This document shows, piece by piece, positions 1-64,000 of a stretch of 64,000 nt of DNA (the stretch's first letter is position 1; each line of letters begins with the position of its first letter). This DNA is from Acidithiobacillus ferrooxidans ATCC 23270 (lineage in GTDB: Bacteria; Pseudomonadota; Gammaproteobacteria; Acidithiobacillales; Acidithiobacillaceae), in NCBI RefSeq assembly GCF_000021485.1, contig NC_011761.1:2138001-2202000 (forward strand), in the 5' to 3' direction. Below the pieces are notes generated by a model that did not search any database, was not told the origin of the DNA, and saw nothing but the letters and a program-made list of their open reading frames with translations. The translations under genes and the position numbers were made by a program.

Positions 1-1
1 T

Positions 2-527
2 GAATTGGCACTGGATGGGAGCCTACGTCCGGTGACAGGCACGCTCTCCAGCGCACTGGCCGCTGGACAGGCGGGACACGCCATTCTGGTGCCGCAAGGC
101 AATGCCCGGGAAGCCGCTTTTGCCCAAAGTACGCCGGTCTTTGCCTGCGCGAACCTGGCACAGGCCGCCGCCCACCTGCGTGGTACGGATCGCCTACCTG
201 AAGTCGTCTGCGATGCGGAAAGCCCCGAATCGGCCTTTCCGTACCTCGATCTGCGCGATGTGCGTGGTCAGGAATCGACCAAGCGGGCACTGATTGTTGC
301 GGCGGTGGGTGGTCATCACCTACTCCTGTCGGGCCCGCCCGGCACCGGGAAAAGCATGCTGGCGGCACGACTACCCGGCCTGTTACCGCCCCTGCACCGC
401 AGCGAGGCGCTGGAAGTAGCCGCCATCCACAGCCTTGCAAGGGAACGGTTTCGATATCCGTCAGTGGGGCAGACGTCCGTTCCGCAGCCCCCACCATAGT
501 GCTTCTTCAGCGGCGCTGGTGGGCGGT
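2..527 (+). pseudogene. comM: comM (YifB, Mg-chelatase-like AAA+ helicase), truncated 5' part
   Basis: This is the front part of ComM, the AAA+ helicase that aids branch migration in natural transformation. The window opens inside the frame (E-L-A-L-D-G), so the true start lies to the left. The Lon-like N-terminal part is followed by the chelatase domain with Walker A GPPGTGKS, encoded around 330-355. At 449-451 an extra T shifts the frame by one base. In the next frame the family motif RPFRSPHHSASSAALVGGG runs on to about 527 and then similarity stops abruptly. The gene is therefore broken twice, by a frameshift and by the DNA that follows. comM is a known target of Tn7/Tn6022-type elements, and a TnsE-like gene comes next, so insertion there is a reasonable inference. 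Confidence 0.85.
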
Positions 528-640
528 GGTTGTGATTTCCACCAATTGTTGCAACATTCCATCAAATAATGCTACAAACATATACGGTGAGGCTGTCCCA
601 CGGCAGAAACTAAAGATTAGTAACAGAAGACAATCAAAGT
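528..640. other. Junction between comM and foreign DNA, possible transposon end
   Basis: At about 527, right after the comM codons for Leu-Val-Gly-Gly-Gly, the sequence becomes AT-rich and unrelated to comM. The new DNA begins TGTGATTTCCACC, compatible with the 5'-TGT of Tn7-like ends. Just before the next start codon is GACAATCAAAGTAT, loosely resembling the TnsB-type sites seen at 4450-4707 and 46279-46426. No convincing site array is visible, so this is only a candidate boundary. Confidence 0.35.
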
Positions 641-2485
641 ATGAAAATTTTCGACTTCGAACCCATCGAGCCTCAATCAGATCTACTTGTGATGGATTCG
701 CTAAGAGGTCATCCGTTCGCCGATCGTCAAAGAGCGGTTATGTGGTATGGTGCCATTCACCAAAATAAAAATGACCGTTCACAGCCCCTGGCAACTGTTC
801 TTTTCCATGATGTTAATGATGGCAGATTCTATGGTGAATTCCGCTGCCGCAAAGTATCCGCACTGAATTTAGGGCTTCTCCCCATTGGTAGTGTTTGGTA
901 TGAAGGAAGGATGGTTTCACAGGCTAGATTCATGACAAAGCAATTCAAGGTTGATTTTTCACATCGCGGGTGGGAATACTACACCTTAAATGGAGACAAA
1001 GAGCCTTTAGTTCCACCCAATGTTTATCCTCTGTTCTACCCCTGCAAGAATGATCTTGCCGGAAGTTGGATGCTAAAGTTCTTCCTTGGCAACGATCAAA
1101 TCCTTCTCATTCCATCTCTGGTGTTTTTTACGCGTTGCTATGGCAGTTCGGCTTTGCGCCGTCACTTCCTGACATTACCGTGGGCGGAGATAGAAAACAG
1201 ACTGTTCTCTAAATCTGAAGAACTAAACGGTGAAGAAGCAAATAATAATTGGGCAATTTTCTTACCCAGCACAGCGCACAAGTCTGATGTTCACATTCTT
1301 GCTCATATCAAGTATGACAACTATGCTGCGCTTCAGGTAAAACATATTGCTGCACAGGCTTTATCAAGCGATGAAAACAATCGGATTTTTCTAAAGGTAG
1401 CACCCTGGTTAACCCAAAAAGGTAAAATAAGTGTTTCAGGTTTTTACATTAGGGAAACAAAAACATTTCTTGCATTAAACATACTTGGTATTGGCCCTGA
1501 CAGATATCCGCCGTATCTAGTTTACAAGTACCACACAAAAACTACCAACTTACCAGAAGATGAATTTTCTTACCCATCTTCCTCGACCCAGACACCAAAC
1601 GATGAATATTCAGATCCAGAACTACTTGATAACAAATCACCGAGCATAAATAGCAGGTTAAAGAAGTTTTCAGAGCCAGATTTTGAATGGATCAATGAAC
1701 CAATTATTAAATCAAAAAAACTAGCGCGCGAACGTTTATCAAGGAAAAATAACAGCAAATCGGAAGATAAAAAATTAACAAACTTAGAAACTCCAACATC
1801 CGATGACACGTTTTCAACTAGCGAAGCTTACGGTTCTAGTGGCAATACCACAGAAGCACTAACACACAGCAAGCAACCAACAGAATCCATTGATAAATTA
1901 TGGTCATTATGGAAAGCTATCAATGATATTGCTGAAAAAAACAAAGAACACATCACAGCCGTATATCACTACGACATCACAAACGGATTTTGCAATTCAG
2001 GTATCCCGAGACTCATAAATTTTCCTCTTAAAAGAGAAAATAATAATACCGCAAAAAACAACAACACCAAAGAACAGCACAACAGAACGCTCCCTCGTCG
2101 ATTTCCGTTAACATATGGGAACCCCGAAAAAAGAAGAGGTTTATTGCTGATTAAATTATCATTAGCTAACACTGATATATATGTCATTGACATTCAACAT
2201 CGCACGGATGTGTCCGGAGAATCATTTGCAGGTTTGGCTTTCACACTTACGTCAACCGAGAACCTTGACGATTTTTTGCGTTTGCTTATTGATAGTATCA
2301 TAGCTAATAACGGACATGTAAGATCAATAGCTAAGAATTGGAGAAACGGGAAAGCATTTGCCTATTATCACGTAGATTCACCAGGGAAGAAGGTTACAAT
2401 GCCAGAAAACACGGTGAGAATTATTTTAGTAAAAATGATGAAATTTCTTGGGATTAATTTACCTCTTAAATTCAGGAACAATTGA
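641..2485 (+). CDS. TnsE/TniE-like Tn7-family target-selection protein
   Basis: This 614-residue protein resembles TnsE, the Tn7 factor that directs insertion to replicating or conjugating DNA. The resemblance comes from recalled family sequence and not from a search. Around residues 155-180 there is an L-x-x-S-x-x-F-F-x-R-C-x-x-S-S-A-L segment like the TnsE FCRSCLSSTAL block. A low-complexity acidic linker follows, then E-P-D-F-E-W-I-N-E-P with a basic patch (about 345-370). The C-terminal domain (about 420-614) has a beta-rich LLLIKLSLANTDIYVIDIQ strand and a final W-R-N-G-K block. It is longer than Tn7 TnsE (about 540 residues). The gene is markedly AT-rich compared with its surroundings, a sign of transfer. 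No tnsABC genes are in the window, so it is an isolated remnant. It could instead be an unrelated cargo protein. Confidence 0.55.
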   Translation: MKIFDFEPIEPQSDLLVMDSLRGHPFADRQRAVMWYGAIHQNKNDRSQPLATVLFHDVNDGRFYGEFRCRKVSALNLGLLPIGSVWYEGRMVSQARFMTKQFKVDFSHRGWEYYTLNGDKEPLVPPNVYPLFYPCKNDLAGSWMLKFFLGNDQILLIPSLVFFTRCYGSSALRRHFLTLPWAEIENRLFSKSEELNGEEANNNWAIFLPSTAHKSDVHILAHIKYDNYAALQVKHIAAQALSSDENNRIFLKVAPWLTQKGKISVSGFYIRETKTFLALNILGIGPDRYPPYLVYKYHTKTTNLPEDEFSYPSSSTQTPNDEYSDPELLDNKSPSINSRLKKFSEPDFEWINEPIIKSKKLARERLSRKNNSKSEDKKLTNLETPTSDDTFSTSEAYGSSGNTTEALTHSKQPTESIDKLWSLWKAINDIAEKNKEHITAVYHYDITNGFCNSGIPRLINFPLKRENNNTAKNNNTKEQHNRTLPRRFPLTYGNPEKRRGLLLIKLSLANTDIYVIDIQHRTDVSGESFAGLAFTLTSTENLDDFLRLLIDSIIANNGHVRSIAKNWRNGKAFAYYHVDSPGKKVTMPENTVRIILVKMMKFLGINLPLKFRNN

Positions 2486-2647
2486 GCAGAAGATCCATGC
2501 AAGAGCAATACTAACAGTGAAACATACAATCCCTGCAGAAGGTCTGTACTGTCGGCGTTCAGGGATTATTCCCCCCCCGGTGTCAGGGTAGTTGTCGCCT
2601 CTCTGAAATGGAGCAAGGCATAGGCCGGGGGCGGAAAGTTGGTCGAT

Positions 2648-3148
2648 ATGAAGCATTATTCAGCAGAACGTAAGGCTGCTGTATTGCAGAAGATGTTGCC
2701 GCCCACCAGTTTGTCCGTGGCGGAACTGGCCAAACAGGAAGGGATTTCTGATGTTACGCTGTACCATTGGCGCAAGCAGGCCATAGCGAGTGGGGCGATG
2801 AGTGCAGTGACCAAGAAGACAGCAGAGGGTTGGTCTGCCGAGTCCAAGTTGGCAGCGGTGGTGGAAACGGCCCTGCTGTCCGAGGTGGAGTTGAGCCAGT
2901 ATTGCCGGGAGAAAGGGCTGTATCCAGACCAGGTAAAAGCGTGGAAACAGGCATGTATCGTTGGACAGCAGACCGCCACCCAACAGAAACAGACAGCGGG
3001 TGCGCAAGCCCGTGCAGACCAGAAACGGATTCGTGAGCTGGAGCGGGAACTGCGTCGCAAAGACAAGGCCTTAGCCGAGGCGGCTGCGCTGTTGATCTTG
3101 CGAAAAAAATTGAACGCCCTCTGGGGGGACGACGCCGGGGAAGATTAA
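2648..3148 (+). CDS. IS3-family transposase OrfA-type protein
   Basis: The protein begins with a helix-turn-helix of the IS3 OrfA type (A-E-L-A-K-Q-E-G-I-S-x-x-T-L-Y-x-W-R-K) and continues with a second HTH-like stretch. It ends in a leucine-zipper-like coiled coil (R-I-R-E-L-E-R-E-L-R-R-K-D-K-A-L-A-E-A-A-A) typical of OrfA dimerisation. The ATG at 2648 is preferred over the TTG at 2639. OrfA and the integrase part at 3172 are in different frames and would be joined by programmed frameshifting in a working element. The element is dead because its integrase is interrupted. Confidence 0.8.
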   Translation: MKHYSAERKAAVLQKMLPPTSLSVAELAKQEGISDVTLYHWRKQAIASGAMSAVTKKTAEGWSAESKLAAVVETALLSEVELSQYCREKGLYPDQVKAWKQACIVGQQTATQQKQTAGAQARADQKRIRELERELRRKDKALAEAAALLILRKKLNALWGDDAGED

Positions 3149-3596
3149 CCCCGGTCCCGGAGCGGCAACAATTGGTCGCCTGGATACAGGAAGCTGCTGA
3201 CGGCGGCGCCCGCCGGTCGCGGGCCTGCGCAGAAGCGGGCTTATCATTACGTACCGTCCAGCGATGGACAGAGGAGCAGGGAATGGTGAAGGCGGATGCC
3301 CGCACGACGGTCGAACGACCGGCACCCAGCAACAAGCTGAGTGAAGCCGAGGTGCAGGAGGTGCTGGACGCCTGTCATCGTCCGGATACCGCACACCTGC
3401 CACCGACCCAGATTGTGCCACGGCTGGCGGATGAGGGGGTTTATCTGGCATCGGAGTCCACCTTCTACCGGATCCTCAAGGCCGAAGGTATGGACGCACG
3501 ACGGGGTCGTGCACACCCGCCCCGCAAGGAGAAGTTACCCACCACCCATACGGCCACCGCAGTCAACACCGTCTGGTCTTGGGACATCACGTACTG
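3149..3596 (+). pseudogene. IS3-family OrfB integrase, 5' part, interrupted by group II intron
   Basis: This is the DDE integrase partner of the OrfA just upstream. Visible are the helical N-terminal domain (A-R-R-S-R-A-C-A-E-A-G-L-S-x-R-T-x-Q-R-W) and the linker. The catalytic domain starts at V-W-S-W-D-I-T-Y, where the first Asp lies. Directly after codon Tyr the sequence changes to that of a group II intron 5' end at about 3597. The 3' part with the second Asp and the Glu is not found in the window. An independent ATG lies at 3172, but the domain starts upstream of it. Confidence 0.8.
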
Positions 3597-5722
3597 TACG
3601 CCCAGCCAGCGTAGCCCGCCCTTTTGGGGGTAAAGCTGCTTGAGCATGTTTGGAATGCAGAACTCAGTATGTTTTCTTTTGTAACTGGGCCTGCCCTTTC
3701 TCTGCTGCGAGAGGAAGTGAGCCGAAGCGGCGGTGACTTGCCGACACTGGCAAGGTGACGAAGTCCGTGGGAAACGGGGCTTGCGGCGAAGCGGTTACGC
3801 CAAGATGAGCTTCTAGGCTGAGCATGGGACGGTTGAGGAACACGAACCTGTTTACACGCATCTGAGGGTTGAAATGTCACCACTGCCTACACCGCTTATG
3901 AGGCAGGGCGTGGGCTGTCGCTGGGCACAAGTATGGCTCAGCGATGCGAATGCTGGCTGGACATGTAAGCCGGACAGCACGGAACCACGGGGAGCGCGCA
4001 GCTAGACCGTGGTGCCCGCGACGACTTGCGGCAAGCAAGGATAAAGACTGCGACAGGCAACCTCGCCCATGCGTTGAGTCCGGCATGTGAACTGGGGAAG
4101 GTCTGTACAGATGCCAAGGGAGTAGGTCCCCGATGCTGTGCAGATTGGCGGAGCCCCTGTAGTAGTCCGAGATCGGGAAAGCCGGTCACATGGCGAAGGG
4201 GGGCAGTTGAAGTGGTTTGCTGGGTGGATTAACTGATCATAGTGAGGTGAAGACCTTTGATAATCAGTGAAATGCAAAGCAAACTGGCGACATGGTCGAC
4301 GGAGAACAAAGAGCGCAAGTTCAATCGACTCCTGAGACTGATTGCTGGCCAGGATTGGCTGAGTGAAGCGGCTCGCATTACGCTGGCCTCCAGCGGAGCC
4401 CGCACGCCGGGTGTGGATGGGGTCGATAAGCGCATGATGGAGCGGAATCTGTTAACGAACAATAGAGTTTCATCCCGGATAAAGTATCATCCTGGAGTGC
4501 GGCAAAAATGGGGCAGTAAGCATGCAACAAACGAATAATCAACGGCGTGAGTTATTATCAGGGTGGCACTTTATTGTTCTGCGCCCCGTCAGTGGCGCGT
4601 TTAGCGGGCAACTCAGGATGATACTTGCCCCGCTAGGCCGCCAAAGCGGCGAAGCATAATCAATAAGTTGCGTGCGAATCAGGATGATACTTTATTGTCC
4701 GTGAACAGAATCTCCAGCAGGAGCTGACGGCGATACGCGAAGAGCTGATGATGGGCACCTATAGCCCGCTACCGGCACGGCGCGTATATATCCCCAAAGC
4801 AAACGGCAAGCTCAGACCGCTCGGCATCCCGAGTCTCAGGGATCGCATCGTGCAACGGGCCATGCTGATGGCGATGGAGCCGATCTGGGAGAGCGACTTC
4901 CACCCGGCGTCATATGGCTTCAGACCAGCCCGAAGCGTACACCACGCGATCCGTACGGTGAAGCTGCAATTACAGGACGGTGATGAACAGAGTACCGCCG
5001 GACGGTGGGTCATTGAAGGTGACCTCTCCAGCTACTTCGACACAGTTCACCACCGTTTGCTAATGAGTGGAATCCGCAAACGGATTGCCGATCAGCGCTT
5101 CCTTGCCCTGCTCTGGAAGTTCATCAAAGCAGGTTGCGTTGATCGCGGTTTATTTCGTGCTGCCAGTGAAGGTGTTCCGCAAGGCGGTGTCATCTCACCG
5201 CTATTATCCAACATCATGCTGCATGAATTCGATGCGTGGATGGAAGCGAACTATCTGAACAAGAAGGTGCGGAAGGACCGGTGGGCGTGGAACTTCGGCA
5301 TTCTCAAGCAACGGCCCATCGCTGCGAGAGAGAACCGGCAGTGGAAACCAGCAGTCTCCTACTGTCGGTATGCAGATGACTTTGTCATCGTGGTCAAGGG
5401 AACTCGAGCACATGCCGAAACCATACGTGAGGCATGCCGGGAATTCCTCGAAGGCGGATTGAAGCTCACGCTGAATATGGAAAAGACCCATATAACGCAT
5501 GTGAACGATGGTTTCGTCTTTCTTGGCCACCGAATTATCCGCAAGCGCGGACCACGCGGCCGCATGCGGCCTGTGACGACCATTCCGTGGGAGAAGTATC
5601 GGGGTTTTGCCGCGCGGTTAACCAAACAACTGTCGGGCAATTACAGCATGAACCGGATGGATCTAGTGGAAAGCCTGAATCGGCAACTTGTCGGTTGGGC
5701 TGCCTTTTACCAATATACCGTA
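3597..5722 (+). mobile_element. Group II intron, 3'-truncated, carrying a second insertion
   Basis: A group II intron sits in the IS3 integrase gene. Its 5' end is taken as GTACGCCCAGCC at about 3597, close to the GTGYG start usual for these introns. About 660 bases without a long reading frame (3597-4256) have the GC-rich, hairpin-rich look of ribozyme domains I-III. They are followed by an intron-encoded reverse transcriptase. The 3' side (end of the RT, domains V and VI) is missing because another IS begins near 5722. Exact intron borders need folding against a model. Confidence 0.7.
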
Positions 5723-5731
5723 AACGTTTAG
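4257..5731 (+). pseudogene. ltrA: Group II intron reverse transcriptase/maturase, split and truncated
   Basis: This is an LtrA-type reverse transcriptase. The first 64 residues (4257-4449; an ATG at 4272 is also possible) include A-R-T-P-G-V-D-G-V-D. The frame is then interrupted by a 258-bp insertion and continues at 4713 with [11 protein letters not shown]. Removing the insertion and one 5-bp duplication restores one continuous frame. Palm motifs are clear: [15 protein letters not shown] and catalytic Y-A-D-D (about 5370). The maturase domain begins ([15 protein letters not shown]) but stops within a few codons, so most of domain X and any endonuclease domain are gone. Confidence 0.85.
4450..4707. 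mobile_element. Tn7-like mini-element (MITE) with TnsB-type site arrays
   Basis: The insertion has 5'-TGT/ACA-3' ends and is flanked by GAATC on both sides (4445-4449 and 4708-4712), a 5-bp target duplication as in Tn7. Its two ends are near-identical inverted copies: TGTTAACGAACAATAGAG and, reverse-complemented, TGTTCACGGACAATAAAG. Five copies of an ACAATAAAGTWTCATCCTG-like motif are visible. Two overlap at the left end (from 4459 and about 4476). Three are spaced at the right end, in inverted orientation (4559-4577, about 4614-4632, 4680-4698). This overlapping/spaced asymmetry mirrors the Tn7 right and left ends. It carries no gene and must have been mobilised by a transposase elsewhere. 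Confidence 0.85.
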
Positions 5732-5754
5732 CCAACCCACCCTTGCAGCTTGTC

Positions 5755-5987
5755 TCAGATCAAGCTAATGCGGTTTTTTTCCAGTTCCACGGCAAGAGTT
5801 CGTGGAGTTTTTTGTTGGGCCAGCGGGGTGGTGCCGATCTCGCTGTGCCTACTACGATGATATTCCCGCTCCACCCAGGCCTGCGTCGCCCGGTTCAGGG
5901 CACCCAGAGTAAGCCCTTCCTCTCCCTCCAGCATCGGCAGCAGGCGGCCTTCGATCTGGCCCCAGAAGCACTCCTGCTTCCCATTCT
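5755..5987 (-). pseudogene. DDE transposase, 3' fragment (rest at 9422-10268)
   Basis: Read on the minus strand, this is the C-terminal end of the integrase-type transposase whose front lies at 9422-10268. It begins Q-N-G-K-Q-E-C-F-W-G-Q-I-E-G-R-L, holding the third catalytic Glu of the DDE triad, and ends V-E-L-E-K-N-R-I-S-L-I-stop. The two parts join cleanly as S-P-Y/Q-N-G-K-Q-E once the RIT element between them is removed. The IS edge on this side must lie between 5722 and 5755, where it cuts the reverse transcriptase. Confidence 0.8.
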
Positions 5988-6012
5988 GGTATTTATGTGG
6001 CCGACCACATAA

Positions 6013-6044
6013 ATACCATTATGTGGCGCTTTAAAATATGTGGC
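6013..6044 (+). repeat. RIT left terminal inverted repeat (32 bp)
   Basis: This is a perfect reverse complement of 9395-9426. It contains two copies of the TATGTGGC core in direct orientation and overlaps the right arm of an adjacent palindrome ending at 6017. Repeated cores of this kind could be recombinase binding sites. Confidence 0.85.
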
Positions 6045-6156
6045 GACCAATGAAAGTCCCCATATAGGTCAAGGCCTCATGTCAAATCTACGCCACATAA
6101 TTTTGTCGACTTCATGGGATGATGACCGTCCATTTTGTTGAAAAAGGCGGTCGATC

Positions 6157-7401
6157 ATGATGGAAGTACTTATCAAGCGCCCCACTACGTTGGCGCGTTA
6201 TCTGGGGGCTCCGCTCGCAGAAGAGAGGGATAATTTTCTCAAACACTGTGCGCAGGTAGGTTACTCGCCCTCCATGCTCAAGAAGATTTCTTGGGTGATC
6301 TGGGCTGTCGCAGAGTACATTGGCATTGATCATGGCAAGGTGACTATGCAAGACATTAGGATTGCTGTAGATCACCGGACGCGCTTTAAACGCCAATCAA
6401 CCCAGACCAAGGAATCGAAGAGCACTCGCCAGATGTTTATCCATTTCGCGACGGAATGGGCGCGACATATGGGTTGTCTTGGACAAGCTGCGAAACCTCA
6501 GGATAGTTTCGCGGTACAAATAGGGATTTTTGCTCGCCACATGCGCGAAGAACGGGGACTATCTCCCGTGACTATTGCAACCCGTTGTGAACGGCTTGGC
6601 TGGTTTTTCGCCGGATTAAATCCGCCACGAGGCACGCTGGATGCAATCACCATTTGCGATCTCGATGCCTTCGTCGAACTGAAGGGCCAACAAGGCTGGA
6701 CGCGCGCCTCACTGGGCTCATTGGCCAGCTCCTTACGCAGCTTTTTTGCTTTTGCTGAAGCTCGCGGCTGGTGTGCCAAAGGGTTAACGGCGACCATTGA
6801 ATCGCCGCGACTATATACCCGCGAGGGAATCCCGGAGGGCCCGGGTTGGGAAGATGTACAGCGTCTCTTGGTCAGTACTGCTGGCGATCATCCTGTAGAT
6901 ATTCGCGATCGCGCCATTTTGATGTTGCTGGCATTGTACGGATTGCGCCGTGGCGAGGTCGCAGCACTTCAACTCGAGCATTTGGATTGGGACGGGGATA
7001 AAATTTGCGTGGTACGACCTAAACAGCGCATCGCTCAGCGTTATCCCTTACTGCCCAGTGTGGGCGAAGCCATTGTGCGCTATCTGCGCGATGTACGTCC
7101 TCAGTGTGAACATCGGGCGTTATTCCTCACGATCGGTGCCCCCATGCGCCCACTTTCGGCGGAGAGTATCTCGCATGTCGCCCGCGCACGCTTAAACCAG
7201 CTTGGTCTCACGCTCTCTCCTCGCGGGGCGCACTGCCTGCGTCACGCCTGTGCCAGTCATCTCCTCTCTTCGGGTTTTTCACTAAAGCAAATTGGTGATC
7301 ACCTTGGTCATCGCAACGCCAATTCGGCGCTGAGCTATACCAAGGTTGATCTGACGGGGTTGCGACAGGTCGCCGAATTCGACTTGGGGGGTTTACTGTG
7401 A
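6157..7401 (+). CDS. ritA: RIT recombinase A, tyrosine site-specific recombinase
   Basis: This 414-residue tyrosine recombinase is the first of three. It has an N-terminal SAM-like core-binding domain and a C-terminal catalytic domain. Visible catalytic motifs are Arg in Y-G-L-R-R-G-E-V, H-C-L-R-H-A-C in the second box, L-G-H-R-N, and the nucleophile Tyr in S-A-L-S-Y-T-K-V-D. Its stop overlaps the GTG start of the next gene in GTGA, indicating coupled translation. The start is the ATG at 6157 (or 6160). RitA, RitB and RitC proteins are presumed to act together in transposing the element, but the mechanism is poorly known. Confidence 0.85.
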   Translation: MMEVLIKRPTTLARYLGAPLAEERDNFLKHCAQVGYSPSMLKKISWVIWAVAEYIGIDHGKVTMQDIRIAVDHRTRFKRQSTQTKESKSTRQMFIHFATEWARHMGCLGQAAKPQDSFAVQIGIFARHMREERGLSPVTIATRCERLGWFFAGLNPPRGTLDAITICDLDAFVELKGQQGWTRASLGSLASSLRSFFAFAEARGWCAKGLTATIESPRLYTREGIPEGPGWEDVQRLLVSTAGDHPVDIRDRAILMLLALYGLRRGEVAALQLEHLDWDGDKICVVRPKQRIAQRYPLLPSVGEAIVRYLRDVRPQCEHRALFLTIGAPMRPLSAESISHVARARLNQLGLTLSPRGAHCLRHACASHLLSSGFSLKQIGDHLGHRNANSALSYTKVDLTGLRQVAEFDLGGLL

Positions 7402-8339
7402 ACCTCTCAGAACTGATTTCTCTCTACATCGCCCATAAACGTGCGCTCGGATATCGGTTTCTAACAGAGGACCACTTGTTGAGATCTTTTTGCCGGGCAG
7501 TCGGTGATAGGCCAATAGAAACTATCGGTGCAGACGCCGTATCTATTTTTTTAAATGGCAAGGGGTCCGTTACGGCCTACTGGTACAAGAAATATCATGT
7601 GTTAACCGGATGTTACCGATTCGCATTGGCACGCGGGATGGTCACTGCAATCCCGCTGCCTCGCAGTGTACCAAAGCAGGACGGGCCCATATTTGTGCCT
7701 TATATTTATTCCCACGCAGAGTTGAAAAGACTGATTGATGTCCTTCCCGCTCTTTGCGCCGGACGCTCCAGAATCGACGATTACGTCTTCAAAGCCCTTC
7801 TGTTACTGATGTATGGTGCAGGACTTAGAATCAGTGAAGCGCTATCGCTCCATATCCATGACGTCGACCTGCAACAGACCATTCTATATGTTCGCGAGAC
7901 GAAGTTTTACAAGACCCGCATAGTCCCATTAGGCAAGGATTTAACCCAAATTCTGAATGAATATATCGCCAAACGGAATAACCGCTACTCAGCAGCTACA
8001 GATGCGCCGTTCTTCTGCTTCCGTGACGGCACACCACTGAGTAGATCCGCCGCCCATGGTCTGTTTCGGCGCGTACGCGCTAAAGCTGACGTCCTCAAAG
8101 AGGGTGGCCCGAGGCATCAGCCACGCCTTCACGATCTTCGCCACTCAGCCGCTGTGCATCGCCTTATTGCCTGGTATCGCTGCGGTGCAGATTTGCGCGA
8201 TTTGTTGCCCAAGTTGGCAACCTATCTTGGGCACGTCGATCTTTCGGCAACACAACGTTATTTGACCATGACACCAGAGTTACTTCACGAGGCGAGCCTG
8301 CGCTTCGCACACTATGCATTGGAGAAAGACCATGACTGA
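7398..8339 (+). CDS. ritB: RIT recombinase B, tyrosine site-specific recombinase
   Basis: This is the middle recombinase of the trio, 313 residues. It starts with GTG at 7398, overlapping the stop of RitA by four bases. Motifs: Arg in Y-G-A-G-L-R-I-S-E-A-L, the second box L-H-D-L-R-H-S-A-A-V, L-G-H-V-D-L, and nucleophile Tyr in A-T-Q-R-Y-L-T. The spacing between HxLR and LGH is longer than usual (a W-Y-R-C-G-A-D-L-R-D insertion), typical of this recombinase subgroup. Its end overlaps RitC. Confidence 0.85.
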   Translation: MNLSELISLYIAHKRALGYRFLTEDHLLRSFCRAVGDRPIETIGADAVSIFLNGKGSVTAYWYKKYHVLTGCYRFALARGMVTAIPLPRSVPKQDGPIFVPYIYSHAELKRLIDVLPALCAGRSRIDDYVFKALLLLMYGAGLRISEALSLHIHDVDLQQTILYVRETKFYKTRIVPLGKDLTQILNEYIAKRNNRYSAATDAPFFCFRDGTPLSRSAAHGLFRRVRAKADVLKEGGPRHQPRLHDLRHSAAVHRLIAWYRCGADLRDLLPKLATYLGHVDLSATQRYLTMTPELLHEASLRFAHYALEKDHD

Positions 8340-9330
8340 CGTGACCCTGCTTGGCCCCTGGATACGGCGATTTCTACTGGAGTATCTGGTACGAGAGCGC
8401 AATCTTTCGATAAATACCCAGCGCAGCTATCGAGATATGCTGTCCCTTTTTCTGCCCCACGTGAGTAAACAACTCAACAAATCCGTGGACCGATTAACGG
8501 TATCTGATCTGTCGGCAGACCTTATCCGTCAATTCCTTAGTGATATTGAGGAAAGCCGCCACTGTCTCGCCGCCACCCGCAATCAGCGCCTCGGCGGCCT
8601 GCACGCGTTGGCTCGATTCATTGGTGAAAATAGTCCTGAGCATATCGAGTGGTGTTCACAAATCCGGCTGATTCCTTTTAAAAAAACGGCATATCCAGGC
8701 ATTACCTATCTCGAAAAGCCAGAAATGGACGCCCTTTTAGAATCTCCAGATCGCCAGACCCCTCAAGGCCAACGTGATTACGCCTTATTACTGTTTCTCT
8801 ACAACACTGGGGCGCGTGCCAGTGAAGCTGCCGATCTCAGGATCGTTGATGTGGATTGGCATGCTCAATGCGCCCACATTATCGGCAAAGGTAACAAGCG
8901 GCGTACCTGTCCATTGTGGCCGACCACTCTGGATCAATTGCGTGCGCTAGCAACGCAACGTGGGTTGGATCAACGAGTTTTTTTAAATCGCAACGGCCAA
9001 CCCATCACACGCTTTGGTATCCATACGATGGTCGAACGACATGCTGCTAGGGCTTGTGTGCAAGTGCCATCAATGAGTACGAAGCAGGTCAGTCCACATG
9101 TGATCCGCCACAGCACGGCAACCCACCTTTTACGTGCTGGCGTGGACATCAATACCGTCCGAGCCTGGCTGGGACACGTTTCGCTCACTACGACCAACAT
9201 CTACGCTGAGACTGACCTCGAGACTAAAACTCGTGCGTTGGCGACATGTGCTCCGCCCACAGCAGAGGGGATGGCAACGAAACATTGGCGTCAGCAGCCG
9301 GACCTGATGGCCTTCCTCCACGGCTTATAG
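8332..9330 (+). CDS. ritC: RIT recombinase C, tyrosine site-specific recombinase
   Basis: This is the third recombinase of the trio. The ATG at 8332 overlaps the RitB stop by 8 bases; an in-frame ATG at 8314 is also possible. It is XerC/D-like, with N-terminal core-binding helices (N-L-S-I-N-T-Q-R-S-Y), Arg in T-G-A-R-A-S-E-A, box II S-P-H-V-I-R-H-S-T-A-T-H-L-L, L-G-H-V-S-L and nucleophile Tyr in T-N-I-Y-A-E-T-D. The complete set of catalytic residues argues for an active protein. It is followed by 64 bases without a gene, then the right inverted repeat. Confidence 0.85.
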   Translation: MTDVTLLGPWIRRFLLEYLVRERNLSINTQRSYRDMLSLFLPHVSKQLNKSVDRLTVSDLSADLIRQFLSDIEESRHCLAATRNQRLGGLHALARFIGENSPEHIEWCSQIRLIPFKKTAYPGITYLEKPEMDALLESPDRQTPQGQRDYALLLFLYNTGARASEAADLRIVDVDWHAQCAHIIGKGNKRRTCPLWPTTLDQLRALATQRGLDQRVFLNRNGQPITRFGIHTMVERHAARACVQVPSMSTKQVSPHVIRHSTATHLLRAGVDINTVRAWLGHVSLTTTNIYAETDLETKTRALATCAPPTAEGMATKHWRQQPDLMAFLHGL

Positions 9331-9394
9331 CTGAATACTTATGTGGCGTTAATTTGATCCTCAGGCAGGTGGTATGCGGGTTTTAAATCCAATA

Positions 9395-9426
9395 GCCACA
9401 TATTTTAAAGCGCCACATAATGGTAT
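9395..9426 (-). repeat. RIT right terminal inverted repeat (32 bp)
   Basis: This perfect reverse complement of 6013-6044 includes the GGTAT at 9422-9426 that is shared with the host gene and duplicated at the left border. Confidence 0.85.
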
Positions 9427-10268
9427 GGACTATAAGGCAGTGTCGTCTGATGCAGCACCCCCAGCAGGGCCAGTCCGTTGGTGGTTTCCTCGGCCACCAT
9501 GGCGGCGCCATTGTCGGTCATCAGCGCCCGTGGCAGGCCGCGCTTCATAAAGGCCTGGCAGAGGCCGTGGATGAGGCTCTCGGCGGTTTCGTCCAGATAC
9601 CATTGCAGGTGGCAGAGCAGCCGCGAGTGATCGTCGATGATCCCCAGCAGCATGGGTGTCTCCCAGGCGCCAGCACGGGTCAGCACCTGGCGGGAGCCAT
9701 GGTGGAAATCCAGATGCCAGAGGGCGGCGGTATGTTCTACCTCATAGCTGCGCACTTCCAGGCGTTCCAGACGATCACGGGCGGCGATAGCGCCGGCGGT
9801 GGCGCGTTTCGGTCGCGACTGCCGGAACAGGCCCTGTGCCTGGAGATAGCGGCGGATCGTCGGGTAGGACGGAAGCGTCACATCCTGCCCCTGCAGGGCA
9901 GCCTTCAGATTGTCGTAGTGCAACTGGGCTGTCCAGCCCGGATGCTCCCGATATTGGATGGTCAGCGTCTCGATCGCCAGCGGCGTCAGACTCGGGAACT
10001 GGCCGACGTTACTGCGTAACCGGTTGCGCAGGGGGAGGACCGGATTCTCTGCCGCGCGTACCCGGTAATACCAGCGCTCCAGGGTGGAGAATCCAAACTG
10101 GACCGGTTCCCCGGTGAGCGGATGGCGCCAGATCCGGGCGGCCAGCGCCTCCAGTGCCGGAGCGAGTTCTCCCGGAGCGGGTGGTGCCGCCAGCAAGGGG
10201 CCAATGATCGCAAAGCGCAATAGCGCCCAGCGATCCCGTTGGGGGGAGTCGATACGGGTCTTCATCAT
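9422..10268 (-). pseudogene. DDE integrase-type transposase, 5' part, split by RIT element
   Basis: This is the first 280 or so codons of an integrase-core (rve, IS481-like) transposase on the minus strand. The catalytic domain shows the first Asp in W-H-L-D-F-H-H-G and the second in M-T-D-N-G-A-A-M. Translation then runs T-L-P-Y-S-P-Y into the RIT inverted repeat. The missing end, including the catalytic Glu, is at 5755-5987. It lies 130 bases downstream of the DUF6431-like gene and the two are taken as one IS. Rejoined, the protein would be about 360 residues. Confidence 0.85.
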
Positions 10269-10398
10269 TCAGTCTCCAGAGGGGGTGCTGCCCAGGGCAA
10301 CACGGGAGACCCAGCTTACAAACCCTCAGTCAGGGTGACACTTGCCAAGTTCTGCGGGAAATCTGCAACCCTCATTCCGTTTGATGTTTACCCCTGGT

Positions 10399-10989
10399 TT
10401 ACCTCTGGCGGATCGTCAGCGGCGTGAGCAGCGCCAAACCGTCCAGCACGGCGGCTATGGGTGGACCCGCAAACCGGGCCAGCAGGCTGAGTGGCAGATC
10501 TTCCCGGTGGACCGGCGGCAGATAGCAGGCGACTTCCGCCTTCCAGAGGGAGGTCAGCGGGAAGTCCTGCTTCCACCAGTCTCGCCAGCGTCGCAGGGTG
10601 CGGCCGGGCACGTCGAGCAAAGCGCAAACCTCCTGGGCACCCGGTGTTCTGGCGGTCAGCCGTCCGGCCATCAGCAGGATCACCAGGGCCAAATAGACCC
10701 GGCGCCCGAGAAACCGCACGGAGGGTGACGTTCTGCGCTTGCGGCAGTGGCTACAGCAGAAGCTGAAGCGCGAGGCGTACGGCATTCTGAAATCCCGTAA
10801 ACAGCCTCTGGGCTTGCGAGGGTAGTCCGCCCGATGCCACTTCCCACCACAGACACACCGAATGCCCCTGGATTCTTCGGCAAGGGCTTCATCAACGCGG
10901 TACAACCACTGAAATATTTTGGGATCATGCAGAAGGTTATGGCACACTGACGGGGTCCTTTTCTTGGTCGGAAAGTGACACTCCCCCAA
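10399..10989 (-). CDS. DUF6431-like helix-turn-helix protein, accessory ORF of the IS
   Basis: This 196-residue protein has two zinc-ribbon-like Cys clusters (I-R-C-V-C-G-G-K-W-H and F-C-C-S-H-C-R-K-R-R), then the motif S-V-R-F-L-G-R-R-V-Y-L-A typical of the DUF6431 family. A helix-turn-helix follows (E-V-C-A-L-L-D-V-P-G-R-T-L-R-R-W-R-D-W-W). The gene precedes a DDE transposase on the same strand, an arrangement I recall for this family, so a DNA-binding role in transposition is inferred. The family name rests on recalled motifs, not on a search. Confidence 0.65.
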   Translation of the reverse strand: MGECHFPTKKRTPSVCHNLLHDPKIFQWLYRVDEALAEESRGIRCVCGGKWHRADYPRKPRGCLRDFRMPYASRFSFCCSHCRKRRTSPSVRFLGRRVYLALVILLMAGRLTARTPGAQEVCALLDVPGRTLRRWRDWWKQDFPLTSLWKAEVACYLPPVHREDLPLSLLARFAGPPIAAVLDGLALLTPLTIRQR

Positions 10990-11069
10990 CAGGCGCGTTT
11001 GTTCAAGTTCTTCGAGGGGGTTTACCCCCAGCCCCTCACGCTACGTGACCGTCAGCGTATCCAAAGCCA

Positions 11070-12077
11070 TCAATATCTCTGACCGTACTCAATAACCCCG
11101 TGCAGCCATAGCCTCGGTTTGCTCTCGATCGGCAGGATGACCGTCTGAATGCCATTGCCCTGCCGCAACTCGCGCAAGTGGTAAGCATCCTCCAGCTTTG
11201 CCGCTTCCACCTGCTGAAGAAATGCGATTTCAGGCCAGGCCGGAGGAGGCGTAGGTCGCATCGCCAAAACCTCCTCACGATGTTCCTTCCAGAGCAGTCG
11301 GACCCGCGCGTATAGCGGCGACTTTCCCATGGCTTGAAGTTGGTAAACGGCATCCGGTTCGAAGGGGTCCTTGACCTGGGGAAGACGAAACCCGGATCCC
11401 GCCAGTTCGCGTTCTATACGTTCCGCGAACTCCTTGCGGCCGACTTGTCGAAGCGACGCTACCACACGGCTTATCCCCAGCCCACTGGTCTCTACCAACA
11501 CCGCGATGGCCCCGGGATCTGCAAGCGTACCGAGCACAATCTGAATTTCTTTTTGCCAGGTTTGATAAAGCCTGGGTGGGAGCTTGATCAGACAGTAAGG
11601 TAGGGACATACATCGCAGGCCATCGATCAGGACAACCTGTTCTTCGGTGGGCATGGATTTTTGTCCGGGATACATCACCAAGCTATGCCCAAAGACCAGA
11701 TCCTGAATCTGACTTTGGTTGACACCCAGAAGCACTTGGATCTGCCGTGGGATAACATTGCATTGGGAATGCCGTAGCAAGGAGGATTCCGCTGATAAGC
11801 AATATTGAGCGCCAAATCGATCTTCCAGGTAGTACGCCAGATATTCCCAGAAGTTTGCGTAAAACAGCGTGCTGTCGCCCTGGTGAGCACCCGGGTCTGA
11901 AACGAAGTACCACCCCTTGAGGATTTCCCGCAGAAAGCCCTTCTCTAGGAGTAAAACTCGCGTGGCATTCTTGATCTGTTGGCCGCGAACGACACCTTGG
12001 GTTGGCCCGATCTTGGCGTGCAGCTCTTCCAAGGCTAGGGCCAACTTTGTTGCTTCGCTTCGTTTCGGTCGCGCCAT
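11070..12077 (-). pseudogene. Fic-family protein, N-terminal winged-helix part, Fic domain lost
   Basis: The N-terminal half matches the AbiEi-like winged-helix and linker region found in front of some bacterial Fic proteins (K-G-W-Y-F-V-S-D-P, F-W-E-Y-L-A-Y-Y-L-E-D-R-F-G, C-L-S-A-E-S-S-L). Full-length relatives continue with the inhibitory and AMP-transferring Fic domain (HPFxxGNGR). Here the protein ends at residue 335 after E-D-A-Y-H with no Fic motif, and IS DNA begins nearby, so the effector domain has been lost. What remains could still bind DNA or act as an antitoxin-like regulator. The gene starts at ATG 12077 with AT-rich promoter-like DNA upstream. Confidence 0.6.
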
Positions 12078-12520
12078 TCGATCGTCCCATATGTTTTGGT
12101 TAATTTAATATACATGTTTTATTTAATTTAATAAAGAGTTTTTCAGTTGAAACAGGGGTTAACTCCCATATTCTACCTCGTAGTAACCCCTTCCTGAACG
12201 GTCCACAGGGCCACCCACCCCCTGGCGAGCCGGGCATGAGCTGTACTGCAGGGGCACACAGCGGGGGGGGGGGGGGGGGCGCCTCGGATTTATGCTTAAT
12301 TATCCATCGTTGCGTAATTTATCGGTTTGGCGATAATTGTGCGTAAGGTGGTTCAAGATCGCAGCGAAACCCAATGGTTCCCGCCGAATTGCCCCAGAGT
12401 TGGCCTACCGGGCACTGCTCGTGCCAGACGTTGAGGAGGTCAGGGTCACTCATCCTAAATTCGGCAGTTACCTCTGCTGATTTGACAGGATTCCTTTGAT
12501 AGGATTGGTTTTTCCCTGTA
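12078..12520. other. Intergenic region with a 17-G homopolymer
   Basis: No gene is seen. The left part (12090-12140) is AT-rich and probably holds the promoter of the Fic-like gene. A run of 17 G residues lies at 12263-12279. Bases 12300-12520 may be the degraded start of the IS1380-like element that follows, but I cannot show this. Confidence 0.5.
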
Positions 12521-13612
12521 ATGGAGGCTCACCCTGTGGGTGATGACGAAAATCGGCCGCAAAAGGCCATTCCTGCGACAGTAAAGGCCATGGTCGTGGA
12601 CACCCGGAGTGGTCGTATTCAGGTGTATCCTGGGATCAAGAATCGGCAGCCACCCCCTTTGGTCAGCTGGTATTCTTTGCCGAGTTTCAGGAAATCAGCG
12701 GTTTGTTTTCTGCTGCTGGATGTGGAAGTCACGGCTGGCAACACCACGGCCTCCAACCATGCCCAACCAGGGCTGAACCGCGTACTGGACTCCCTAAGTG
12801 CTGAACAGCGCCCTTATCTGGTACGTGGCGACTGTGGTCTTGGCAATGATGCCGTCATTCGCGAGATGGAGACCCGGCAGCAGCCCTACCTCTTCAAATT
12901 GCGTCAAACGCCTATTGCAGCGAGCATTTACCCGCCGCGACTGGATGAACGCCGGACAAAGCTGGGAAGACCGCAAGGACAGCATTCAACTTGCCGGGTG
13001 GCAGCAGAGCCATCGGGTGGTTATTCTCCGGCGTTTGCTGAAGCAAAACCTGATTGCCACCCAGGAACAGCAGGGCCAACTGGAATTTGCTTTCGTGGAC
13101 CGGCGCCAGACCAAAGTCTACGAATACGCCGTGCTGGTGACGGATCTCACAGAAAGTATTCTGGGCATCGCGCAGCTGTACCGGGACCGGGCGGATGCGG
13201 AGAACGGTTTTGACGAGCTGAAGAATCAGTGGGGCTGGGCGGGTACAGCACCCGTGATCTGGCGCGTTGCCGACTCTCCGCCCGCGCCGTGGGGCTGATC
13301 TACAATTGGTGGAGCTGGTATACCCGACTGGCCTTTCCGGAATCCCGGCGAGAGGCCATCACCAGCCGTCCATTGCTGCTGTCCGCCATAGGCCGAAGCA
13401 CGAAACACGCTGGACAGGCCCAGCTTTACCTGACGCCCATGCATGCCGCGCAGAAAAAGGTTGAACGCGGAATTGAGAATATCCGCCGAGGCTTACGGGC
13501 TGTTCGCCAGACTGCGGAGCGGTTGCTGGGGCACCAGCCATGGGACCTCCTCGTGCGCTACATCGTCGCCCAATTACCCAATCACCGTGGTTACCAGATG
13601 GGGCGATTCCTG
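12521..13612 (+). pseudogene. IS1380/IS4-like transposase, frameshifted remnant
   Basis: Transposase similarity runs through three reading frames. The first part holds L-D-V-E-V-T-A-G-N-T-T-A-S, then R-G-D-C-G-L-G-N-D-A-V (a catalytic Asp region) and Q-P-Y-L-F-K-L-R-Q-T (12521-12920). A second frame gives D-W-M-N-A-G-Q-S-W-E-D-R-K and R-A-D-A-E-N-G-F-D-E-L-K-N-Q-W-G-W, holding the catalytic Glu (12930-13240). A third gives Y-N-W-W-S-W-Y-T-R-L-A-F-P and R-H-A-G-Q-like C-terminal motifs (13290-13600). At least two frameshifts make it inactive. It truncates an IS30 remnant on its right. Confidence 0.8.
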
Positions 13613-13670
13613 TTCTGGCCGGGCCGTAACTGCTTTTTTAGGTTCAACAGCCTGCACAGGCCGCGCCGCC

Positions 13671-13866
13671 GATGCGTCTGCGCCCAATCCCGACCACGGA
13701 CGGCATCGTAGCTTTGCCTGGTGCCGCCACGACGGCACTCCCTACTCAGAGTGCCGGGACTACGATTCATGATCCTGGACAAGGCTCTCAAGCTCTGCCC
13801 AGCATTCAGTCCTCTCTGCAGATGATTCCGCTCATCCACACTCAACTGATGGTACCTTTCGCCCAT
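13671..13866 (-). pseudogene. IS30-family transposase, N-terminal fragment
   Basis: From the ATG at 13866 the minus strand encodes M-G-E-R-Y-H-Q-L-S-V-D-E-R and R-A-L-S-R-I-M-N-R-S-P-G-T-L-S-R-E. This is the conserved N-terminal helix-turn-helix of IS30 transposases. Similarity ends near 13671, where the IS1380-like remnant begins. The catalytic domain is absent. Confidence 0.8.
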
Positions 13867-14181
13867 CTTCCACCTCCGGCCCCATTGGACCATAGGTGTT
13901 GCATGTATGAACGTCCCCGGTTTTGCAAGATGCCGTAGATGTAGGTTTGGTTCGACTGCAAACATGTATCCGGCCTGTTGATGGGCTTAGTGTCCTGGCC
14001 CCAATGGACTATCCGCGTATCTGGTCCTCATCACTTCACAGGCTTTTTTACTTCATTCTTGAGCGCGCCCCGGATGTTTACAATTATGCCGATATTTGCT
14101 ACGCTACCTCATATTATCTTTATGATTATATTGATTAACTATAGTTGTTTACACATTTTTCCATACACAAGAGTTCATGTC

Positions 14182-14373
14182 ATGAAAAGCCCGCTCGCTT
14201 TATATCGCGCCTTCAGGGCGGCCAATGTCCCTGACGACATCGCCAGGGACGCTGCCTATGCTGTGAGCGCTGATCTAAAAGCCATGATCGGTCAGTTCGT
14301 AATCGAGCAGAATCTTGATGTTGCCAATGCCAGGATTGGCCTGGCAGGGAAAAGCCGCTCCGCGGATGCATGA
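14182..14373 (+). CDS. Small hypothetical protein (63 aa)
   Basis: This short ORF starts at ATG 14182, after a strongly AT-rich stretch that could hold a promoter. It encodes a mainly helical 63-residue protein, M-K-S-P-L-A-L-Y-R-A-F-R-A-A-N-V-P with many Ala residues, without signal peptide or membrane segment. I do not recognise the family. There is no strong ribosome-binding site. The 315 bases to its left (13867-14181) hold no gene, only two similar GGCCCCAWTGGACYAT blocks at about 13877 and 13999. Confidence 0.45.
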   Translation: MKSPLALYRAFRAANVPDDIARDAAYAVSADLKAMIGQFVIEQNLDVANARIGLAGKSRSADA

Positions 14374-14861
14374 GTTCAAAAACCTTGCAAAAGCGACACA
14401 TGAGATACGGGCTCCCAGGGTTCAAGGAGGACCGCTAAAAAATACGGAAACGTCACCTATTCTGATAGGCTTTCTGGCCAAACTTGAGGCGGTGGGATTC
14501 TGACTACCCTGCCGCAGCAGTCGCGATACCAATTGCGAACGCATGGCAACATCGCTTTTTTTCGCATTGATTGCGGCAATAGCGGAACAGCAGCCAGTCC
14601 TGGGGTAAAAAGACCTGCTATTATACCAACCCCCCATTTTCCCCTTTGCAAAGGAGGCCATGTCGGCGCAAAAAGTCCGCCGCCGCCATTGACCCCCGTT
14701 TTTCATGTTACTACAATAAGTTCGATAGTGAGACGCATATGTTGGGATGAGCGGAGACGCCAATCCAATCTACTGGCTCAAAAGCCATTCTCCGACGCGG
14801 GGCTCCTGATCATGTCATCGGCTGAATACAACTTGAGCATGCCAAGTTCCACGGTGGTCTT
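14374..14861. other. Gene-free region before the DUF6880 gene
   Basis: No convincing coding region is seen on either strand. It probably contains the promoter of the DUF6880/primase-helicase pair, but no clear -35/-10 pair could be picked out. Confidence 0.45.
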
Positions 14862-16262
14862 GTGACCGTGTTTTCCCCCATGACCGATGCAGACCTCAGG
14901 ATAACGCCCGAGGACAAGGAGACCCGGCTCATTGGGCTAGGCGCAGAACACTTGGCGAGGTCCCTTGTGCTCATGGCTGCGGAGAACCCTTCGGTCAGCG
15001 AGTGGGTGGAATGCCTGATTGCCACCCCCACCGAGGCGTTGCAAAAATACCGGAGTAAGCTCAAGCAGATGAAGGACTTTGACGGCTTCATCCCTTGGTC
15101 TGAAGCTTCGGCTTTCGCCCACGAGGTGGGCGCGGTACTGGACCTTCTGCGGCAAGGGGCACCTGATCCCTGTAGTGGCGCTGCTCTGGTGGGCGAATTT
15201 TTTGCTTTGGACAAGGTGCTCATCGAGCGATGCGACGATTCGAATGGCTCCCTTGGTGACGTTTTCCGCGAGGATGCCACGCAACTCTTCGTCGAATATG
15301 CCCGCGATTGTTCTCATAAGGAGGCTATGGCGGATTTAACCGCGAAAATTCTCAAAGAAGATGACTACGGCGTACGGGGTGAGTTGCTCCAGACGGCCAG
15401 CCAGTTCTTGCCCGCTGATCAACTGCGGAAGCTGATCGCGCGGTATCAGGCCCAGGCGGACACAGCAGTTGACGAATACCGTCGCCGCGATCACCTGCGC
15501 GGGGTGGAATCCCTGGCGCGCCAGTTGGGTGACGCCCCTTTGTTTGAAAAAACCCGCATCGCCGCCTGGGGGGACCCTTCTCCCGCCGCGTGTCTGGACA
15601 TCGGCCGGGTGTACTTCAAATGCGATGATCTCGACAATGCCCGTTCGTGGCTGGAGCGGGTCCCTCCAGATGAGTGTAGGGAATCCGTTCAGCGGGATGA
15701 ACTGCTTCTCACGATCTATCCACGTCAAGGATGCGGAAATCTTGCGATTCCTGTGGCTTGGCGGGTTTTTCGAAGACACCGCAATACCAACACCCTGGAT
15801 GTGCTGATCGCCCTTCTCGGGGAATCAGAGCGGGGGAATGTTATCGCCGAAGAGACGGCCAAGCTATTGGCAAGTCCCCAGTTCATTCTCGACAATGCGC
15901 AATTTTTGCTGCAGGTTGGGAGCCTGGACGACGCGGAGCAGTATGTGCTCACCCACGTCACAGCGATCAACGGTGATCACTACTGGGGGTTGCAGGATCT
16001 CGCTGAGGAACTTTTGGCAGCGGATCGTAACCTTGCCGCCTGCGTGATTTACCGTGCTCTGGTGGAATCCATCCTTCACCGCGGCAAACCCAAAACCTAC
16101 CACCATGGCGTCCACTATTTACAGAAACTGGATCTTTTAGCAGCGCGCGTTTCTCGCTGGGGCGATTGGGAAGATCACACGGCCTATAAGCAACGCCTTT
16201 ATCAGGAACACCAGAGAAAATACAAGTTTTGGGGGACCTATACCGGTAAATACGGATCATAG
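14862..16262 (+). CDS. DUF6880 family protein, first gene of primase-helicase pair
   Basis: This 466-residue alpha-helical protein shows the DUF6880 signature F-F-A-L-D-K-V-L-I-E-R-C-D-D-S-N-G-S-L-G-D-V-F near residue 115. It continues with solenoid-like helical repeats (D-Y-G-V-R-G-E-L-L; R-S-W-L-E-R-V-P-P; L-D-D-A-E-Q-Y-V-L) that look TPR-like. No enzyme motif is visible. The start is GTG 14862 or ATG 14880. The stop is only 9 bases before the primase-helicase start, so the two are almost certainly one operon. A scaffold, sensor or regulator role for the partner is inference. The family name is from recalled motifs. Confidence 0.7.
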   Translation: MTVFSPMTDADLRITPEDKETRLIGLGAEHLARSLVLMAAENPSVSEWVECLIATPTEALQKYRSKLKQMKDFDGFIPWSEASAFAHEVGAVLDLLRQGAPDPCSGAALVGEFFALDKVLIERCDDSNGSLGDVFREDATQLFVEYARDCSHKEAMADLTAKILKEDDYGVRGELLQTASQFLPADQLRKLIARYQAQADTAVDEYRRRDHLRGVESLARQLGDAPLFEKTRIAAWGDPSPAACLDIGRVYFKCDDLDNARSWLERVPPDECRESVQRDELLLTIYPRQGCGNLAIPVAWRVFRRHRNTNTLDVLIALLGESERGNVIAEETAKLLASPQFILDNAQFLLQVGSLDDAEQYVLTHVTAINGDHYWGLQDLAEELLAADRNLAACVIYRALVESILHRGKPKTYHHGVHYLQKLDLLAARVSRWGDWEDHTAYKQRLYQEHQRKYKFWGTYTGKYGS

Positions 16263-16271
16263 GCATCGCCC

Positions 16272-18701
16272 ATGAAATCCTCGACGCCACAAAATCCTCA
16301 CCTTGACGCTCCAGCCAGTACGATAGGCGAACAGGATTCGTTCGCGGCGTTAGGGGAGGAAAACGCCCGCCTGGTCGCGTTGCTGGAATCGCATGGTATC
16401 GCGTGGCGTCTACCGCCTGAGCCAACGCCGCCCGTGCCGGAGTCAGCCCCCTCCCATTTTTCAGCCGAGGCAAAGGTGGCGCTGTTTCGTCGGCTATTTC
16501 GTGGGCGAACAGATGTCTATCCCGTCCGCTGGGAGAGCAAGAGTACGGGTAAGTCGGGATACGCGCCGGCCTGCGCCAATGAGTGGCGCCCCGGAGTGTG
16601 CGACAAGCCGCGCATCAAGTGCGGGGAATGTGGTAATCGGCGGCTGTCTCCGCTGTCCGATTCGGTCATCTACGGTCATTTGCTCGGCAAGCATACGGTC
16701 GGCGTCTATTCCTTGCTGGAAGATGACACGTGCACCTTTCTCGCCGTCGATTTCGATGAGGCCGAGTGGCAGGACGATGCCCGCGCTTTCGTGCATTCTT
16801 GCGAAGCACTCAGCGTCCCAGCGGCCCTGGAGATTTCGCGTTCCGGGCAGGGCGCACATGTCTGGGTATTTTTTGCCCACAAGGTGGCCGCACGAGACGC
16901 ACGTCGCCTGGGTACGGCCATCATCAGCCATACCTGTGCGCGCACTCGGCAACTGAAGCTGAATTCCTATGACCGACTGTTTCCCAATCAGGACACGATG
17001 CCCAAGGGTGGTTTTGGTAACCTGATCGCCCTGCCGCTGCAGAAAAAGCCGCGCGAGACGGGCTGTAGCGTATTCGTCGATACCGACCTGCGTCCGTACC
17101 CTGATCAATGGGCTTTCCTGGCATCCATCCAGCCGATGGCGCCGCAGGATATCGAGCCCACCATCCTACGCGCCACGGATGGGACCCATCCGTTGGACGT
17201 CACCTTTATTGATGAAGAAGACCTGGCGACGCCGTGGACGCGTTCAACGCCAGCAATAACGAAGTTATCCGGGGCAATGCCAAAGACGCTCAGGTTAACA
17301 TTGGGCAATCTCCTCTACTTCGAGAAAGCCCAATTGCCCCCGCCACTGGCCAACCGCTTGATTCGCCTTGCCGCGTTCCAGAATCCAGAGTTCTACAAGG
17401 CGCAGGCGATGCGGATGTCGGTGTGGGACAAACCGCGCGTCATCGGCTGTGCAGAAAACTATCCGCAGCACATCGCCCTGCCGCGCGGCTGCCTCGACGC
17501 CGCGCAGGAATTGCTACGCGACAACGGCATCCGCTGCGAACTGCGTGACAAGCGGGTTCCCGGTGAACCCATCGACGTACATTTCGTTGGCACATTGCGC
17601 CTTGATCAAGAGGCGGCTATCACCGCGATGCTGAGCCACGACGCGGGCGTATTGTGTGCGCCCACCGCCTTCGGCAAAACCGTCGTGGCGGCCGCAATGA
17701 TCGCCCGGCATGGCGTAAACACCCTGGTGCTGGTACATCGCACCGAATTGCTCAAGCAGTGGCAGGAGCGGCTGCAGTCGTTCCTCGGCGTGAGCAAGGG
17801 CGTGGTTGGCACAATTGGTGGTGGTAAAGCCAAGTCCACCGGCCAGATCGACATTGCCGTCATGCAGTCGCTGTCACGCCATGGTGAGGTAAATCCCATC
17901 GTCGAGAACTACGGTCACATCGTTGTGGATGAATGTCACCACGTCGGCGCGGCGTCTTTTGACGCCATCCTGAAGCGGGTCAAAGCGAAATATGTGCTCG
18001 GCCTGACCGCCACGCCGATTCGCCGTGATGGTCAGCAGCCCATCATCTTCATGCAGTGCGGACCGATTCGATATACGGCCGCGAAACCAGCCAGTGCCCC
18101 ACATGATCTCGCGGTGATACCACGATTTTTTCATTCGCGCATCGACCTGCTGCCCGAAGCCGGGATTCAGGAGGTGTTCCGGCACCTTGCCAATGACCAG
18201 GCCCGGACGGGTGCCATTGCGACTGCGATCAAAAACGCTATCGTCCAAGGCCGCAAAGTGCTTGTGCTAACTGAGCGCAGTGAACATCTCGACGCCATTC
18301 GTGCGGCTTTGGGCGGGAAAGTGTCGCCACTATTCGTTCTGCACGGTCGGATGCCCAAAAAGGAGCGTGCTTTGGTCATCGCGGAGCTTGGCGCGCTGCC
18401 ACCGCATGCCCCTCGTGTACTGCTCGCCACCGGCAAGTTGGTCGGGGAAGGATTCGACCATCCGCCACTGGATACGCTGGCCCTGGCAATGCCGGTGTCG
18501 TGGAAAGGCACGTTGCAGCAGTACGCCGGCCGGCTGCACCGGGAGCATGCCACCAAGACCCATGTGCGCATTCTTGACTTCATTGATACCGGGCACCCGG
18601 CACTATTGCGGATGTGGGATAAACGTCAGCGCGGTTACCGGGCGATGGGTTATCGAATAATGGATGAGGGTGCCACTGATTTGTCCATGCCGACACCATG
18701 A
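16272..18701 (+). CDS. TOTE-type archaeo-eukaryotic primase fused to SF2 helicase
   Basis: This 809-residue fusion starts with a short coiled stretch. A Cys-rich segment follows (Cys110, C-G-E-C at 117-120), then an archaeo-eukaryotic primase (AEP) domain. Its metal motif is D-F-D at 160-162, with S-G-Q-G-A-H-V-W at 191-198 and the L-P-L-Q-K-K motif. From about residue 430 there is a DEAD/DEAH-type helicase with Walker A A-P-T-A-F-G-K-T, Walker B D-E-C-H-H, T-A-T-P and motif VI Q-Y-A-G-R-L-H-R. The AEP-helicase fusion is the core of the TOTE conflict systems. It could repair, copy or destroy DNA. A gene pair with the upstream DUF6880 protein and IS-rich surroundings support a defence or mobile-element role. 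All catalytic motifs seem intact. Confidence 0.85.
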   Translation: MKSSTPQNPHLDAPASTIGEQDSFAALGEENARLVALLESHGIAWRLPPEPTPPVPESAPSHFSAEAKVALFRRLFRGRTDVYPVRWESKSTGKSGYAPACANEWRPGVCDKPRIKCGECGNRRLSPLSDSVIYGHLLGKHTVGVYSLLEDDTCTFLAVDFDEAEWQDDARAFVHSCEALSVPAALEISRSGQGAHVWVFFAHKVAARDARRLGTAIISHTCARTRQLKLNSYDRLFPNQDTMPKGGFGNLIALPLQKKPRETGCSVFVDTDLRPYPDQWAFLASIQPMAPQDIEPTILRATDGTHPLDVTFIDEEDLATPWTRSTPAITKLSGAMPKTLRLTLGNLLYFEKAQLPPPLANRLIRLAAFQNPEFYKAQAMRMSVWDKPRVIGCAENYPQHIALPRGCLDAAQELLRDNGIRCELRDKRVPGEPIDVHFVGTLRLDQEAAITAMLSHDAGVLCAPTAFGKTVVAAAMIARHGVNTLVLVHRTELLKQWQERLQSFLGVSKGVVGTIGGGKAKSTGQIDIAVMQSLSRHGEVNPIVENYGHIVVDECHHVGAASFDAILKRVKAKYVLGLTATPIRRDGQQPIIFMQCGPIRYTAAKPASAPHDLAVIPRFFHSRIDLLPEAGIQEVFRHLANDQARTGAIATAIKNAIVQGRKVLVLTERSEHLDAIRAALGGKVSPLFVLHGRMPKKERALVIAELGALPPHAPRVLLATGKLVGEGFDHPPLDTLALAMPVSWKGTLQQYAGRLHREHATKTHVRILDFIDTGHPALLRMWDKRQRGYRAMGYRIMDEGATDLSMPTP

Positions 18702-18761
18702 TGAGTGGTCAGTGGAACGTCAGAATGGCAGCGTTATTCTGTCTTCGAAATCAATCGCTTC

Positions 18762-19023
18762 CATGCTTATACTATTGGTTGACAACGGCAGCTAATAAGC
18801 TGATTCGATGCCACTTTCTCGATCGTTTCGGTATTGGGTTCCGGGCAGGTCACGGGCTCAAATAAAGCCTTTTGGCCAGCGCAGGGACTCTAGGTACGAG
18901 GCGCAGGCCGCTTCATCTGGAAAGACACGCTGAAATTCTGGTAATGCCGTCGGAAAACCACGTTCATCCATAGGCCACGAATATGCGATCATCGGAGGCT
19001 TGTCAACTAATAGTATAAGCATG
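18762..19023 (-). mobile_element. Internally deleted IS1595-type element (262 bp)
   Basis: The unit is bounded by 24-bp inverted repeats at 18762-18785 and 19000-19023, which differ at one position (core TTGTCAACYAATAGTATAAG). It is flanked by the 8-bp near-duplications ATCGCTTC (18754-18761) and ATTGCTTC (19024-19031). IS1595 elements make 8-bp duplications. It retains only the first part of the transposase gene on the minus strand. Confidence 0.75.
18858..18971 (-). pseudogene. IS1595-type transposase, N-terminal fragment
   Basis: From ATG 18971 the minus strand encodes a 37-residue fragment with L-P-E-F-Q-R-V-F-P-D-E-A-A-C and S-L-R-W-P-K-G-F-I. This is the conserved N-terminus of IS1595 transposases, which normally continues with a CxxC zinc finger. 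A stop codon sits exactly where the first Cys is expected, and the rest of the gene is deleted. Confidence 0.75.
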
Positions 19024-19237
19024 ATTGCTTCACTAGTTTTTTTCGCCGGGTCGTTATGGAGACAGCATGAAATAACGCTATCGAACACTCCCACCATCCC
19101 ATAAAAATCAGGACCGGAATCGTCCTGATACGTGGTCTTAAGAGCGCATTGGCTTAATTATTATTTTAACCAGTAAATGTGCTACCAATATGAACCGAAA
19201 TTTTATTTTCACTATCGGCCACGTACTTTTTTCTCAC

Positions 19238-19735
19238 CTAACATTGGTTGCGACCAATGCTCTTGGTCATGCGTACGCAATCGATGGCAAAGCCTCTAGG
19301 CGACGGATAGGTGCTAACGGCTTCCCCATTGAATCCGCACTTTCGGTAGAATGGGGCTGCATTAAGCGTGGAATCAAGAAAGATCTCGGTGAGTCCCGTC
19401 GAAAGTACTAACCCCTCAAGATGTGCCATCATTCTTCGCCCAATTCCATGGCCCATGTAATCGGGATGGATAAATACACCATCGATTTGTCCAGACTCTA
19501 TATTTATGGCACCGCTGCCAACTATCGCAACATCATCCATAGCCACATAGAATGAAGATTCAACCCAGGCCATAAACTGATCTGAAATATCGCCCTTAAG
19601 GTCATCCGTCCATGCTTCTATAACTTCTCTCTCATAGAATCCATTGCACTGTGCGCGGATTGCCGCAATGCGAACATCCCATATCTTTTTTGTGTCCATC
19701 CTATTTGCTTTCCGTATTACCATATTAAGCTCCAT
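19238..19735 (-). CDS. GNAT family N-acetyltransferase
   Basis: This 165-residue acetyltransferase has the GNAT fold. The acetyl-CoA binding loop is visible as I-H-P-D-Y-M-G-H-G-I-G-R-R-M-M, preceded by the beta strand G-Q-I-D-G-V-F and followed by L-D-S-T-L-N-A-A-P-F-Y-R-K-C-G-F, the usual motif B. The substrate is unknown; small GNATs of this type act on amines, antibiotics or protein N-termini. It is AT-rich relative to its neighbours and stands alone. The start may be ATG 19735, or one of the internal Met codons at residues 5 or 13. Confidence 0.8.
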   Translation of the reverse strand: MELNMVIRKANRMDTKKIWDVRIAAIRAQCNGFYEREVIEAWTDDLKGDISDQFMAWVESSFYVAMDDVAIVGSGAINIESGQIDGVFIHPDYMGHGIGRRMMAHLEGLVLSTGLTEIFLDSTLNAAPFYRKCGFNGEAVSTYPSPRGFAIDCVRMTKSIGRNQC

Positions 19736-19956
19736 ATTAATACAAAATGTGTGGGGGTTTAGTGGTTTTTATTATCTACATTTACTGATAATAATAAGGC
19801 ATTATGTATCATAATATCGCATAGTTTATGCTTACCTATAAAGACTTGTTTTGTGCGCCGCGTAAACTCACCACGCTCCGGATGGGCGCTGCTCAGTGTC
19901 CCCCGAGCTCTTGCGCCCGGATGCGTGCGCAAATTGTCGAGTACGTCGGCCATAGA

Positions 19957-20433
19957 TCACCTGGCTATCGTATTAGTGCGACGGATTTTTTTCTGTAGCT
20001 GTATCAGGCCAAAAATCAACGCTTCCGCCGTCGGCGGACAGCCCGGCACGTAAATATCAACGGGAACGATGCGGTCACAGCCACGCACTACGCTGTAAGA
20101 ATAGTGGTAATAACCACCGCCATTGGCACAGGATCCCATGGAAACGACCCAGCGCGGTTCCGGCATCTGATCGTAGACCTTACGCAAAGCCGGAGCCATT
20201 TTGTTGACCAAGGTCCCGGCCACAATCATCAGATCAGACTGGCGCGGACTGGGGCGAAAAAGCAAGCCGAAACGATCCAGGTCATAACGCGCAGCACCGG
20301 CATGCATCATTTCGACTGCGCAACAGGCGAGCCCAAAAGTCATGGGCCAGAGCGAGCCGGTGCGGCTCCAGTTGACTACTGTATCAATACTGGTGGTAAC
20401 AAAACCTTTTTCGAGGATGCCTTCTATTCCCAT
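19957..20433 (-). CDS. nuoB: NuoB, NADH-quinone oxidoreductase subunit B (isolated copy)
   Basis: This is a full-length 158-residue NuoB, the complex I subunit that carries the N2 [4Fe-4S] cluster next to the quinone site. All four cluster ligands are present: adjacent Cys37-Cys38 (L-A-C-C-A-V-E), Cys102 (G-S-C-A-N-G-G) and Cys132 ([10 protein letters not shown]). The start ATG at 20433 has AAGGGGCTGAA just upstream. The odd point is context: nuoB normally lies between nuoA and nuoC, but here no other nuo gene is present. This is probably an extra copy carried off by rearrangement. Confidence 0.9.
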
Positions 20434-20509
20434 TTCAGCCCCTTATTGACCTGTAAGATTCATATGCGATGCCGTCACTGTCCCCTGCCAAGAACTATAT
20501 GTGACATTT

Positions 20510-22687
20510 TTAATGTGTGTCTTCACGTTCTAGGCAAATTACGGTGCCCTTCTGGCCATCCACTTCCAACAAGTCCCCGTCATTAAGCTTTAGAAAGACT
20601 CCTGGGAGATTCATTACCGCAGGGATACCAAACTCTCGCGCGACAATGGCACCATGAGACAGATATCCGCCTGTTTCCACTACCAGTCCGCCAGCTTTGA
20701 GGAATAGCGGTGTCCACCCGGGGTCCGTGGATGGGGCCACTAGAATTTCACCGGGAAGCAGTTTGTGTCCCTCATTAGGATGACGGAGCAAACGTGCTTT
20801 GCCCCTGATGCTTCCAGTACCGGTAGGCACCCCTTGGAAGTGTTCTCCCTTGCGTTCTGTCCCCATAGATTCCGGACCCTGTCCATGCTGAATCTGATGG
20901 TGTTTATCCTCGACGATCACCTCGGGCGGCGTTTCCCGTAGCCAAGACTGGAACATCTCGGTACGTGCAAGAACACGCGCACGGAGACCGGCAGATGGTA
21001 TCTTGCCTGCTAACGCCTGGAATATTTCGGGCATGGTCAACTGAAGAATATCGTCAGGCCTATCCAGACCATCCACCGCAACCAAATGCGCCCCAGCGGC
21101 AAGCAGCACTTGCCGAATCGGCTCCAGATAGGCAATTACCGCGCTGCGGGCAGATTCCCGCTGGTTGCACTCTTTGCGGGCTGCACGGGTCAGCGCCGCA
21201 ATAATAGGTCGCCACCAGAACGGAACGGTTGCAACAATGCGCCGCATGGCTTTGGATTCAGCGGATCGCTGTCTTTCCCGAAGGGCCGATTCATCGATGC
21301 TGGCCAACTGATCTAAAGATGCCAAAAGATAGCCGGGCTCCTCCCGCCAGCGGGGGTTACGCAGGTAAGTTTCGTACAAACCACGATGGCCATAACGTTC
21401 GATAAATTCGGTAAAAGCCCGACGGAATTCATTATATGGCGGTATGGTAGCGAACCAGTCGTCGCTGGCCGCAGCAGACTCGGGGAACGGCCCAACTTGG
21501 GGGTCGGTCCGGGCAAGCCGTGCGAGCGCCATGAGTTCGTAGCCCTGTTGGGCGGTGACACTCGGCACCCCGCCAGCCAGCAGAGCGGTGGCAAGGGCAT
21601 ACCCCTCCCCAGGAAAGTGTTTCTCCAGTTGCTGCACCAGGAAAGTCAGACTGCCGCCGCTGGACCCTTGCAGAAAAAAAATATCCGATGCCCCGCGCAC
21701 CGTTCGCAACCAGCGGATCAACACATCCTTCAGACCATTGCCATCTTGTGGAAGCGCTTGCTGCCGCCAACGTTTCGCTTGGAGTATGGCGTCGCCAACG
21801 GCCTTATCGGCCCGCCGACGGCGACCTGGAGCCAGCGTCAGGTAACGTAGGATGCGGGCCAGTCTGGATAATCGGTCACTGAGTAACGGGGGCGCCAACT
21901 CGATTTCGGGCTGATGGCCGCCAACCAGGGTATTCATGGCCTTTGGCGATACCCCTAATGCGTCGTATGCCTCCCATTGAATAAGAGATAGCTCAAGATA
22001 CAACCGACCATGGAATAATCCTGCGCGCTGAACCCCTTCTAACAGCGGGTAGCCGGCCATCGCATAACCCTGCTCAAGCAGGGCGTTGACCAGCTTGCGG
22101 GAATTGCTCCAGTCCACCGGCGAAAGGGGGTCGGGTACCACCTCGCAAGTATTACCCCGAGACCAATAGGTCGGCTGTTCCTGCAGGATCGGGTAGGTAA
22201 GACGCGCACGTGCGGTCACCGGTCGTGCCTGCGTCAACCAGAAACTCTGGCCATCCCAAACCCATTCCAAATCGTAGCACGGCATGGTGAAATCGAGGGC
22301 TAGGGCAGCATCCCGTAACAGGTTGGCAAGCACCATGGCCTGTGAGGGTGTTAACACAAAAGCTGCGGCTTCGTCGGAACCTGTGGCACGGGTTTCCGTG
22401 CCACCCGTTGCCAACGGGACTGTTTTTTGGCTTTTTCTGCCCAGCTTCCGGGCAAGCGGCCATAAATGGTCGTCTAATGGGTCTTCGGCGAATAGGTATT
22501 CATCCCCGGCGGCTTGCCCGCTCACCAGAGACTCACCCAGCCCCCATTGCGCATGGATAATCAAGCGATCATCACGGCCATCGATCGGGTCACAGGTGAA
22601 GGCAATGCCGGAAGCCGTAGCGGGTAATAGCGGCATGATAAGCACCGCCATGGCGGGCGCATCGCCGGTATGACCTGAGATATCCAT
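20510..22687 (-). pseudogene. PEP/pyruvate-utilising phosphotransferase (RPH-like), N-terminus lost
   Basis: 725 residues remain of a PEP-synthase-like enzyme. The visible start is the second half of the ATP-grasp domain (A-S-G-I-A-F-T-C-D-P; H-A-Q-W-G-L-G-E-S-L-V-S-G; W-L-T-Q-A-R-P-V). A long helical middle domain comes next, then a C-terminal swivelling domain with the phosphohistidine site G-G-Y-L-S-H-G-A-I-V-A-R-E-F-G-I-P-A-V. It ends just after this domain with no PEP-binding barrel. That is the architecture of rifampin phosphotransferases rather than PpsA. Upstream of the first Met is a stop two codons away, where IS21-type end DNA begins (about 22690). About 150-250 N-terminal residues are therefore missing and the protein is very likely inactive. 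Confidence 0.75.
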
Positions 22688-22689
22688 AT

Positions 22690-23550
22690 GTTGTCACTGA
22701 CCGGCAATATGGCGCCACCGATGTGCGGCGTAATGGCGCCATTTCAAAGTGCCTGAAATGGGGTCTCGAACGGTGTTAAGAATGGGTGTTTTTGGCTCCT
22801 TTCGCAATGGTGTTTTTCGGGGATTCCGGGAGCGGTCGTGGGGCGCGAAAACTATCGCCTTCCAGGATCAGTCGATAGGCGCCGTGGCGTAGCCGATCCA
22901 GGGTGGCCACTCCGAGCATGCGGTTGGCCGGGAAGACGTCCCCCCACTCGGCGAAGTCGAGATTGCTGGTCAGCATGGTGGAGACTCGCTCATAGCGTTC
23001 GGCGATGAGATCGTGGAAGTCCTCATCATGGGGCGGGCGCATGGGTTTGAGGCCGAAGTCGTCGATGATCAGTAGCGTCACTTTGGCGAGTTGGCGGAAG
23101 CGCCGGTCAAAGCCACCGGTGGCCCGCGCTGCATGCAGGGAGCCCACCAGATCACCTTGGGTGATAAAGAGCACGTCCATCCCCTGGCGAATGGCACAAT
23201 GCCCCAGCGCCTGGGCGAGATGGCTCTTGCCGGTGCCACAGGGCCCGACGATCAGGACAGGTGCCTGCTCCTGCAGGTAGCGACCCGTAGCCAGATCATG
23301 CACCAGAGAGCGGTTCAGGTTCGGTAACCGGTCAAAGGCGAAGTCTTCCAGGGTTTTGTGATTCCGGAAGTGGGCCTGACGCAGGAGGGTGTCGAATTTC
23401 CGTTGGTCCCGGCGGGCCACTTCATCCTGCAGGAGCATGGCGAGGAACTCGGTATAGGCCAGTTGGCCATCGACAGCTTGCCGGTTGCGGGCCTCCAGGG
23501 AAGCCAGGATGCCGGACAGGCGCAGGGCGCGGAGGTTACTGCTCCATCAT
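22690..23550 (-). mobile_element. IS21-type element remnant (istB side only)
   Basis: A partial IS21-family element. The end near 22690 (TGTCACTGACCGGCAATATGG, minus-strand 3' side) abuts the phosphotransferase gene and is followed inward by istB. The istA transposase gene that should precede istB is missing. The other edge is at or a little beyond 23550. Confidence 0.7.
22776..23550 (-). pseudogene. istB: IstB-like ATPase of IS21 family, 5' frameshift
   Basis: IstB is the AAA+ helper ATPase of IS21 transposition. The intact frame (22776-23438) shows Walker A G-P-C-G-T-G-K-S at residues 65-72, Walker B L-L-I-I-D-D-F-G and the sensor S-N-L-D-F-A-E-W. Upstream in the same frame, without a start codon, lies the conserved L-R-A-L-R-L-S-G-I-L-A-S-L-E-A-R. 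The natural start M-M-E-Q at 23550 is out of frame through a small indel after the fourth codon. The missing istA also argues that the element cannot move alone. Confidence 0.85.
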
Positions 23551-23716
23551 TCCGTCCGCCTATCTCCATGTCCAACAATCTGTTATGCAAGCACGTTCCC
23601 GGAAATTGTCCGGCATGGCCGACTAAGGATCGTTTGACGGACACCAACCCGAGTGCCAAAGGTGGTGGACGCACACAACGGCTTTTCTTTGGTGTACACT
23701 TGTGCAATCATGAGGC

Positions 23717-23998
23717 ATGAGATTCACCTGGAACGACAAAAAGCGGCAAACCAACCTGCGCGATCATCGCGTGGACTTTGCCGATGCCGTCGGGGTCTTT
23801 TTTGATGACTGCGCCCTGACCACGGAGGATGTGGATGCCGAAGGTGAGCAGCGTCTGGTGACGATGGGGCGGGACTTCTTGGATCGAGTACTGATCGTGG
23901 TGTACACCGAGCGCGGTGGAGATGAAATACGCCTCATATCCGCCCGTAAAGCCAGCCCAGGAGAACGCAAAGCATATGCAGGAGGTGCGAACCCATGA
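23717..23998 (+). CDS. brnT: BrnT family ribonuclease toxin
   Basis: This 93-residue protein has the BrnT fold. It begins F-T-W-N-D-K-K-R-Q-T-N-L-R-D-H-R-V-D-F, the typical F-x-W-D-x-x-K-x-x-x-N-x-x-K-H start. It ends R-L-I-S-A-R-K-A-S-P-G-E-R, the conserved I-S-A-R-x-A-x-x-x-E box. BrnT cleaves RNA and is neutralised by BrnA. The antitoxin gene overlaps its stop by four bases (ATGA). The upstream DNA contains TTTGACGG (about 23633) and TGTACACTTGTGCA, possible promoter and operator elements for autoregulation. Confidence 0.9.
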   Translation: MRFTWNDKKRQTNLRDHRVDFADAVGVFFDDCALTTEDVDAEGEQRLVTMGRDFLDRVLIVVYTERGGDEIRLISARKASPGERKAYAGGANP

Positions 23999-24237
23999 AA
24001 GCAGAGTATGATTTCAGCCAGGCCCGGCGGGGTGCCGTCGCCGTAGAGCAGGGAAAGACCCGCGTGACCATCCGCTTGGATAACGACGTGTTGGACTGGT
24101 ACAGAAAGCAGGCGCAAGAACATGGCGGCAATTATCAGACCGCGATCAACGCCGCCTTACGGGAACAGATGACCGCGCAGGATGGGGCACTAGAACGAGT
24201 GCTACGAAGGGTTATCCGTAAAGAAATGCTGGTATGA
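23995..24237 (+). CDS. brnA: BrnA family antitoxin
   Basis: This 80-residue partner of BrnT has an N-terminal toxin-binding segment followed by a ribbon-helix-helix DNA-binding domain (K-T-R-V-T-I-R-L-D-N-D-V-L-D-W-Y-R). The C-terminal helix reads Y-Q-T-A-I-N-A-A-L-R. It binds and blocks the toxin and, by analogy with the family, represses the operon. The ATG at 23995 overlaps the brnT stop, so translation is coupled. Both genes appear intact. Confidence 0.88.
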   Translation: MKAEYDFSQARRGAVAVEQGKTRVTIRLDNDVLDWYRKQAQEHGGNYQTAINAALREQMTAQDGALERVLRRVIRKEMLV

Positions 24238-24429
24238 TCGTAATGTCTCAAAATAGCCCTCAACCGGCAGGCGGAGAACCCCGCAAAACAGGGCCATCCG
24301 CCCAGCGGGGATCAGCGCCCATCAGACAGAAGGATGCATTCTGTCTCATCTACAACCGACAGGAAAATCATCGCATGATATATGGCATATCTCCTTGTTA
24401 CATGGCACCGACAGTGCCGTCGAATTTAC

Positions 24430-24436
24430 GTTAGAT
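24430..24436 (+). other. Integron cassette core site (GTTAGAT), R' of cassette 1
   Basis: GTTAGAT fits the GTTRRRY recombination core. It is the exact reverse complement of ATCTAAC at 25204-25210, the other arm expected for the attC of the same cassette after excision. It lies 9 bases before the start codon of the AlbA_2 gene. Confidence 0.6.
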
Positions 24437-24444
24437 TTTTCATC

Positions 24445-25203
24445 ATGGCACTCACAAAAAAACAGCACGAAGCATTTGCCAAATTCTTTGAAAGCCCAAC
24501 ACGGAGCGCTCTTAGAGATTTGCTCAAAGGCAACATTGGCGAGACAGACTACCTAGATTTCAAGGAGACATGGCCTGAGCCAGTGAAGCTGGCAAAGCAC
24601 ATATTGGCTATGGCAAATAGCGGTGGGGGAGCAATTGTTGTCGGCGTAAAGCAATCCGAGGATAACGCCGTCGAAGCTATAGGACTTGAGAAATTGGAGG
24701 ACAAATCAGACATAAGTAAAAAGATTGCCTCCTACCTTCCTAGCGAGATCGCTCTGGAAATCCTCGATTTCACTTACACCGAATCTGAATATGAAAAGAT
24801 ACGAGGAAAGTCATTTCAGGTTATGCTAGTTGAATACAACCCAAAAATTGTTCCTCTGCTACCGAAGAAGGAAGGGGATGGAATAAGACGAAATGCCGTT
24901 TATATCAGAAAGGGCACTAACACGGAGGAGGCCAACTATGAAGACTTACAGGAGCTAATTAACAAGCGCCTGGAAACTGGATACTCGACCCAAAAGAGCT
25001 TCGAACTTTACAAACACTTGGATCAACTAAAAGTTCTAGATATAAATCAGCCAAGGAACAAGTCAAGGAAAGGCCGATTTTTCGGGGACATGCGAACTTT
25101 GGGGGATATATTTGGCCCACACAACAGTTTAGAGTACGACAAGTTTTTAGAGGGGCTGTATGAGAAAAAGAAAAAAATCATCGAGCGCGAAATTGGGTTG
25201 TAA
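24445..25203 (+). CDS. AlbA_2 (Schlafen-like) putative nucleic-acid-binding protein
   Basis: This protein of about 252 residues carries an AlbA_2/Schlafen-type domain: E-T-D-Y-L-D-F-K-E-T-W-P, then K-L-A-K-H-I-L-A-M-A-N-S-G-G-G-A-I-V-V-G-V, the conserved AN-x-x-GG-x-hhhGV core. Later comes R-R-N-A-V-Y-I-R-K-G-T-N-T, matching the family Y-x-R-x-G-x-x-T. Such domains occur in nucleases, RNA-binding regulators and phage-defence proteins. The C-terminal 80 residues are not recognised. ATG 24445 is chosen over upstream starts because the domain and the cassette core site fit. It is AT-rich and bounded by cassette-type sites, so probably acquired through an integron. Confidence 0.75.
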   Translation: MALTKKQHEAFAKFFESPTRSALRDLLKGNIGETDYLDFKETWPEPVKLAKHILAMANSGGGAIVVGVKQSEDNAVEAIGLEKLEDKSDISKKIASYLPSEIALEILDFTYTESEYEKIRGKSFQVMLVEYNPKIVPLLPKKEGDGIRRNAVYIRKGTNTEEANYEDLQELINKRLETGYSTQKSFELYKHLDQLKVLDINQPRNKSRKGRFFGDMRTLGDIFGPHNSLEYDKFLEGLYEKKKKIIEREIGL

Positions 25204-25281
25204 ATCTAACATGGCGCTCAACTTCGGTCGCTGGGCGCTGCGCGATAAAGCCGCGCAGCGCCAGTTAGCTCTACGTTATAT
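25204..25281 (+). other. attC-like integron recombination site
   Basis: The region has attC architecture. ATCTAAC (R'', 25204-25210) is followed by GCTCAAC (L''). A perfect 11-bp stem comes next, GGCGCTGCGCG at 25234-25244 with its complement at 25252-25262. GTTAGCT (L', from 25264) and ACGTTATAT (R' of the next cassette, core at 25275-25281) complete it. It begins overlapping the stop codon of the AlbA_2 gene, as cassette sites often do. Confidence 0.65.
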
Positions 25282-25293
25282 CGGTATCCAATA

Positions 25294-26091
25294 ATGACGC
25301 TTTGCAAAATCTCCCAGAAGAAAGCCTCTTGGATTTGGTCCACACTCCGAAATGCACGTCGGTATAACTCAAAGATTGGTGAAGAGTCCATTACGGATTT
25401 CTTTGTTCTTGAGTTGAAGAAGGCCTCGAAGGGGGCGTACTTTATCGACTCATTTACCCGCCCAAAGGAAAAGATCACGGGTGCAGATTGGGAGCTTTGG
25501 TTCACAGGGCCAACGAAAAAATGGATTGGTCTTCGCGTGCAGGCGAAAGTCATTTCGATCAACGGAAAGCGATATGCCCAATTACACTACAAGAGAAAAG
25601 ATGGTACTTACCAAATTGATCAATTGGTAGCCGATGCAAAGAAACATAAAGCCATCCCTCTTTACTGCCTGTATTCCTATTGGCGCAGTACGGAAGCCGG
25701 CAAGATCAATTGGCCATGTGTGACGATAAAGCGAAATTCGAGACTATTTGGTGCCAGCATTTTATCCATCAGCAGCGTGAAAAAACTGAAGTCCTCGAAA
25801 GACGACACGCTCAAAAGTGTGGCAAAAAACATCAATCCGTTGCATTGTCTTTTTTGCTGCCAGGGCTACGCCCAAGGTGATCTTCCAACCCGTGCGTATG
25901 CATTCCTAAGAGCAAGAGACTATCTCGACATAGATGCCCAGTTGCTGCTCGACGATCCGCCTGAATATGTAACTAAGATGCTTGATAGCTTATCCGGAGA
26001 AAGTCTAATTTGGGCCAAAGACGAAAATCTTTCTAGAGTAACGATCATCCGAGAGGAATTAGAGGGTCCCATTGTCATTTCAAGTAGGTAG
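25294..26091 (+). CDS. DUF6615 family protein, possible nuclease
   Basis: This 265-residue protein resembles DUF6615: E-E-S-I-T-D-F-F-V-L-E-L near residue 30, F-T-R-P-K-E-K-I-T-G-A-D-W-E-L-W-F at about 55-70 and G-L-R-V-Q-A-K-V-I at about 80. The D-W-E ... Q-A-K pattern with alternating strands is reminiscent of PD-(D/E)xK restriction-like nucleases; this catalytic assignment is inference. Two C-x-x-C-like Cys pairs occur later (L-H-C-L-F-C-C-Q-G). The gene follows an attC-like site by 12 bases and is the second cassette. Its own attC is not visible. It is AT-rich. Confidence 0.65.
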   Translation: MTLCKISQKKASWIWSTLRNARRYNSKIGEESITDFFVLELKKASKGAYFIDSFTRPKEKITGADWELWFTGPTKKWIGLRVQAKVISINGKRYAQLHYKRKDGTYQIDQLVADAKKHKAIPLYCLYSYWRSTEAGKINWPCVTIKRNSRLFGASILSISSVKKLKSSKDDTLKSVAKNINPLHCLFCCQGYAQGDLPTRAYAFLRARDYLDIDAQLLLDDPPEYVTKMLDSLSGESLIWAKDENLSRVTIIREELEGPIVISSR

Positions 26092-26124
26092 GCTGATATC
26101 CAGATTGCCACAGATCAGATAAGC

Positions 26125-26171
26125 CATGTTTTGGTCCCTTCAAACCCCTTTTTTGAAGGGACCAAAACATG
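26125..26171. terminator. Strong bidirectional hairpin (20-bp perfect stem)
   Basis: CATGTTTTGGTCCCTTCAAA at 26125-26144 pairs perfectly with 26152-26171 around a 7-base loop. It lies 34 bases after the DUF6615 stop. It is too long and too perfect for a simple terminator and could be a terminator, a recombination site or a relic of an element end. Confidence 0.5.
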
Positions 26172-26216
26172 TTAATCTGACATAATCAAAAATGGGTACA
26201 GAAGCGAGTCGTTTAC

Positions 26217-26405
26217 ATGACCAAGTTCGCGTTTAAAACGGATGCCAAATACTGGGCCGCATTTGTCTGGTTTTTGGAGAATGCATCCATCAATGATTTG
26301 TGAGATGCAGTAGAATCAGATCTCCCTGGGATTTATCAGGCAACCATCCAAAAAAACCTTCGTGCGCAGTACGAAATCTACGCGAAAGGTGAAAGTTGTC
26401 CTTAG
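26217..26405 (+). pseudogene. Small ORF with in-frame TGA (63 codons)
   Basis: From ATG 26217 an open frame encodes M-T-K-F-A-F-K-T-D-A-K-Y-W-A-A-F-V-W-F-L-E, then a TGA at codon 29, and continues sensibly (D-A-V-E-S-D-L-P-G-I-Y-Q-A-T-I-Q-K-N-L) to TAG at 26403. A Trp-to-stop change in a small gene is the simplest reading. The family is not recognised. Confidence 0.4.
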
Positions 26406-26762
26406 AATTAGGCGATATAATGAGACAGATTGGCAATATAAATGAGTTTCATGGTCGGGATTCATCGCGTTAATGGACGAGTTGTCGTGCTAATCTGCGC
26501 TTTTTCCAATCGCCTGCTCTGCAACAGCAAACAGTTGTTCCTGTTGCAAGTCTCCTGCCAACGCTACACCTTTTAGTGGTTTTGTGTGAAACGCCTATTT
26601 CGTAGACCATCGGATTACTAATCCGGGGGTCTGAAATGACAAAACCAGCAAATACCAGCATTGCAGCGCGGGGTGTGGCGTGGTTTTCGGGGAGTCGCCC
26701 AAATATCGCCCAGCCAACCTCAAAAAACGCTATTCCGTTATACGGTAACGGCCTGCACCGCC
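26406..26762. other. Gene-free region left of the MobV gene
   Basis: No supported gene. It holds a CAACAG/CTGTTG-rich imperfect dyad around 26520-26555 and a tRNA-anticodon-arm-like dyad (CGGATTACTAATCCG, 26610-26624) that is not part of a whole tRNA. Confidence 0.4.
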
Positions 26763-28256
26763 TTAGTACCCCGGCGTATCGCCGCGTCCCTGCCCCGTCA
26801 TGATAAGCCGCTGTTCCGCCAACGCCTTCCGAAAACTCGCCATCGAGGAGGCCGATTCAACGGCTCTCAAGGTTTTGCCGCGATTCATAGACGCATTTTC
26901 GATACCCAGTATATGGCCCACATGGGTGCCGATGGTTTCCAGTCTCAGCTTGAGCTTTCGGTTTTCATCCAGCACCGAAGCATAGTTATCCAGCCGTTGT
27001 TCGCGTGTTTTCAAGGCGGCATCCCATTCCAGTAAACTGCTTTCCTTGTGCTGGACCTGGGCTTCCCGCTCTTTCACGTTCTCCTCACGCCTGGTCACGT
27101 TTTCATGGGCTTCCCGGATGGCGTTCCGCCCCATTTGCACCGCTTTGTCCCGAATATATTCGGCTACCTGTGCGTGGTAAGCATCCACGGCCTCCTGGGA
27201 TAGAATCCTGTTTCTGGTCATCGGGATGATCTTCCCCTCCAGCACGGGCATGGCATCCCGCACCTGTGCCGTGACGGCTTTTTTCTGCTGGCTCTGGGCA
27301 TCCAGCAGCGCCACCTCCTGCCGTTTTTTCGCAATGCCAGCATCCAGTTTTTCAAGGGCTTCACGATTGGCCGCAATGTCAACATCAAGCTTGTTTTTTT
27401 CATCATCAAGCTGACGCTGTTTTTCCTCCGCATCCTCTGCACGTTTTTTGTAAACTTCCAAGCGTTTTTTAACTTTTTCTTCATCGCCTTTCTTTTGCTC
27501 AAGATCAATTTGCGCTTGTTCAGCCAAACGGATATTTTTTAAGTACCGATCCAACGCTTCCTCTGCTTCAATTTCAATTTGCTTGCGCCGTTCCTCAACC
27601 TTGGCAATGTCGGCAGGAAGCGTTTCATGAAGCTGCTTTACTGATCGATGTATCCAGTTAGCGGGTTCTTCACCGTCTGCGATTCTCTTTTTTTTGCTCT
27701 TGCCTCTGGTGATACCCAAGTCGGACACTTCATTCCCGGCCACATCCTGCAACATCCGCAGATCAACGGCAGCCAAATTCATGGGGATTTCATGGCCCGT
27801 CTCTTGGTCATGCTTATAGCTTCTCAACATAAAATGAGCATGCGGTGCGGATTCATCACGATGCACAACCAGACTAATCAATTCACGATCGGCCAGCTTT
27901 GCAGTGCGTTCTGCGATCTTACGGAAAACTGCATTTTGTTTCTCTGGCGTCATGTCATTAATGATGGATTGCGCTTCTGTTCCAAATGTCACAATGCCAG
28001 AAAGCGCCAATCTTCCATCCTTGCGGAACCCACGCTGCTTCGCTTTTTTTCGATGCCGGATGATTTCTTGCTGGAGATGATCCGCAGATGGGCCTGCTAT
28101 CAAAATGGAATTTTTATCGCTTCTATCTTTGTCCACGTACTTAGGAATGCGCTTTGCGTCGCGCATGTCATGCTGCTGCTGGCCGCCATAGGTCACACTA
28201 TTCAAATGCTCCAGTCGCACACTAATCGTCATCGTCATGGTTCTATCCTCATGCAT
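26763..28256 (-). CDS. mobV: MobV-family relaxase (Pre/Mob)
   Basis: This 497-residue mobilisation relaxase nicks the origin of transfer of a plasmid or mobilisable element. The metal-binding motif H-R-D-E-S-A-P-H-A-H is at residues 132-141, the diagnostic HxDE...PHxH of the MobV family. The N-terminal motif V-R-L-E-H-L-N-S-V lies at about 13-21. Residues 225-470 are a long coiled coil rich in Glu, Lys and Arg, as in other MobV tails. The start is ATG 28256 or an internal Met at 7 or 9. No partner Mob gene or replication gene is near, so this is a piece of an integrated mobilisable plasmid. Confidence 0.88.
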   Translation of the reverse strand: MHEDRTMTMTISVRLEHLNSVTYGGQQQHDMRDAKRIPKYVDKDRSDKNSILIAGPSADHLQQEIIRHRKKAKQRGFRKDGRLALSGIVTFGTEAQSIINDMTPEKQNAVFRKIAERTAKLADRELISLVVHRDESAPHAHFMLRSYKHDQETGHEIPMNLAAVDLRMLQDVAGNEVSDLGITRGKSKKKRIADGEEPANWIHRSVKQLHETLPADIAKVEERRKQIEIEAEEALDRYLKNIRLAEQAQIDLEQKKGDEEKVKKRLEVYKKRAEDAEEKQRQLDDEKNKLDVDIAANREALEKLDAGIAKKRQEVALLDAQSQQKKAVTAQVRDAMPVLEGKIIPMTRNRILSQEAVDAYHAQVAEYIRDKAVQMGRNAIREAHENVTRREENVKEREAQVQHKESSLLEWDAALKTREQRLDNYASVLDENRKLKLRLETIGTHVGHILGIENASMNRGKTLRAVESASSMASFRKALAEQRLIMTGQGRGDTPGY

Positions 28257-28269
28257 CGCGTGGGGGTTT

Positions 28270-28345
28270 CAAAAGGGGCCGCCCCTTTGCCTACTGCTTA
28301 ATCGCCAGATTAAGCTTAATAGATTAAGGTTAGTCTCGACCTCTA
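28270..28345 (-). other. Candidate origin of transfer (oriT) upstream of mobV
   Basis: Directly upstream of the relaxase gene are two hairpins, AAAGGGG-CCG-CCCCTTT and GCTTAAT (28296-28302) with its complement at 28309-28315. The palindrome TTAAGCTTAA follows. MobV relaxases usually act on an oriT with such dyads next to their own gene. The nick site cannot be placed. Confidence 0.4.
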
Positions 28346-28469
28346 ACCACGCAAAACATGATACGCGCCGATAACCGACATCCGAAACACAGGCTGCAAT
28401 GGCGCCAAAATGTCACCATCATGTCCCCATGCATGCTCCGACCCGACCCATGGCCACCATGGGGTCAGC

Positions 28470-29471
28470 TCACGAAACAGAAAAATCGTTTTGCTGGCAG
28501 GCGCAATAAGGTCTCCCCGGAGCCAGTGCGCATGGATGGGCCGGATCGCCTGTCTCCACCTGCAAGGTGGGATGGTCGATGCGAAAGCGCGCCTGCAATT
28601 CATCGCTGATTTGGTTCAGAAGCGCGTCCCCCGGATAGCCGTTCGGCATGACCAGATGCGCGGTCAGCGCCGTTTCCGTGGTGCTCATGGCCCAGATGTG
28701 CAGGTCATGCACCGCCGTCACATTCGGCAGAGCGGCGAGATAGGCGCGTACCACCTGGGTTTCGATCCCTTCTGGCACGCCATGCAGGGCCAATTGGGTG
28801 GAGTCCCTCAATAACCCCCAGGTGGCGATCACGATCACCGCGCTGATGAGCAGACTCACCGTGGAATCCAGCCAAAACCAGTGCGTAAAAAGCATCACGA
28901 TTCCCGCGATGACCACGCCAAGCGAGACGACAGCGTCGCTTGCCATGTGCAAAAAGGCTGCCCGGACATTCAGATCGCCCTTGCGCCCCGCTATGAACAG
29001 CAGTGCCGTCCCGGTATTGATCAGCGTCCCGAAAGCCGCCACGCCGATCACGATACTGCTGTCTACCGGAGCTGGATGCAGCAGACGCTGAATCGCTTCC
29101 CAGGCGATCCCGCCAGTCACCACCAACAGAAATACGGCGTTGGCCAGTGCCGTCAGGATAGACGAACTGCGCAACCCGTAGGTGAAACGGACTGAGGGTG
29201 GGCGGCGGGCCAGGGCAGTGGCGCCCCAGGTCATCAACATGGCCAGCACGTCACTGAGGTTATGGCCGGCATCCGCCAGCAAGGCCAAGGAATGTCCCAT
29301 CACCCCGAACACGGCCTCAACCAGCACGAAACTCAGATTGAGCGCCACCCCGATGGCGAAGGCACGGCCGTAGCCCGCCGGGCCATGGGCATGATTATGC
29401 CCATGCGCGTGGCCATGGGTCTGCTGGTGACCAGTGGCATGGTCATGATCATCATGTTGGTCGTATGCCAT
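28470..29471 (-). CDS. CDF-family divalent cation exporter (CzcD/ZitB-like)
   Basis: This 333-residue inner-membrane cation/proton antiporter exports Zn, Cd or Co. The N-terminal 30 residues form a His-rich loop (H-D-D-H-D-H-A-T-G-H-Q-Q-T-H-G-H). Six membrane segments follow, with the transport-site H-x-x-x-D pattern in L-A-L-L-A-D-A-G-H-N-L-S-D and the second site in H-M-A-S-D-A-V-V-S-L. The C-terminal cytoplasmic domain has V-H-D-L-H-I-W-A-M-S and ends H-P-C-A-L-A. It is divergent from the MerR gene at 29571 and shares a MerR-type promoter with it, so metal-induced expression is expected. Confidence 0.92.
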   Translation of the reverse strand: MAYDQHDDHDHATGHQQTHGHAHGHNHAHGPAGYGRAFAIGVALNLSFVLVEAVFGVMGHSLALLADAGHNLSDVLAMLMTWGATALARRPPSVRFTYGLRSSSILTALANAVFLLVVTGGIAWEAIQRLLHPAPVDSSIVIGVAAFGTLINTGTALLFIAGRKGDLNVRAAFLHMASDAVVSLGVVIAGIVMLFTHWFWLDSTVSLLISAVIVIATWGLLRDSTQLALHGVPEGIETQVVRAYLAALPNVTAVHDLHIWAMSTTETALTAHLVMPNGYPGDALLNQISDELQARFRIDHPTLQVETGDPAHPCALAPGRPYCACQQNDFSVS

Positions 29472-29508
29472 ATATCATCCTTCCCCAAAAAAATCCGAAT
29501 GAATGGCC

Positions 29509-29541
29509 ATTACAAACCTTGTAGTCACTACATAGTCAAGG
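29509..29541 (-). promoter_or_regulatory. MerR-type promoter/operator for the CDF exporter
   Basis: On the minus strand TTGACT (29534-29539) and TGTAAT (29509-29514) form -35 and -10 boxes separated by 19 bases. This over-long spacer is characteristic of MerR-family activation. The dyad TTGTAGTCACTACA sits in the spacer, where the regulator would bind. Confidence 0.75.
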
Positions 29542-29570
29542 ATTTATACTGCGCATTTTGGGGGAATAAT

Positions 29571-30047
29571 ATGCGAATCGGCGCACTTGGACAGGTGACC
29601 GGCGTGGATCCGGAGACCATCCGTTATTATGAGCGAATAGGCCTGTTGCCCGCGCCAACCAGGCGGGCGAATGGTTATCGCGCTTATGGCCCCGCGCATC
29701 TGGAGCGACTTGCCTTTATTCGCCATTGCCGGGCGCTGGATATGCCACTCGCGGATGTGCAGCGACTATTGCACTTGCTGGATCACCCACTGGACGATTG
29801 CCAAGACGTGGATCGACTGATCGATACGCATCTGGCGCACGTACAGGGAAGACTCCAGTCCCTACAAGCGTTGGCGCGGCAGCTTGAGCAACTGCGCGGA
29901 CGTTGCCATGGGCAACATGCAACCGCCGAATGCGGTATCCTGCATGAGTTGGTGGCCGCCGCCCAAGGGGAAAACTGTATATGTCATGGCGGTTCGGTCC
30001 AGGCCCCCTTGAAGGATGTGCAGCGATCGGTAAGCCAAACAGGCTGA
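29571..30047 (+). CDS. MerR-family metal-responsive regulator (CadR/PbrR-like)
   Basis: This 158-residue regulator has the MerR winged helix at the N-terminus (M-R-I-G-A-L-G-Q-V-T-G-V-D-P-E-T-I-R-Y-Y-E-R-I-G-L-L). A dimerising coiled coil and a metal-binding end follow, with Cys at C-Q-D-V-D (about residue 79) and C-H-G-Q-H-A-T-A-E-C (about 113-122). The pattern fits the CadR/PbrR/ZntR group. A further C-terminal C-I-C-H resembles the extra site of CadR. ATG 29571 is the start; upstream in-frame Met codons would read through the promoter. It faces away from the CDF exporter, its likely target. Confidence 0.88.
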   Translation: MRIGALGQVTGVDPETIRYYERIGLLPAPTRRANGYRAYGPAHLERLAFIRHCRALDMPLADVQRLLHLLDHPLDDCQDVDRLIDTHLAHVQGRLQSLQALARQLEQLRGRCHGQHATAECGILHELVAAAQGENCICHGGSVQAPLKDVQRSVSQTG

Positions 30048-30059
30048 CAAGGATTTTCC

Positions 30060-30710
30060 TTATTCCGTCTCCCCCGAAATGACTACCAGGCCGCCCCAGG
30101 GCAGCGTGTGGGGCAGCAGATGTTCCAGCGTTCGCGCCATCCCGTCCCCGGCAGGAAGAAATATGGCGGAATGCACCGCCAGTCGGCGTACCGGCAAACC
30201 GGAGAAGAAGTCGAGCAACTCGTTGGGACGATGCCAGTGCGCCCCATGGTAGGCCCCGCTCCCGCCGCCCTGCCCTTTCTGTCGATAAAGCAGGCTTGCC
30301 CGGTTGAGCCAGCCGATGACGAAACGCCGGCGCGCCACCCGCACGATCTCGGCCACGGCCCGCCGCTCATCTTCCACAAAACACAGTGCCGCAACCGAAA
30401 CCACCTGGTCGAAACTGCGGTCGGGAAAAGACAGTGCGCGAGCATCTCCGGCTATCCAGCGGATCTCAGGGGGGCCCTTGGCACGGGCGAAGGCAAGCCA
30501 GTCCGGGTTGGGATCCAGGCCAGTGACGAGGAGGCCCTCTTCGGCAAAGCGGCGGGTGAACCAGCCGGTACCACAGCCCACGTCCAGAAGTGTGTTCCCC
30601 GGCTGCGTCTGCAGGAGCCTGGAAAGCAGGCGGAACTCCGCCATGCCGATCCAGCGCCCGCGAGGGGTATCATACCAGGCGTCATAGGCGGCGGCGTCCA
30701 TCGGCCCCAT
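30060..30710 (-). CDS. Class I SAM-dependent methyltransferase
   Basis: This 216-residue methyltransferase is of the UbiE/Methyltransf_11 type. Motif I L-L-D-V-G-C-G-T-G-W-F (about residues 40-50) and the post-I acidic residue in V-T-G-L-D-P-N bind S-adenosylmethionine. The motif D-Q-V-V-S-V-A-A-L-C-F-V follows. The substrate is unknown. The gene lies 16 bases after atpC on the same strand and may be transcribed with it. It is convergent with the MerR gene (12 bases apart). Confidence 0.85.
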   Translation of the reverse strand: MGPMDAAAYDAWYDTPRGRWIGMAEFRLLSRLLQTQPGNTLLDVGCGTGWFTRRFAEEGLLVTGLDPNPDWLAFARAKGPPEIRWIAGDARALSFPDRSFDQVVSVAALCFVEDERRAVAEIVRVARRRFVIGWLNRASLLYRQKGQGGGSGAYHGAHWHRPNELLDFFSGLPVRRLAVHSAIFLPAGDGMARTLEHLLPHTLPWGGLVVISGETE

Positions 30711-30726
30711 ACCCGGCCCGGAGCCG

Positions 30727-31227
30727 TCAATCCTCCAGTTCCTGCACGTTCACCTTCGGCACATTCTGCAAAGCCGGGCGCTCCCAATGATAATTGCCCG
30801 TACCGCCACCCCGTTGCTCCTGTATCTGGTAGCGCTGGTACGCATGCAATTTTGCCACTTCCCGCTGCAATTCCAGTTCGGCGCGGGCAAAATCCATCGC
30901 CGGAACCGCACGTTTCGCCAGCGTACTTTGTGCGTCCTTGATGCGTTCCCTGCTTTCGTGAATATCGATATCCGCAATCCGCAGGCTGGCATCGGCGAGG
31001 ATGGTTACGATATCGGGTTGAATCTCCAGCATTCCACCCTCCAGAAAAAGAATCTGCGTCTGGCCGTCTGGCTGGGTAATGCGTAACTCGCCGGGCCGCA
31101 GCCCGGACAGCAGGGGCGCATGCCCCGGCAGAATACCGATCTCACCCAGTTCCGCCGGTACCGCCACAAAACGCGCCATACCGGTGTAGACTTCGCCATG
31201 GACATCGACAACATTCAAGCGGAATGT
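30727..31227 (-). CDS. atpC: AtpC, F1 ATP synthase epsilon subunit, start region lost
   Basis: This is the epsilon subunit of F-type ATP synthase, with the N-terminal beta-sandwich (V-P-A-E-L-G-E-I-G-I-L-P-G-H-A-P-L-L) and C-terminal helical hairpin rich in Ala, Glu and Arg. It is slightly long (about 163 residues) because of a tail after Q-R-Y-Q-I-Q. Only a TTG start (31218) is available. The family sequence F-R-L-N-V-V begins a few codons before it, and no ATG is found upstream, so the natural start is lost. atpD and the other atp genes are absent from the window. It is an isolated and probably duplicated fragment. Confidence 0.8.
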   Translation of the reverse strand, partial: TFRLNVVDVHGEVYTGMARFVAVPAELGEIGILPGHAPLLSGLRPGELRITQPDGQTQILFLEGGMLEIQPDIVTILADASLRIADIDIHESRERIKDAQSTLAKRAVPAMDFARAELELQREVAKLHAYQRYQIQEQRGGGTGNYHWERPALQNVPKVNVQELED

Positions 31228-31342
31228 TCTATTGGGGTTTAAGGAGCCACGGAACGTAAAACCCGGTTGCCCCCTTGTCCAAAGCTGTTGCCTGATTTCT
31301 TTCGGTCATGGCTTGTCCGTGCAAGCCGAACCGCTGCACGGT

Positions 31343-31969
31343 TTAACGGGATGAAACGGGCGCACGTAGTGCTTTCAAGGATTGCCGCAGGACGTTAAGC
31401 GCGGAGCTGAGAAACACACCGGAGATAAGGGCACCGACGATGATATCCGGCCAGCGCGAGGCAAGCAGGTAAATGCTGCTGGCGGCTAGTAAAACACCGA
31501 TATTGGCGATCAAATCGTTTCGAGAGCACAGCCAACTGGAACTCATGTTTAGGTTGTGGCCACGGGATCGGTACAGAAGAAAAAAGCACACGAGATTTGC
31601 GATGAGTGCCAGCACACCGACGATTCCCATCGTTTCGATACCCGGCATGGCGGGGTGAAACGCCTTGTAGGCTGCCGTCCCCAACACACCAAGCCCAAGG
31701 GCGAGCATGACGCCGCCCTTTACCAGGGCAGCAACTGTCTGCCAGCGCGCCGACCGTGCCAGCGCAAAGAGGCTGAGCCCATACACCAAGGCATCGCCCA
31801 GCATGTCCAGCGCGTCCGCCAGCAGCGAGATTGAATGGGCGATTAGGCCCGCCGAGCCCTCCACGAAAAACATGGCAGCATTGATGGCGAACACGATCCA
31901 CAGCACACGTCCGTGACTGTCGCGCATGGCATCTATCTCGCAGCTTTTGTTTTCACAGCAATTAGCCAT
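31343..31969 (-). CDS. Cation transporter, CDF-family-like (208 aa)
   Basis: This integral membrane protein has six predicted segments related to the CDF membrane domain (S-I-S-L-L-A-D-A-L-D-M-L-G-D-A, with the H/D metal site changed to Asp/Asp, and S-R-N-D-L-I-A-N). It lacks the cytoplasmic C-terminal domain. The N-terminus M-A-N-C-C-E-N-K-S-C is Cys-rich and may bind metal. Proteins like this occur with mercury and heavy-metal resistance genes in proteobacteria. It is transcribed alone. The start ATG at 31969 has GGGATCCC upstream and no strong ribosome site. Confidence 0.8.
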   Translation of the reverse strand: MANCCENKSCEIDAMRDSHGRVLWIVFAINAAMFFVEGSAGLIAHSISLLADALDMLGDALVYGLSLFALARSARWQTVAALVKGGVMLALGLGVLGTAAYKAFHPAMPGIETMGIVGVLALIANLVCFFLLYRSRGHNLNMSSSWLCSRNDLIANIGVLLAASSIYLLASRWPDIIVGALISGVFLSSALNVLRQSLKALRAPVSSR

Positions 31970-32505
31970 TTGTGGGATCCCTTGAGTTTTCTGTACCTGA
32001 CGGTAGCGTAACCTCCGTACCGGCTGTTCAGTGAATATATACCCGAATACCTCACTAATATCTCTAAAATCCGTTATGGTGATGTCGTCTTACGCCAACA
32101 AGCGGCAACGCACGGCTGGCTGGATCCACAGGAGCCTTTACCTGATGATGGTGAGCTTGCGGCAGTACCGCAGGCACTCCGTGCCCATCCAGTATGTTTT
32201 CACCCCCAAGAACCATGAGGGTGGTCACCCAACTGGTGACCACTTCGCAACGAAAACCCCCGCCCTATCTGATGAACCTCTTGATTTCAGCGAAAGGGAA
32301 CTGCTGTTTTTAGGATTAACCATGCACTCTTTCCTCGGCTTTCAGCGGTCCAAATGACAGGAGTTTTGCCTTCAGCGCCACGACCAACTTTCGCCCGGCC
32401 GCCCTTTCCCCACAAAGGCATCGTCCCGTACATCAAGCCATTCATCCGGTAGATACAGCGTTCCTGCCCGTCATGAAGGTCTGATGGCGCCAGCAGCCAC
32501 CCACA
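31970..32505. other. Region without a supported gene
   Basis: An ORF of 108 codons (32031-32357, plus strand) exists but has no family features or ribosome-binding site. I see no other structure of note. Confidence 0.4.
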
Positions 32506-32814
32506 TCAATAAGCGTTTATTGCCTGTATTTGTTTGCCAATCTCGGCAACCTTTTGGGCGTTCTTAACGACTTCCTCCCAGCGACCATCCTTGATCTGTA
32601 CAATCATGGTGTACGTTAAATATTCTGCTTTATCTTTCAGTATTTTTGTCTCATACCTTGGATTAGTTGGCGCATGATCTTCGCGTGCATAGGCAGATAA
32701 TGGCGCGGTCATAAGGATCATCATCATAAAACCCCGCAGGGCAGCATGGCGAAGTCTGATCGTCATGATCCGTATTTCTTTGTATATCTCCTGGTGGGAT
32801 GTTTCTAATGTCAT
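32506..32814 (-). CDS. Small exported hypothetical protein
   Basis: This 102-residue protein carries an N-terminal signal peptide (R-L-R-H-A-A-L-R-G-F-M-M-M-I-L-M-T-A-P-L-S-A-Y-A, cleavage after A-Y-A). A charged helical mature part of about 60 residues follows (Y-E-T-K-I-L-K-D-K-A-E-Y; I-G-K-Q-I-Q-A-I). It is probably periplasmic. The start could also be the Met at residue 17 (32766), which would place the signal peptide at the very N-terminus. It sits in a run of metal-related genes just downstream of the CusF gene. Function unknown. Confidence 0.6.
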   Translation of the reverse strand: MTLETSHQEIYKEIRIMTIRLRHAALRGFMMMILMTAPLSAYAREDHAPTNPRYETKILKDKAEYLTYTMIVQIKDGRWEEVVKNAQKVAEIGKQIQAINAY

Positions 32815-32929
32815 GGCGAATCCTCATGTATTGACTCAGATGAATTTAGTAGCGATCCAGTGGATGATATAACCCGATAATATCCCCGTGGTATTCCCCG
32901 ATGAGCCGGATTACAGTTACTTCGTATTT

Positions 32930-33295
32930 TCATTGTCTGACCGGCGTGATCCTGGTGATGACGTACCCCCCGGCGGTATCCTTTGCGAAGACGAAATTCA
33001 CGATCTCTCCAGTCTTGAGGCCGTTGAGCATAGCCGTGTTCTGGAGCAGGAAATTCATTGACATACTGGGCCAGCCAAGGGCCTTGACGGGACCCATGGC
33101 GACATTGGCCGTGTTCGCATCGGGATTGATGCTGTTGATTTTGCCCTGCCCCATGAAGGTCTGGGCCTTGGTCGCTTGGCCTGATACGGTGCCCATATTG
33201 TCCATGCCTGGCATGTTGCCCATGGCCGCATAAGCCGGAAGCGTGGCCGCTGCCGAACACGCCAGAATGAGGCTGAAATAAAAACGTTTCATGTT
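32930..33295 (-). CDS. cusF: CusF-like periplasmic copper-binding protein
   Basis: The ATG at 33295 is chosen because GGAG lies 8 bases upstream and the signal peptide M-K-R-F-Y-F-S-L-I-L-A-C-S then starts the protein. The mature protein is a small OB-fold CusF domain: G-K-I-N-S-I-N-P-D-A-N-T-A-N-V and the copper-binding W-P-S-M-S-M-N-F, in which Trp and the two Met match the Cu(I)/Ag(I) site of CusF. Extra Met residues near the N-terminus (M-G-N-M-P-G-M-D-N-M) may add sites. It would hand periplasmic Cu(I) to the CusCBA pump encoded nearby on the same strand. Confidence 0.88.
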   Translation of the reverse strand, partial: NMKRFYFSLILACSAAATLPAYAAMGNMPGMDNMGTVSGQATKAQTFMGQGKINSINPDANTANVAMGPVKALGWPSMSMNFLLQNTAMLNGLKTGEIVNFVFAKDTAGGYVITRITPVRQ

Positions 33296-33420
33296 CGTCT
33301 CCTTGCTGTTGGTGAACTGTTCGTTTATCAAAGTTTAAGCACTTAGTTATGGCAACAATTTCCGGTGTCCCTCCTTTCCGCCCACGGCGAAATTGCGCGT
33401 CCGTTCTGCTCGCCTATCCA

Positions 33421-34176
33421 TCACTCATGCCTGCTTTTCGTGTCATCTCCGTTATTTGAAGTCATGTCGTCCAGCCCTTCCGTCCCGCCGCTCGGTCCGC
33501 CTGGGTCCGCCTGGACACTGAACGCAGCGTCCCAATCGGCATGAAGGGCTTGGTATTCCGACTCGGTGAACCCCTTGTGACCGTGGATCATGGCCGATAT
33601 CAAGCCGTGGCGACCCGCGATCTCGTGCGCCATCACGAGCGCCACATGGACAATGACGAAGGCAAGCAGCAGAAAGAAACCCCATTCATGCATCACCATC
33701 AACGGGGAGTGCATCGCTTCGCTATCCGGCATGAGCGAGAGACGGATACCCAAGGCAATCTGCACCACGGCAATCAGGAAAAAGACGAGATAGGCGGGGC
33801 CGGCGAAAGCGTTATGCCCCCGATAGGGAGAAATCGGGCGGCGGAAACCGCTCAGATAGCAGGCGAGGGTTTCCCGCCAGATGCGGCGCTGGGCTGACGT
33901 CAGGGGCAGGAGGTCGCGCCAGCGCGCCGTCGGCGGGCCGACAAAGAGCCAGATGATGCGCACCACCAGCCCGGCGGCGAAAGCATAGCCGCCGACATAA
34001 TGGATGATGTCGATCTTTCCCATCAGGGCGTCAGACATGTCGTTACCCAAGGCCAGGAGGGTCGCGCCTGAGGTGAATTGCGCCATCATGGCAAGCGCCA
34101 TCCACCAATGCAGTGCCCGCAGCAGCGGGTCCCAGACAGGGTGCAGGATATAACGGTTATCCGTTGTTGAGTTCAT
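33421..34176 (-). CDS. Cytochrome b561-type membrane protein (HyaC-like)
   Basis: This 251-residue di-haem cytochrome b has about four membrane helices. Likely haem ligands are His in L-R-A-L-H-W-W (helix 1), H-Y-V-G-G-Y (helix 2), M-H-E-W-G-F and V-I-V-H-V-A-L-V-M-A-H-E-I (helices 3-4). It resembles the b-type subunit of Ni/Fe hydrogenases and thiosulphate reductases. No catalytic partner is encoded next to it, so its electron partner is unknown. The cytoplasmic tail is Asp/Gly-rich. It is probably co-transcribed with the AIM24 gene upstream (58 bases). Confidence 0.82.
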   Translation of the reverse strand: MNSTTDNRYILHPVWDPLLRALHWWMALAMMAQFTSGATLLALGNDMSDALMGKIDIIHYVGGYAFAAGLVVRIIWLFVGPPTARWRDLLPLTSAQRRIWRETLACYLSGFRRPISPYRGHNAFAGPAYLVFFLIAVVQIALGIRLSLMPDSEAMHSPLMVMHEWGFFLLLAFVIVHVALVMAHEIAGRHGLISAMIHGHKGFTESEYQALHADWDAAFSVQADPGGPSGGTEGLDDMTSNNGDDTKSRHE

Positions 34177-34234
34177 ACTTCCTCCAGGGTCTGCGTATCA
34201 TTGACCAAGCCCACAAAGATCCGGGAAACAGCCC

Positions 34235-34924
34235 TCACCATCGCGCAAGGCCGACCCCGCCACTTTGCATCCAGATGGTCCCGGGACCCTGTGCGCGGCA
34301 TATGCCCCAATTCGCTCCTGCGGCCAGATCCGTAGAAAGCGATCCCAGCCCAATGGATTCCCATTGGATCGAGGAATCACGAGCGATCCATGCCCCCGGA
34401 TCCAAGTCCAAGGATTCCCCTTTCGCCAGTGTGAGTTCCCAGACGTCCCCGTGACCGTGCAGCCAAACCAGCCCCTCCGCATCCCCTACCACGGAAAAGC
34501 GATCAATGCTTGACGCGGTGTCCCCTGTGACCCAAGGTCCGTCGCTCTCGCCGGAGAAGCTCTCGATGTGGACCGCGCCGCTCGCCGCCAGAAAGTGCGG
34601 GGTGGGTGCCAACAGAGTATCTCCGTCATGCAGGCTCACCCCGAATATCTTGCCGACGCAATCCCGGCTGAGACTCAATGACCCGGGTCCGGATGCCATC
34701 ATCAGCCACGACGGACGATCCCAAAAACTTCGAGCGCTTTTCGGCGACGTGGCCGAAATGATGGTTTTCTGGTCTTTCCACAATAAGGTGTGATGCTCAA
34801 AGAGCACAAAACTCAAAGGGCCCAAGTCCAGCGTCAATACCGGGGTTAATTCCCCATCCAGACGGAAGCGGATCCCGCCATGCCCCCCCATCTTCGCCGA
34901 TGTCAATAATTTCGGTTCCATCAT
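34235..34924 (-). CDS. AIM24 family protein
   Basis: This protein of about 230 residues has the AIM24 (TIGR00266) beta-helical fold pattern: repeated beta strands with W-V-T-G-D-T-A-S-S-I-D, G-E-S-L-D-L-D-P-G-A-W-I-A and a Gly-rich end (G-A-N-W-G-I-C-R-A-Q-G-P-G-T-I-W-M-Q). The start is placed at 34924 (or 34921) because a GGAGG lies 6 bases upstream. The annotated open frame extends further without a ribosome site. The biochemical function of bacterial AIM24 proteins is not established. Confidence 0.72.
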   Translation of the reverse strand: MMEPKLLTSAKMGGHGGIRFRLDGELTPVLTLDLGPLSFVLFEHHTLLWKDQKTIISATSPKSARSFWDRPSWLMMASGPGSLSLSRDCVGKIFGVSLHDGDTLLAPTPHFLAASGAVHIESFSGESDGPWVTGDTASSIDRFSVVGDAEGLVWLHGHGDVWELTLAKGESLDLDPGAWIARDSSIQWESIGLGSLSTDLAAGANWGICRAQGPGTIWMQSGGVGLARW

Positions 34925-34991
34925 CAATCCTCCATGCCTACGCTTCGTTAGTGTTGCCACGAACTTCTCCTTCCCACTTCGCACGGCATCA

Positions 34992-37900
34992 TCACCGCAG
35001 GCCCAATCGCCGTTTCTGCCACAGGGCGTAGAGGGCGGGGATCACCAGCAGCGCCAGTAACGCGGCGCTGAACATGCCGCCCACCATGGGGGCGGCAATA
35101 CGCTTCATCACATCGGCACCGGCGCCATGGCTGAACATGATGGGCAAGAGGCCACCCACCACCAGGGTCAAGGTCATGGCCAGAGGCCGCAGACGCAGCA
35201 TGGTCCCCTCGATGACGGCAAGCTGAAGATCATGCCAACTCTGCAAGGTGTCGCGGGCCTGCCGCCGGATGAGGGCCTGATCCAGGTAGAGGAGCATCAC
35301 CACCCCGAATTCTGCCGCCACCCCCGCCAGGGCGATGAAGCCCACGGCCACGGCCACCGAGAGTTTGTAGCCGAGCCAGTAGACGAGCCAGAAACCGCCG
35401 ACCAGGGACAGGGGCAGGGTGAGCAGGATGATGGTCACCTCCACCCAGTTTTTGAAGTTGAAGTAGAGGAGCAGGGCGATCAGCAGAATGACGGCGGGAA
35501 TGACCAGCTCCAGGCGCTTGGCGGCCTGCTCCATGACCTGATACTGGCCTACCCAGGAGACGGTATAACCTCCTGGGAGACGGACGGCTTTCGCAATCGC
35601 CGCCTTGGCGCGGGGCACATAAGCACCGATGTTGGTGCCGGGCTTCAGGTCAATGTAGATCCAACTGTTCAGCCGACTGTTGTCGCTAGTGAGCATGGCT
35701 GGCCCTCCCTCGATGCGGAGGTCGGCCACCTGGGCCAAAGGGATCTGGGCGCCGTCGGGAGCGGCGATGCGGCTTTCCATCAGGGTGGCCAGGGACTGGC
35801 GCAGTTCCCGGGGGTAACGGAGATCCACCGGGAAGCGCTCCAGCCCTTGCACCGCAGTGGTCAGGATCTCGCCGCCGATCGCCGTCTCCACCAGACGGTT
35901 CACATCCGCCACCGAAAGACCGTAGCGGGCGGCCTTGGCGCGGTCGGTGTGCACGACGATGTAGCGGCCACCGGTGACGCGGGCCGCATAGGCGCTTTGG
36001 GTCCCAGGGACCTTGCGCAAAACCGTTTGGAGGTCCTGCCCCAGGCGGTTCAGGGTATCGAGATCCGTTCCGCCGATTTTAATGCCTAATGGCGTCTGGA
36101 GACCGGTAGTCAGCATATCCACCCGTCCTTTGAGCGGCTGCGTCCAGATATTCGACAGGCCGGGGACTTGCAAGGCTTTGTTCATCTTGCTTTGCAGCTT
36201 GTGCATGGTCATCCCGGCTGGCCACTGGTCGGGATTTTTCAAATTCACCACCGTATCAAACATGGACAGGGGCGATTGATCGGTCGCCGTTTGTGCCCTT
36301 CCGGCCTCGCCGAAAACCGTCTCCACCTCGGGGAAGGTCTTCAGGATGCGGTCCGTTTGCTGCAGGAGCGCGGCCGCCTGGCCGATGGAGACTGCCGGAT
36401 CCTGGGTGACCGGCATGTAGAGCAGCGTCCCCTCGTTCAGGGGTGGCATAAATTCCGACCCCAGGCGATTCCAGGGGTAGTAGAGGGTGGCCGTGAGCAG
36501 CAGGGCGAGGACCAAAATGATCCAGGGAGCGCGCAGGACACCGTGGATGACCGGTCGGTAGAGGAAAGCCAGGACCCGATTCAGGGGGTTTTTGCTTTCG
36601 GGGAGGATGCGGCCGCGAATGAACCAAGCCATGAGGATGGGCACCAGGGTTACCGAGAGCATGGCGGCGGCGGCCACGGAAAATGTCTTGGTGAAGGCGA
36701 GGGGCGCGAAGAGCTTGCCTTCCTCGCCGCCCAGGGCGAAGACCGGCAGGAAGGAAACGGCGATGATGATCAGCGAGAAGAACAGTGCCGGACCGACCTC
36801 CTCCGCCGCCGCTATGGCCGCCGCCCAAGGGTCGACGCCGGGGTTGTGTTCTAAATGCTTGTGCATATTCTCGATCATGACCACGGGGGCATCCATCATC
36901 ACGCCGATGGCGATGGCGATGCCGCCCAGGGACATGATGTTGGCGGGGATCCCCAGAGACCACATGATGAAAAAGGCGGCCAGTATCCCCAGCGGCAGGG
37001 CGATGAGCGCCACCAGCGCCGAACGTGCACGCAGCAGAAAGAGCAGGGAGATGAGCGCCACCGCCAGGGATTCTTCCAGCAGCTTACCGGTCAGGGTATG
37101 GATACTGCGCTGGATGAGCGGAGCTTGGCTGTAGGTGGTGACAACCTTCACGCCCTTGGGCAGGGAGGGCTGGATTTCCTTCAGCTTGCGCTCGATCTGG
37201 TGGATGAGGGCGTAGGCGTTGCCGCCCTGGTTCATCATGACGATCCCGCCCACCACCTGTCCGTGGCCGTTGAGCTCGGCAATCCCGTTGGGCAACTGCG
37301 GCCCCAACTGCACACGGGCCACCTCCCGCAGTGTAATGGGCACGCCGTTGCGCACCCCCAGCGAAGCATCCTCCAGGGCTTTCAGGGAATGGATGTAACC
37401 CGAGGTACGGACGATATAACTCGCTTCCCCCATATCCACCACCGAGCCGCTGGTCTCCCCGTTCGCGGCGCGGATGGCGGCCTCCACCTCCGGCAGGGTC
37501 AGGTTGTAGGCGAGGAGTTTCTGGGGGTTCACCACCACTTGGTACTCTTGCACCATCCCCCCCACCGTCGCCACCTCGGCGACGCCGGAGATGCCCTGCA
37601 GTTCGTACTTGAGGAACCAGTTCTGCAAGGTGGTGAGTTGGGCCAGATTCAAAGTTCCGCTGGGATCGGTGAGGGCATACTCGAAGATCCAGTCCACCCC
37701 CGAACTGTTGGGGCCAAGGGCCGGCGTGATCCCCGGCGGCAGCTTGGACTGCACCTGGCTCAGGTATTGGAGTACCAGATTACGGGCCTGATAGATGCTG
37801 GTGCCACCCTTGAAGAGGACGTAGACATAGGAATCCCCGAACATCGAGTAGCCGCGCACGGCTTGGGCGCCGGGCACCTCCTGCAGGGTGGTCTCCAGGG

Positions 37901-38105
37901 GATAGGTCACCTGATCCTGAACGATCTGCGGAGCCTGGCCCGGATAGGAGGTCTTGATGATGACCTGGGTGGGCGAGATGTCGGGGATGGCCTCCAGGGG
38001 AATATTGATCACCGCCAGCGTACCGGCGACGGTCAACACCAAGACAGCAATCATGACCAGCAAGCGGTTTTCCATACACCAACGCATGATCGCCCTAACG
38101 GACAT
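34992..38105 (-). CDS. cusA: CusA/CzcA-type RND heavy-metal efflux pump
   Basis: This inner-membrane RND pump of about 1037 residues expels Cu(I)/Ag(I) from periplasm and cytoplasm through a tripartite complex. Typical features are the first helix followed by I-P-L-E-A-I-P-D-I-S-P-T-Q-V and the family motif G-G-I-A-I-A-I-G-V-M-M-D-A-P-V-V-M-I-E-N. Two large periplasmic loops contain Met-rich spots (G-S-E-F-M-P-P-L-N-E-G). ATG 38105 (M-S-V-R-A-I-M-R-W) is chosen because it gives the family N-terminus; the open frame upstream runs into IS DNA. cusB and the outer-membrane gene lie upstream on the same strand, but an IS110 element now separates cusA from them, so its expression may need a new promoter. 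Confidence 0.93.
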   Translation of the reverse strand: MSVRAIMRWCMENRLLVMIAVLVLTVAGTLAVINIPLEAIPDISPTQVIIKTSYPGQAPQIVQDQVTYPLETTLQEVPGAQAVRGYSMFGDSYVYVLFKGGTSIYQARNLVLQYLSQVQSKLPPGITPALGPNSSGVDWIFEYALTDPSGTLNLAQLTTLQNWFLKYELQGISGVAEVATVGGMVQEYQVVVNPQKLLAYNLTLPEVEAAIRAANGETSGSVVDMGEASYIVRTSGYIHSLKALEDASLGVRNGVPITLREVARVQLGPQLPNGIAELNGHGQVVGGIVMMNQGGNAYALIHQIERKLKEIQPSLPKGVKVVTTYSQAPLIQRSIHTLTGKLLEESLAVALISLLFLLRARSALVALIALPLGILAAFFIMWSLGIPANIMSLGGIAIAIGVMMDAPVVMIENMHKHLEHNPGVDPWAAAIAAAEEVGPALFFSLIIIAVSFLPVFALGGEEGKLFAPLAFTKTFSVAAAAMLSVTLVPILMAWFIRGRILPESKNPLNRVLAFLYRPVIHGVLRAPWIILVLALLLTATLYYPWNRLGSEFMPPLNEGTLLYMPVTQDPAVSIGQAAALLQQTDRILKTFPEVETVFGEAGRAQTATDQSPLSMFDTVVNLKNPDQWPAGMTMHKLQSKMNKALQVPGLSNIWTQPLKGRVDMLTTGLQTPLGIKIGGTDLDTLNRLGQDLQTVLRKVPGTQSAYAARVTGGRYIVVHTDRAKAARYGLSVADVNRLVETAIGGEILTTAVQGLERFPVDLRYPRELRQSLATLMESRIAAPDGAQIPLAQVADLRIEGGPAMLTSDNSRLNSWIYIDLKPGTNIGAYVPRAKAAIAKAVRLPGGYTVSWVGQYQVMEQAAKRLELVIPAVILLIALLLYFNFKNWVEVTIILLTLPLSLVGGFWLVYWLGYKLSVAVAVGFIALAGVAAEFGVVMLLYLDQALIRRQARDTLQSWHDLQLAVIEGTMLRLRPLAMTLTLVVGGLLPIMFSHGAGADVMKRIAAPMVGGMFSAALLALLVIPALYALWQKRRLGLR

Positions 38106-38199
38106 TGCGACTCGCGCCACCCCAGAGGATGAAAGAGAATGGGGGGTGAGGAGATGGCGGATTGAGGTCGAGCAAGTTTTTGGTGATTCCATCCCGACT

Positions 38200-39640
38200 C
38201 TAACGTGACCCGCCAGGCCGACTCGTACCCCGGATTGCCTCCCTTGAGAGCGCACATTAAAAGGGCCGCCTGAGGCTTGCCACAGGCTGGTGATTTCGGC
38301 GCTGGCATTCGCCATCTCTCCCTTTGATAGTAATTGGAGAGACGTCGTTATGGAACTGCAATCCCTCTTTCACCGGGTTATCGGACTGGATGTTCATCAG
38401 GCCCAGGTCACCGCCTGTGCCATTCTCACGGACCCTGACGGAAACGTTACGATTGAGCGCCGGCAATTTGGTGCTTTTCAGAAGGACCGGAAGGCATTGG
38501 CCCTGTGGTGTGCCTCCCATCGGCCCGATACGGTGGTCATGGAGAGCACCGGGATCTACTGGAAGAGTCCCTATGCGGCCCTGGAAAAGGTGGGGATCCA
38601 GGCACAGGTCGTGAACGCCAGGCACGTCAAACAGGTCCCCGGTCGCAAGACCGATGTTGGGGATGCAGAGTGGCTCGCCACCCTGGCTCGAGCCGGACTG
38701 CTGCGGGGTTCCTTCGTTCCCCCGGCACAACTGCGGGAGCTGCGGCTGATCGCCCGACAGCGGCAAAATCTGGTGGGCATGCTCTCGTCGGAGAAAAACC
38801 GCTTGCACAAGGTGCTGACCGATGGCGGAATTCGACTGGGGGTGGTGGTCAGCGATATCCATGGGCAATCGGCCCGGGCCATGATCCAGGCCCTGATTCA
38901 GGGGAGTCCCCCGGAGGCCGTACTCCGACTGGCCAGCCGACGGCTCAAAGCCAGCCAGGAGGAGATCCTGGATGCCCTGCAAGGCGAGTTGAGTGCCAGT
39001 CACCGCTTTGTCCTGGACGAGACGCTCCGCCATATCGAGTCTCTGGAGGCCCAAATCGCGCGCTTCGATGTCCAACTGCTGGAGGGCTTGAAGCCGCAAA
39101 AGAATGCTCTCGAACTCCTGCAGACCTTGCCGGGCATCGATACCGTGGGTGCTGCCTTGCTGCTGGTCGAAATCGGAGACGACATGAGCGTCTTTGGGAG
39201 CGCCGATCGACTGGCCTCCTGGACCGGCCTTTGTCCCGGGAACAATGAGTCTGCCGGAAAACGGAAAAGTGGGCGAACCCGCAAGGGCAACCCGTATGTC
39301 CGTCGGATCCTCTGCGAATGCGCCCACGCCGCCAGTCGTACCCACTGCGCCCTGCGCTCCAAGTTCCAGAGTCTGGTCGTCCGTAGGGGGCACAAGCGCT
39401 CCATCATCGCCCTGGCCCACAAAATGCTGCGCATCATCTACTTCATGCTCTCACACGGCAAGTACTACCGGGATGCCGATACGGACTATGAGGCACTGAG
39501 TGTGCAGCGCAATGCTTCTCGCTGGATCAAGAAACTGATCAAATTCGGCTTCCTGCCGCAGCATCAGCCAGCGTAGAGCGTCACTTCGATCCCAATATGG
39601 CCACCCGATGGCCAGGGATTGCCGTGCCCATTCCACGGAT
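38200..39640 (+). mobile_element. IS110-family insertion between cusB and cusA (borders approximate)
   Basis: The transposase gene with its flanks fills the gap between the cusB stop (39651) and the region upstream of the cusA start (38105). IS110 elements lack clear inverted repeats, so the exact borders cannot be read. Confidence 0.6.
38350..39576 (+). CDS. IS110-family transposase
   Basis: This transposase of 408 residues has the IS110 architecture. The N-terminal RuvC-like DEDD domain reads V-I-G-L-D-V-H-Q-A-Q-V, V-M-E-S-T-G-I-Y-W and R-K-T-D-V-G-D-A-E-W. The C-terminal Transposase_20 domain reads L-L-Q-T-L-P-G-I-D-T-V-G-A-A-L-L and L-A-S-W-T-G-L-C-P-G-N-N-E-S-A-G-K. It looks intact. ATG 38350 is preferred to the earlier start at 38290. 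It is inserted antisense between cusB and cusA. IS110 elements use a bridge RNA encoded in the end next to the transposase; the flanks (about 38200-38349 and 39577-39640) are where to look. Confidence 0.93.
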   Translation: MELQSLFHRVIGLDVHQAQVTACAILTDPDGNVTIERRQFGAFQKDRKALALWCASHRPDTVVMESTGIYWKSPYAALEKVGIQAQVVNARHVKQVPGRKTDVGDAEWLATLARAGLLRGSFVPPAQLRELRLIARQRQNLVGMLSSEKNRLHKVLTDGGIRLGVVVSDIHGQSARAMIQALIQGSPPEAVLRLASRRLKASQEEILDALQGELSASHRFVLDETLRHIESLEAQIARFDVQLLEGLKPQKNALELLQTLPGIDTVGAALLLVEIGDDMSVFGSADRLASWTGLCPGNNESAGKRKSGRTRKGNPYVRRILCECAHAASRTHCALRSKFQSLVVRRGHKRSIIALAHKMLRIIYFMLSHGKYYRDADTDYEALSVQRNASRWIKKLIKFGFLPQHQPA

Positions 39641-39650
39641 TTCTTTCACA

Positions 39651-41099
39651 TTAATCATGGGATTGACCTTCCTGGCCCCTGTTCATTCCGGGCGTGGTAC
39701 CCGGGCCGGACGAGGTCGGGGGCGTCGGTGGGGCGCCTGCATCCCCGGCGGGAGCGGCCGGCGCCGGGGATTCCCGGCCCTGAGTCAGACCACTGTTCTG
39801 CGACCGGGAACGTCCACTGCCCGGCATGGCACTCGTGGTGGGCGCCGTGTTGCCACCCAGCATGCGGGCCTTGACCGACTGGAACTGGGATTCGGAATAG
39901 AGCAGGAACTGGGCGCTCTCCACCACCCGGTCGCCCACCTTGAGTCCCTTGTCGATGGCTACCCAGCCGTCGGTTTCCGGCCCTAGGGCGACCTGTACCG
40001 GCAGGAAGTGCCCTTGGCCCTCACCCAGCATCACGTAATCCCCCTGAGCGGTACGCAGTACGGCGCTGCTGGGCACCGCCAGGGTCTCCTTGGGGCTGGC
40101 TAAAATAGTGGCGGTGGCGTAGGTGCCGGGGCGCAACTCTCCGCCGGGATTGGGAAAGCTCAGCCGGGCCGTCACCGTCCGGTTTTTGGGGTCGAGGGTC
40201 GGATAGAGAAAGTTCAGACGTCCTTCCCAGTCCTTGCCGGGATAGGCCGGCAGATGCAGGCGCACGGGGTTGCCGATCCGTATCCAGGGCAATTGGTAGG
40301 AGTAGAGCGCTACATTGACCCATACCCGGTCGAGATTGGCGATTGCATAGATATTCGTCTGGGGCGAGACGTAACCACCTTGGCGCACGTCGAGGCTCTC
40401 GACCACCCCGGAAGCAGGCGCCAGGAGTGGCACGTCCCGTTGCGCCGTCCCGCGCTGGGCCAGGGCCGCGATCTCGCCTTCCGGCATGCCCAGCAGTCGC
40501 AATTTCGCCTTGGCTGCCGCCAGCAGAGCCGAGTCTTCCGTCGTTCCGCCCTGGCGACGGGCAATGAGATATTCCTGTTGGGCGCTATACAGCTCGGGAG
40601 AATAAATCTCGGCGAGTACCTGTCCGCGCCGCACGGGGTCACCGACGGCGCGGACATTCAAGCGTGTCACCCAGCCGGAGAAGCGCGGATTGACGGAATA
40701 GACGCGGTTCTCGTCCACTGCCACGGTGCCCACGGTGTGGATGGCCTGACCCATCGGACGGCGCTGGACATCCACGAGACGCACTCCCAGGTTTTGGGCT
40801 AGGCGCGGATCGATGCTGAGGCCGGACGCCTTGGGCGCGTTCGGACTGGAGGCATAGACCGGGAGATACGCCATCCCCATGCTGTCCTTCATTGGGTGAT
40901 CCGAATGAATCTTGGGGTTCATGGGGGCGGCCCAGTAGAGGATATGCCGTCCCTTTGGCGTGCCTTCCTGAGAATGGGTTGCGGTGGAGTTGGCACTCGG
41001 TGCCGCGGCAGGGACTCGCAGCCACCACACCGCGCCAGCCCCCAGACCTACACCAATGCCCAGCAGGCCCATGCCGATGATCCAGTTGCGTGCCTTCAT
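39651..41099 (-). CDS. cusB: CusB-type periplasmic adaptor (membrane fusion protein)
   Basis: This 482-residue adaptor links the CusA pump to the outer-membrane channel. The N-terminal membrane anchor I-I-G-M-G-L-L-G-I-G-V-G-L-G-A-G is followed by a heavy-metal-binding-like domain Y-W-A-A-P-M-N-P-K-I-H-S-D-H-P that keeps the Met/His pattern but has lost the usual Cys. Lipoyl and beta-barrel domains follow (G-W-V-T-R-L-N-V-R-A-V-G-D-P-V-R-R-G-Q-V-L). The tail is Gly/Met/Pro-rich. Its ATG overlaps the stop of the outer-membrane gene by four bases (ATGA), so the two are translationally coupled. Confidence 0.92.
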   Translation of the reverse strand: MKARNWIIGMGLLGIGVGLGAGAVWWLRVPAAAPSANSTATHSQEGTPKGRHILYWAAPMNPKIHSDHPMKDSMGMAYLPVYASSPNAPKASGLSIDPRLAQNLGVRLVDVQRRPMGQAIHTVGTVAVDENRVYSVNPRFSGWVTRLNVRAVGDPVRRGQVLAEIYSPELYSAQQEYLIARRQGGTTEDSALLAAAKAKLRLLGMPEGEIAALAQRGTAQRDVPLLAPASGVVESLDVRQGGYVSPQTNIYAIANLDRVWVNVALYSYQLPWIRIGNPVRLHLPAYPGKDWEGRLNFLYPTLDPKNRTVTARLSFPNPGGELRPGTYATATILASPKETLAVPSSAVLRTAQGDYVMLGEGQGHFLPVQVALGPETDGWVAIDKGLKVGDRVVESAQFLLYSESQFQSVKARMLGGNTAPTTSAMPGSGRSRSQNSGLTQGRESPAPAAPAGDAGAPPTPPTSSGPGTTPGMNRGQEGQSHD

Positions 41100-42418
41100 G
41101 GTTGCGTTGCTCCTTGGGTGGTGAGGAAATCCAGCTCTGCGGCGCTGAGGTCCAGGTCGCGGCGGTATTGCAGGCGGGTCAGAGCATAGTCCAGCACTTC
41201 TTTCTGGGTGCGCAGCACCGCGCTCAGTTCGGCACGTCCCGCCGCGTAGGCGGCGAGCGTCGCGGAAAAGGCATTCCGGGCGGTGGGAAGCAGTTGCCGA
41301 TCGGTGCGCTCCAACCGGGCCTTGAGGGCTTCATAACGGGCGAAGGTGGTGCGCGCCTGCTGGGTCAAGGCAAGGTGCTGATCGTCGTAGCGATATTGCG
41401 CCTGCAGTGCCTTGGCCCGGGCGGCGGCGACGTCCTGGTCCTGGCGATCTCCCGGAAATATGGGCAGGCTCAGGTTGACCCCCGCTGACAGCCAGTTGGG
41501 GCTGCCGGGGTAGAAATCCTGGCCATAATCGACGCTGACCGTGACTTCCGGCCAATAGCCACGCTTGGCCACCTGCACGCCAATTTGCGCGGCGCGCGTT
41601 TGCGCCTGGGCGGACCGCAGGAGGGGTTGGCCGGAAAGCCGGGCTTCCGCTTGGGCAAGGGTGGGCGGGGGTGGCAGGTTCGGCCATTGCTTTTCTATGG
41701 ACGGCGGTTTCCGTAGATCCAGGATCTGCGCGATTTGCGCCAGATCGCTCGCCTGCTCCGCCTGTAATTGATTGATATCATTGGCTAGGCTGTCGCGCGC
41801 CAGTTGTGCGCGGAGTACATCGGCCTGTGACCCTTGCGCGGAGCGATAGAGTGCCAGCGCCGCTTGCACGCTCTCTGTCTGCAACTGTTCCTGATGTCGG
41901 ACCGTTGCTACCGCATCTTCGGCATAGAGGGCTTGCAGCCAGGCGCGGCGCAGCAATAACACCAACTCGGCAGACTGGCCGCGCAGGGTATCGGCCGCCG
42001 CCTGGGCTTCCACCCCTGCCTGCTGCCCTTCCAGCCCCAGTTTGCCAAAGGAGGGAAAAGTCTGGCTCAGGCCCACGCTCAGCATGCTCATCTGCTGCTG
42101 GTTCATGGAGAAGTTGTTGAGGGGTGCGTTGACCACACCGAGGGCGAGGTGCGGATCGGGGAGTTGGGCTACCGCCACCGCTTGGTGCCGCAATTCCGCG
42201 ATCTTTTGGGTCAGGGCGCCGAGACCGGGATTTTGCCGCAGGGCGATCGCCTCTGCGCTCTGCAGGCTCAATGAGACGGCACTGGCATAAGGGCTAAACA
42301 CCATCATCAGCATGACGGGAAGGGAGAGTAGCTCTGCGCCCCTGCGAATAGCCGCAACCCACTTTAGAAAATATTTATTTCCAGAACTTCTTTGCACATC
42401 GCTCATAATAGTCTCCAC
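41096..42418 (-). CDS. cusC: TolC/CusC-family outer-membrane efflux protein
   Basis: This 440-residue outer-membrane factor completes the Cus-type pump. It has an N-terminal signal sequence (A-A-I-R-R-G-A-E-L-L-S-L-P-V-M-L-M-M-V). Two repeats with the OEP helical pattern follow (A-E-A-I-A-L-R-Q-N-P-G-L and Q-A-E-A-R-L-S-G-Q-P), with long heptad-rich helices. There is no lipobox Cys, unlike E. coli CusC. The start may be ATG 42418 or the Met at residue 5. It is the first gene of the operon cusC-cusB-(IS)-cusA. Confidence 0.9.
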   Translation of the reverse strand: METIMSDVQRSSGNKYFLKWVAAIRRGAELLSLPVMLMMVFSPYASAVSLSLQSAEAIALRQNPGLGALTQKIAELRHQAVAVAQLPDPHLALGVVNAPLNNFSMNQQQMSMLSVGLSQTFPSFGKLGLEGQQAGVEAQAAADTLRGQSAELVLLLRRAWLQALYAEDAVATVRHQEQLQTESVQAALALYRSAQGSQADVLRAQLARDSLANDINQLQAEQASDLAQIAQILDLRKPPSIEKQWPNLPPPPTLAQAEARLSGQPLLRSAQAQTRAAQIGVQVAKRGYWPEVTVSVDYGQDFYPGSPNWLSAGVNLSLPIFPGDRQDQDVAAARAKALQAQYRYDDQHLALTQQARTTFARYEALKARLERTDRQLLPTARNAFSATLAAYAAGRAELSAVLRTQKEVLDYALTRLQYRRDLDLSAAELDFLTTQGATQP

Positions 42419-42498
42419 ATGCGGCCCGGGTTAGGGCCGAAGACGCGAATTTCCTGTCCGGCGCGACTATGCGCGGGACTACGGATTCAGGCGGGAGG

Positions 42499-42888
42499 CT
42501 AAATGAGAAAACGAACTGCGGAGAGTGGGGGAAGACCAGTGTGGGCCGCAACGTGGAGAAAATGGGGAACGGGCTTAGGAGAAGGGAGAGTAAGCCAGGA
42601 CGCGACGGAAACGGCGAGAGCCGACATGGCGGGGGTGATGTTGTTGGCACTCTCCGCCACCGGCGTCATCATATCGTGGTGGCAGCAAGCAGTCAGGCAG
42701 GTGCCTTGCTGGGCCGGAGCGCCGAGGGTCTGCTCGCAACGCGGTGTTTGTGTGCTGTGTGCGGCTACCCCTGTCATCGACAGGGCGCACGGCGCCGAGG
42801 CAGCGTCTACAGGTGCCAACATCCAAGGCAGCAGTAGAAGCAGGGCCATAAAGGCTATCCGGCGAACGAACAGGCGAAAAACGCGCAC
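42499..42888 (-). CDS. Small membrane/exported protein upstream of cus operon (DUF2946-like)
   Basis: This 129-residue protein has an N-terminal signal or membrane segment (I-A-F-M-A-L-L-L-L-L-P-W-M-L). A Cys/His-containing middle follows (C-L-T-A-C-C-H-H-D-M-M), then a hydrophobic stretch and a Pro-rich end. Similar small proteins (DUF2946 type) often precede copper efflux genes, which fits the position 80 bases upstream of cusC on the same strand. A Cys-Cys-His-His-Asp-Met-Met cluster suggests metal binding, but the role is unknown. Confidence 0.6.
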   Translation of the reverse strand: MRVFRLFVRRIAFMALLLLLPWMLAPVDAASAPCALSMTGVAAHSTQTPRCEQTLGAPAQQGTCLTACCHHDMMTPVAESANNITPAMSALAVSVASWLTLPSPKPVPHFLHVAAHTGLPPLSAVRFLI

Positions 42889-43019
42889 GGCACTCCCATC
42901 TCAAGCTGCTAGTGTGGCCATCACAACACAACGGCCATCAAAAAGTCAACGCTTTCCCGAACCCGCGACTGAGTGCCGCGCTTCCCGCCCTTACTGGCGC
43001 GCCCCTTATCCATAGCTTT

Positions 43020-43264
43020 TTCTATCGCTCCAACCGTCGGTGTTTGTAAGTCTTTTCCGACGGCGAGATCCTCCATCTCTGGCGGGAGGTCCACGAAATG
43101 GCCGTCCAGCACTTGGAAGTCCTGGACGTGGAAAACTTCCGCCCCCACTACGCCCAGAACCTCATCCACCGGGTCCGCAGCCTGGAGGAACACAAGGAAG
43201 AGGCCATCGCCATGGTCGGCGAGAAACGCTATCGCATCTGGGCAATCTATGTGGGGTGCCGTTA
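43020..43264 (+). pseudogene. Cyclopropane-fatty-acyl-phospholipid synthase, C-terminal fragment
   Basis: A stretch of the CFA synthase C-terminus is readable: D-G-E-I-L-H-L-W-R-E-V, then V-L-D-V-E-N-F-R-P-H-Y-A-Q-N-L-I-H-R-V and V-G-E-K-R-Y-R-I-W-A-I-Y. There is an in-frame stop at 43047 before this segment, and similarity is lost after Y-V-G-C. Only about 80 of some 400 residues remain, so it is a relic. Confidence 0.75.
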
Positions 43265-43551
43265 CCAATATGTGGACCGAAGTTACCGCGAGGCAGAGGT
43301 GAGATGGGAAGAATCCAATGGTCAACAGGGGGACCATTGGCAGCGGAGGTAGAGTGGCCGAGGGACTTGCCTAGGACCATATCCTCAATCGCCAGGACAC
43401 TGATGGCTGAGGTGGTCCCCATCCATGGGATAGTCTGAAAGAAGATGGAATAAGTGGACACCGCCTACTACACTGAAGTGGCGTTGAATGGTCAGCAACG
43501 AGTGTTTGTTCTGGGTCCGTGGCGTAGCGAGTGAACGACGAGGAACAGAAA

Positions 43552-43815
43552 ATGTGGCCTTACATGATGGGTGGTTTTGGCAATGGTTATGATTGGACAG
43601 GGTCGGTATTCATGGTCCTGTTTTGGGGTTTGCTTTGCCTTTTGCTGATTTTTGCCATCGTTGCCGGCGTCATGTTGCTGGTGCAGGCCTTCACGGGTCG
43701 CGGGATTCGGGGCGGCGAGAAAAACACCGCGCTGGATGTGCTCCATGAACGCTATGCCCGCGGGGAAATAGGAAGGGATGAATACCTGGAAAGACGTCGC
43801 GACCTGGAACAATAA
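43552..43815 (+). CDS. Small membrane protein with SHOCT domain
   Basis: This 87-residue protein has one membrane helix (F-M-V-L-F-W-G-L-L-C-L-L-L-I-F-A-I-V-A) and a C-terminal SHOCT motif (A-L-D-V-L-H-E-R-Y-A-R-G-E-I-G-R-D-E-Y-L). The N-terminus is Met/Gly/Tyr-rich. The ATG at 43552 starts the recognisable M-W-P-Y-M-M-G; an upstream ATG at 43531 is possible. It precedes the copB gene by 140 bases, a common arrangement in copper-resistance regions. Confidence 0.8.
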   Translation: MWPYMMGGFGNGYDWTGSVFMVLFWGLLCLLLIFAIVAGVMLLVQAFTGRGIRGGEKNTALDVLHERYARGEIGRDEYLERRRDLEQ

Positions 43816-43954
43816 CGTTTCTCCATCCACCAAAGCGGGCCCGGATGCGCCACCAACAGGTGGAACTGTGGTAGACATCTCGTCTCGTTGGTTAAGAGCC
43901 AATGTCTGCAGCCGGCTCTGCGGGCTCCTGCGGCGGTAAAATAGAGAGGATTCT

Positions 43955-45979
43955 ATGGACCATTCGGGACATCAGGAACATGGGATGGGTAACGCTCATC
44001 CCGGCGCGCACGGCGGTCACAACCATGGTGCCATGATCGCCGATTTCCGGCGACGGTTTTGGGTATCGCTGGCCCTGACGATCCCTATCCTCCTTTTGTC
44101 GCCGCTTATCCAGCGGCTGCTGGGGCTGGAGGCGGCGCTCGCCTTCACAGGGTCATCCTATGTGCTTTTCGCGTTGTCGAGTGGAGTGTATTTCTACGGC
44201 GGCTGGCCCTTCCTGAAGGGACTGTTTGCCGAGCTCGAGACCCGCAAGCCAGCCATGATGACGCTGATCGCTCTGGCCATCAGCGTGGCCTATTTTTACT
44301 CGAGCGCCGTCGTGTTCGGGGTGCAGGGGGAAGTGTTCTTCTGGGAGCTCGCCACGCTGATCGATGTGATGCTGCTCGGCCACTGGATCGAGATGAAATC
44401 AGTCCTGGGGGCTTCTGGTGCACTGGAAAAACTGGTGCAAATGATGCCATCCGAGGCCCATCTCGTAACCCCGGAGGGCATGAAAGACGTGCCGGTCGCC
44501 AATCTGCAGCGCGGTGACCGGGTGTTGGTGAAGCCCGGCGAAAAAATCCCTACGGACGGACGTGTCATCGAGGGACGGACCACCATCAACCAGGCCATGC
44601 TCACCGGCGAAAGCCAGCCCGTGGAGAAGGGGGACGGCGACGAAGTGATCGGTGGTTCGGTTAACGGGGAGTCGAGTATCACCGTCGAGGTCCACAAGAC
44701 CGGCAGTGAAACCTATCTTTCACAGGTCATCGAGATGGTGCGCCGGGCACAGGAGTCCCGCTCCCGGACCCAGGACCTGGCCGACCGCGCGGCCCTGGTG
44801 CTGACCCTTACCGCGTTGAGCGTCGGCGGACTTACCCTTGCCATTTGGCTGGTCCTTGGCCAGCACTTCGAGTTTGCCCTGGCCCGCATGGTCACCGTTA
44901 TGGTGATTGCCTGTCCCCATGCCCTAGGCCTGGCGATTCCGCTGGTCGTCGCCGTGTCCACCGCCCTGGCGGCACAGCATGGGCTGCTTATCCGGGACCG
45001 GTCTGCTTTTGAACGGGCGCGCCAACTGCAGGCGGTGGTGTTCGACAAGACCGGGACCTTGACGGAGGGACGGTTCGGCGTCACGGATGTGGCCGTGCTG
45101 GGCGGATACGCCGAAGATGAGGTCGTGCGGCTCGCCGCAGCCCTCGAAAGTCAGTCGGAGCACCCCATCGCCGCCGGCATCGTGGCATATGCCAAAGCGA
45201 AGGGCATCGGCTTCGAGCCTCCCAAGGAATTCAAGGCCATCCCCGGCAAGGGTGCGCAAGCCGTTGTAAATGGGCGCAATGTGAAGGTCGTAAGCCCCGG
45301 CTATCTCAAGGAGAGCGGTCTCGATGTCAGCGATGAGCGGATCGCGGCCTTGGCATCCCAGGGCAAAACGGTGATATACCTGCTCGTCGACGAGAAACCG
45401 GCGGGGGCTGTCGCGCTGGCCGACATCATTCGAGCGGAGTCGCGGGAAGCCCTCGCGCGGCTGAAGGGGATGGGCGTACAGGTGATGATGTTGACCGGCG
45501 ACTCCGCAGCGGTGGCCCGTTGGGTGGCCCAGGAAATGGGGCTGGACGACTATTTCGCCGAAGTGCTCCCTGGACAAAAGGCGGAGAAGATCAAGGAGGT
45601 AAAGGCGCGGGGATTGCGCGTGGCCATGGTCGGCGACGGCGTCAACGATGCGCCTGCCCTAGTGGAGGCGGATGTCGGGATCGCCATCGGGGCGGGCACG
45701 GACGTCGCCATCGAGTCGGCGGACATTGTGCTGGTCCGCTCCGATCCCCGGGATGTGGCGGCTATCCTGGAACTTTCCCGGGCGACCTATCGCAAGATGA
45801 TCCAGAACCTGTGGTGGGGTGCCGGCTACAACATCGTGGCGATCCCCCTTGCTGCCGGGGTGGCTTACAGCGTTGGCCTGGTGCTTTCCCCGGCGGTGGG
45901 GGCGGCCCTGATGTCCATTTCCACCGTGATCGTCGCCATCAACGCCAAGCTCCTCCAGAGGGTTCGGCTCACCGCCTAG
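43955..45979 (+). CDS. copB: CopB-type copper-translocating P-type ATPase
   Basis: This 674-residue P1B-type ATPase exports copper from the cytoplasm. The N-terminal tail is His/Gly-rich (M-D-H-S-G-H-Q-E-H-G-M-G) and no CxxC metal domain is present. The membrane metal site is Cys320-Pro-His322, the CPH signature of the CopB (P1B-3) group, as opposed to the CPC of CopA. The phosphorylated Asp is D364 (D-K-T-G-T-L-T-E-G), with T-G-E-S in the actuator domain and G-D-G-V-N-D-A-P-A-L in the hinge. All motifs are intact. GAGAGGATTCT precedes the ATG as ribosome site. Confidence 0.95.
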   Translation: MDHSGHQEHGMGNAHPGAHGGHNHGAMIADFRRRFWVSLALTIPILLLSPLIQRLLGLEAALAFTGSSYVLFALSSGVYFYGGWPFLKGLFAELETRKPAMMTLIALAISVAYFYSSAVVFGVQGEVFFWELATLIDVMLLGHWIEMKSVLGASGALEKLVQMMPSEAHLVTPEGMKDVPVANLQRGDRVLVKPGEKIPTDGRVIEGRTTINQAMLTGESQPVEKGDGDEVIGGSVNGESSITVEVHKTGSETYLSQVIEMVRRAQESRSRTQDLADRAALVLTLTALSVGGLTLAIWLVLGQHFEFALARMVTVMVIACPHALGLAIPLVVAVSTALAAQHGLLIRDRSAFERARQLQAVVFDKTGTLTEGRFGVTDVAVLGGYAEDEVVRLAAALESQSEHPIAAGIVAYAKAKGIGFEPPKEFKAIPGKGAQAVVNGRNVKVVSPGYLKESGLDVSDERIAALASQGKTVIYLLVDEKPAGAVALADIIRAESREALARLKGMGVQVMMLTGDSAAVARWVAQEMGLDDYFAEVLPGQKAEKIKEVKARGLRVAMVGDGVNDAPALVEADVGIAIGAGTDVAIESADIVLVRSDPRDVAAILELSRATYRKMIQNLWWGAGYNIVAIPLAAGVAYSVGLVLSPAVGAALMSISTVIVAINAKLLQRVRLTA

Positions 45980-46102
45980 CGCATGGATCGACAAGCAGCC
46001 AGCATGTCGCTTGTTCAGAGATTCCCCGAACGCAGGATCGCTAATTAACCCATCTGGCAACTGCCGTCGCAAAGTAGGCGTTCATCGAATACCTCCTTTT
46101 CC

Positions 46103-46426
<324 letters not shown>

Positions 46427-46585
46427 CCGTCTGTTGGCAGGAATCCCTTGTGCTTGCGCTATACCCAATGTCACATGAGCAGTGTAACCAGATTGCCCGG
46501 AAATTGATGGTCGATGCTTAATCTGGTTGAATCGACCAGGTGGTAGGTGATGTTTTGTTTTGTGGCTGTCATCTATAGACGTTCT

Positions 46586-46897
46586 CTAATCGCCAGCAAG
46601 ACGGTTATGAGAGACAAGCAGCGTGATAATCTGGTCCAGCTTATCGCTTTGGCGTTGGATTTTATCTTCAATCCTTGTCATCCTATTTTCAATACGATCC
46701 ATTCTGGCATCAAGGCGCGACTCTATCCTCGCCATTGCTTCAGAAGCTTCCCGGCGCTGGGCCAATATCTGCGAGGCCTGCTCACGCAGCCGCTCACTCA
46801 TTTGGCTTTGAACGCCGCGAACCTCGGCTATTTGCGCTTTATGCGCGTCGAGTTTAGGCACCAGTAACCTCTGCACTTCTTCTGCGACGCTCATCAT
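46586..46897 (-). CDS. Hypothetical coiled-coil protein
   Basis: The ATG at 46897 is preferred because GGAG lies 9 bases upstream. The protein (about 103 residues) is almost entirely coiled coil (E-R-L-R-E-Q-A-S-Q-I-L-A-Q-R-R-E-A; R-M-D-R-I-E-N-R-M-T-R-I-E-D-K-I-Q-R-Q). It resembles small DUF-type helical proteins without known function. It is the first gene inside the Tn7-like end and may be cargo. Confidence 0.6.
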   Translation of the reverse strand: MMSVAEEVQRLLVPKLDAHKAQIAEVRGVQSQMSERLREQASQILAQRREASEAMARIESRLDARMDRIENRMTRIEDKIQRQSDKLDQIITLLVSHNRLAGD

Positions 46898-47039
46898 AAA
46901 TTCTCCATACCGCACATAGTATAAGGCGGAGGGAAACTCGACAAGTAGAACCAACCTGCTGTCTCTGGTTATATTAGAAAAGCAGTTGCGGCCCAGAAGC
47001 TTGGGTAATGGGGGGCACCATTAGGCCCAATAATGTTTA

Positions 47040-47460
47040 GATGGCAATAATAGGGCATGGGTCGCAAGGCGATTGCAACGGATCGCCCCTATCCCTGATT
47101 AGGTATGAACTCATTTGTCTGCGCACCCCGCGTGGGTTACGCTTGCCACGACTGGTAACAGCGCGGCCAGAAGCCATTTTCCGCAACACACTCTGCAACC
47201 AGACAGACCTACCCCGAGGGGGGAATAGCGCCGGCTGCGGGAAGACGGCGATGCAGGACGCGCACCGCATGGATGAAGGACAGATCCTGAGCAGCCTGAC
47301 CGGTTTGCGCTGCAGCTTCGGTCATCAGATGGCGCACCGCCGCATGAACCAACAGGAGGGCATAGAATTCCTGCTCCACCAATTCCGGTCGCTTGCTGCG
47401 TAGTACGACCCGGCGCTCGGCCAGATGGGTCTTGAGTTCATCGAAACTGGATTCGATAGA
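47040..47460 (-). pseudogene. IS4-family transposase, C-terminal fragment
   Basis: The minus strand encodes F-D-E-L-K-T-H-L-A-E-R-R-V-V-L-R-S-K and E-L-V-E-Q-E-F-Y-A-L-L-L-V-H-A-A-V-R. This is the C-terminal region of IS4 transposases with the catalytic Glu. In a shifted frame, R-G-K-R-N-P-R-G-V-R-R-Q-M-S follows, the usual end. It has no N-terminal part and at least one frameshift. Confidence 0.75.
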
Positions 47461-47822
47461 CCGGAAACTGAAGAAGTCATCGGCGAGCGCCCCTGGAATG
47501 ATCTGCGGCTGGTCATCGCCCATGATCCCATGACGGCGGCGGACCAGACCGCCAAGCGGAATGCGCGGATCGAAGCGCTGATTACCCAGGGCGACCAGTG
47601 GGCCGGCAAACTGGATGATCAGGATGACGGCAAGAAACACCGGGGCCGCAAGCTCTCCGGCAGCGATGCCAAGGCACGCTTCTACCATGCCGTCTGCGAG
47701 GCACATTTATCGCGTATTATCCAGGTGGACATGGCCGCCAGCAGTTTAGCTACGATATCGACGATAGCGCACGGGCGCTGGCGGAACGCATGGATGGCAA
47801 GCTCCTGCTCGTGACCGATGGG
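47434..47822 (+). pseudogene. IS1634-like transposase, internal fragment
   Basis: The plus strand encodes L-V-I-A-H-D-P-M-T-A-A-D-Q-T-A-K-R-N, then W-A-G-K-L-D-D-Q-D-D-G-K-K-H-R-G-R-K-L-S and A-R-F-Y-H-A-V-C-E-A-H-L. After one frameshift comes S-Y-D-I-D-D-S-A-R-A-L-A-E-R-M-D-G-K-L-L-L-V-T-D. These are IS1634-type transposase segments. Both ends are missing. Confidence 0.7.
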
Positions 47823-47828
47823 CAGGAG

Positions 47829-47978
47829 CTACCGCTCAGCATTTTCTCTCGGACTCCATGCCACCAGCTGGGCCACGGGCTCGCCTTCTCTGAGGATGAT
47901 GATTTCCTCGCCCTGGACGGCCAGCCCCACTTAGTAGGGCAGTCTTGCCTTGGCGTCGGTGAGATTCACGGTACTCAT
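47829..47978 (-). pseudogene. Phd/YefM-type antitoxin with in-frame stop
   Basis: From ATG 47978 the minus strand reads M-S-T-V-N-L-T-D-A-K-A-R-L-P-Y, the hallmark Phd N-terminus, then a TAA at codon 16. It continues V-G-L-A-V-Q-G-E-E-I-I-I-L-R-E-G-E-P-V-A-Q-L-V to TAG. No toxin gene is next to it. It is a broken antitoxin remnant. Confidence 0.65.
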
Positions 47979-48259
47979 GGTATGACTCCTCTTGTATCTA
48001 CATGCGTCGGTGAAGTTACGGAGCGGCCCTCGAAATGTCGGATACTCCACATCCTCCTGGACGGACTATAGCACTGCGGGAATCCCCGCGTTATCCCCCG
48101 CGACGACGGTCCAGGACCTCGTCCACCCTGCAATTTGCGTTGCGGTTTTTTGCGAACCTGGATATCCCCCGCGGTATCGTCTACATTGAGTGTGAGGTAC
48201 TTGCACCGCAAATGTACGGCTATAGTAGGATAACCTATCTACAAGTGAGGTGTAACGTG

Positions 48260-48526
48260 ATGAATACCAATCAGATGCATGATGTTCAGGCCGCTCTCTC
48301 ATCCTGTTCCTGTACGGCGCGTGTAAAGGGTATCGGTCTTACCTTCGGGAATCTAGTGCTGTACGCCATGCCCATTTTGATATTAGCCGTTGCTGTAAGC
48401 CATTGGTTCGCACAGGACTATCTGTTGGAATTGGCTGCGGTTTTTGCGGGTGATGTCATTGGCCTTTTCCTGGTTATCCGCTTGGAGCGTTACCGTATCC
48501 GCGCGATCGCACAGCGAGTTTGCTAA
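48260..48526 (+). CDS. Small two-helix membrane protein, unknown
   Basis: This 88-residue protein from ATG 48260 (GTG 48257 is an alternative) follows GAGGTGTAAC as weak ribosome site. A short polar N-terminus with C-S-C is followed by two hydrophobic helices (L-V-L-Y-A-M-P-I-L-I-L-A-V-A-V and A-V-F-A-G-D-V-I-G-L-F-L-V-I). It lies before a truncated CopA gene in a metal-resistance region. I do not recognise the family. Confidence 0.55.
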   Translation: MNTNQMHDVQAALSSCSCTARVKGIGLTFGNLVLYAMPILILAVAVSHWFAQDYLLELAAVFAGDVIGLFLVIRLERYRIRAIAQRVC

Positions 48527-48639
48527 CGAGCATTTTCTGGGGTGGCACGGTTGCGGGGACGCTGACGATTCCAATTTGACACCCCCGCATTTGGTGGAAT
48601 GCTACCGCTCCATCCAGTTGCGGGCAGTTCTTTGCGGAA

Positions 48640-49680
48640 TTTCGCAAAGGAGAGGCACTGGAAACGCTATCGCATGTCGACACCCTGCTATTCGACAAGA
48701 CCGGTACGTTGACCGAAGGCCGTCCTGCCCTTGTTGATCAGGGTGGCCCTGATTCTGCCAAAGCATTACGTCTGGCCGCAGCGTTGGAGTCGGCTTCCGA
48801 ACACCCACTCGGGCGGGCTATTGTCACCGCGGCTGGCGAGCGCGGTATGCACTTGCCCACGGTCAAAAATTTCCGCTCCATTGCCGGCTATGGGATCGAA
48901 GGTGAAGTGGAAGGCCGTATGGTGCGTGTTGGCGCCCGACGTTTTATGGAGCGCGAAAATGTGCTGTTGGGGGATGACGCCGAGACTGCGGCACAAAGAG
49001 AAAATGGCGGGCGCACAGTGGTGTTCGTCGCGGTCGACGCAACGCTGATCGGGTGGCTCGCCATTGCCGATCGCATCAAACCGGAGGCGTATGTGGTTGT
49101 ACAGGCATTACGCGCGCGTGGGCTGCAGGTAGCCATGGTCACTGGCGATGGACGGGCTACCGCTCAGTCTGTTGCCAGGCAATTACATATCGAGCAGGTG
49201 CATGCCGAGGTGCTGCCCCAGGATAAGGCGAAAGTCGTCACCCAATTGCAGGAACAGGGCCGCCGGGTCGCCTTCGTCGGCGATGGCATCAATGACGCTC
49301 CAGCGCTCGCACAGGCTAATGTCGGCATTGCACTCGCTTCAGGCACGGACATCGCCATCGAAGCAGCAGACGTGACCCTCACGCGTGGGCAACTCGGCGA
49401 GGTGGTCACGGCACTGACGGCGGCACGGCGCACCCTGAGCAATATCCGCGGCAATCTGTTCTGGGCCTTTTTCTACAATATTCTACTGATCCCTGTTGTG
49501 GCTGGCGTGGCCGTGCCTATCGGCATCCATCTGAATCCGATGGTGGCTGGCGTAGCCATGGGGCTGTCCTCCGTTTTCGTGCTCAGCAACAGTTTGCGCC
49601 TTAAACGGCTCAAGGCTTATGTACCAACGGTAACGCCGGGTGCTGTACAGAATACCGCACTCGAACCTGCTCATTCCTGA
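48640..49680 (+). pseudogene. copA: CopA-type P-type ATPase, C-terminal half only
   Basis: This is the catalytic half of a P1B-type copper ATPase, starting F-R-K-G-E-A-L-E-T-L-S-H-V-D-T. It continues with the phosphorylation motif D-K-T-G-T-L-T-E-G, S-E-H-P-L-G (the SEHP nucleotide-binding motif), M-V-T-G-D-G and G-D-G-I-N-D-A-P-A-L. The last two membrane helices contain N of Y-N-I-L-L-I-P and M-x-x-S-S (A-M-G-L-S-S). The metal-binding domain, helices 1-6 and the CPC motif are missing, and upstream DNA at 48526-48640 is unrelated. It cannot transport by itself. Confidence 0.85.
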
Positions 49681-49707
49681 GCGATCGTTCAAACGAGGAG
49701 AATCCTT

Positions 49708-50103
49708 ATGAGTCAGTTCGTTTTCAGCGTACCCGCCAAGGGCGATTTTGAAACCACCGTGGCGCAGGTCACTGCGGCCCTCAAGGTGGAAGGCTTCGGT
49801 GTGCTCACCACGATTGACGTGGCCGCGACGCTCAAGGCCAAACTGGGCATTGAGGGACGGCCCTATGTCATTCTCGGGGCTTGCAACCCGCACTATGCTC
49901 ATCAGGCGTTGGAGGCCGATCCCGACATTGGTGCCTTGCTGCCCTGCAACGTGGTGGTGCGCACCGAGGCCGATGGCAGCGTGAGCGTGGTGTTCATGGA
50001 TCCCGCCGCCGTGCTCGGCATGGTGGACAGGCCGCAAATTACCGCGCTCGGCATCGAGGTGCGCGACAAACTCCAGCGTGTGGCTGATGCCGTGCGCGGT
50101 TGA
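49708..50103 (+). CDS. DUF302 domain protein
   Basis: This 131-residue protein is a single DUF302 domain: F-E-T-T-V-A-Q-V-T-A-A-L-K-V-E-G-F-G-V-L-T-T-I-D-V near the start and Y-V-I-L-G-A-C-N-P-H-Y-A-H-Q-A-L-E in the middle. The C-N-P motif is conserved in the family. The domain is frequent next to metal and redox genes; its function is unknown. It has a GAGGAG ribosome site. It is followed at 61 bases by copZ, in line with one transcription unit to the cytochrome c gene. Confidence 0.9.
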   Translation: MSQFVFSVPAKGDFETTVAQVTAALKVEGFGVLTTIDVAATLKAKLGIEGRPYVILGACNPHYAHQALEADPDIGALLPCNVVVRTEADGSVSVVFMDPAAVLGMVDRPQITALGIEVRDKLQRVADAVRG

Positions 50104-50164
50104 ATGATACCTATACGAGCGTATTGAATATCCCTTTTACTTCATTCCCAACAGGAGAAAACCT

Positions 50165-50371
50165 ATGAGCGATATCAGGCTGAAGATCACCGGTATGACC
50201 TGCGGACATTGCGTGCGGGCCGTGACGAAGGCGCTGGAAGGCGTATCTGGCGTTGAAAAGGCCGATGTCACCCTCACGCCAGGAGAAGCTGTAGTGCATG
50301 GTCAGGCGAGCGCTGCCGCATTGATCGCAGCGGTCAAGGAAGAAGGCTACGACACGGCTGTGCAGGACTGA
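50165..50371 (+). CDS. copZ: CopZ-like copper chaperone (HMA domain)
   Basis: This 68-residue cytosolic chaperone has the ferredoxin-like heavy-metal-associated fold. The metal motif is G-M-T-C-G-H-C with Cys13 and Cys16. It would deliver Cu(I) to a P-type ATPase such as CopA, of which only a half gene remains just upstream. The CopB enzyme at 43955 has no CxxC domain. Four bases separate it from the glutaredoxin gene. Confidence 0.92.
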   Translation: MSDIRLKITGMTCGHCVRAVTKALEGVSGVEKADVTLTPGEAVVHGQASAAALIAAVKEEGYDTAVQD

Positions 50372-50375
50372 AGCC

Positions 50376-50615
50376 ATGGCGAAGGTGCTACTCTACACCA
50401 GTCCCGGCTGTCCGGACTGCGCCGCTGTCAAGCGCTACCTCGAAATGCGCGGTGTCGCTTTTGATGAACGCGACGTCACCGCGCCGGGCGTGGCCGAAGA
50501 AGCGAAATCCCGCTACGGCGTGCGCGTCGCGCCGATCACCGTGATCGACGGCGGGGCGCTGTACGGTACTTTTGCCGAACAGAAATCGCGGCTCGATGCT
50601 GCATTCGGTGGTTAA
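50376..50615 (+). CDS. Glutaredoxin-family protein
   Basis: This 79-residue glutaredoxin has active site Cys12-Pro-Asp-Cys15 and the cis-Pro loop R-V-A-P-I-T-V-I-D-G. A glutathione-binding segment follows. It is close to NrdH/GrxC-like short glutaredoxins. Position directly after copZ suggests a role in keeping copper-handling thiols reduced or in copper-glutathione exchange (inference). Confidence 0.9.
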   Translation: MAKVLLYTSPGCPDCAAVKRYLEMRGVAFDERDVTAPGVAEEAKSRYGVRVAPITVIDGGALYGTFAEQKSRLDAAFGG

Positions 50616-50639
50616 ATGCAGTGTATCAGGAGGCTTGAA

Positions 50640-51062
50640 ATGGACCGGAAAACCATCAGGCGTTTGGGTCTTGCCGCAGCGTGCGCGGCATTTATTGTTT
50701 CGCCCGCCTTCGCACAGGGCATGATGGGCGGCCCCGGCATGATGCCACACATGCCGATGATGGCGGTTCAGCATAGTCTTCCACGCCAAGCACCCGCAGC
50801 GATTTCCCGCTACGGCTGCATGAGTTGTCATGCGGTGGCACATGGCGTCGTCGGACCTGCCTTCGAATGGGTGGCCTGGAAATATCAAAAGCAGCCCGAT
50901 GCCCTGGCGCGGGTTTCCTCCTTCATAGAGCACGGAGGAACATCCACATGGGGCGGCATGATGCCTGATCTAAACGTACCCGATGCAACCGCCCGGGATA
51001 TTGCGCAATGGATCCTTAAACTCAAACCCGTACAGCCGCCGCAGACGCAGGGAGAGCACTGA
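50640..51062 (+). CDS. Periplasmic c-type cytochrome
   Basis: ATG 50640 follows AGGAGG by 5 bases. A signal peptide (L-G-L-A-A-A-C-A-A-F-I-V-S-P-A-F-A-Q) leads a Met-rich stretch (M-M-G-G-P-G-M-M-P-H-M-P-M-M) that could bind copper. The mono-haem site C-M-S-C-H is at residues 60-64, with the axial Met in G-G-M-M-P-D-L. It is a class I cytochrome c of about 115 mature residues. It is the last gene of the DUF302-copZ-glutaredoxin cluster. Downstream, 51085-51179 encodes the end of a small membrane protein in another frame without a start codon. Confidence 0.88.
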   Translation: MDRKTIRRLGLAAACAAFIVSPAFAQGMMGGPGMMPHMPMMAVQHSLPRQAPAAISRYGCMSCHAVAHGVVGPAFEWVAWKYQKQPDALARVSSFIEHGGTSTWGGMMPDLNVPDATARDIAQWILKLKPVQPPQTQGEH

Positions 51063-51179
51063 ACTGGGTTGACGTGAAGGTTCGCATGTATTTTTCGGCG
51101 CCTTGGGTTGGTGGCCAGCCGTGGTATTCCTGGTTATGCTGGCGGTGCTGCCCGCCGTGACACGCTCGGCCTGGGGATA

Positions 51180-51460
51180 ACGCACCATGCAACCTCCGGG
51201 GCGGGCTCAGTAATGGGGCGGTTACAATTCTCGAAAACCATTCTCAAAGACTAACGGTTTACAGCCATAATAACGAATTTCGAGGACATGGTGGCCAAAC
51301 TGCCGAACGGTCGCTTACGCTGTCCTGCCGCTGTTTGAGCCCAGATGCTCGGCAGCAGTAGAGGGTTGTTTGATGCCTGACCATACTGCTGCTGGTTTTG
51401 CAGGGCTTCTTGGGCAGATGCCAAACAACCATCTACTTAAGCGGGCATTCAACTTCATGA
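51180..51460. other. Gene-free region before IS1595 relic
   Basis: No gene is seen. It contains GGGTTGTTTG (about 51362) and its inverted counterpart CAAACAACC (about 51422), which may belong to the end of the IS1595-type element. Confidence 0.4.
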
Positions 51461-52330
51461 TTAGCACGATGATTCCGCTGCACGGAGCCATCGCTCTGGT
51501 CGGGGTCCGGTGTTGACGGCGGCACGAAGCAAACTCAGGGGCAAGGCCGCCAAGTTGAAACGGCGGTTGAAGCGATAAGTCATGGTGGAGAGATAGCGTT
51601 GCGCATATTTGCGAAACTTGAAAGCATGGTAAGCCCCGGAAAGGCCCGTTTTGAGGTTGCCCAGCACGGTGTTGACCCACCGGAACTGGGGCAAATCCAG
51701 GGGCTTGCGGCCCCCGGCGACGATCACCGCATGCGAACGCCCCGCATCGGCTATTCCGTTGAAACAAGGGAGGCCATCGGTCAGGACCTGACATTCTGTA
51801 TTGAGCGTGCTGCGCGCCCAGTCTTCTATGGCGGTACTGGTAAATCCCTGAATCGCGGTAAATCGCGCGTAGACGGGATGTCCCTGCGCATCCACCGAGA
51901 CAGCGGCAACAAAAGGGACTTTGTTCTCAGACCCTCGTCCGGCCTTGCCACCGGGATTTTCCCCGCCCAGATAGGCATCATCGGCTTGTACCGCGCCCAG
52001 CAGAGTGTAGACCTCCTCGCGTTCGACCATGGCCTGCATCAGCTTATGGTGGATGTGCCAGGCCGTGGGGTAGCTGACGCCGAGTTGGCGCTTCAGAGCC
52101 AGTGCAGACAATCCCGTTTTGGCTTGGCTAATCAGATAAAGTGCCAGAAACCACGTGGTCAGAGGCAAGTGGGTACATTGAAAGAGGGGCTCCGGCAATC
52201 AACGAAGTCTGGTGGCGGCAATGGCTGCATTGAAAAGTTTTGCGCGAGCCACTTTTCAGAAGAGAATGCGGGGTACCGTCACACTGGCGGTAATGAAATC
52301 CATCTGGCCAGCATCTTCTCCTCAGTCATA
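51461..52330 (-). pseudogene. IS1595-family transposase, frameshifted
   Basis: The catalytic part (51461-52190) reads L-P-L-T-T-W-F-L-A-L-Y-L-I-S, then V-Q-A-D-D-A-Y-L-G-G, F-V-A-A-V-S and F-R-W-V-N-T-V-L-G-N-L-K-T, the IS1595/ISXO2 domain with its catalytic residues. The N-terminal zinc-ribbon part is in another frame (W-P-D-G-F-H-Y-R-Q-C-D-G-T and F-Q-C-S-H-C-R-H-Q-T-S-L-I-A-G), and the extreme N-terminus is in a third. At least two indels inactivate it. Confidence 0.82.
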
Positions 52331-52383
52331 TCCTGGGAGACCATTCTGCACATCTGAAAAATTCAGAATACAACGCCGCTCAG

Positions 52384-53988
52384 TTACTTACCTTGATCCG
52401 GCAGAAGCAATCGTTCTATCAGTCCATCAATATTAGTCTCGACTTCCAGCAGTTCGGCATCGATATTCGCTGCCAGCCGCTCAAAATTTTCGTGCCCTAT
52501 GAGACTCTCTTGACGTGCATCCAGCAAGCGCTGTTTCTGCATGGTCAGCAGTCGCCGATACAGGCGATAAAAGTCAGTGCGGAAACGATCCTCATCGGCA
52601 ATGTCGAGGTTTGAGAGCCGGTCTTTGGCGTCTTTGCTTTGCTGGATATAGCGCGTGGACAAAGCATCGAGCGCCTGTGGATCCCGCACCCCCTCATGGC
52701 GCAATCGATCAATCTCCTGGAGCCCCATTTGCGCCAGGGTCAGACGCATGCGCTGCATCTCGAAATCGGCGGGGAGTTGCCTGCGGCTCAGCACCCCCAA
52801 GGCGCGGGCTACCGGAGATATGCTTAGGCCCTGAATCAAAATGGTCAACAAAACCACACCAAAAACGAGATTGATCAACATTTCCCGGAAGGGGAAGTGT
52901 TGTGGAAGACTCAAGGCCAGCACCATGGATAAGGCGCCACGAATGCCGCCCCAGATCAGCACAAAATTCCACGACCACGGCATGCGCGCGCGCGACCGGC
53001 TCAGCAAAGCCCCCATGCTATAGATGACTACCCCTCGGGCGATGGTGATGGCCACATAGGCCGCTATCACCAAGGGCCATATCCGTAGTAAATCAGGCAA
53101 GCGAATGGTGAGGCCCACCAGCAGGAATACCAGGGAATTCAGCGCAAAGCCGATGTACTCCCAAAAAGTGTTCACCACGAGTCTGACCGAGGGAGCCATG
53201 CCCCTTTTAGCACCGTAGTTTCCACAGATCAGGCCAGCCACGGCCGTACTGATGACCCCGGAATAACCCAACTGCATGGCAACCAGAAAGCTGCCATACG
53301 CGGCGAGTATGGTGAAGGTGATCTCTACCATGCCGTCATTGACGCGTTTGATGACCTCTGAACTCAGCCACCCGACGATGGTCCCGATCAAGACGCCACC
53401 ACCCACCACGGCCAGAAACTTCACCGCCAAGGCGGAAGCGGTAATGGGTTTCCCCATCGCCATCGCCAGAAACAAGGTGAAGAAGACGATAGCGGTTCCA
53501 TCATTCAGCAGGCTTTCACTCTCCACCAGAAAGGTGAGCCGTTGTGGTGCCTGCAGTTCGCGAAAAATGGCCAGAACCGAAATCGGATCCGTCGCGGCGA
53601 CGGTCGCGCCAAATACCAAGGCGACACCGAGCGGCATGGTCACTGCCGCCAAATCGGGTAAATAACGACTGGTCCAGAGGAATACGAATGCCGTCACCAC
53701 GATGGATATCAGCACACCGGGTACGGCGAGGCCAAAAATAGCCAACCGATCGCGCCATAAGGCACTGGCGGATAGGTGATATGCCGACTCAAAAACCAGT
53801 CCTGGCAGAAAAATAGTGAACAAAAGCTCGTGCGTCAGGACCGGCGCGGGAAACAGGTGGAGTGATCCCAATAACAGTCCGCCCAAGACCAGCGCAACCG
53901 TATAGGGTATGCGTAATCGGTTGGACGCCATCGCCAGTAATGACGCAGCCACGAAAAGATAGAGAATGGCAGTTTCCGGTATCATCAT
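52384..53988 (-). CDS. CPA1-family Na+(K+)/H+ antiporter (NhaP-like)
   Basis: This 534-residue inner-membrane antiporter exchanges Na+ or K+ for H+. About twelve membrane helices occupy residues 1-400, with the ion-site motif F-G-A-T-V-A-A-T-D-P-I-S and the next-helix E-S-E-S-L-L-N-D-G-T-A. The C-terminal 130 residues are cytoplasmic and helical (L-A-Q-M-G-L-Q-E-I-D-R-L-R; L-L-T-M-Q-K-Q-R-L-L-D-A-R). The start is ATG 53988 or the adjacent Met. It stands alone. Useful in an acidophile for pH and ion balance, but direction of transport cannot be told. Confidence 0.92.
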   Translation of the reverse strand: MMIPETAILYLFVAASLLAMASNRLRIPYTVALVLGGLLLGSLHLFPAPVLTHELLFTIFLPGLVFESAYHLSASALWRDRLAIFGLAVPGVLISIVVTAFVFLWTSRYLPDLAAVTMPLGVALVFGATVAATDPISVLAIFRELQAPQRLTFLVESESLLNDGTAIVFFTLFLAMAMGKPITASALAVKFLAVVGGGVLIGTIVGWLSSEVIKRVNDGMVEITFTILAAYGSFLVAMQLGYSGVISTAVAGLICGNYGAKRGMAPSVRLVVNTFWEYIGFALNSLVFLLVGLTIRLPDLLRIWPLVIAAYVAITIARGVVIYSMGALLSRSRARMPWSWNFVLIWGGIRGALSMVLALSLPQHFPFREMLINLVFGVVLLTILIQGLSISPVARALGVLSRRQLPADFEMQRMRLTLAQMGLQEIDRLRHEGVRDPQALDALSTRYIQQSKDAKDRLSNLDIADEDRFRTDFYRLYRRLLTMQKQRLLDARQESLIGHENFERLAANIDAELLEVETNIDGLIERLLLPDQGK

Positions 53989-54105
53989 CGTTCCTACGTG
54001 CTATTCATTGAGTGAAAATCTGACGCACAACGCGTCCGGGTGAGGCAGTAGGCTGAATATAACCATCACCATGTGCCCAATCACTCCACCGTCACCTCCC
54101 AATGC

Positions 54106-54372
54106 CTATTTCTCACCGGATTTCCCAACCACCTTTTTGAAGCGTCCAACTCGCCGAGATTCCCAACGGTAGCCGAAGAATGTAGCAATAGACCGTTTTT
54201 TCCCAAGGCAGGCGCCGTTAATCAGAATCCGCAGAGGATCAAAATTCACCTTTCTTTTCCGGAGTGCGGCTCTGCGCAGAGTGGTAACGTGACGCTGACC
54301 GCCACGCCAGACCCATACGGCCAACATGATAAAAACGAGCCATAGTCCCCCTATCAACATACCCGCTAGCAT
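54106..54372 (-). CDS. Hypothetical small membrane protein
   Basis: This 88-codon ORF starts with one hydrophobic helix (M-L-I-G-G-L-W-L-V-F-I-M-L-A-V-W-V-W) followed by a strongly basic tail (L-R-R-A-A-L-R-K-R-K-V; R-R-V-G-R-F-K-K-V-V-G-K). The topology is credible for a real gene, but no ribosome site or relative is recognised. A plus-strand ORF overlaps it and looks less credible. Confidence 0.4.
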   Translation of the reverse strand: MLAGMLIGGLWLVFIMLAVWVWRGGQRHVTTLRRAALRKRKVNFDPLRILINGACLGKKRSIATFFGYRWESRRVGRFKKVVGKSGEK

Positions 54373-55130
54373 AACACCCCCATTCCTTGGTCAAACAATG
54401 ATCAGACCATCATGCAATCTCTGTTCAGAAGTCCGCGAACCGCGCTTAACATTCTCATGCTGGGCTTTCAGCCTGACCGCTAGCGGTAACAAACTGTCTG
54501 CTTGGTCCGCAATGACTTGGTTTTGCCATAAGCCGAAACGCTGGAACCTGTTCTTTCAGGAAATATTTTCAGTTGTTCATTGAACTTGGCCCCTTAACCC
54601 GGTTTTCGTTTCAACGAGCCTCACAGGCCCACTGCGTGCAGAGTCGCGGTTTTATCAATGCGCCATCACGCTAAAACCCCCTTTTCAAGGGGGGGGGGGT
54701 AAAGCGGCGCTTGGCTTTTGAGCCATCAATGGGCGAAAAAAGCCAATGCTTTGCGGTATGGCAGCCCCGTCCTTCCCGCTCTTGAGAGCGGCAGCCGTAG
54801 GCTGAGGGCGGGGAGGACGTCCACTGTTCGTCGATCTCTTTAGATTCCTTTTAGTAACTCCGTTTCATCTACGACATCCCAAATGCCGCCTGCAGCGAAT
54901 CAAGTGCTGAACAGTCCAGCGGTATTTGGCGTTTTCCACTTTCATATGTCACGTCCATCGCAACACCCACCACCCTGTTATCCAATTTGGCGCCGATGCG
55001 GAAGATCTCTTAACACTTTGGCCAGTTCGGCGGAATTGGATGCTGTAGATGCCACCCATCTGTCCGCTTAGTGATAAAAGATCTTCCGCATCGTGCTGTT
55101 TATCCGCGCGTTTGAATGGTCGTGGAAAGC
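54373..55130. other. Long gene-free region with hairpins and a G run
   Basis: No supported gene. There is an 11-G run at 54689-54699, preceded by CCCCCTTTTCAAGGGGG, a hairpin. At 54764-54819 is a GC-rich hairpin ending GAGGGCGGGGAGGACGTCC, which looks like the right end of IS200/IS605-type elements. The last 50 bases before 55131 may hold a terminator for the permease operon. Confidence 0.45.
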
Positions 55131-56750
55131 TCACGGCGCATGCCCAATTCCATGGGCAAATTGTAGCATATAGGCATTTATCTGCTGGTCAGAAACGGCT
55201 TGATGAATAGCCATATAGAAAATTGACACGCTCAGCACAGCCACGACACCCATACTGGGGAAAAATGTCAGTGTGCCGATACCCCCCAAACTTTTGGGTC
55301 CGATCCAACTGATGAGCCAGAGGCCGCAGAAATAAGGTATGACCCACCACATATACTGCCAGCCCATTTCCGACCAACGACCCTTGCGCCAGATTCCCGT
55401 TATCGCATAGATCGCCAGCAAGCCAGAGAGCGTGCTGAAGATGAAATTCAGGGTATGCAGGCCAGACCAAAAGACAATCCAGTTTGAAACCACAAAAGCG
55501 AGGGGAGCCAGTGCCGGCGCCCACCACAGCCGAAATGGTCGGTCACCCTCCGGTAGCGCCCGACGCAACTGCAGTAACGCGATAGGGCCGATCACATAGG
55601 AAAGTACGGTCATCGAGGCAATATAACCCACCATTTTCTGCCAGGATGGGAAAGGGAAAAAGAACACCGCGCCCACTACATAAAGCAGGATGAGGCTCAC
55701 CCAGGGAACGCCAAAGCGATTGACCCGCGACACCCATTGCGGTGCGGCTCCCGTCTCCGCCGTCGCCAAGCTGACTCGGGCGGCCGTGGTCGTGTAGATC
55801 AACGCGGTGCCCGCCGGAGACACGAAAGCATCCACATACAGAAGCACGGCTAACCAGCCGATTCCGATCGAAATAGCTAGCGCTGCAAACGGACCGTTGA
55901 TGCCGTGAAAACGCAAGTTCTGCCATCCCCCATGCGCCAGATCCTGCGGGTTGACGGCACCTAGAAAAGCCACCTGCAGACCGATGTAAATGGCTGAGGC
56001 AATAAGCACGGAACCGATCACGGCGATGGGGACGTCCCTGCGCGGATTCTTGCTCTCCCCGGCAAGATCGATGGCGTGCCGGAATCCCAGCAGGCTAAAA
56101 ATGACACCACCACTGGCGACCGCCGCAAACATGCCATGCAGGTCAGTCACCTGGTTGACCGCACGCACCGCAAAATTACCCGGATGCCACGAAATGGAGA
56201 TCAATAGAATCACCGTCAACAACGGAATGGCCAGTTTCCACCCTGTGGCCGCATTATTGATTTTGAGCACCCAGCGCACCACCAGAAAATTGAGAACAAC
56301 GAATATCGTCAACAGCAGCAGGGCCGTTCCGAATCCCTGCGCGCTCAACAAACCCGTGTGCGGCTGCAAAAATCCCGGCAGATAGTTATTGGCATACGTC
56401 AGCACGGCCGTCACTTCAATCGGCGCTATCGCAGCATATGAGAGAAAAAGCATCCAGCTCCACAGGTGCCCAACGATAGGACCATTACCCACATGCGCCA
56501 AATGTACCACCGCCCCGGCACGCGGGATCAGCGGCGCCAATTCGGCAAAAACCAGGGCGAGGAGCAGAATCGCCAGCGCGCCGATGAGCCAGGACCCGAT
56601 GCTCAGGGGTCCGGCAAACTCTGCGGTATACAGTGGACCGAACAACCATCCTGACCCAATGGAGGCACCGACGCACGCGAACAGCAATCCCGTCAGGCCA
56701 CCCTCGCGGCGAAGCTTGTTTTTGCGTATTACAGGCTTAAAACGGGGCAC
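55131..56750 (-). CDS. APC-superfamily amino acid permease
   Basis: This 539-residue permease has twelve to fourteen membrane helices. Helix 1 carries the unwound substrate motif A-C-V-G-A-S-I-G-S-G-W-L-F-G-P, and L-I-P-R-A-G-A-V-V-H-L follows. Helix 6 region reads G-V-I-F-S-L-L-G-F-R-H-A-I-D-L-A-G-E-S-K-N-P-R-R-D-V, typical of amino acid or polyamine transporters. Substrate unknown. It is the last of six same-strand genes that include a P-II protein and a porin, so nitrogen- or energy-signal control is inferred. GAGGAATTTG precedes the start. Confidence 0.88.
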   Translation of the reverse strand: MPRFKPVIRKNKLRREGGLTGLLFACVGASIGSGWLFGPLYTAEFAGPLSIGSWLIGALAILLLALVFAELAPLIPRAGAVVHLAHVGNGPIVGHLWSWMLFLSYAAIAPIEVTAVLTYANNYLPGFLQPHTGLLSAQGFGTALLLLTIFVVLNFLVVRWVLKINNAATGWKLAIPLLTVILLISISWHPGNFAVRAVNQVTDLHGMFAAVASGGVIFSLLGFRHAIDLAGESKNPRRDVPIAVIGSVLIASAIYIGLQVAFLGAVNPQDLAHGGWQNLRFHGINGPFAALAISIGIGWLAVLLYVDAFVSPAGTALIYTTTAARVSLATAETGAAPQWVSRVNRFGVPWVSLILLYVVGAVFFFPFPSWQKMVGYIASMTVLSYVIGPIALLQLRRALPEGDRPFRLWWAPALAPLAFVVSNWIVFWSGLHTLNFIFSTLSGLLAIYAITGIWRKGRWSEMGWQYMWWVIPYFCGLWLISWIGPKSLGGIGTLTFFPSMGVVAVLSVSIFYMAIHQAVSDQQINAYMLQFAHGIGHAP

Positions 56751-56774
56751 AAATTCCTCCTTTTTGAGCTCTGA

Positions 56775-57257
56775 TCATGTGGATACACCATGGGTTTGGG
56801 CGGACCCCTTTTCAGTGGATTCCTGTTTCCGCAAATACTGGTTCAGGCTATTGCCATGCAACTGCACAATCCGCCACTGCGGCGCACCTTCCGCATTCAG
56901 GGTCCAGAAGCCCAACCAAGCATTTTGCAGGCAGACCCACAACAAATGATGATTGACTTCTTTCAGTAATACCCAGGTGTGCTCATCTTTTACAGGGCCC
57001 GCGAACAGTCCACCGAACACAGGATTATCGGCGGCCACTGCAGAACGGACCTGCTGTGCCAGCCACTCGTCGGTGAGCGTGGCCGGTTTTTGAGAGAAAA
57101 AGCCACGAGCCCGTTTCCGATGGTAGCGATAGAGGACATAGAATCCGACGAGCAGCGCCACAAAACTCAACAACACGATGCTGATCATGACGGAAGGATA
57201 CGTCGCGGAACCGATTTCTACGCTCTTTGATGCCAGCACGTCTGTCCACAGCAACAT
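56775..57257 (-). CDS. Hypothetical membrane protein in P-II/permease cluster
   Basis: This 160-residue protein has one N-terminal membrane helix (I-S-I-V-L-L-S-F-V-A-L-L-V-G-F-Y-V-L-Y) and a basic stop-transfer (R-Y-H-R-K-R-A-R). A soluble domain rich in Trp and Leu follows (H-H-L-L-W-V-C-L-Q-N-A-W-L-G-F-W-T-L). No family recognised. Its start overlaps or abuts the end of the upstream gene (stop at 57260), and the permease follows after 24 bases, so it is surely co-transcribed. Confidence 0.7.
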   Translation of the reverse strand: MLLWTDVLASKSVEIGSATYPSVMISIVLLSFVALLVGFYVLYRYHRKRARGFFSQKPATLTDEWLAQQVRSAVAADNPVFGGLFAGPVKDEHTWVLLKEVNHHLLWVCLQNAWLGFWTLNAEGAPQWRIVQLHGNSLNQYLRKQESTEKGSAQTHGVST

Positions 57258-57259
57258 GG

Positions 57260-57619
57260 CTAAAAGAGCCGGTCAGCCCGGCGCACCAAAATACGGCGCC
57301 AGTGTTTTACATCCTGCAAACTGACCCCATACTGACAGGCGATGTCCCCGGCCTGATCGGGTCTCGCGCGATACGCCGCCAAAGCAATCATGGCCTTGAC
57401 CGACGGGTCGGGCTGCCAGTGTCCTGACTTCGATCTCGCACGGCGGGGATAGAGACGCCAAGCGTTCTCCAACAAGGTACGCCAGCAGGACTTCACCAGA
57501 CTAGCGTCCACCCGTAATTCCTGTGCCAGGCTTTCAAAAGACCATTGCGGTTTTCTCACCGCGAGCAGCGCCAGAGTAGTGCAAAGCTGGCGTGAAGACG
57601 ATGTCATGAAAGCCACCAT
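57260..57619 (-). CDS. Hypothetical protein, possible HTH
   Basis: This 119-residue soluble protein is rich in Arg, Ala and Leu. Two segments resemble helix-turn-helix motifs (S-F-E-S-L-A-Q-E-L-R-V-D-A-S-L-V-K-S-C-W and G-D-I-A-C-Q-Y-G-V-S-L-Q-D-V-K-H-W). AGAGGA lies 8 bases before ATG 57619. It could be a DNA-binding regulator of the cluster, but this is inference from pattern only. Confidence 0.6.
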   Translation of the reverse strand: MVAFMTSSSRQLCTTLALLAVRKPQWSFESLAQELRVDASLVKSCWRTLLENAWRLYPRRARSKSGHWQPDPSVKAMIALAAYRARPDQAGDIACQYGVSLQDVKHWRRILVRRADRLF

Positions 57620-57677
57620 AACTGATTCCTCTTAAAAAAAAGGTGGTGAAAGCACCAGGAAGGCATGTTGTCCCCCA

Positions 57678-57977
57678 CTATCGCGTTCCGATGATTTGCT
57701 GTTGATCCTGCCGCGCATCATGATAACCCTCCAGAAAGGCATAGAGCTGCATGCTTGGCAAAGGACAGGCCACTTTTGAATACCTTTCCTGCCCCGCTGA
57801 AATCGCCAGTTGAAAAGCACAGCCAGGATGTGTTAGCGCCCAGTCATACCCTGCCTTCCTGGCCCTCTCGCGCCGAAGCTTGCTGGCAATTCCACCGATC
57901 CTGTACCACAGCAGGAATATCCCGCCAAGCACAAAAACGCCTTCTGCCAGATCGCCGACCAGTGACGGAGCGCTCAT
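57678..57977 (-). CDS. Small membrane protein coupled to P-II gene
   Basis: This 99-residue protein has one N-terminal membrane helix (L-A-E-G-V-F-V-L-G-G-I-F-L-L-W-Y-R-I) then a basic region and a small soluble part with two Cys. The ATG overlaps the stop of the P-II gene by four bases (ATGA), implying coupled translation and possibly a partner protein at the membrane. Family unknown. Confidence 0.7.
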   Translation of the reverse strand: MSAPSLVGDLAEGVFVLGGIFLLWYRIGGIASKLRRERARKAGYDWALTHPGCAFQLAISAGQERYSKVACPLPSMQLYAFLEGYHDARQDQQQIIGTR

Positions 57978-58345
57978 GACGCCGAAAGCTCACCGTAAAA
58001 AGGCGGGTTACAGGCCTCGTCCCCCATTTCCCCGGTGCGGATGCGAATGGCTTCCGAGACATTCAACACAAAAATCTTCCCGTCTCCATCCTTGCCGGTG
58101 CGTGCTTCCTTAACCACTGCCGCAATGGCATCATCCAGCCTTTCATCACTGATGACCGCTTCGATTTTTATCCTGGCGATAAAATCAGAAACATACGTAT
58201 GGCCTCGATAAATTTGAGAATGGCCTTTGCGCTGTTCAAAACCCGTGACTTCGGTAACCGTCATCCCCCGTATACCGATAGTGGCCAGTGCATCACAAAT
58301 GTCATCCAGCTTGAATGGTCTGATAATGGCGGATAACTGTTTCAT
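57974..58345 (-). CDS. P-II family signalling protein (GlnB/GlnK-like)
   Basis: This 123-residue P-II protein follows the canonical fold closely: F-K-L-D-D-I-C-D-A-L near the start, the T-loop K-G-H-S-Q-I-Y-R-G-H-T-Y-V-S-D-F and the nucleotide-binding B-loop T-G-K-D-G-D-G-K-I-F-V, then R-I-R-T-G-E. Tyr51, the uridylylation site, is present. Residues 49-50 are His-Thr in place of Ala-Glu, and position 58 is Arg in place of Lys, so contacts with 2-oxoglutarate or partners may differ. The genomic partners (porin, small membrane proteins, APC permease) are not those of glnK-amtB. It could control transport in this cluster. Confidence 0.92.
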   Translation of the reverse strand: MKQLSAIIRPFKLDDICDALATIGIRGMTVTEVTGFEQRKGHSQIYRGHTYVSDFIARIKIEAVISDERLDDAIAAVVKEARTGKDGDGKIFVLNVSEAIRIRTGEMGDEACNPPFYGELSAS

Positions 58346-58402
58346 GGCGACACCTCATACGCAGACTTGAGACTTCACAAAAGGTACCTATCGGTCCTAT
58401 GG

Positions 58403-59596
58403 TTAAAACAGAAACCCAGTTTCGAATAGCGCGCGAGCCTGTGTAGGATTATTCCCTTGCGGACCGAAGACATCACCCTGGGTATAGCTGCTTGCCTGCA
58501 CATAGGAAAACTCAGCGCGGGCGAAGAAATCGTGATCCTGGTAGGTGGGCGTCACGGTGATGGACCACGCCTTACTACCAGGTCCATACATCAGATTAAC
58601 CGCGCCATCGGTGGCATTGCCGGTGCTCGCAATGTACTCGGCCCGGGCGGCCAGGGTAACGTGGGGGGTGAGGGCATAACTCGCCAGAATGGCCGCGCCT
58701 CTGGTCCCCGTGCCGCGTTCCACGCCGATAGCGGGATTGGCCGACACCTGGGTGTACTGGAGGTAGGGCTGAATCATCCATGGGCCCGAGCTATAGGTAT
58801 AGATCAGGTTGTAGATGTCGCTGTTGTTTTGATAAACCGGGGTGGCGAGTGTGGAATAACCCGTCTGTCCCGCATTGCCCATGCCCACGAAACTCACGGT
58901 GTTGGCGGAGTTAATGGTGTAGGACAGGTCGCCGGAAAGCCAGTTGAAGCGATTGGAGTAGAAACCGTCACTCCATGCGAGAGAGGCGCTCAATGGCCCC
59001 GCGCTGTAGTTGACTTGCACCCCGCGATTGACGGCGTTTTCCTGGTTCCACAACAAGCCGCGCTCGATGTTCATATTCTCGAAAGTGAAGGTGTATTCCG
59101 CGCCGATCAGGGTGGGGAGTTTGCCGATCAGCACCGAGAAGTTTTTGGTGGGAGCGATCTTCAGATAGGCCTGTGGCAAGGCACCATAATAGTCGGCGGT
59201 GGTGGCTCCCGTGGAAAGGAAAGGCGTGCCCAGGGCAGGCATATTGTAGGCACCGGCCTGGAGGAAGAACTGGATCAGCCCGTGTGTCTTCTGGATGAAG
59301 ATCTGGCCATTGCTGATATCGGCGTGGGTGAGCCGATCACCGGGGACTCGGTTGTCCTGCCAGACGCCCATGCCGCTCATCACGCCGGTAATGTCCAGTT
59401 TTCCTAGCGGGCCGGCATTAAACTGAAAAGGAGATGGTGACTGCAGCGGTCCGGTCATCGCTGGCATCGGCAGGGGCGCGGCTTGAACAGTGTCCGATAC
59501 CAGAGCCAGTGTGGATAACACTGCGACAGCAAGGATTGTTAAACTCCTCTTGCTGCTGGTGCGAGGGGCTTTTTTCGTGGTGAAGCGGTTCATCAT
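58403..59596 (-). CDS. OmpL-like beta-barrel porin (BBP2 family)
   Basis: The start is placed at 59596 (or 59593), with GGAG 8 bases upstream; the longer frame has no ribosome site. A signal peptide ends A-L-V-S-D-T-V-Q-A-A. The mature protein of about 365 residues shows alternating beta strands with F-F-L-Q-A-G-A-Y-N, I-G-K-L-P-T-L-I-G-A-E-Y and F-E-N-M-N-I-E-R-G-L-L-W-N-Q-E. It ends A-L-F-E-T-G-F-L-F with a C-terminal Phe for outer-membrane assembly. It is the first gene of the P-II/permease cluster, 57 bases before the P-II gene. Substrate unknown. Confidence 0.85.
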   Translation of the reverse strand: MMNRFTTKKAPRTSSKRSLTILAVAVLSTLALVSDTVQAAPLPMPAMTGPLQSPSPFQFNAGPLGKLDITGVMSGMGVWQDNRVPGDRLTHADISNGQIFIQKTHGLIQFFLQAGAYNMPALGTPFLSTGATTADYYGALPQAYLKIAPTKNFSVLIGKLPTLIGAEYTFTFENMNIERGLLWNQENAVNRGVQVNYSAGPLSASLAWSDGFYSNRFNWLSGDLSYTINSANTVSFVGMGNAGQTGYSTLATPVYQNNSDIYNLIYTYSSGPWMIQPYLQYTQVSANPAIGVERGTGTRGAAILASYALTPHVTLAARAEYIASTGNATDGAVNLMYGPGSKAWSITVTPTYQDHDFFARAEFSYVQASSYTQGDVFGPQGNNPTQARALFETGFLF

Positions 59597-59654
59597 GTTT
59601 CTCCAATTGCGTAAAAGAGGCCTGTACACCAGGTATGACTGGCGCGATCGCGTA

Positions 59655-59680
59655 GCCAATAAATGTGAAAATTTATTGGC
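59655..59680 (-). terminator. Hairpin overlapping the end of the glutamate 5-kinase gene
   Basis: GCCAATAAAT (59655-59664) pairs perfectly with ATTTATTGGC (59671-59680) around a 6-base loop. The right arm contains the last codons and stop of the kinase gene. There is no clear T-run, so it may be a weak terminator or a mark of a recombination border. Confidence 0.5.
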
Positions 59681-60671
59681 CGTTGAATATTGGTATTGCG
59701 GTAAAAGGTGGCGTTTCCGAATAAAAAGCCACCACCTCATCTTTTACCCGGCGCACGGGATGGATCACCCACTGTTGGCCGTGGTGGATCTGAAGACGTG
59801 TCCAGGCATCCCGACGCAATTTCCGGTCGAATTTTCCAGAACGCAGAAATGTCCCCAAAAGTGCCCCCTTGTGCAAGCGCAGGAGCACATCCGGAATTCG
59901 TCCATCGGCAATGAGCGTGGTCGCACCAGAGCGCGCCGCATGGGTGGCGGCGTGTATTTTGGTGAGCATCCCGCCGGTACCCACGGTGCCACCGCTTCCA
60001 CCCGCCATATGCTCATACCGTGGGTCACCCGCCATACCTTCCGTGATCATTTCGGCATCAGGCCGTGCGCGCGGGTCCGCTGTAAATAGCCCTGATTGAT
60101 CAGTCAGCAATACCATCAGGTCGGCATGCCAGACGTTGCTGACCAGGGCGGCCAAATGGTCGTTGTTGCCCAGAGCATTATCCAGATCGACGATCGCATC
60201 GTTCTCATTGATAATGGGCAACATCTGCATTCTCAAGAGCATTTCGATGGCGGACCGAGTCTTCTTGAGGCGCTTCCGATCTCTGAAGTTATCGCGCGTC
60301 AGCAGTATTTGCCCGCAATGCGTCCCTCCCTCGGCCAGGAGATTCTCATAAGCATGAATCAGGGCGGATTGCTCCACGCTGGCCGCCGCCTGACGCTCTT
60401 CGGCGGTGGTCATCTTCTGGGCCCATCCCAGGTGACATTTGCCGGCACTGACGGAACCGGAGGAAACTAATACGACCTCAATATCTTCGGCGCGAAGTCG
60501 CAGTATTTGCTGCACAAGTTTCTGCATGGCCGACAAATCCAGTCGTTGGCCGTCTTGAGTCAGCAGACTGCTCCCGATCTTGATAACCCAGCGGCGTGCG
60601 CGCTGCTGTAGCGCTGCCCGGTCGGGCACTACGGAATGCATAGTTGCTTTACCGACAATATTCATGGTCAT
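59673..60671 (-). CDS. proB: Glutamate 5-kinase without PUA domain
   Basis: This 332-residue kinase phosphorylates glutamate in proline synthesis. The amino-acid-kinase domain is complete: V-I-K-I-G-S-S-L-L, then V-S-S-G-S-V-S-A-G, I-N-E-N-D-A-I-V and D-L-M-V-L-L-T-D-Q-S-G-L-F, and G-T-G-G-M-L-T-K-I-H-A-A. After G-A-L-L-G-T-F-L the usual PUA domain is replaced by a 50-residue tail (W-V-I-H-P-V-R-R-V-K-D-E-V-V) that I do not recognise. Most ProB proteins are about 370 residues with a PUA domain. No proA is near. It may be a second, differently regulated copy or a rearranged one. Confidence 0.85.
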   Translation of the reverse strand: MTMNIVGKATMHSVVPDRAALQQRARRWVIKIGSSLLTQDGQRLDLSAMQKLVQQILRLRAEDIEVVLVSSGSVSAGKCHLGWAQKMTTAEERQAAASVEQSALIHAYENLLAEGGTHCGQILLTRDNFRDRKRLKKTRSAIEMLLRMQMLPIINENDAIVDLDNALGNNDHLAALVSNVWHADLMVLLTDQSGLFTADPRARPDAEMITEGMAGDPRYEHMAGGSGGTVGTGGMLTKIHAATHAARSGATTLIADGRIPDVLLRLHKGALLGTFLRSGKFDRKLRRDAWTRLQIHHGQQWVIHPVRRVKDEVVAFYSETPPFTAIPIFNGQ

Positions 60672-60824
60672 TATAAAGACTCCATTGGTTTAAAAACCCG
60701 TTTGGTTATGTCCTCAACGAAGATTGTAGATGGTCCTCATCTATAAATTCCATATAAATGGTATATAATTTGTGTATATTTTTAGGGGCTGTAATCAACC
60801 TGGAAGGCTGCAGATCAGGGGTGC

Positions 60825-62381
60825 TTATAAGATGGTTGTCCGCAGGCATGGCCTTTTTATTTCCATAGCCCCACCATTCGCAGGCCACCCGGTCCCGGGC
60901 CGCCCATGCGACGTCTCCATGCGCCGGATCAAGGAGCGCAGCACCGTCTCGTAGAGGACATCCCCCATCACGCCGTCCTCAATGCCGCGATCGATATTCG
61001 GATTGTCGTTGACCTCCACGACGAAAACGCCTTCGGACGTTTCCTTGAGATCCACACCATAGAGTCCGTCCCCAATCAGGTTGGCGGCGCGGACGGCAGT
61101 CTGCAGAACGAGCGCGGGTGCTTCGTGGAGGGGGATCGTGCGAAACCCGCCCTGCAGGGCGCGCCCGTTGTCCAGGTGACGCACGATCTGCCAATGGTTG
61201 GACGACATGAAGTATTGGCAGGCGAACAGGGGTTGCCGGTCCAGCATGCCGATGCGCCAGTCGAACGGCGTATAGCAATAAGGTTGAGCCAGCAGCAGGT
61301 CAGAGTCAGCGAACAGTTCGGCGGCCACCTTTCTCAAGGTCTCCGGATCGGTGACTTTCCGGACTCCGCGGGAGAAGGACCCGTCCGGCACCTTGAGCAC
61401 GAAAGGATAGGACAGCCGTTTCTCCAGGCGTCGAAGATCGGTCTTGCGGATAATGACGGTTTCGAGGATCGGCACCTGATGCGCCCGCAGTATCTCCGTC
61501 AGATACACCTTGTTCGTGCAGCGCAGAATGGAATCCGGGTCGTCGATCACCACCAGCCCTTCCTGTTCGGCCTTCCGGGCGAACTCGTAGGTGTGGTGGT
61601 CAATACGCGTGGTCTCCCGGATGAACAAAGCGTCGAACTCGGCCAGTCGCCCATAGTCCCGGCGCTGAATCAGTTCGACGTGAATTCCCAGACGCTTTCC
61701 TATGCGGACAAAATGCTTCAGCGTTCGAGAACTGGATGGCGGCAATACTTCCCGGGGATCGTGGAGGATGGCCAGATCGTAGCGCATGCGCTCGGCGGGC
61801 TTGCAGCCTGCAGGCTTCGACTTGCGCCGGCGGCGAGCGAGATAGTGCTGAAGGGCGGCACGGAGCTCCGCTTTTTCCACGGCGTCCAGGTCTCCGATGG
61901 GTAACGCGCAAACCCTTTGGATGCGCCAGACGCCATTGGCCCGAAGCTGCACCTCCAGCGCCGGCATGGGCAGGTGCTCGAAGAGTTCCCGTGCGAGTCC
62001 CTGCATGGGGCCATCCGCCGTCCAGCCGAAGAAAATCCGCAACACATAAGTGGATCCCACCTCCTTCTGCAGGTTTTCCGTCGCTTTTTCCAGCAGAGGT
62101 TGCAAATCGGCGAGTCCCGGGCGGTACAGGGATTGCCTGCGCACTTCCAGCAGGGTGCGCACTTCCGGCAGAACGTGGTGACCGCGGGCCTCACCCAGCA
62201 GCGAGCAATAGTAACCCACACCCCCATACTCCAGGTTCCGGCACAGGTTGATGACCCGGGTGCGTCGATCTTCCGGCTGGTATTTGCGGCGCAGGTAATC
62301 TATCGCGGTGATGACGGGGATATCGAAATCATCGGCCGGCCAGTCGCGGCGGGAATCGACAACGATCAGGTTTTTAGGCAT
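60825..62381 (-). CDS. RimK-like ATP-grasp ligase (RLAN + ATP-grasp)
   Basis: This 518-residue protein consists of a RimK-like N-terminal (RLAN) domain (L-I-V-V-D-S-R-R-D-W; Y-G-G-V-G-Y-Y-C-S-L-L-G-E-A-R-G-H) and an ATP-grasp domain. The ATP-grasp motifs are F-V-L-K-V-P-D-G-S-F-S-R-G-V for the glycine-rich loop, D-W-R-I-G-M-L for the next strand and V-V-E-V-N-D-N-P-N-I-D for the metal site. Such ligases join amino acids to a carboxylate on a peptide or cofactor. Substrate unknown. A GNAT gene overlapping the upstream side is the usual partner but is truncated. The start is ATG 62381. Confidence 0.88.
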   Translation of the reverse strand: MPKNLIVVDSRRDWPADDFDIPVITAIDYLRRKYQPEDRRTRVINLCRNLEYGGVGYYCSLLGEARGHHVLPEVRTLLEVRRQSLYRPGLADLQPLLEKATENLQKEVGSTYVLRIFFGWTADGPMQGLARELFEHLPMPALEVQLRANGVWRIQRVCALPIGDLDAVEKAELRAALQHYLARRRRKSKPAGCKPAERMRYDLAILHDPREVLPPSSSRTLKHFVRIGKRLGIHVELIQRRDYGRLAEFDALFIRETTRIDHHTYEFARKAEQEGLVVIDDPDSILRCTNKVYLTEILRAHQVPILETVIIRKTDLRRLEKRLSYPFVLKVPDGSFSRGVRKVTDPETLRKVAAELFADSDLLLAQPYCYTPFDWRIGMLDRQPLFACQYFMSSNHWQIVRHLDNGRALQGGFRTIPLHEAPALVLQTAVRAANLIGDGLYGVDLKETSEGVFVVEVNDNPNIDRGIEDGVMGDVLYETVLRSLIRRMETSHGRPGTGWPANGGAMEIKRPCLRTTIL

Positions 62382-62414
62382 GGGAAATTCCGGGATTTGG
62401 GTGAACGATACGCA

Positions 62415-62744
62415 TCAGAGCGGTTTTTCCATGCGAATCGCGGCGGTGCGGTCCACCTGTGGCGGTGCGGCCTCGTAGTATGACGCGATGCGGTCGAAAG
62501 GCCGGTAACCGACGCTGGTGTACAGGCGAAGAGCCGCAGTATTGTCCTCGCGCACTTCCAATCGTATCCGATTCCGCCCGGACGCCATGGCGACAGACTC
62601 GGTACATGCCAGAAGTGTCCGGGCCATGCCTATCTGGCGGTGTTCCGGCGCCACGGCCAGTGAATAGATACGTGCGATGCGTGAATTTCGCCGCATCAGG
62701 AGAAGCGCATAGCCGGTAACCGTCCAAGCAACCCACCTTCCCAA
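62415..62744 (-). pseudogene. GNAT acetyltransferase, N-terminus cut by IS66
   Basis: The last 100 or so residues of a GNAT enzyme are readable: V-T-G-Y-A-L-L-L-M-R-R-N-S, then the acetyl-CoA loop V-A-P-E-H-R-Q-I-G-M-A-R-T-L-L and R-L-E-V-R-E-D-N-T-A-A-L-R-L-Y-T-S-V-G-Y. Upstream of about 62726 the frame is IS66 DNA. Relatives with the RimK-like ligase have an additional 40-50 residues. It is presumably inactive. Confidence 0.8.
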
Positions 62745-62788
62745 ATTTTCTGACCTGACCGATCCTGATCTGCATTCAGCGCGGAGGG

Positions 62789-63127
62789 ATGGTGATGAAG
62801 AAAGAAGAGAAAGTAGCTTATTGGCGGCAGCAGGTAGAGGGATTTCAGGCGAGCGGACAGTCGGTCAAGAATTATTGTGCGCAGGCGGGGATCGCCGTAG
62901 CCACGCTGCATTACTGGCGCAAGCGCTTTGCCGATTCTGCACAAACGCCGTTGCTGTCCGCCGTGCCCGAAGGGTTTTTGCCGGTAACTCTGGCTGCGCC
63001 GGTCAGGACGCCTGTTTCACCGGTAGAAATTCACCTGTTATCCGGTCGTAGCCTGAAGCTTGCGGCGGCGGTAGATACCAGCTGGCTCCAGACCTTGGTG
63101 CAGATTCTGGAAAGACCATGTGGCTAA
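62789..63127 (+). CDS. tnpA: IS66 TnpA-like helix-turn-helix protein
   Basis: This 112-residue IS66 accessory protein has the helix-turn-helix W-R-Q-Q-V-E-G-F-Q-A-S-G-Q-S-V-K-N-Y-C, then Y-W-R-K-R-F, typical of the N-terminus of IS66 OrfA. It is required with TnpB for IS66 transposition. Its 3' end overlaps the tnpB start by 10 bases. ATG at 62789 or 62795. Confidence 0.9.
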   Translation: MVMKKEEKVAYWRQQVEGFQASGQSVKNYCAQAGIAVATLHYWRKRFADSAQTPLLSAVPEGFLPVTLAAPVRTPVSPVEIHLLSGRSLKLAAAVDTSWLQTLVQILERPCG

Positions 63128-63465
63128 ATTCGAGCAGCCGGATCTGGCTCGCGGCAGCGCCCGTGGATATGCGCTTGGGCTTTGATGGCCTGGCGGCTAA
63201 GGTGCAGGGGGTATTGGCTGCCGATCCTTTTTGCGGTCATGCTTTTGTCTTTCGCAACCGCCGGGGGGATCGTCTGAAATTGTTACTGTGGGATGGACTG
63301 GGTTTCTGGCTGGTGTATCGCCGTCTGGATCAGGGACGACTCCATTGGCCCCGCGCCGATGCCGGTGCCCTGGAACTCTCCGCTGCGCAGTGGGCGATGC
63401 TGGTAGAGGGGCGCCCGTGGACGCCGTTACCGACCTTGGAAAAATGCACACCAAAACTGCTGTAA
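63118..63465 (+). CDS. tnpB: IS66 TnpB (OrfB) accessory protein
   Basis: This 115-residue IS66 Orf2-like protein has the family signature I-W-L-A-A-A-P-V-D-M-R-L-G-F-D-G-L-A near the start. F-V-F-R-N-R-R-G-D-R-L-K-L-L-L-W-D-G-L-G-F-W-L follows. The unit is complete and starts within the end of tnpA, as is normal for these elements. Confidence 0.95.
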   Translation: MWLNSSSRIWLAAAPVDMRLGFDGLAAKVQGVLAADPFCGHAFVFRNRRGDRLKLLLWDGLGFWLVYRRLDQGRLHWPRADAGALELSAAQWAMLVEGRPWTPLPTLEKCTPKLL

Positions 63466-63514
63466 CTAGCGGGAATTGCTTGTATAAATAGCCCAGTTCC
63501 GATACTATTTTCTG

Positions 63515-64000
63515 ATGATTTCAGCGCCGCAAACGCCTCTTCCCACCAGCCCGGACGCCCTGCGCGATCTGGTGCTGAGCCTGCTGCAACAGCAGGAGGA
63601 ACAGGAAGCGGAACGCACCCGGATCATCGCCCAACAGCAAGCGGCCATTGCCCTGCGCGATGAAACCATCGCCCGCCTGGAAAGCACCATCGCCAAACTG
63701 CAGCGCTGGCGATTCGGACGCCGTTCGGAAAAGCTCTCTCCCGACCAGATCAGTCTTTGGGAAGAATCGCTGGATACCGAAATCGCGGCGATGGAAAGCC
63801 TCCTCGAAACCGTTCTGGAAGACAGTGCGGCCGTGACCGCTGGCCGTGCAGAGGGAGCAGCCGCCGACGCGCAGACCGTAACGGTCCCCGCCCGTCCCGT
63901 ACGCCGGCACCCCGGCCGCATGGCGATCCCCGCCCATCTGCCCCGGGTAGAAGTACGTCACGATCCCAAGACTTGCACTTGCGCGCAATGTGGGGGTCCA
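63515..64000 (+). CDS. tnpC: IS66 TnpC transposase, 5' part (cut by window edge)
   Basis: The IS66 DDE transposase begins at ATG 63515 and is open to the window end. The coiled N-terminal part (A-L-R-D-E-T-I-A-R-L-E-S-T-I-A-K-L-Q-R-W-R-F-G-R-R-S-E-K-L) is the leucine-zipper region. The zinc finger starts at C-T-C-A-Q-C-G-G at the end. Q-R-W-R-F-G-R-R-S-E is diagnostic. The catalytic domain lies beyond the edge. Confidence 0.92.
   Translation, partial: MISAPQTPLPTSPDALRDLVLSLLQQQEEQEAERTRIIAQQQAAIALRDETIARLESTIAKLQRWRFGRRSEKLSPDQISLWEESLDTEIAAMESLLETVLEDSAAVTAGRAEGAAADAQTVTVPARPVRRHPGRMAIPAHLPRVEVRHDPKTCTCAQCGGP

Follow-up and report, generated by a model that had tools for sequence, protein, structure and literature searches.

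The window analysed here, a 64-kb stretch of a 2,982,397-bp Acidithiobacillus ferrooxidans chromosome (G000:C1:2138001-2202000), very probably contains an integron that lacks its integrase. This would comprise an attI site (24324-24434), a complete cassette carrying an AlbA_2 gene and a second cassette with a DUF6615 gene, truncated by an insertion sequence (IS). The cassette itself is of a known kind; what is new is the dispersed attI family joined to toxin-antitoxin (TA)-type modules. An earlier note, made from the sequence alone, had described an integron-type cassette carrying an AlbA_2 gene, which is borne out by the attC score, the fold and the match to PF04326.

The AlbA_2 cassette, its attC site and the truncated neighbour

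Covariance model, fold and blastn all identify 25204-25281 (+) as a genuine integron attC. It consists of R'' (25204-25210), L'' (25216-25222; GCTCAAC, with one extrahelical base), L' (25264-25269; GTTAGC) and R' (25275-25281), with spacers of 5 nt on both sides and a perfect 11-bp central stem (25234-25244/25252-25262), the L boxes and stem lying where the earlier note had placed them. That note had also paired GTTAGAT (24430-24436), just before the gene, with ATCTAAC (25204-25210), just after it, as R' and R'' of one attC. The two are exact reverse complements and form the R box once the cassette is excised as a circle; while it is integrated, R' is GTTATAT (25275-25281), which pairs with R'' at six of seven positions.

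Covariance model R1, in which the R and L boxes are paired, was trained on 19 attC sites, all of other loci: one belongs to a class 1 integron and the others come from Acidithiobacillus and further genomes, and the window's own site was deliberately excluded. Under this model the site predicted by the earlier note scores 39.9 bits (E = 1.7e-6 in 380 kb, 1.3e-5 genome-wide), against a peak of about 15 bits for unrelated sequence. Untrained attC sites are recovered as well, such as that of blaOXA-21 at 51.7 bits. No second attC was found in the 64-kb window, where no other R1 score exceeded 15 bits. A strict structural scan returned no attC-like sites in 315 kb of shuffled sequence; in a looser one chance matches do occur. 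The bottom strand adopts the canonical attC fold, with R, L, central stem and extrahelical base (z = -3.9), and the top strand folds differently and not as a canonical attC. By blastn, the site matches the attC of the blaOXA-21 cassette (E = 8e-8, 88% identity over 49 nt). An Rfam search of the window gave no match.

The AlbA_2 gene and this attC make up one cassette (24431-25275), which begins in the core GTTAGAT (24430-24436, +) at the recombination point G24430/T24431. The gene (24445-25203, +; 252 aa) has its ATG 15 nt past the start of the first core and a stop codon that abuts R'', and lies between two cores in the orientation of the attC. It was described earlier as AT-rich and promoterless, and both properties hold: its GC content is 45% vs 56% for the window, and no promoter stands above those in shuffled sequences. 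The SLFN/AlbA_2 domain matches PF04326 with 54 bits (cut-off 25), and the protein has a weak match in PADLOC to the candidate family PDC-S50 (30 bits); searches of NCBIfam and of sequences of solved structures gave no match for either the AlbA_2 or the DUF6615 protein. The AlbA_2 protein would act on nucleic acid, probably in an anti-phage role. Its nearest relative, 64.5% identical, is encoded without an attC on a Synechococcus elongatus plasmid. No relatives at E <= 1e-30 were detected among 398 sampled genomes of the phylum, the own genome apart, and no close relatives were found as cassettes elsewhere.

The second cassette begins at 25276. Its DUF6615 gene (25294-26091, +) covers only positions 1-210 of the 289 in the PF20320 profile, and its last codons are supplied by an IS remnant. 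That remnant, recognisable from 26064 on, corresponds to the end of an ISL3-family (ISTfe1-like) element (26064-26130, -; 81-84% to the ends of ISL3-type transposase genes in relatives), including what is in relatives the transposase C-terminus on the opposite strand; the family name is taken from one annotated copy. Given that Pfam coverage stops at 210 of 289 and that the ISL3 match starts at 26064, this cassette has been truncated, with loss of its attC. A gene for DUF6615 also occurs inside a type I restriction cluster of a Vibrio plasmid, a setting that fits a defence role, short of proof. At the junction past the IS remnant lies an inverted repeat (CATGTTTTGGTCCCTTCAAA / TTTGAAGGGACCAAAACATG; 26095-26180) for which IS homology does not account. 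Further on, a gene for a MobV/Pre-type relaxase (26763-28256, -) hints that a mobilisable element is integrated downstream of the cassettes.

The attI-like leader and its family

The first core is preceded by an attI-like leader of 111 bp (24324-24434, +), which contains two direct repeats 20 bp apart (near 24375 and 24395) and ends in the GTTAG of the core. The same 111-bp leader is present in A. marinus, A. ferruginosus and other family members, each time reaching GTTRG and then giving way to unrelated sequence. R2, a sequence model built from seven leader copies, gives the window's leader 97 bits and finds the family at 49 places in 19 of 31 genomes of the order. The family form is ATGTTAnnCnGCA, followed 20 bp on by ATGTTACrCwGCA and, after about 35 bp, by ACGTTRG. 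The consensus of the short leader copies aligns with attI1 so well that only one of 5000 shuffles is equally good, and of six single long copies five resemble attI1 at p <= 0.022. The window's own leader, in which the first direct repeat is degenerate, resembles attI1 weakly (p = 0.12); the attI assignment is carried by the direct repeats and simple site of the family form and by the intI remnants that adjoin it.

Such remnants lie directly beside the core of short leader copies at four loci. In three of them (L155, L163 and L144) the piece is N-terminal and divergent from attI, and in the fourth (L164) it is a middle piece. This is the canonical integron layout in decay. The core of the family would accordingly be the attI of an integron lineage, from which copies appear to have dispersed through Acidithiobacillaceae, intI surviving beside them as decayed fragments where it is still found. 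Across about 28 examined leader loci, eight have a same-strand attC downstream within 1.6 kb, against a chance expectation roughly estimated at 0.1. For many leaders, no attC could be detected over several kb. The present genome has two further copies, at 446,814 and at 2,947,053 (the latter truncated ahead of its core), with an attC downstream at 447,284 and 2,948,686, respectively. Another lone attC of the genome (41.8 bits; locus L151, 4372-4438, G000:C1:792871-792937) has no leader nearby by R2.

No intact intI paired with a leader-type attI was found in the genomes sampled, a partial sample. The leader shows neither a blast nor an R2 match to the attI of the intact integrases of the genus, which differs from it, and a homology between the two was rejected. 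That the leader might be the attC belonging to a TA cassette ahead of it was likewise rejected, as it lacks a conserved R'' (RYYYAAC) and gives no R1 score. Its motif was not detected in viral contigs, and blast searches in 369 sampled genomes of the class, few of them close relatives, returned only the own genome. In locus L085 (G012), inverted leader copies (8466-8537 and 9950-10056) flank a two-cassette array; the right copy breaks off at a direct repeat and runs on as GTTAGGC, as though the repeat's own GTTA had recombined.

Toxin-antitoxin flanks, integrases and a possible exchange of cassettes

At the window locus the normal place of intI is taken by the toxin gene brnT (23717-23998, +; PF04365, 90 bits), followed by the antitoxin gene brnA (23995-24237, +; PF14384, 52 bits). 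Between the TA gene and the leader lies repeat A, of about 115 bp (24235-24349), with conserved ends TCATCGTAATGTCTC ... GAGACAGAATGATGCATTCTGTCT and variable sequence to its right; the dyad that terminates it overlaps the left end of the leader. It is dispersed behind TA-type genes on chromosomes and plasmids of Acidithiobacillaceae. As an attC it was rejected, having no R1 score; it is possibly a recombination site or a MITE that moves TA modules. The long leader copies mostly lie downstream of TA-type genes that are all oriented towards the cassette: BrnTA (G000, G003), ParE-like (G011, G016, G025), MazF-like (G004, G011), DUF2442-like (G000) and PIN-domain-like (G000), where names other than BrnT and BrnA are our reading of ORFs and not Pfam results. 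A few long copies follow non-TA genes.

No integron integrase was detected above background in the 64-kb window, in agreement with the earlier note. The sole true intI-like sequence of the genome is a remnant at about 432.5-433.1 kb, 1.7 Mb from the locus, which lacks most of its C-terminal part and retains a different attI of its own (86% to the one in G012) and several attC. The genome holds attC arrays and an intI remnant, and intact intI is kept in several sister species of Acidithiobacillus. Because the genome yielded no functional intI, the cassette should be immobile unless an IntI acts on it in trans. A RIT-type trio, made up of tyrosine recombinase genes in direct succession, occupies 6157-9330 of the window; hits of the intI model show three copies of it in the genome, and RIT elements of Acidithiobacillus ferrooxidans have been described (PMC3414803). 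The window also contains a group II intron reverse transcriptase/maturase (4748-5731; just above the curated cut-off, from profile position 46), with no intron RNA detected nearby by Rfam, and an AT-rich ORF of 614 aa (641-2485) with no match in Pfam, NCBIfam or PADLOC.

Comparison of flanks relates the leader to its cargo. The window and species G003 have 706 bp in common (84.8% identity), from the brnT-brnA region through repeat A to the leader. This similarity ends inside the core, at 24436, beyond which G003 carries a different gene, one that matches type IV restriction enzymes (PADLOC mREase_IV). Similarly, G016 and G011 have the end of a ParE-like gene and the leader in common (313 bp, 81.5%), up to the core, and differ in cargo. 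In sequence terms, homology that stops at the core with other cargo behind it is what cassette exchange at attI would predict. Orthologues with the same flanks in lineages without integrons would have refuted the earlier note; the left flank in fact has other cassettes elsewhere, in a lineage rich in integrons.

We infer that an integron integrase acted here in the past, either in cis before its loss or in trans. It would have recombined the folded bottom-strand attC of a circular cassette with attI at its GTT core, the exchange falling between G24430 and T24431, with older cassettes displaced from attI by later insertions. Expression of the AlbA_2 cassette would rely on read-through transcription, plausibly from the co-directional TA operon.

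A refinement of this explanation, to which we give a little less than an even chance, is that attI had already been separated from intI when the cassette was inserted, through an integrase whose gene lay elsewhere; the dispersed orphan attI sites would then be extra cassette ports of one trans-acting system. In the opposite history, the cassette arrived in a cis integron whose intI was lost later. Exchange after the loss, and hence IntI in trans, is favoured because the common flank already has TA genes in the place of intI: both the BrnTA-leader (G000, G003) and the ParE-leader (G011, G016) flanks were intI-less in the common ancestor and now bear cassettes that differ, with the homology breaking off in the core. 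The presence of several leaders in a genome, mostly lacking intI remnants, and of intact IntI in sister species points the same way. On the other side, the attI belonging to the intact IntIs of the genus is a different one, and homologous recombination between dispersed leaders, a possible alternative to cassette exchange, could pair old flanks with other cassettes. Overall, the evidence favours an exchange of cassettes at attI sites no longer coupled to intI. A wider proposal, which we put forward tentatively, is a multi-port integron: dispersed attI ports uncoupled from intI, several per genome and mostly joined to TA modules, would be filled by IntI in trans. It is likewise a tentative part of this proposal that the cassettes filling them differ and are often of defence type. 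The TA modules replacing intI may serve to keep the port stable as well as to provide it with a promoter.

Integrons are commonly pictured as a single intI with a single adjoining attI. Here, the attI sites seem to have dispersed on their own, without intI, and yet to have swapped cassettes, which bears on how single cassettes come to be scattered through genomes. The locus lends itself as a natural test of two things, the working of attI in trans and the ability of a TA operon to replace a lost cassette promoter.

Alternatively, the leader could belong to a mobile module made of a TA gene and repeat A and merely serve cassettes as a preferred secondary site, as the position of the long leader behind TA-type genes and its start in the dyad ending repeat A would allow. 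We regard this as improbable: the leader core (its last 65 bp) is found where repeat A is missing and where intI fragments adjoin it in the divergent arrangement canonical for integrons, and the alignment of its consensus with attI1, given above, speaks against this reading too. There is similarly little to commend an attG insertion, in which the cassette would have entered a non-integron site with a fortuitous GTT core. Such insertions are documented (PMC12901181 and PMC12444791, citing Loot et al. 2024), and the locus resembles them in being a single cassette far from an integron, among others scattered in the genome. However, attG is a loosely defined genomic site, neither attI nor attC, whereas the target here belongs to a conserved family with attI-like repeats that is followed by varied cassettes and, in some copies, adjoined by intI remnants. 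Chance palindromes flanking an ordinary gene are by far the least credible reading, since, common as short inverted repeats, GTT cores and loose-scan matches are, the held-out R1 score, the OXA-21 attC homology and the many related attC in the genus oppose it, and the R1 scores effectively refute it.

Relation to known integrons

The literature searched, with partial coverage, yielded no description of attC-bearing integrons in Acidithiobacillus and no use of the term 'orphan attI'; annotated integron integrases are mentioned once, for strain IO-2C (PMC6736930). The attC of the blaOXA-2/OXA-21 cassette of class 1 integrons is 88% identical to the window's over 49 nt, but the gene is unrelated and the locus has no class 1 platform. 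A complete sedentary chromosomal integron likewise has cassettes of uniform orientation behind attI, each gene just past a core and each attC just past its gene; it differs from the present locus, which has no intI, one complete cassette and several such ports per genome.

The locus had earlier been called a CALIN-like array without an integrase. The cassette and the missing integrase agree with this; the array does not, since CALIN (PMC12444791) comprises at least two attC without intI, and only one survives here, the ISL3 remnant having cut the second cassette. In IntegronFinder terms the locus is therefore a SALIN, a single attC without intI (PMC12690207). Both kinds of leftover are mobilisable in trans by a functional IntI (PMC12444791, PMC12690207), and they resemble the locus in having cassettes with attC and no adjoining intI. 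Yet they are defined by attC alone, whereas here the cassette abuts a recognisable attI of the dispersed type, joined to a TA module, which makes the locus an integron, attI and cassettes together, without its integrase.
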